Source of the DNA: Candidatus Aerophobota bacterium
GTDB lineage: Bacteria; Aerophobota; Aerophobia; Aerophobales; B3-G15
DNA: 17,167 bases
Direction of reading: 5' to 3'
Assembly: GCA_030607715.1 (NCBI GenBank)
Contig: JAUWJM010000016.1
Location: 1-17,167, forward strand
The position numbers and the translations under genes are program-made. Shown here in pieces: positions 1 through 17,167 of the stretch (position 1 is the first letter of the stretch; the number at the start of each line of letters is the position of its first letter). The notes beneath the pieces were generated by a model that saw only the letters and a program-made list of their open reading frames with translations, was not told where the DNA came from and searched no databases.

Positions 1-557
1 AACACTGGAGGGGATTCAGCATCTAACTTGCTCACTGCTTTTTTAATCTCCCCGATGTTTTGAGAAATATCCCTGATAATCAAGGCATTGATTCTAACAT
101 CTACACTGATAGTCCCTGAAGGAGAAAGAAAATGCTGACAAATCTCCTTTATTTCCTCTGCCTTAACATATTTTAAAAGGATAATCTCGGTAACCAGAGG
201 TAATTTTTCCTCAACCAAATCCCCTATCTTTTCCACCAGGATAATTCCATTTTCTTCTCTATAGCCAAAACCATTCATTTTCAAAATAGTCTCCAGTACC
301 AGCCAGAGATCCACATCCTTAAGTCTTAGAGTAACTAAACCAGTCACTTCCTTTCCGGTAACAATGTTAATATCGGCTTTCTCGGCAATTAACCTTAGTA
401 CATCCTGAAGATCCATCTGTTTTACATCCAGAGAGATAAGGATGGGGGAGTTCTCTGAAGTTGCCTGGGCTAATCCAGAACTCGAATTCAATACTATCCC
501 CACTACAACAAGCAAAACTACGATGATAATAACAGATGGTTTATTTTTCCACAGCAT
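1..557 (-). CDS. pilQ: Type IV pilus secretin PilQ, N-terminal part (runs off window)
   Basis: I translated this partial gene directly; it is open from an ATG at 557 to the window edge (185 codons). PilQ forms the outer-membrane ring through which the pilus leaves the cell. The visible part has a hydrophobic signal segment (about residues 8-22), then an STN-type domain containing QMDLQDVLRLIAEKADIN, then a secretin N1-type domain containing QHFLSPSG and a SQNI..I...VSKLD segment. The beta-barrel secretin domain must lie beyond position 1. A strong Shine-Dalgarno (GGGGAG, 7 nt before the ATG) fixes the start. It overlaps the end of the preceding gene by 17 bp, so the two are probably translationally coupled. 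It is clearly paralogous to that preceding gene over the STN and N1 domains. Assignment to PilQ rather than another secretin rests on the PilM/N/O neighbours. Confidence 0.88.
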   Translation of the reverse strand, partial: MLWKNKPSVIIIVVLLVVVGIVLNSSSGLAQATSENSPILISLDVKQMDLQDVLRLIAEKADINIVTGKEVTGLVTLRLKDVDLWLVLETILKMNGFGYREENGIILVEKIGDLVEEKLPLVTEIILLKYVKAEEIKEICQHFLSPSGTISVDVRINALIIRDISQNIGEIKKAVSKLDAESPPV

Positions 558-1344
558 GCAACTTCTCCCCTAATCTTAGGGTAACAGTTTGATCTCCTCT
601 GGTTAAACTAACACTATCTTCTCCAATTTCACTAACTGTGAAATCTTCTACCATCTCTCCTACTTTTAGTATTTTGTTATTGATCATAGCCAGAGAACGA
701 TCAGAAGCAGATAGAATTCCCGTTAAATTAAATCTCAAGGTTTCTGTATCCAGTTTGGCTACTAACTGATGAATTTTCTCAATATTCTGAGAACTATCCG
801 TGATAATCAAAACATTACTTCGAGCATCTATCTCCATAACCCCTGAAGGGGAAAGAAGGTGTTGAGAGATTTTCATCATCTCTGTTGGTTCAGCATACTT
901 TAAGTTAATGACTTTAGTTACCAGTATTGGTTTTTTCTCCAGTGCTAATTTTTCCTCAATGACCTCCTCTGATTTAACCACCCGGATAATTCCTCCTTTC
1001 TCTCCATAGGTAAATCCATTGATTTCCAAAATAGCCCTCAGCGCTTGCCAGAGATCTACATTCTTAAGGCGTAAAGTAACCACACCTGCTACATCTTTAC
1101 TCATTATAATATTCAAATCAGATTTTTCAGCGATCAATCTTAGTACATCCCGAAGATCCATCTGGTTAACGTTTAAATAAAGGACCTGCTCAGAGGTTAG
1201 CGAAGTAACTTCACTAACCTTTTCCTGAGCACTAACACCCAGAGGGAAAAGGACCATAATTACCACAGCCACATGAAATATTATCTTTTTGTTAATTCTT
1301 AACCATTGAGCTTTTCCCCAGGCATTCTTGCAGTTTAACATCAT
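541..1344 (-). CDS. Secretin N-domain protein fused to a PilP/GspC-like domain
   Basis: A 267-residue exported protein. A signal peptide (hydrophobic core about 21-38, probable cleavage after VSA) is followed by an STN-like domain (about 56-126, QMDLRDVLRLIAEKSDLN), a secretin N1-like domain (about 142-199), and a C-terminal 60-residue domain (about 206-262: LTGILSASDRSLAMINNKILKVGE...V..I.....SL..G..TVTLRLGE). The last resembles the HR domain of PilP/GspC, which binds secretin N-domains. There is no beta-barrel domain, so it cannot form a secretin channel itself. I infer a periplasmic adaptor associated with PilQ. An upstream GTG at 1401 would overlap the PilP-like gene by 4 bp, but the AAGGAGG directly before the tandem ATGs at 1344/1341 makes 1344 the better start. 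The closest relative in view is the N-terminal half of the next gene, pilQ. Confidence 0.82.
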   Translation of the reverse strand: MMLNCKNAWGKAQWLRINKKIIFHVAVVIMVLFPLGVSAQEKVSEVTSLTSEQVLYLNVNQMDLRDVLRLIAEKSDLNIIMSKDVAGVVTLRLKNVDLWQALRAILEINGFTYGEKGGIIRVVKSEEVIEEKLALEKKPILVTKVINLKYAEPTEMMKISQHLLSPSGVMEIDARSNVLIITDSSQNIEKIHQLVAKLDTETLRFNLTGILSASDRSLAMINNKILKVGEMVEDFTVSEIGEDSVSLTRGDQTVTLRLGEKLHAVEK

Positions 1345-1397
1345 CTTACCTCCTTGTTTTGTTATTAGTTTTTTAAAATTTTGCTCTTTTCCTCCTT

Positions 1398-1889
1398 TCA
1401 CTCTACCAATTTAATGACAAATTTTTTAGAAAGATACCAGACCTGTACCTGGTCAAAATCTATCTTTGCTATCTTAACTCCCTGGATAGTTTCGCCTTCT
1501 CTAACAACCAGGTCATTGATAAAAGCCAAAGGCTGAGTTTCATCCCAGGCAATACCCTTCAGCGATAATGAGGGCAGATTTATGGGGATATTTTTTTTTG
1601 CCTTTAATTCCTCTTTTGCTGGTAGACGCAAAGGGTCTCGCGGACCCTTATGATAGATAAGAACCTTTTGCATTTCTTCTTGCTCTTTGAGCCAATGGGA
1701 GAAAAAAAGAGCGGTCTCCTCAGTTTTTTTCTTCAATTTCTCAGGAGCTGTCTCTACAGTAGATTCCCTTTTGGCTATCTGTTTCACCGTCTTTTTAACA
1801 GGTATAATTCCTAAAAAAAACAACCATATTCCCACCAGAGCAACAGCTAAAAAAACTACCAGAATTGTCGGTCCTTTCCCTACCTTCAT
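1398..1889 (-). CDS. pilP: PilP-like (HR-domain) pilus assembly protein
   Basis: A 163-residue protein at the genomic position usual for pilP, between pilO and the secretin genes. PilP links the inner-membrane PilN/O complex to the secretin. Residues 8-29 form a single N-terminal membrane segment. A charged linker follows (about 31-100), holding an RDPLRLP motif at 84-90, like the (R)DPF motif in PilP/GspB-type proteins. The C-terminal HR-like domain (about 107-162) carries L.GI.WDE..P.AFIN...V..GE.I.GVKI..I. No lipobox cysteine is visible, so unlike classical PilP it appears anchored by a transmembrane helix, an arrangement closer to GspC/GspB. The start lies 9 bp after the pilO stop. The family match is by motif and position only. 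Confidence 0.72.
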   Translation of the reverse strand: MKVGKGPTILVVFLAVALVGIWLFFLGIIPVKKTVKQIAKRESTVETAPEKLKKKTEETALFFSHWLKEQEEMQKVLIYHKGPRDPLRLPAKEELKAKKNIPINLPSLSLKGIAWDETQPLAFINDLVVREGETIQGVKIAKIDFDQVQVWYLSKKFVIKLVE

Positions 1890-1898
1890 CTCTTTTGC

Positions 1899-2435
1899 CT
1901 ACTCCCTCAAGACAATTTTGGATACAGTTAACAGTGCTTTATATTTGCCTGAATTTTCTTCAGAAGAAATGGTTAAACTATCTATTCTATTAAAACCTGC
2001 TGATCTTTCTATTGTGCTGACAAGATAAGATAGCTCATGATAATCGGCTAAAACATCTATTTTCCAGGAAGATATCAGTAAATTTCCCTTTACTGCTTGA
2101 GAAAGGGGAGTAATGGAGACTAATTCTACTTTACTTTTCTTAAAGATATCTATTAAGCTATTCGGAATAACTAAATTTGTTTCTTCTTTTTCTTCAACTC
2201 CTAAAAAACAATTAATCGCTTGATTAAGAGCAGCTTTTTCCTCTTGTAAATAGTTGAGCACCTGAGGAAGAGTTTCATACTCACTACAAAATGCTTCCTT
2301 TTTCTCAAGTTCCAACTGTACTTTTTTTAATTGCATCTGTTGAGGTCTAATTATGGAAAAGGAGAACAGAACCAGACTTGCTCCTCCAATGATAATGAGA
2401 AGTAAAAATTTTTTATCCAGCAATATAGTCCTCAT
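1899..2435 (-). CDS. pilO: Type IV pilus inner-membrane alignment protein PilO
   Basis: A 178-residue bitopic membrane protein with a short cytoplasmic N-terminus, one transmembrane helix (about 8-28), a coiled-coil stretch (about 33-75, rich in Q, K, E and L), and a periplasmic ferredoxin-like domain (about 90-178) with the typical PilO feature of a central strand WKIDVLADYHELSYLVSTIER. In this family PilO pairs with PilN and bridges the PilM-bound cytoplasmic side to PilP and the secretin. It overlaps pilN by 4 bp (ATGA), which indicates coupled translation and matched amounts of the two partners. Length and layout are normal for the family. Confidence 0.87.
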   Translation of the reverse strand: MRTILLDKKFLLLIIIGGASLVLFSFSIIRPQQMQLKKVQLELEKKEAFCSEYETLPQVLNYLQEEKAALNQAINCFLGVEEKEETNLVIPNSLIDIFKKSKVELVSITPLSQAVKGNLLISSWKIDVLADYHELSYLVSTIERSAGFNRIDSLTISSEENSGKYKALLTVSKIVLRE

Positions 2436-3019
2436 AGACTTTCTTCATTAGCTATTATGCAGGAGAGTTCAAAACTCACTGCTAATAATTCCTTCGCCTC
2501 GGTACGAGTGATGGTAGATAAATTGATGTCCCCTAAAGATCTACTGAAGATCGGGTCTTCCTTGAGTTGTCGAGCAAAGTTTTCTATAGAGAGAAATCCC
2601 TGGTTATCACCGGGCAAGGCAAAACCCTTCAGGATCAAATTTGTGGGATTGATAGATATTGAACTTAACCAAATGTTATCTGGTATCAACTTACTGAGAG
2701 CTTGTAACTTTGGTGCCCCCCAGATTTGCTTTCCTCCAAGCTCGCTAATCAGAGATATTTTTTCACGGAGAGAATCCCACTCCTTCTTGTATTCCCTCAT
2801 CTTGAAAGCTTCTCTATTTAGCCTGGCAAATTTTCCCGAAATTGGCGTTAATCTATTGCGATAGCTTTTAATTTCATAATAATTGCCTATATAAACGTAT
2901 CCCATAAACATAAAACAAAGAAGAAAGGCCAGTAAAAAAGTAGCAAATATCATTTTTCTAAAATTTTTCGATCTATAAGTAGCTGACTTGCCTTTAATGA
3001 AGTTTAACTGAATCTTCAT
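2432..3019 (-). CDS. pilN: Type IV pilus assembly protein PilN
   Basis: A 195-residue bitopic protein. The N-terminal MKIQLNFI corresponds to the conserved short INLLP-like peptide that docks into PilM. A basic stretch follows (about 11-22), then one transmembrane helix (about 23-46), a coiled-coil segment (about 50-95), and a periplasmic domain (about 100-190, with a LIPDNIWLSSISI stretch typical of PilN/GspL-type domains). It sits 2 bp after pilM and overlaps pilO by 4 bp, the standard pilMNO order. The Shine-Dalgarno AAGGGA lies about 10 nt upstream of the ATG. Confidence 0.9.
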   Translation of the reverse strand: MKIQLNFIKGKSATYRSKNFRKMIFATFLLAFLLCFMFMGYVYIGNYYEIKSYRNRLTPISGKFARLNREAFKMREYKKEWDSLREKISLISELGGKQIWGAPKLQALSKLIPDNIWLSSISINPTNLILKGFALPGDNQGFLSIENFARQLKEDPIFSRSLGDINLSTITRTEAKELLAVSFELSCIIANEESL

Positions 3020-3021
3020 TC

Positions 3022-3963
3022 TTATTTTTCCCTTAATCCTAATCCAATGGCAATGGCCAGTGCATAACCTTTACTTTCCGTAAATTCGGAACCTAATTGG
3101 CCGGGATCAAATTCTATATCTTGCAAAGGGTTCCATTTTTCTATCGGTAATTCCAGAACTTTCAAAAATGGATCCTCAATTTGTAACCTGACAGCATTTC
3201 CACCAGTCAAAAAAATTTTTGTTACTTTATTTTTTTTACCCCTGCTCTCATGGTAATGAATAGAGCGACGAACTTCCCCAAATACTCTATCTAAGACGTC
3301 TTTATCTTTTAGGTCAAGAGGCCTTTCTAAACTAATGTCTCTGATAAAATATAGACTTTCCCGGCCTAAAATTGTTAGATTGATTAATCTTGCTCCAAGG
3401 TTTAAGACCATTACATGTTCCTGAGAGCTTATGTTTCTCAATTTAGAAAAGGAATTAGCCAGAGCCAAACAATCAATATCAATAGCTATAGAATTCAGAC
3501 CAGCCTGTCCAAGGGTTTTCATTCGCTGTTTAACCATTAATTTGGGTGCAGCTACAAAGAGGATATTTTGGTTTCCATCTTTTTCTTCACTCTGCGGTAA
3601 AACCTGAAAGTCAGTTTCTACTTCATTGAACTTATCGAGCATCACTCGTTGGGCTTCCAGATTAACCGCACTCTTTAATTCCTTTACTGAAAAGGGGGGG
3701 AATTGGAAGTATTGGATGATAATGGCCGGACCACTTAAAGAAGAAATCACATCCTTAGCTTTGATATGGTTTTCTCTCAATAAATGTTTAATAGCCCTGA
3801 CAACAGGACCTTTGTTTATCTGTTGATTGTGAGTTTTAAAATTGGCAACAGGGTTATCTATTATTCCTACTTTATCTAATCTTACCTTCCCATCCGACTG
3901 ACTCAACTGAACCAGTTTTATCAATCTGGCTCCAATATCTACACCAAGCACATTCTTAAGCAT
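3022..3963 (-). CDS. pilM: Type IV pilus assembly protein PilM (actin-like ATPase fold)
   Basis: A 313-residue cytoplasmic protein with an actin/FtsA-like fold. The phosphate-1 motif is at 7-20 (GVDIGARLIKLVQL), the phosphate-2 motif around 185-198 (VLNLGARLINLTIL) and the adenosine motif around 251-257 (FLTGGNA). PilM binds nucleotide and the N-terminal peptide of PilN, forming the cytoplasmic ring of the pilus alignment complex. In this family the canonical phosphate-1 motif often reads DIG(S/T)..(I/V)K; here an alanine follows DIG. Length is slightly below the usual roughly 350 residues. It starts 54 bp after the PilX-like gene and opens the MNOPQ block of the operon. Confidence 0.93.
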   Translation of the reverse strand: MLKNVLGVDIGARLIKLVQLSQSDGKVRLDKVGIIDNPVANFKTHNQQINKGPVVRAIKHLLRENHIKAKDVISSLSGPAIIIQYFQFPPFSVKELKSAVNLEAQRVMLDKFNEVETDFQVLPQSEEKDGNQNILFVAAPKLMVKQRMKTLGQAGLNSIAIDIDCLALANSFSKLRNISSQEHVMVLNLGARLINLTILGRESLYFIRDISLERPLDLKDKDVLDRVFGEVRRSIHYHESRGKKNKVTKIFLTGGNAVRLQIEDPFLKVLELPIEKWNPLQDIEFDPGQLGSEFTESKGYALAIAIGLGLREK

Positions 3964-4017
3964 AGATTTTTCCAGTTTTAAAATAGCTTGACCTTATAAC
4001 TATAACTATTTTTCTTC

Positions 4018-4923
4018 TCAAAATTCTTCCCAGAATTCAACTATTACGCCTTTTGAACCAAGGTCACCAAAAGCAGTTGAACCTAGTTTACCCAAAACAT
4101 TCGTTATCGCATCCAAATCATAGGTTAAAGTTAAATTTCCTGAAAGATCAACGGTAGTATCACTTTCTACAAAGATTGCTCCATTTATTTCGGCATTACC
4201 AGCTGCTACCGTTAGAGTTCCAGTAATCCAGATTATTCCATCGAAAGTGCAGTCTCCAGTTATTTTTAGATCGCCATTTACGATGAAGATGCCATTGCCA
4301 GTCCAGCCAGCTTGAATCTGGGACCATTCTCCACCTCCATCAACCCAGGTGATGTTATCAACAATATCATTGTTAATGGCACTGTCATAATGTATATTCG
4401 GGGGACTATCATTTATTGTTTTTTGTTCCATGTCGGCTTTACTTACACCAAAAACGGTTTTAAAATATTCATCAGGATGTTCAAAAGAATCAGAGTTTTC
4501 CTCGATATCGCCGTTTACCTCAGCACTCCCCTTCACCATTACACTCCCCCCGGCTTCTATAGCCGAAGTGATAGGTGGTTTTAATATAACTCTTACCTTC
4601 TTCGCTGTTCCATCCACAGTTCCTGTCGATGTTACTATTCGGTTACTGCCAGATTCAGAAATACTAACATCGTAAGTCCCCTCTCCTAAAGTGGTGTCTA
4701 TGGAAGCACAATCATCCCAATTCTGACCCAATTGAACTCGAGCATCCTCTACCCCTCCTTCCGCTAAATAAAAGGCTTGTTTTTTCCCAATTTCCTTTCG
4801 AACCAAACGATTCTCCAGTGTACCCAAATGTATAAAAGTCAATCCAGTAATCATAGAAACCAGGCTGAAGATTACAACAATCGGAAGAATAATTCCATCT
4901 TCCTCATTTAACAACCTATGCAT
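4018..4923 (-). CDS. PilX-like minor pilin with beta-rich C-terminal domain
   Basis: A 301-residue protein. The N-terminus (residues 9-33, DGIILPIVVIFSLVSMITGL...) is a PilX-type hydrophobic helix that follows a glycine and lacks the usual Glu at mature position 5. It continues into ..LENRLVRKE..KKQAFYLAEGGVEDA (about 35-60), a segment typical of PilX-N proteins. The C-terminal half (about 120-290) is rich in short alternating strands such as GSVMVKGSAEVNGDIEE and GIFIVNGDLKITGDCTFDG, suggesting a beta-solenoid of the bactofilin-like or polymer-forming kind. PilX-family minor pilins act with PilV/PilW in the pilus tip or priming complex, and that is the inferred role here. The ATG has a good AAAGGA ribosome site. 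It is 22 bp downstream of the PilW-like gene. Confidence 0.74.
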   Translation of the reverse strand: MHRLLNEEDGIILPIVVIFSLVSMITGLTFIHLGTLENRLVRKEIGKKQAFYLAEGGVEDARVQLGQNWDDCASIDTTLGEGTYDVSISESGSNRIVTSTGTVDGTAKKVRVILKPPITSAIEAGGSVMVKGSAEVNGDIEENSDSFEHPDEYFKTVFGVSKADMEQKTINDSPPNIHYDSAINNDIVDNITWVDGGGEWSQIQAGWTGNGIFIVNGDLKITGDCTFDGIIWITGTLTVAAGNAEINGAIFVESDTTVDLSGNLTLTYDLDAITNVLGKLGSTAFGDLGSKGVIVEFWEEF

Positions 4924-4945
4924 TGCTTTTTTCCTTTTGTGATAA

Positions 4946-5404
4946 TCAATTACGTGGCTTTACCGATGTTTTAATCGATGTGGATATAGGACTCTCAGAA
5001 CTTTTTCTAACTAAAGTAAAATTGATAATGACTACACCGCTAGTAATGGCAGGAACGAAATCTGTGTACTCGTCTCCTTCCACTACTAACTCCACCGAAG
5101 CACCACTGGATTCCTGAAAAGAAAGATCATTACTTCCATCTAAAAAAAACTTTTTACCATTATTGTCAATAATCACTGTGGAGCCGGAAATACTAATATC
5201 CGTTAAACTTGCCGGTCTTAGCTCATGCTCTATTTTTATCATCGCACGGTATGCATCTCGTTGAAGATCTAGCTTTTCATTGCCCTTTTTCCAGGAACTT
5301 TGAGTGGAAATGAGAGTCCAACTAACAGTTAAGATACCAATGCTAGCTATCATTGTAGCTATCATTAACTCTATTAGGGTAAACCCCGATATGTTCTTTC
5401 TCAT
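4946..5404 (-). CDS. Minor prepilin (PilW-like, class III N-methylation signal)
   Basis: A type IV prepilin of 152 residues from the ATG at 5404. The leader MRKNISG is followed by FTLIELMIATMIASIGILTV, a textbook prepilin peptidase site (cleavage after Gly7, methylated Phe8, Glu at mature position 5) and hydrophobic assembly helix. The remaining globular domain is beta-rich with no recognised motif. Size, position after the PilV-type gene, and the segment following the helix (LDLQRDAYRAMIKIEHELR) fit a PilW/GspJ-like minor pilin. A TTG at 5422 would add six residues and overlap the preceding gene. I prefer the ATG because it gives a standard short leader and sits 7 nt after the preceding stop, consistent with translational coupling. 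Confidence 0.82.
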   Translation of the reverse strand: MRKNISGFTLIELMIATMIASIGILTVSWTLISTQSSWKKGNEKLDLQRDAYRAMIKIEHELRPASLTDISISGSTVIIDNNGKKFFLDGSNDLSFQESSGASVELVVEGDEYTDFVPAITSGVVIINFTLVRKSSESPISTSIKTSVKPRN

Positions 5405-5411
5405 TATAAAT

Positions 5412-5777
5412 TTATGGAGCAATCAAAGTAGTTAACTGTACCTCATTGCTGAGGTTATCGTGCCATTTTACCGTCACTGTTATGGTTAAGTAATCGTTAT
5501 ATTGAGCATTAGTAATCATGCTTCCACCGGGCAGATTATACACTGTGGTCACAGTTTCCCCGGATGCTACCGGGGGCCAGTCGCTTGCTTTCAACTCTTC
5601 CAGCCTCTGGCTGGCTAATTCAAGGGCAATCCGGCGGTATCCCTCCCGATGAATGCCCTGGCGTACATAAAAAAATTATAGCCCTACCCCTAAGATAACT
5701 ATAACCAATATGGTAAGGGCTATTAATACTTCTATTAAACTAAAACCTTTTGTTGAGACAAAAGAAGTTTTCACCAT
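5412..5777 (-). pseudogene. PilV-like minor prepilin interrupted by an in-frame TAA
   Basis: Reading the minus strand from an ATG at 5777 gives MVKTSFVSTKG, then a prepilin signal and helix FSLIEVLIALTILVIVILGV, then GL followed by a TAA stop (codon 34, positions 5678-5676). In the same frame the sequence continues FFYVRQGIHREGYRRIALEL, ..LASQRLEELKASDWPPV.. and a beta-rich domain to the TAA at 5412. The region ..ALELASQRLEELKA is the conserved post-helix segment of PilV/GspI-type minor pilins, so both halves clearly belong to one gene of about 121 codons. One substitution (for example from TTA, TAT or CAA) explains the break; no frameshift is involved. It may be a true nonsense mutation, population variation, or a sequencing or assembly error. 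No ribosome site precedes 5777. Only the downstream 60 codons form an uninterrupted ORF. Confidence 0.8.
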
Positions 5778-5900
5778 TAATTTTAGATGAGGTAGTTTAA
5801 GAACTCCTCTTCTTGTATTTTTAACCTATATCAGCCACTAAAATTCCAAACAACTCGCCTGGTGGGTAGCTTTAGTCGCCCCTTGTTAAGCAAGAGTTAA

Positions 5901-5927
5901 AAAGCAATTGGGAGGCTAAAGCCTCCC
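5901..5927 (-). terminator. Probable intrinsic or attenuating terminator after pilA-like gene
   Basis: Reading in the direction of the pilus operon, a perfect 7-bp GC-rich stem with a 4-nt loop (GGGAGGCTTTAGCCTCCC) is followed after a short AATTG spacer by CTTTTT. The spacer before the T-run makes it weaker than a textbook terminator. It may only reduce read-through from the pilin gene. It might instead be a REP-like palindrome, since a related sequence lies about 30 bp away. Confidence 0.45.
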
Positions 5928-5959
5928 CTAGCCAGACGGAGAACTTTAATGAACTCATA

Positions 5960-5987
5960 TATATAGAATAAATTCTACTTTTTGTAA
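5960..5987 (-). promoter_or_regulatory. Weak candidate promoter with palindrome for minor prepilin genes
   Basis: A TTACAA box and a TATATA box separated by 16 bp are oriented toward the minor prepilins. The spacer contains a perfect 14-bp palindrome, TAGAATAAATTCTA (5964-5977), placed where an operator would block RNA polymerase. The match to sigma70 consensus is modest in an AT-rich background, and transcripts would have to pass the downstream hairpin, so this is tentative. Confidence 0.25.
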
Positions 5988-6032
5988 CAGCTTTATTCCC
6001 CGTTTGTCATTTATGAGTAAATAGCAAAGCAA

Positions 6033-6446
6033 TTACGGTGAGATATTACCCGTAGAAAGCTCCATCTCTACTACAATAGTCTTGATTACAGCAGGAACAT
6101 CACCGGTGGCGCTAGCCCCATCGCATTTAGCCCAGGTAATAGTAGTGCTAAAGCACTCCTCACTAAACCATTTATTGTGCTCAAAAGCACTTGCTGGGTC
6201 TAGAACATCACTAAGAGTAGCTGTAAAAGTACCTTCTTCTGCTTTGTAAGTGAGCTCAGCTGTCCGAATTGCCCCTAAACTTGCTATGGCTTCAGTTTTA
6301 TAGGCTCTTGTCACATAGCTCCTGTATATCGGTACCCCTGCCGCTGCCAGGACACCTACTATGATCACCACAATCATCAGTTCAATTAACGTAAATCCAC
6401 CCTTACCTTTTTTGTCTTTCCCTAACATCTTTACCAACCACTTCAT
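6033..6446 (-). CDS. pilA: Type IV major pilin (PilA-like prepilin)
   Basis: A 137-residue type IVa-type prepilin. The leader of 17 residues is basic and ends in KGKGG. Mature protein begins FTLIELMIVVIIVGVLAAAGVPIYRSYVTRAYKTEA, with Glu at mature position 5, the conserved mid-helix Pro (residue 39) and the typical YR/K region after the helix. The globular part is short, with two cysteines (98 and 108) that probably close a C-terminal disulfide loop, as in many PilA proteins. A strong ribosome site (AAAGGAG, 7 nt before ATG) suits a highly expressed structural subunit. It sits 47 bp after pilC. The motif also fits GspG-type pseudopilins, but the pilMNOQ context supports a pilin. Confidence 0.9.
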   Translation of the reverse strand: MKWLVKMLGKDKKGKGGFTLIELMIVVIIVGVLAAAGVPIYRSYVTRAYKTEAIASLGAIRTAELTYKAEEGTFTATLSDVLDPASAFEHNKWFSEECFSTTITWAKCDGASATGDVPAVIKTIVVEMELSTGNISP

Positions 6447-6493
6447 TTTTTATCTCCTTTCACTCTTTTAATTTTTAAATCTGTTACTAATTT

Positions 6494-7720
6494 TTACATA
6501 GCTCCTCCTAACTGAAAAATAGGTAGATACATTGCCAGAACAAAGAAAGCAGCTATTGCTCCCAGACCAATAATCAAAATTGGCTCCAAAGTTGCTCCAA
6601 GATCTTTTATCTTATAATCTATCTCCCTATCATAGAAATCGGCTATCTGGGGCAATATGTCGCTTAGTGTTCCCGATTCCTCACCCGTATGAACCATTCC
6701 TGTTACCAGAGAAGGGAAAAAACTCTGCTTTCTCATCTCTTTGCCCAGGGTAGAACCTTGAATAATCTTTTCACGCATTTCCCTTATAGCTTTTTCTGCT
6801 ACTGCATTATCGCTAATGGCAGCGGTTTGCTCAAGAGCAACTACCAGAGAAACCCCACTCTGCAATAAGATACCTAAAGCACGACATATCCGTGCCAGTA
6901 ACGTATCGTGAATGAATCTGGCAATTATGGGTAACTTCAACTTTATTTTATCCAGATTAGCCCGTCCTTTTCTTGTCCCGGCAGATCCAAATCCCAGAAA
7001 GCCTATTCCGACAATAAAAATTACTTCATAAACAAGGTTTTTAATAAAAAAGTCACTCATACTCATAGTAAAACGAGTGAGAGCAGGAAGCTCAGCTCCA
7101 TAAGCAAGAAATATCCCTTTAAATATGGGGATAAGATAAAAGATCATTATCCCCACTGCTACCACAAAGAAAAAAAGCATAAACATTGGATATCTACTGG
7201 CAGTGGCTATATTTTTTTTCAGGTTTATTTGACTTTCCAGAAAGCTGGCTATGTTAGAGATGACATCATCCAGTGATCCTGTCATTTCTCCCACAGTTAT
7301 CATTTCCTTGATTAGAGGAGGAAATATGCGAGGGTAGTCTGACAGGGCTTGAGAAAAGCTGCTTCCCCCGACTATACGTCTTTTTATCTGTCCTATGATA
7401 GAAGAAAAAACCTTGTTACTCATTTGAGAGGAAAAATCTTCAAGGCAATCTACTAAATTCATTCCCGCCTTTAACATAGCACCTAACTGACGAAAGAAAA
7501 TTGCTTTTTCAGATGCCTTTATCTGGCTGGCAACTGAAAGATTATTAAGCTCACTCATCACCTGCCTGAAAAAAGTACCTGATCTGATCTTCTGTACCGA
7601 AATTGGCGTAAGATTCCTATTTCGTAAAAAAGAGGTTACTTCCAGTATGGAGTTTGCCTCATAATGAGTTTCAACTCTCTGTCCCTGATTATCTACACAG
7701 ATACAATTAAATTTGGGCAT
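6494..7720 (-). CDS. pilC: Type IV pilus inner-membrane platform protein PilC
   Basis: A 408-residue polytopic inner-membrane protein of the PilC/GspF family, which couples the motor ATPases to pilin insertion and extraction. Two homologous cytoplasmic T2SSF domains are visible: one at about 75-198, with FFRQLGAMLKAGMNLVDCLE and the motif ITVGEMTGSLDDVI, and a second at about 275-400, with ICRALGILLQSGVSLVVALE and GMVHTGEESGTLSDILPQIADFYD. Transmembrane segments are at about 178-199, 228-246 and 379-402. Length matches the family. The Shine-Dalgarno GAGGAA overlaps the pilB stop, and only 2 bp separate the genes, so pilB and pilC are translationally linked. Confidence 0.95.
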   Translation of the reverse strand: MPKFNCICVDNQGQRVETHYEANSILEVTSFLRNRNLTPISVQKIRSGTFFRQVMSELNNLSVASQIKASEKAIFFRQLGAMLKAGMNLVDCLEDFSSQMSNKVFSSIIGQIKRRIVGGSSFSQALSDYPRIFPPLIKEMITVGEMTGSLDDVISNIASFLESQINLKKNIATASRYPMFMLFFFVVAVGIMIFYLIPIFKGIFLAYGAELPALTRFTMSMSDFFIKNLVYEVIFIVGIGFLGFGSAGTRKGRANLDKIKLKLPIIARFIHDTLLARICRALGILLQSGVSLVVALEQTAAISDNAVAEKAIREMREKIIQGSTLGKEMRKQSFFPSLVTGMVHTGEESGTLSDILPQIADFYDREIDYKIKDLGATLEPILIIGLGAIAAFFVLAMYLPIFQLGGAM

Positions 7721-7722
7721 TT

Positions 7723-9498
7723 TTATTCCTCAAAAGTGATACTTAGAGTTTCTTCAATAGTGGTTATTCCTTGCCAAAATTTTTCTATAACAGATTCTCT
7801 AAGGGTTCTCATTCCCTGTTTGGATGCCTCTTTCCTTAAAATATCCATATTAGCTCCTTCAAAAATTAGTTTCTTTACCCGAGAAGTGATTTCGAAGAAT
7901 TGGTAGGCAGCAGTTCGACCCCGATAGCCAGTATAGTTACAATACGAACAACCTTTACCTTTGAATAGCTTAAAATCATTTTTGCTTTCCTGAGCTAAAC
8001 CCAATTGTTCTAAAACCTTGTCAGAAACAGCATGGGGTTCCTGACAATGGGAACAAATTCTACGAACCAGTCTTTGGGCTATGATTAAATCAACAGCAGA
8101 AGCAATAAGATAGGGTTCTATATTAAAGTATTCCAACTGAGCTATAGCATCAACAGCATCATTAGTGTGAAGCGTACTAAAGACCAGATGACCGGTTAGT
8201 GCAGCTCTTATAGCAATCTCCGCTGTTTCACGGTCGCGAATTTCCCCTATCAGGATTACATCAGGATCCTGTCGAAGAATGGAACGTAGACCATTGGCAA
8301 AGGTCAAACCAATATTAGGCTTTACCTGCACCTGATTGATTCCTGCTAAATCATATTCAATAGGGTCTTCTATAGTAATAATATTTTTTTCCACAGTACT
8401 AATATGCTTTAAACCGGCGTAGAGAGTGGTAGTTTTTCCACTGCCAGTTGGTCCGGTCACTAATATCATTCCATAGGGACGTTTGAGGACTTCCTGGAAT
8501 GTTGAAAACTGATCAATAGCAAAACCCAATTCTTTAAGATCTACGAAAAGTTTTTCTGTATCCAAAAGGCGCATAACCACTCTTTGTCCGTACATAGTAG
8601 GAAGGGTGGAAACTCTGATATCCACTCTCCTGTCGCCTATTTTCACCAGGCAACGGCCGTCTTGAGGTAGCCTATGCTCGGCAATGTCCAGATTAGAAAG
8701 AATTTTTATACGCGAGATAATGGCCAGGCACATAGTTTTAGGAGGAGGTGATACTTTATGCAAAACTCCATCAATGCGAATTCGAATATCCATGGTTTTT
8801 TCTTTAGGTTCAATATGAATATCACTAGCCCTGCGCTCAATAGCATCTAACAGTAGCAGATTAACAAACTTGATCACTGGTGGATCATTGGCACGAAGTT
8901 TAATCTGAGTAACATCCATTCCCGTTTCTAAATCAGTCGTAGCTTCATCTACCTTAACTAAATCTAACAGAACTGTCTCCATATCAGGAAAACCACCATA
9001 ATTTTTGTCTATGGCCGCCATAATATCTTTTTCTGAAGCCGGAACAGCATTAATCTCATAGCCACTAATAGTCCTGATGGTATCAATAGTTACAACATCG
9101 CTGGAATCTGCCATAGCTACAGTAATCACCTTTCCATCCTTAAACAGAGGGATAAGATGATAACGTTTGGCTATAGTTTCAGGAATTAATTTCAAGATTT
9201 CAAGATCAATATGTTTGGGGAATAATTTCTCCTTAGAAATGGAAACAGGCTCTTCTTTCTCTAAAGCACTAAGCTCCCCCTTGTCAATAACATTAAGGTC
9301 TACTAATGTTTTTTTCAGAGATTTCTTTAAAGCACTAAGCTCCCCCTTGTCAATAACATTAAGGTCTACCAGGATTCTTTCCAGAGGTTGCTTAGTTTCC
9401 CTTTGTTCTGCTAAAGCTTCGTTCAATTGAGATTCAGTAATCAATTTTCTATTGAGCAGTGCCTCTGTAACAACCCACTGACGACTTTTAGTAAGCAT
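7723..9498 (-). CDS. pilB: Type IV pilus extension ATPase PilB
   Basis: A 591-residue GspE/PilB-type hexameric motor that powers pilus extension. The N-terminal domain (about 5-80) is a degenerate MshEN-like region (LLNRKLITESQLNEALAEQ, then PLERILVDLNVIDKGELSAL). Next come a linker and N2-like domain (about 88-190) and the ATPase core: Walker A GPTGSGKT at 349-356, Asp box IITIEDPIEY at 373-382, Walker B DVILIGEIRD at 413-422, His box ALTGHLVFSTLHTNDA at 433-448. A zinc-binding tetracysteine lies at C482/C485 and C517/C520. PilB rather than PilT is supported by the N-terminal domain and zinc motif. Oddity: a 22-residue in-frame tandem duplication at about 36-79 (LVDLNVIDKGELSAL twice), encoded by a 66-bp repeat. 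AGGA precedes the ATG at 8 nt. Confidence 0.95.
   Translation of the reverse strand: MLTKSRQWVVTEALLNRKLITESQLNEALAEQRETKQPLERILVDLNVIDKGELSALKKSLKKTLVDLNVIDKGELSALEKEEPVSISKEKLFPKHIDLEILKLIPETIAKRYHLIPLFKDGKVITVAMADSSDVVTIDTIRTISGYEINAVPASEKDIMAAIDKNYGGFPDMETVLLDLVKVDEATTDLETGMDVTQIKLRANDPPVIKFVNLLLLDAIERRASDIHIEPKEKTMDIRIRIDGVLHKVSPPPKTMCLAIISRIKILSNLDIAEHRLPQDGRCLVKIGDRRVDIRVSTLPTMYGQRVVMRLLDTEKLFVDLKELGFAIDQFSTFQEVLKRPYGMILVTGPTGSGKTTTLYAGLKHISTVEKNIITIEDPIEYDLAGINQVQVKPNIGLTFANGLRSILRQDPDVILIGEIRDRETAEIAIRAALTGHLVFSTLHTNDAVDAIAQLEYFNIEPYLIASAVDLIIAQRLVRRICSHCQEPHAVSDKVLEQLGLAQESKNDFKLFKGKGCSYCNYTGYRGRTAAYQFFEITSRVKKLIFEGANMDILRKEASKQGMRTLRESVIEKFWQGITTIEETLSITFEE
9256..9387 (-). repeat. 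66-bp in-frame tandem duplication inside pilB
   Basis: Two direct copies lie 66 bp apart. The core 42 bp (9262-9303 and 9328-9369) is identical; identity falls off in the outer part of each unit. Both copies are in frame and each encodes LVDLNVIDKGELSAL. The unit equals one half-motif of the MshEN-like N-terminal domain, so the protein gains an extra helix-turn unit. The perfect core suggests a recent slippage or unequal recombination event. Confidence 0.93.
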
Positions 9499-9670
9499 AG
9501 AATGTTTCCTGATATGGTAGCGTCAAATCTGTCAATTAAAACTTAAATCACCTAAAATAGTGCACTTTTAAATTTTAGCTAACACTACGCGTGTCAAATC
9601 TAAAAATTGAAGGTAAATTTTGTGGTTTTAGAAAGAGGAGGAAACTTTTGTTAAGACTTATGGCAAATAT
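9499..9670. promoter_or_regulatory. Upstream region of the pilB operon with palindrome and repeated motif
   Basis: This 172-bp gap between the small regulator gene and pilB probably holds the operon's own control signals. Seen in it: GTCAAATCT as a direct repeat at 9522-9530 and 9593-9601 (TTGAC-containing when read toward pilB); an inverted repeat CTAAAAT/ATTTTAG (9552-9558 and 9572-9578); and, between those arms, the palindrome AGTGCACT (9559-9566). TTGACA boxes occur, but none has a convincing -10 box at normal spacing, so I cannot place a promoter. The regulator transcript may also read through into pilB, as no terminator is evident. Confidence 0.45.
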
Positions 9671-10006
9671 TCACCGAGTATTTACGTTCTTTTGATAATT
9701 TCTGTTTTTTTGAAGAAAAAGAATTCGATTCAGCTCTTCCCTATTGATGAAATTCTCATTAAGAAGAATTTCTCCCAGCAGTTTATTTTCTCCCTCTTTT
9801 TGCTGAATTTCCAGCCCCTTATCAAGCTGTTCATCATTTATATAACCAATTTCACACAGTATCTCTCCCAGCTTCTTTTTCCCAAAGTATTCTTCCAATA
9901 TAGAGAGTATCACAGCACTTTTGCTTTTTCTCTCTTTTCTTGCCTTCTCTTTAATTGCATTAATTAAGAGTTTATCTTCTTCTCTATGATAGATACTGGT
10001 TTGCAT
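9671..10006 (-). CDS. Small ribbon-helix-helix protein with MshEN-like domain; putative pilus regulator
   Basis: A 111-residue protein. Residues 2-43 look like a ribbon-helix-helix DNA-binding domain: strand QTSIYH, helix about 8-25, turn KSKS, helix AVILSILEEYF. Residues 45-99 hold two 24-residue motifs of the LGE(I)L...(G)xI....L...L..Q type (KLGEILCEIGYINDEQLDKG.. at 45-68, LLGEILLNENFINREELNRI.. at 76-99) separated by 7 residues. This is the layout of the MshEN cyclic-di-GMP-binding domain, normally the N-terminus of PilB/MshE/GspE ATPases. The first motif keeps L-G and the mid-motif G with Lys instead of the usual Arg; the second has Leu there and lacks the mid-motif G, so ligand binding is uncertain. 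A TTG at 10018 is possible, but GGGGG just before the ATG at 10006 fits better. I infer a DNA-binding regulator of itself and the pilB operon. Confidence 0.75.
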   Translation of the reverse strand: MQTSIYHREEDKLLINAIKEKARKERKSKSAVILSILEEYFGKKKLGEILCEIGYINDEQLDKGLEIQQKEGENKLLGEILLNENFINREELNRILFLQKNRNYQKNVNTR

Positions 10007-10039
10007 TATTTCCCCCAAAATATAATTATTTTCAATTAT

Positions 10040-10067
10040 ATTATAATATAAAAAATTATTTTGTCAA
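10040..10067 (-). promoter_or_regulatory. Strong sigma70-type promoter of the ribbon-helix-helix gene
   Basis: TTGACA (10062-10067) and TATAAT (10040-10045) are both perfect consensus hexamers on the minus strand, with a 16-bp AT-rich spacer. Transcription would start near 10033, leaving a leader of about 27 nt before the ATG at 10006. A copy of the motif ATTTGACGC lies just upstream of the -35 box (10074-10082). Confidence 0.72.
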
Positions 10068-10091
10068 GAGGTCGCGTCAAATAAATTATTC

Positions 10092-10124
10092 TTGACAGCA
10101 AGGGAAGTTTTGCTATTCTATAAT
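10092..10124 (+). promoter_or_regulatory. Promoter of the xseA operon
   Basis: TTGACA at 10092-10097 is followed after 16 bp by an extended -10 element TGCTATTCT (TATTCT at 10114-10119). A second overlapping TATAAT at 10119-10124 is a better hexamer but lies 21 bp from the -35 box. Either gives a very short leader, which favours the second ATG of xseA (10150). It is divergent from the promoter of the ribbon-helix-helix gene, so the two may share control. Confidence 0.6.
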
Positions 10125-10149
10125 TGTACAAAAAACAATGGGAAAAATA

Positions 10150-11505
10150 ATGCAAAAAACACATATCTATACAGTTAGGGAAATTACTGATTATATAAAG
10201 GGAACTCTGGAAAAAGATGAAAAACTTCAGAATGTATGGGTAAAAGGAGAAATTTCAAATTTTAAGCTTCCTTCGAGGCATCTTTATTTTTCCTTAAAAG
10301 ATGAGGGAGGACTTCTGTCCTGTATTATGTTTCATGATAAATTAAAAAACCTGCAGTTTGATCTTGACAATGGTTTAGAGGTAATTGTTCGAGGAAGTAT
10401 AGGAGTTTATAAACCTCAAGGGAGATATCAGCTCTATGTAGAGGAAATACTTCCTGTAGGTAAAGGGCTGCTCTATTTAAATTTTGAAAAGCTAAAGGAG
10501 GAACTCCGGGAAAAGGGCTATTTCCAACCCGAGCACAAATTACCTTTGCCTTATTTACCTCAAAGAATAGGAATAGTTACTTCACCTAAAGGAGCAGCCA
10601 TTAGAGATATTCTTACAGTCCTGAATGAACGTTTCCTCAACTTAGAGATTATCATTGCTCCTTGTAGAGTTCAGGGAGATGAGGCACCAAAGGAAATTGC
10701 CCAGGCTATTGATGATTTAAATCAGCATAAAGGGGTAGATGTTATAATTATGGGAAGAGGGGGAGGTTCTCTGGAGGACCTTTTTGCCTTTAATGAGAGA
10801 ATAGTAGCTGAGGCTATTTATAATTCTCGTATTCCTATCATTTCTGCTGTTGGACATGAGATTGATGTAACCATAGCTGATTTTGTTGCCGATGAGAGAG
10901 TTCCCACTCCCTCATCAGCAGCTCAAAGAGTGATTCCTCAAAAAAAAGAACTTAAGATTAAGCTGGAGGATAAAAAAAGTAAGCTAAGTTCCTTGATAAA
11001 GAGAAAAGAACAGCTGATTTGCTCTGATGTGGAAAAATTAAAAAATTCTCTTAAGAGAGAACATCCCCAAAGGAAAATTCGTGATCTTAAACAGCAAGTG
11101 GATGATTTCAGAAAAAACTTAGGAGATTATATGAATCATCAATTTCAACTAAGAAAAAGTTATCTTTCCCACCTTGAGCAAAGTTTTATTCGACTGTCAC
11201 CTCAGAAAAGATATAATCTGGAAAAGGAAAAATTAAAAGAAACGGAAAAAAAGCTGTGCAGTACAATTAAAACAAAGTTGGAAAGGATAAAAGAGAAAAT
11301 AAATTCTTGTGCCAATAGGGTAGGAGACCTTTCTCCCTTATCTATCCTCGAGAGAGGCTACAGCATTTGCTTTAGCTATCCTGAGGGAAAAATAGTTAGA
11401 GAGTATCAACAGGTGAGGAAAGGAGAGAAAATAAGAGTTAAATTATACAGAGGGCATCTTTTAGGTGAGGTTTGTAAAGCTGAGGAGGAAAAAAGTGAAA
11501 TTTGA
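10150..11505 (+). CDS. xseA: Exodeoxyribonuclease VII large subunit
   Basis: The catalytic subunit of exonuclease VII, which degrades single-stranded DNA in both directions together with several XseB subunits. The N-terminal OB-fold domain (about 5-100) includes IYTVREITDYIKGTL and VWVKGEISNFKLPSRHLYFS. The catalytic domain has IGIVTSPKGAAIRD, the glycine-rich GRGGGSLEDLFAFNE, and the signature GHEIDVTIADFVADERVPTP followed by SSAA. A long coiled-coil follows (about 265-400). C-terminal LSPLSILERGYSI is also typical. The length of 451 residues is normal. An in-frame ATG at 10138 would add four residues, but 10150 aligns better with family starts and has GGGA at a usable distance. First gene of a seven-gene plus-strand operon. 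Confidence 0.95.
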   Translation: MQKTHIYTVREITDYIKGTLEKDEKLQNVWVKGEISNFKLPSRHLYFSLKDEGGLLSCIMFHDKLKNLQFDLDNGLEVIVRGSIGVYKPQGRYQLYVEEILPVGKGLLYLNFEKLKEELREKGYFQPEHKLPLPYLPQRIGIVTSPKGAAIRDILTVLNERFLNLEIIIAPCRVQGDEAPKEIAQAIDDLNQHKGVDVIIMGRGGGSLEDLFAFNERIVAEAIYNSRIPIISAVGHEIDVTIADFVADERVPTPSSAAQRVIPQKKELKIKLEDKKSKLSSLIKRKEQLICSDVEKLKNSLKREHPQRKIRDLKQQVDDFRKNLGDYMNHQFQLRKSYLSHLEQSFIRLSPQKRYNLEKEKLKETEKKLCSTIKTKLERIKEKINSCANRVGDLSPLSILERGYSICFSYPEGKIVREYQQVRKGEKIRVKLYRGHLLGEVCKAEEEKSEI

Positions 11506-11767
11506 GGAAGCAATGGAGAAATTGGAGGGAATTATCCATCAGTTAGAAGAGGGGAATCTTCCCTTAGAGGAATCCCTGGAAAAATTTGAAGAAGGAATGA
11601 AACTAATTAACTTTTGTGAGAAAAAACTGGAAGAAGTGGAAAAGAGGGTGAATATTTTAATAAAGGATCAGGATAAGTTTAAATTGGAACCCTGGCAACC
11701 AACTTCAGAAAAAGGAGAGGATAAAGACTCTTCAAATCAAGAGTCCCTGTTCCCAGAAAATAGTTAA
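11495..11767 (+). CDS. xseB: Exodeoxyribonuclease VII small subunit
   Basis: A 90-residue all-helical small subunit of exonuclease VII that wraps the XseA coiled coil. The family signature is clear: FEEAMEKLEGIIHQLEEGNL, then PLEESLEKFEEGMKLINFCE, then KKLEEVEKRV. A polar tail ending SLFPENS follows. The start is a GTG at 11495, fixed by an excellent GAGGAGG ribosome site 6 nt upstream that lies inside xseA. The genes overlap by 11 bp, giving coupled translation of the two subunits. An upstream GTG at 11465 would add ten basic residues not usual for the family. Confidence 0.95.
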   Translation: MKFEEAMEKLEGIIHQLEEGNLPLEESLEKFEEGMKLINFCEKKLEEVEKRVNILIKDQDKFKLEPWQPTSEKGEDKDSSNQESLFPENS

Positions 11768-11768
11768 A

Positions 11769-12215
11769 ATGGGAGAAGAAGTTTTATCTTTTTTTACCGA
11801 TAGGTTGTTTTTAGCTGTTATCTGTGCCTGGGTGCTTACCCAGGGAATAAAGATTATTATCCCTCTATTTAAAGGAGAAAAACTTAAATGGCATCGATTT
11901 GTAGAACCGGGAGGAATGCCCTCCTCCCATTCTGCTGCCGTAATAGCTCTTCTTACAGGGGTAGGGATAGTAAAAGGGGGGCACTCTACTATTTTTATTG
12001 TTACCTTAATTTTTAGTTTAGCCATAATTTACGAGGCTGTGGGTGTAAGAAAAGAGGTAGAACAACAGGCAGAGGTTTTAAGTTTACTAATTGAAAAATT
12101 ACCTTCAAAAAGTAAACTTAAGATAAATTTAAGGAAAAGCTTGGGTCATCGTCCCATAGAGGTAATTGCCGGAGGAATAATTGGGCTTGTAATAGCTCTA
12201 ATTTGGATGAGATAA
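11769..12215 (+). CDS. YuiD/DUF212-type divergent PAP2 family membrane protein
   Basis: A 148-residue membrane protein related to acid phosphatase/vanadium haloperoxidases (divergent PAP family). The family motifs are GGMPSSHSAAVIALLTGVG (48-66), the segment YEAVGVRKEVEQQAEVL (88-104) and SLGHRPIEVIAGGIIGL (124-140). About four hydrophobic segments are visible. The middle motif has Glu at 89 where Asp (DA.GVR) is common. A role on a lipid-linked phosphate is only suggested by fold; no substrate is established for the family. It starts 1 bp after the xseB stop, and nadK follows after 3 bp. Confidence 0.85.
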   Translation: MGEEVLSFFTDRLFLAVICAWVLTQGIKIIIPLFKGEKLKWHRFVEPGGMPSSHSAAVIALLTGVGIVKGGHSTIFIVTLIFSLAIIYEAVGVRKEVEQQAEVLSLLIEKLPSKSKLKINLRKSLGHRPIEVIAGGIIGLVIALIWMR

Positions 12216-12218
12216 GGA

Positions 12219-13106
12219 ATGTTAAAAACAGTAGGAATAATACTGAATCCCAATAAAAAGGACATCTTAAAAAAAGTTTTATCTATAATTAATTGGTTGG
12301 AAAAAAGAGAAGTAGAAGTTTTAGTTTTTCATCAAATCAAAGGTAATTTTCCTTCAAAAATGTTAGCTAATATTGAAAAAATAAGAGAAAAAGCTCAATT
12401 AATCATTAGTTTAGGGGGTGATGGAACCTTATTTAGAGCAGCCAGAGATTTTTCTTCTCATCAATTGCCTCTTTTAGGGATTAATCTTGGAGGATTGGGT
12501 TTTCTTACCGAGATTCCCATCTCAGAATTTGAGGAAGGCCTGGAAAAAGTCTTAGCAGGTAGATACAAAATAGAAGAAAGGTTAATGCTAAATACTTTGG
12601 TTTATAGAGAAGGTAAGATGATAAAAAGCTCTATTTCCTTAAATGATGTAGTGATTGGTAAAGCTTATCTTCCCCGAATGATAAATTTCAAAACTTTTGT
12701 TTCTGATGAACTGGTGACTACTTATTCTGCTGATGGGTTAATTATCTCCACTCCTACAGGTTCAACTGCTTATTCTCTTTCTGCTGGTGGTCCGGTAGTT
12801 GCTCCAAAACTTAAGGTAGTTATCCTTTCTCCTATATGTGCTCATACCTTAGCGGTAAGACCTTTGATTATCTCCTCAGAAGAGACAGTTAAGATAGCTT
12901 TAGAACCACCTGCTAAGGATATTTTGCTCACCATAGATGGTCAAATTGGTTTTCCCCTGAGGGAGGAAGATATAGTTGAAATTAAAAAATCTCCCTATCA
13001 AGCTCATTTAGTAAGAATAAAGGAGAGAGCTTTCTTTAAGATAATGCGGACTAAACTGGGATGGAGTGGAATTAGCTATGCAAAGAGGCAAAGGGCTAAT
13101 AAGTAA
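12219..13106 (+). CDS. nadK: NAD kinase
   Basis: ATP-dependent NAD kinase (295 residues), the only route from NAD to NADP in most bacteria. Diagnostic motifs are present in order: GIILNPNKKD near the N-terminus, the catalytic GGDGT at 66-70 in LIISLGGDGTLFRAA, NLGGLGFLTE (89-98), LNDVVIG (141-147), TYSADGLIISTPTGSTAYSL and SAGGP (168-192), then SPICAHTLAVRPLII and the late TIDGQ. Length and order match the family. Packed 3 bp behind the YuiD-like gene. Confidence 0.96.
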   Translation: MLKTVGIILNPNKKDILKKVLSIINWLEKREVEVLVFHQIKGNFPSKMLANIEKIREKAQLIISLGGDGTLFRAARDFSSHQLPLLGINLGGLGFLTEIPISEFEEGLEKVLAGRYKIEERLMLNTLVYREGKMIKSSISLNDVVIGKAYLPRMINFKTFVSDELVTTYSADGLIISTPTGSTAYSLSAGGPVVAPKLKVVILSPICAHTLAVRPLIISSEETVKIALEPPAKDILLTIDGQIGFPLREEDIVEIKKSPYQAHLVRIKERAFFKIMRTKLGWSGISYAKRQRANK

Positions 13107-13197
13107 TAAGTGAATGCATTAATGAGCAGATATGTTAACGTGTTTTCCCCATCTCCTTATTTACGCATCTACGCATTCACCCTTTAACGCATCTACA
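13107..13197. repeat. Short intergenic repeat-bearing segment between nadK and the ABC permease
   Basis: In this 91-bp gap the sequence ACGCATCTAC occurs twice (13163-13172 and 13187-13196), and GTGAATGC (13110-13117) is matched by its exact complement GCATTCAC (13173-13180). The segment interrupts an otherwise tightly packed operon. It looks like a small palindromic insertion or a decayed simple repeat. No promoter or terminator is recognised in it. Confidence 0.5.
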
Positions 13198-13965
13198 ATG
13201 AGAATCATTTTAGCTATTTCCTATAACTTATTTTGCAAAGCTTTAAAGAGTAAAATATTCTTAATTTTTTTATTCTTTGCTCTCATTTTAATCTTTTTGT
13301 CCAGGCTGTTTGAGTTTTTAACTTTTACTGCTGAGGTCAAAATTATTAAAGATGTGGGACTGGCCAGCATTTCCCTTTTTAGTGCTTTAATTGCTCTTTG
13401 TATAGCTGGAGAATCAGTGGTAGGGGAAATTGAAAAAAAAACTACTTATATCCTTTTCTCTAAACCGGTAGGTAAAGGTTTCTTTATTCTGGGAAATTTT
13501 TTGGGAATGGTTTGGATTCTTAGCCTTAGCATACTGATAGGTGGATTGGCTCTTTTTTTGGTTATTTACCTTAAGCAAAGAACAGTTGAGCCAATGTTCT
13601 TTGCTATCCTGGGATTTAGTTTTTTAGAAGTTCTGGTTGTAGCCTCTATTGCTCTTATGTTTTCCTCTTTTTCCTCCTCTACCTCTACCAGCATCCTCTT
13701 TAGTTTTCTTTTTTACTTAGCCGGGCATCTTAATCCTCAACTCTGCCAGATAGGAAATCTAAGCCAGAGCAAAGTCACTCAATGGATAACTAAAATAATA
13801 GGATGGATTTTACCCAATTTAGAATACTTCAATATAAGAGGAAAGATAACTCAGGGAAGTTCTCTTTCTGGAGTTTATGTGGGAGAGATAATCCTTTATG
13901 CTTTTACCTATATTGGAGCAGTGTTAACTTTAGCATATTTGTTTTTAAGGAGAAGAGAGTTATGA
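13198..13965 (+). CDS. ABC-2-type transporter permease subunit
   Basis: A roughly 255-residue integral membrane protein with about six hydrophobic helices. The layout is that of ABC-2 permeases: an N-terminal helix after NLFCKALKSKIFLIFLFFAL, an amphipathic segment, then SLFSALIALCIAGESVVGEIEKKT..LFSKPVGK..F, which matches the family's conserved E.E..T...LL..PV.R..F region, then three more helices and a final helix ending LRRREL. No ATPase gene is beside it, so the partner must be elsewhere. The substrate is unknown. The ORF is open back to an ATG at 13132, but the extra 22 codons lie in the repeat segment and look non-coding, so I start at 13198. No clear ribosome site is seen. Confidence 0.78.
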   Translation: MRIILAISYNLFCKALKSKIFLIFLFFALILIFLSRLFEFLTFTAEVKIIKDVGLASISLFSALIALCIAGESVVGEIEKKTTYILFSKPVGKGFFILGNFLGMVWILSLSILIGGLALFLVIYLKQRTVEPMFFAILGFSFLEVLVVASIALMFSSFSSSTSTSILFSFLFYLAGHLNPQLCQIGNLSQSKVTQWITKIIGWILPNLEYFNIRGKITQGSSLSGVYVGEIILYAFTYIGAVLTLAYLFLRRREL

Positions 13966-13989
13966 AAACTTTTTATCAAGGAGAAGAAA

Positions 13990-14406
13990 ATGAGAGTAAT
14001 TCTGATATATTCCAGTAACTCAAGGAAGTTTGATATGCTTGTTGAGACAATTTTCTCCAATTTGCAAAGGTTGGGAAATCAGGTAAAAATGGTAAAAGTG
14101 GAAAAGGGGGAAAGGCCGGTAAGCCTCTTTGCCTATGATTTAATATTTGTGGGAAGCCCGGTTTTAGGTTTTTGGGGAGGGAAATTCTCTCAAGAACTAT
14201 CATCTTACCTTAAACAGTGCACTGGATTTCAGGGAAAGAAAAGTGTGGTGTTTGTCTTTCCTAAATTGCTGGGAACAGTAAAGGCTACCAGAAGATTAAT
14301 GCATGAGCTGGAGGAAAAGGGTTCAATTGTGATTGATTTCAGACAGATTAAGAAAAAATCAGAGGCAAAAGAATTTGGCACTCGCCTGGGCAAAAGAGTT
14401 AACTAA
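13990..14406 (+). CDS. Flavodoxin-fold family protein
   Basis: A 138-residue cytoplasmic protein with the alternating strand/helix pattern of flavodoxin-like domains: first strand and phosphate loop MRVILIYSSNSRKFDMLVET, then ..YDLIFVGSPVLGFWGGKFS (about 49-67), then GKKSVVFVFPKLLG (about 81-94). The phosphate-binding loop is SSNSRKF rather than the usual T/S-x-T-G-x-T, so FMN binding is not assured. A good ribosome site AAGGAG (13978-13983) fixes the start, 24 bp after the permease stop. The redox partner is not evident from neighbours. Confidence 0.72.
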   Translation: MRVILIYSSNSRKFDMLVETIFSNLQRLGNQVKMVKVEKGERPVSLFAYDLIFVGSPVLGFWGGKFSQELSSYLKQCTGFQGKKSVVFVFPKLLGTVKATRRLMHELEEKGSIVIDFRQIKKKSEAKEFGTRLGKRVN

Positions 14407-14414
14407 AAATTGTT

Positions 14415-15371
14415 ATGGAAGAAAAAAAGGAAACCTTAGGTTACTTAAGAGAGATCATAGAAAGATATAAGAGTTTTTTACTGAATATAGATAATTTAAG
14501 GGGACAACTACCCCAGATATTTAATCTTAGAGATGAAATTGAAAAACTCTTAAGAAAACTGGATGAAAAAGGGGTTGATCTTTCAGTGGAAAGAGCAAAA
14601 TTGGAATCTCTGGATCATATTATTAAGAATAGAGCTAACTTTGTTTTAAGAAATATTAAAAAGCTGGTAGATATAACTTCTTACCGGGAAGAACAAAAAA
14701 TCCCTTCTTCTCATTGGTGGTGGTATCTGGATGAGTTTTTAAAGCACAAAAGAAGAGCAAAGGGGAAAAAGTGGCTAATTCGATCAGGAATAATTGGAGG
14801 TATTCTCATCTGTATTTATGTTATCCTCCAATTTGTTGTTCCCAAACCCAGCCCCTGGGTTATCTGCCAGGAAAAGGGGAATAAGCTCTTGCAAGAAGGT
14901 AATCTGGATGGTGCCTTAAAAGAGTATAAAAAAGCTACCCAGCTTGCCCCTGAGGAAGCTATTAATTACCTCTTCCTGGGAATTATCTATGAGGGGGAAA
15001 AAATGCCCTTAAGGGCACAGTCTTATTTTGCCAGGGCAAAAAAACTGTATCCTTCTCCACTTGAGTTTTATCTTCAAAGGGGAATGGTTTATCTACAAAG
15101 AGGTAAGCTTGATAAGGCAGAAAAAGATGCTAAGCAGGCTCTAAAAATTGATCCTGAGAGTGCTTATGCCCATTTTCTCTTAGGCAATGTTTATGAGGGT
15201 CAAAATAAAATCCCTCTTGCTGTTGCTGAATTGCAGATAGTATCTGAAATGAAAGATGCTGATGCCAAACTTGTTGTTATTTCCCGCTATAAAATGGGGA
15301 TGCTTATGCTACAAGGAGCGATTCGGCCTCCCTCTTCCCAGAAAAACTCCCTTCCCCCTGAAGATGAATGA
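14415..15371 (+). CDS. Membrane-anchored TPR-repeat protein
   Basis: A 318-residue protein of unknown specific role. The N-terminal 120 residues are helical and charged (coiled-coil-like, about 1-85) and probably cytoplasmic. A single transmembrane segment lies at about 124-143 after a basic stretch (KHKRRAKGKKW). The C-terminal half holds three to four TPR units (about 151-184, 185-217, 218-250, 251-284) with typical residues such as GNLDGALKEYKKATQLAPE and GKLDKAEKDAKQALKIDPES. TPRs mediate protein contacts. By the positive-inside rule they would face the periplasm. It is the last gene of the plus-strand operon, converging on glpK with only 23 bp between stops. No clear ribosome site precedes the ATG. 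Confidence 0.78.
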   Translation: MEEKKETLGYLREIIERYKSFLLNIDNLRGQLPQIFNLRDEIEKLLRKLDEKGVDLSVERAKLESLDHIIKNRANFVLRNIKKLVDITSYREEQKIPSSHWWWYLDEFLKHKRRAKGKKWLIRSGIIGGILICIYVILQFVVPKPSPWVICQEKGNKLLQEGNLDGALKEYKKATQLAPEEAINYLFLGIIYEGEKMPLRAQSYFARAKKLYPSPLEFYLQRGMVYLQRGKLDKAEKDAKQALKIDPESAYAHFLLGNVYEGQNKIPLAVAELQIVSEMKDADAKLVVISRYKMGMLMLQGAIRPPSSQKNSLPPEDE

Positions 15372-15394
15372 ACTCAGATTTGGTAATTTGTCCA

Positions 15395-16882
15395 CTAATT
15401 TGAGGTGAGTATACGAGCAACAGCTTTTTTCCATCCTGTATATAATTTTTCCCTCTTTTCTTTCCTCATCTGAGGAAGAAAAATAGCTTCTCTTTTCCAA
15501 AGGTGTGAAATCTCCTCCTTTTTCCAGTAGCCTATCCCAAGACCAGCTAAAAAACCTGCTCCTAAAGAGGTGGTTTCCAGGTAAAGGGGTCTTTCCACAG
15601 GAAGATTTAAGATATCTGCCAAAAATTGCATAAGCCAATTATTCTTTGCCGCACCACCGTCTACCCTTATTTTCTCAATACAGATGCCTGTCTCTTTTAA
15701 CATAACTTCTAAAATATCTTTTGTTTGATAGGCAATAGATTCCAGAGTAGCTCTTATTAGATGCTCTTTCCCTGTCTCTCTGGTTATTACTAAAATAGCT
15801 CCTCGAGCTGATGCATCCCAATAGGGTGCACCTAACCCGGTAAAAGCTGGAACTACATATACTCCTCCGGTGTCCTTTACTTTACCGGCCAGGGTCTCTG
15901 TCTCTTGGGGAGTGCCAATTAACCCCAGGCCGTCTCGCAGCCACTGAATAGCCGCACCAGCCACAAAGATGCTTCCCTCCAGTGCATACACGGGATCACC
16001 CTTTTCATTACAAGAAATATCAGTTAGTAGACCCTTAGAGGAGTTGATTATCTTCCTTCCCGTGCTGAGGAGAAGAAAACACCCTGTTCCATAGGTGCTT
16101 TTAATCATTCCCGGATAAAAACAGGCCTGTCCAAAAAGGGCTGCCTGTTGATCACCTAAAATTCCTGCAATGGGGATGCCATTTGGGAGAACATCATCTC
16201 CATCAGTATATCCATAAATATACCTGGAAGGTTTTGCCTGGGGAAGAATTTCTCGGGGAATATCAAAAATATCCATTAGTTCCTTATCCCAGTTAAAGCT
16301 GTGAATGTTAAAAAGCATGGTTCGGGAAGCATTGGTATAATCTGTGAGATGAACCTTACCTTTAGTGAGTTTCCATAATAGCCAACTATCAACGGTGCCA
16401 AAGATAATCTTGCCTTTCTTTGCTTTTTGTTTAGCTCCTGGGATATTATCCAGGATCCACCTTATCTTTGTTGCCGAAAAATAGGGATCTATAAGGAGCC
16501 CTGTCTTGTTTTTGATTATCTGTGTAAGACCATCTTTCTTTAATTTATCACATAAAGGAGTAGTTCTTCTACATTGCCAAACAATAGCTCTATACACAGG
16601 CTTTCCACTATCTTTATCCCAGAGTATGGTTGTTTCCCGCTGATTAGTAATACCTATGGCAGCTATATCAGAGCTGATAATCTTGGCTTTCAATAAGACT
16701 CTTTGTATAGTTTGGTGGGAAGTTTGCCAGATCTCCTCAGGATCGTGCTCTACCCAACCTGCTCGAGGGAAGTATTGGGCAAGCTCCTGGTAATATTTAG
16801 CTACAATTTCTCCTTCCTGATTAAGGAGCACTGCCCTTGTGCCTGTAGTTCCTTGATCAATAGCTAAAATATATTTTTGCAT
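15395..16882 (-). CDS. glpK: Glycerol kinase
   Basis: ATP:glycerol 3-phosphotransferase of the FGGY sugar kinase family (495 residues, normal length). The N-terminal nucleotide loop is AIDQGTTGTRAVLLNQEGE (8-26). Glycerol-contacting residues are present in context: R82-E83 (ITNQRETT), W103 (IVWQCRRT), Y134 (LIDPYFSATKIRWIL), D244-Q245 (AGILGDQQAALFGQACF). The C-terminal domain shows STYGTGCFLL, GGVYVVPAFTGLGAPYWD and IRVDGGAAKNNWLMQFLADI. It lets the cell use glycerol or feed glycerol-3-phosphate to lipids. No glycerol facilitator or glpD is adjacent. It is a monocistronic gene here with a possible promoter about 70 bp upstream and no evident Shine-Dalgarno. Confidence 0.96.
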   Translation of the reverse strand: MQKYILAIDQGTTGTRAVLLNQEGEIVAKYYQELAQYFPRAGWVEHDPEEIWQTSHQTIQRVLLKAKIISSDIAAIGITNQRETTILWDKDSGKPVYRAIVWQCRRTTPLCDKLKKDGLTQIIKNKTGLLIDPYFSATKIRWILDNIPGAKQKAKKGKIIFGTVDSWLLWKLTKGKVHLTDYTNASRTMLFNIHSFNWDKELMDIFDIPREILPQAKPSRYIYGYTDGDDVLPNGIPIAGILGDQQAALFGQACFYPGMIKSTYGTGCFLLLSTGRKIINSSKGLLTDISCNEKGDPVYALEGSIFVAGAAIQWLRDGLGLIGTPQETETLAGKVKDTGGVYVVPAFTGLGAPYWDASARGAILVITRETGKEHLIRATLESIAYQTKDILEVMLKETGICIEKIRVDGGAAKNNWLMQFLADILNLPVERPLYLETTSLGAGFLAGLGIGYWKKEEISHLWKREAIFLPQMRKEKREKLYTGWKKAVARILTSN

Positions 16883-16952
16883 GGTAGCAGTAACTGGGTT
16901 TTGATTACCAGATTTTTTTCTCAGCGGTGAGTTTCTTGATTGTTGTATTAAG

Positions 16953-16979
16953 TTTATAATATGTTGAAGCTAGTGTCAA
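16953..16979 (-). promoter_or_regulatory. glpK: Candidate glpK promoter
   Basis: TTGACA (16974-16979) and TATAAA (16953-16958) on the minus strand, with a rather short 15-bp spacer, give a leader of about 60 nt to the glpK ATG. The -35 box is part of the recurring ATTTGACAC motif found also near pilB and the small regulator gene. Confidence 0.42.
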
Positions 16980-16990
16980 ATAAAATCTCC

Positions 16991-17019
16991 TTGCATCTTT
17001 ACCAAATTTAAACTATAAT
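16991..17019 (+). promoter_or_regulatory. Strong promoter upstream of the tRNA-Leu-like sequence
   Basis: TTGCAT (16991-16996) and a perfect TATAAT (17014-17019), with a 17-bp spacer. The transcript would start near 17026, about 10 nt before the tRNA-like 5' end, as is usual for tRNA genes. A near-identical promoter lies 147 bp downstream. Confidence 0.68.
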
Positions 17020-17035
17020 AAATAAAAAGATTCAT

Positions 17036-17109
17036 TCCGGAGTGGCGGAACTGATAGACGCGCTGGATTCAAAAAGCAAAATAGCTCTTTTTGAAAAGCT
17101 ACTCCGGGA
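17036..17109 (+). pseudogene. Degenerate or truncated tRNA-Leu(CAA)-like sequence
   Basis: The 5' part reads as a tRNA-Leu: acceptor strand TCCGGAG (17036-17042), TG, D-stem GCG/CGC (17045-17047 and 17059-17061), anticodon-stem strand CTGGA (17063-17067) and loop TTCAAAA with anticodon CAA (17070-17072). CTCCGGG (17102-17108) can close the acceptor stem and is followed by A, as the discriminator should be for leucine. But the 3' anticodon strand (TCCAG), variable arm and a TTCGA-type T-loop are missing. In their place is TTCAAAAAG...CTTTTTGAA, a perfect 9-bp inverted repeat (17068-17076 and 17087-17095). The D-loop has GA instead of the conserved GG. Total length is about 73 nt, against about 85 for tRNA-Leu. 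I read it as a tRNA remnant; a tRNA-like small RNA cannot be excluded. Confidence 0.5.
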
Positions 17110-17137
17110 GCTTAAAGACAAGATTTGATGATAAAAT

Positions 17138-17166
17138 TTGCATATTTACCAGAATTTAGCTATAAT
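17138..17166 (+). promoter_or_regulatory. Second strong promoter at the window edge
   Basis: TTGCAT (17138-17143) and TATAAT (17161-17166), again with a 17-bp spacer that is nearly the same sequence as in the first copy (both contain TTTACCA and AATTTA). It must drive a plus-strand transcript beginning just beyond the window, plausibly a tRNA gene. Confidence 0.65.
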
Positions 17167-17167
17167 G

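Follow-up and report, generated by a model that had tools for sequence, protein, structure and literature searches.

Does a small gene upstream of a type IV pilus motor gene encode a transcription factor that reads cyclic-di-GMP (c-di-GMP) with a sensor module of the motor's own kind? The question is raised by a 17,167-nt stretch of a contig from a Candidatus Aerophobota bacterium (the window, meaning this whole stretch), for which an initial annotation proposed a one-component regulator with an N-terminal ribbon-helix-helix (RHH) sequence and a C-terminal domain resembling MshEN, the c-di-GMP-binding module of MshE/PilB/GspE-type ATPases. We consider it about 70% probable that the gene encodes a one-component, c-di-GMP-responsive and probably autoregulated regulator of surface-attachment genes, with ligand and DNA binding both predicted.

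The RHH-MshEN gene and its two halves

Direct reading confirmed the open reading frame, its two 24-residue motifs and its location upstream of pilB, and the promoter previously described as near-perfect matches the consensus throughout (Table 1). A GGGGGA stretch before the ATG may serve as the ribosome site. The gene is followed by pilB and by genes resembling the remainder of a type IV pilus operon, profile support being available for pilB only, and a divergent gene named xseA-like by look lies upstream. The start regions of the RHH-MshEN gene and this divergent gene carry an 18-nt inverted repeat of 89% complementarity (10000-10017 and 10139-10156).

Table 1. Positions of the RHH-MshEN gene, its parts and its surroundings in the window
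Feature	Position	Strand	Evidence
RHH-MshEN protein gene, 111 aa	9671..10006	minus	ORF: ATG 10006, stop 9671; 185 homologues
Ribbon-helix-helix-like half, predicted DNA-binding, residues 1-43	9878..10006	minus	
First 24-residue c-di-GMP motif, residues 45-68 (K-L-G ... L61, L65, Q68)	9803..9874	minus	NF053729
Second 24-residue c-di-GMP motif, residues 76-99 (L-L-G ... L92, L96, Q99)	9710..9781	minus	NF053729
Sigma-70 type promoter of RHH-MshEN gene, TTGACA-16-TATAAT	10040..10067	minus	12/12 consensus match
Intergenic stretch between RHH-MshEN gene and pilB, candidate target DNA	9499..9670	minus	direct reading
pilB, extension motor ATPase, first downstream gene	7723..9498	minus	T2SSE 463 bits, MshEN 57 bits
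pilC-like gene, next in pilus gene run	6494..7720	minus	ORF, named by look only

The RHH assignment of the N-terminal half draws on predicted fold, conservation and relatives, and not on the profile alone, RHH_1 (PF01402) scoring 15.2 bits against residues 1-43 and the gathering cut-off being 20.5. Among 52 family members, 22 matched RHH_1 at E <= 0.1 (best 0.0013), whilst in a model overlay the first 46 to 61 residues drew structural matches that included CopG, Arc and CdbA. Residues Q2, S/T4 and Y6 are nearly invariant across a 208-row alignment and correspond by register to the CopG strand positions that read DNA; the SKSA opening the second helix is found at that place in CopG too. Fusion of this RHH-like half to an MshE-type c-di-GMP domain is well supported, and the protein is predicted to bind DNA.

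The MshEN-like half stands on firmer profile evidence. NF053729 matched the window protein at 48.6 bits (cut-off 38; E 5e-13) and all 52 aligned family members at E <= 1e-5, the protein has the four-helix MshEN_N fold, and the contact Gly (motif position 3) and Gln (position 24) are kept in both motifs, with G47, G78 and Q99 each present in 207/208 alignment rows and Q68 in 206/208. Pfam MshEN (PF05157) was not among the protein's Pfam matches; that model spans 90 positions, versus a stretch of ~55 residues here. Matches to FumaraseC_C and DUF4388 fell below cut-off and were rejected.

Two departures from the motif had been flagged earlier, Lys/Leu in place of the usual Arg and a missing Gly in the middle of the second motif. 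Both were observed. Arg stands first in both motifs of published MshEN (PMC5013675), but the Lys/Leu caution falls away because GSPII-B of Thermus thermophilus PilF, with Lys and Leu in first position, binds c-di-GMP at 6 nM; its affinity is 83-fold above that of MshEN, and its authors widen the consensus to R/K/L, which K45 and L76 fit (PMC11731258). In the family, the first residue of motif 2 is P in 33/208 rows. The mid-motif Gly is present in motif 1 (G54) and replaced by N85 in motif 2, where only 84/208 rows have it, and seven residues link the motifs rather than the five of MshEN. Deprived of the C-terminal subdomain, both the PilF domain (54 nM; PMC11731258) and the MshE domain (0.35 uM; PMC5013675) still bind c-di-GMP. 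The MshE-type domain of the window protein is predicted to do likewise.

Relatives, riboswitches and surface-protein genes

At E <= 0.01 the window protein had 185 homologues, and the two-part layout was common to all 120 of these that were listed, so that homologues lacking either half, which the initial annotation had named as grounds for refutation, were not encountered among them. Carriers were mostly Aerophobetes and Bipolaricaulota (Acetothermia); loci L006, L012, L018 and L030 are labelled as other phyla, yet their genomes belong to the phylum set of genome G004. Within that set, 74 of 100 genomes matched at E <= 1e-8 (67 full-length, 7 partial only), compared with 6 of 17 in the Aerophobetes set (4 full-length). 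A scan of the genome contigs with the single sequence gave no match, the matches coming with alignment A1. GGDEF genes were found in 97/100 and 12/17 genomes of the two sets and in every one of the 25 genomes from which 25 of the first 42 loci come; being near universal in the genomes examined, their co-occurrence was set aside as weak support for a c-di-GMP role. Two or three RHH-MshEN copies occur per locus in L014, L021, L027 and L028. In L031, a second small protein with an MshE-type motif and a different N-terminus (1276-1623; judged on its first 70 residues) follows the RHH-MshEN gene, and on two contigs from viral collections (L043, 9989-10549; L044, 9992-10654) there is a gene for a protein that bears two MshE-type motifs at its N-terminus and also has a hydrophobic stretch.

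Genomic context was sampled at 89 loci, with 93 distinct full-length genes; Aerophobetes contributed 4 of these. Across 94 genes, that of the window among them, the 200-nt upstream stretches had long words in common far beyond what shuffles gave. Rfam identified these words, returning 30 gathering-level matches to c-di-GMP-I (RF01051) or c-di-GMP-I-GGC (RF03167) in 15 of 20 loci. A simple text pattern recovered only 20 of the 30 and was replaced by model R1, which was built from 25 of them and is therefore partly circular; across the 89 loci and the window it gave 119 matches, 118 on the gene's strand and 95 within 400 nt of the gene. A same-strand riboswitch lay within 400 nt of 57/93 genes (upstream 49, downstream 45, both 37; none 36), with 39/51 upstream sites ending 39-70 nt before the start codon and 40/47 downstream sites beginning 0-137 nt past the stop. 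Expectation per flank was ~0.03 under uniform spread within loci and ~0.0006 from genome-wide density (RF01051 alone with strict filters, 491 in 166 Mb). The riboswitch label changes nine times on the 94-protein tree, at least six of these forced by well-supported branches, and the link has therefore been lost or gained several times. No c-di-GMP-I riboswitch was detected in the window by Rfam, and the best R1 match there reached 8.3 bits (E 0.31); L001, the window's sister, has one riboswitch 267 nt downstream. The Aerophobetes locus L047 (genome G106) combines an RHH-MshEN gene (1501-1839), a GGDEF-type ORF (2389-2880, minus) and two c-di-GMP-I riboswitches, one at 2950-3026.

Three same-strand riboswitches within ~2 kb were found in L081, L087, L095, L099, L100, L103, L106, L108, L109 and L116. 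The upstream gene was scanned in five of these ten (L081, L099, L100, L103 and L116) and encodes a subtilase in each (Peptidase_S8, 148-167 bits), whilst the two downstream genes scanned, those of L100 and L116, encode giant surface-type proteins (1581 and 1670 aa). Their order is riboswitch, secreted-looking subtilase, riboswitch, RHH-MshEN, riboswitch and giant surface-type protein, and L081, L099 and L103 show the same series up to the third riboswitch. A 355-aa neighbour was among the proteins identified as subtilases.

The next gene in relatives often encodes a giant Ig/cadherin-type surface protein. A downstream ORF was available for 86/93 genes and lay on the same strand in 60; restricting these to same-strand ORFs of >= 120 aa within 700 nt left 51, two being second RHH-MshEN copies. 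Families matched at E <= 1e-5 included Big_9 (12), DUF7507 (11), DUF11 (8) and LTD (7), together with plain neighbours such as glycerol-3-phosphate acyltransferase (3/51). For background, 110 ORFs were drawn from 528 on the same loci and reduced to 106 by removing two duplicates and two foreground members. Big_9 occurred in 2 of these, and DUF7507, DUF11 and LTD were outside the 25 background families listed, hence in at most 2 each, although surface-type families were also present (NPCBM_assoc 4, Ig_VWA7 3, SdrD_B 2). By a crude rule of >= 700 aa with a hydrophobic start, 13/51 downstream proteins qualified versus 11/299; the loci share ancestry, which makes Fisher values for the downstream enrichment too optimistic. 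A chaperone-usher pathway considered for L011, L021, L023, L032 and L037 found no support in a Pfam scan of selected genes. Riboswitch, regulator and surface-protein gene probably share one transcript.

Pilus linkage, the PilB motor and a candidate operator

Control of pilus genes by the regulator, as first proposed, fits the window itself, where the gene precedes pilB on the same strand at a distance of 172 nt, but the linkage is not general among relatives. When queried with the window's pil proteins, fetched flanks, many of them short, contained PilB in 1 of 44 loci, and the downstream gene was T2SSE in 1 of 51. Both are L039, a distant relative in which the RHH-MshEN gene stands before two T2SSE-type genes resembling pilT and pilB, and the fetched flanks of L001, the closest placed relative, gave no pil match. 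In the flanks searched, pilB linkage was seen in L039 and in no other locus; the linkage is local and unusual (the window and L039). In the window genome the regulator may control pilB.

Whether c-di-GMP acts on the motor as well is doubtful here. The window PilB scores 43.3 bits against NF053729, above the cut-off of 38, and its MshE-type N-terminus is recognisable, yet VVT and PLE stand in place of RLG, both contact Gly are lost, and of the closing Gln residues the first is kept and that of motif 2 is lost, none of which the NF053729 score alone would reveal. For XpsE, binding is reported to be lost when both Gly and the second Gln are among the residues changed (PMC5013675). Because the contact residues of PilB are degenerate, c-di-GMP input at this locus is probably received by the regulator rather than by the motor. 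Within the N-terminal part of pilB, a 66-bp unit is duplicated in tandem and in frame at 9256-9393 (2.1 copies, 87% matches), repeating LVDLNVIDKGELSAL.

In a subset of loci, the -35 box has next to it an inverted repeat that is almost confined to RHH-MshEN promoters. Among the 39 promoters that carry a riboswitch and have a recognised -35 box, 18 show the arrangement GRC-N2-5-GTC just upstream of that box (single-base shuffles: mean 1.8, max 6). Allowing one mismatch, GACRRATGTCCNCTTGAC gave 22 matches in 19/100 genomes, versus 1 for the reversed control, and 18 of the 22 lay just upstream of an RHH-MshEN copy (coordinates compared by eye; the copy in G028 is partial); the pattern was derived from such promoters, and its informative part is its rarity elsewhere. 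None of the four other matches has a riboswitch; two fall within open frames, of 91 and 151 codons, and seem to be chance occurrences. In L119, a perfect match (315-332) precedes a Cys-rich, secreted-looking protein without a riboswitch, and this site is a possible second target of the regulator. In the window, GGTAGCGTCAAAT (9516-9528) and GTGTCAAATCT (9591-9601) before pilB resemble GGTCGCGTCAAAT (10070-10082) before the RHH-MshEN gene; they were rejected as an operator, the best match between both intergenic stretches being equalled in 91/300 shuffles and not significant.

Proposed mechanism, alternatives and known systems

In the mechanism we propose, the N-terminal ribbon-helix-helix would dimerise and bind operator DNA next to its own promoter and close to the beginning of the neighbouring surface-attachment operon, whilst the C-terminal four-helix domain would bind c-di-GMP and alter DNA binding. 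A dimer sitting next to the -35 box could act as repressor or activator, with c-di-GMP changing its shape and hence its grip on DNA, and the protein may in this way regulate its own gene. The regulated neighbour would be pilB and the pilus genes in the window, and often a large surface-protein gene in Bipolaricaulota, where c-di-GMP-I riboswitches before regulator and surface protein would impose a second check on the transcript. We lean slightly towards a broader reading with dual-layer control, in which RNA and RHH-MshEN sensors on one transcript or promoter would gate the giant surface proteins of Bipolaricaulota (at some loci a secreted subtilase), and the protein alone would gate the window's pilus operon, whose motor has lost its site.

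The most serious alternative is that the MshE-type domain does bind c-di-GMP but the protein works as an autoregulator at its own locus or binds DNA in the manner of nucleoid proteins, its adjacency to pilB being accidental and without a role in pili. We regard this as a real, if lesser, possibility: the rarity of PilB in flanks (1/44 loci), the absence of a pil match in those fetched for L001, the non-significant window repeats and the near confinement of the operator pattern to the regulator's own promoter all favour it, whilst the shared strand and short distance in the window, the two motor genes in distant L039 and the enrichment of surface-type genes downstream in other loci oppose it. 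That the protein is instead an adaptor, signalling c-di-GMP to a motor or kinase through protein contacts with N-terminal helices that only dimerise, is unlikely; the weak RHH profile score would suit it, but near-invariant Q2, S/T4 and Y6, matching the DNA-reading strand positions of CopG by register, argue against it, as do the structural matches to CopG, Arc and CdbA and the promoter-specific inverted repeat of a subset. The fusion of MshEN domains to many non-DNA partners is a further point in the adaptor's favour (PMC5013675).

Slightly less probable again is a relic domain that no longer binds c-di-GMP, or one whose ligand is a different cyclic dinucleotide, for instance cGAMP, as the loss of Arg from both motifs and of the second mid-motif Gly and the longer linker might suggest. 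Class I riboswitches include cGAMP-selective members, which is compatible with such a ligand. MshEN binds cGAMP too, more weakly (PMC5013675). Contact Gly and Gln retained in 206-207/208 rows, the 6 nM binding of PilF with the same Lys/Leu pair (PMC11731258) and the c-di-GMP-I clan riboswitches flanking many RHH-MshEN genes argue for c-di-GMP.

If the regulator reading is true, the sensor module of the pilus motor itself has been built into a c-di-GMP transcription factor, and this factor is spread across a phylum for which most knowledge comes from metagenome-assembled genomes. Attachment may be governed by a single signal that is sensed at two levels, and the pairing of an RNA sensor with a protein sensor for one ligand at a shared locus raises the questions of why there are two, with what affinities and by what logic. 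The gene would also help to locate those surface-attachment genes that c-di-GMP controls in these genomes. As the initial annotation had supposed, no description of this architecture was found in the literature searched on MshEN, RHH, c-di-GMP receptors and riboswitches, which included few subscription papers, nor was a published report pairing the riboswitch with Bipolaricaulota.

The strand-helix-helix layout resembles that of CopG/Arc/MetJ-type RHH repressors by model overlay, and these are not known to have a c-di-GMP domain. Like MshEN of Vibrio cholerae MshE (5htl) and GSPII-B of PilF (8pdk, 8pe0), the protein has two 24-residue motifs, a four-helix fold and contact Gly and Gln, and with GSPII-B it shares Lys/Leu at the first motif positions; unlike either, it lacks the ATPase and the C-terminal MshEN subdomain, carries an RHH-like half in front and has the longer linker. 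None of the fusion partners named in section 12 of PMC5013675 is a DNA-binding domain as such. The Myxococcus xanthus protein CdbA (6sbw, 6sbx) is likewise a small RHH protein linked to c-di-GMP, but it has no MshEN domain and its RHH itself binds the ligand (PMC7156744), whereas the RHH half is here followed by another domain, which sets the protein apart from receptors of the CdbA type. As a transcription factor reading c-di-GMP directly it would resemble MrkH, VpsT, FsnR and BldD (PMC7156744, PMC12564702, PMC5013675), although these use other receptor and DNA-binding domains, such as PilZ in MrkH and REC and HTH in FsnR. Beside the RF01051/RF03167 riboswitches that flank so many relatives' genes, the protein would be an added sensor of the same ligand.
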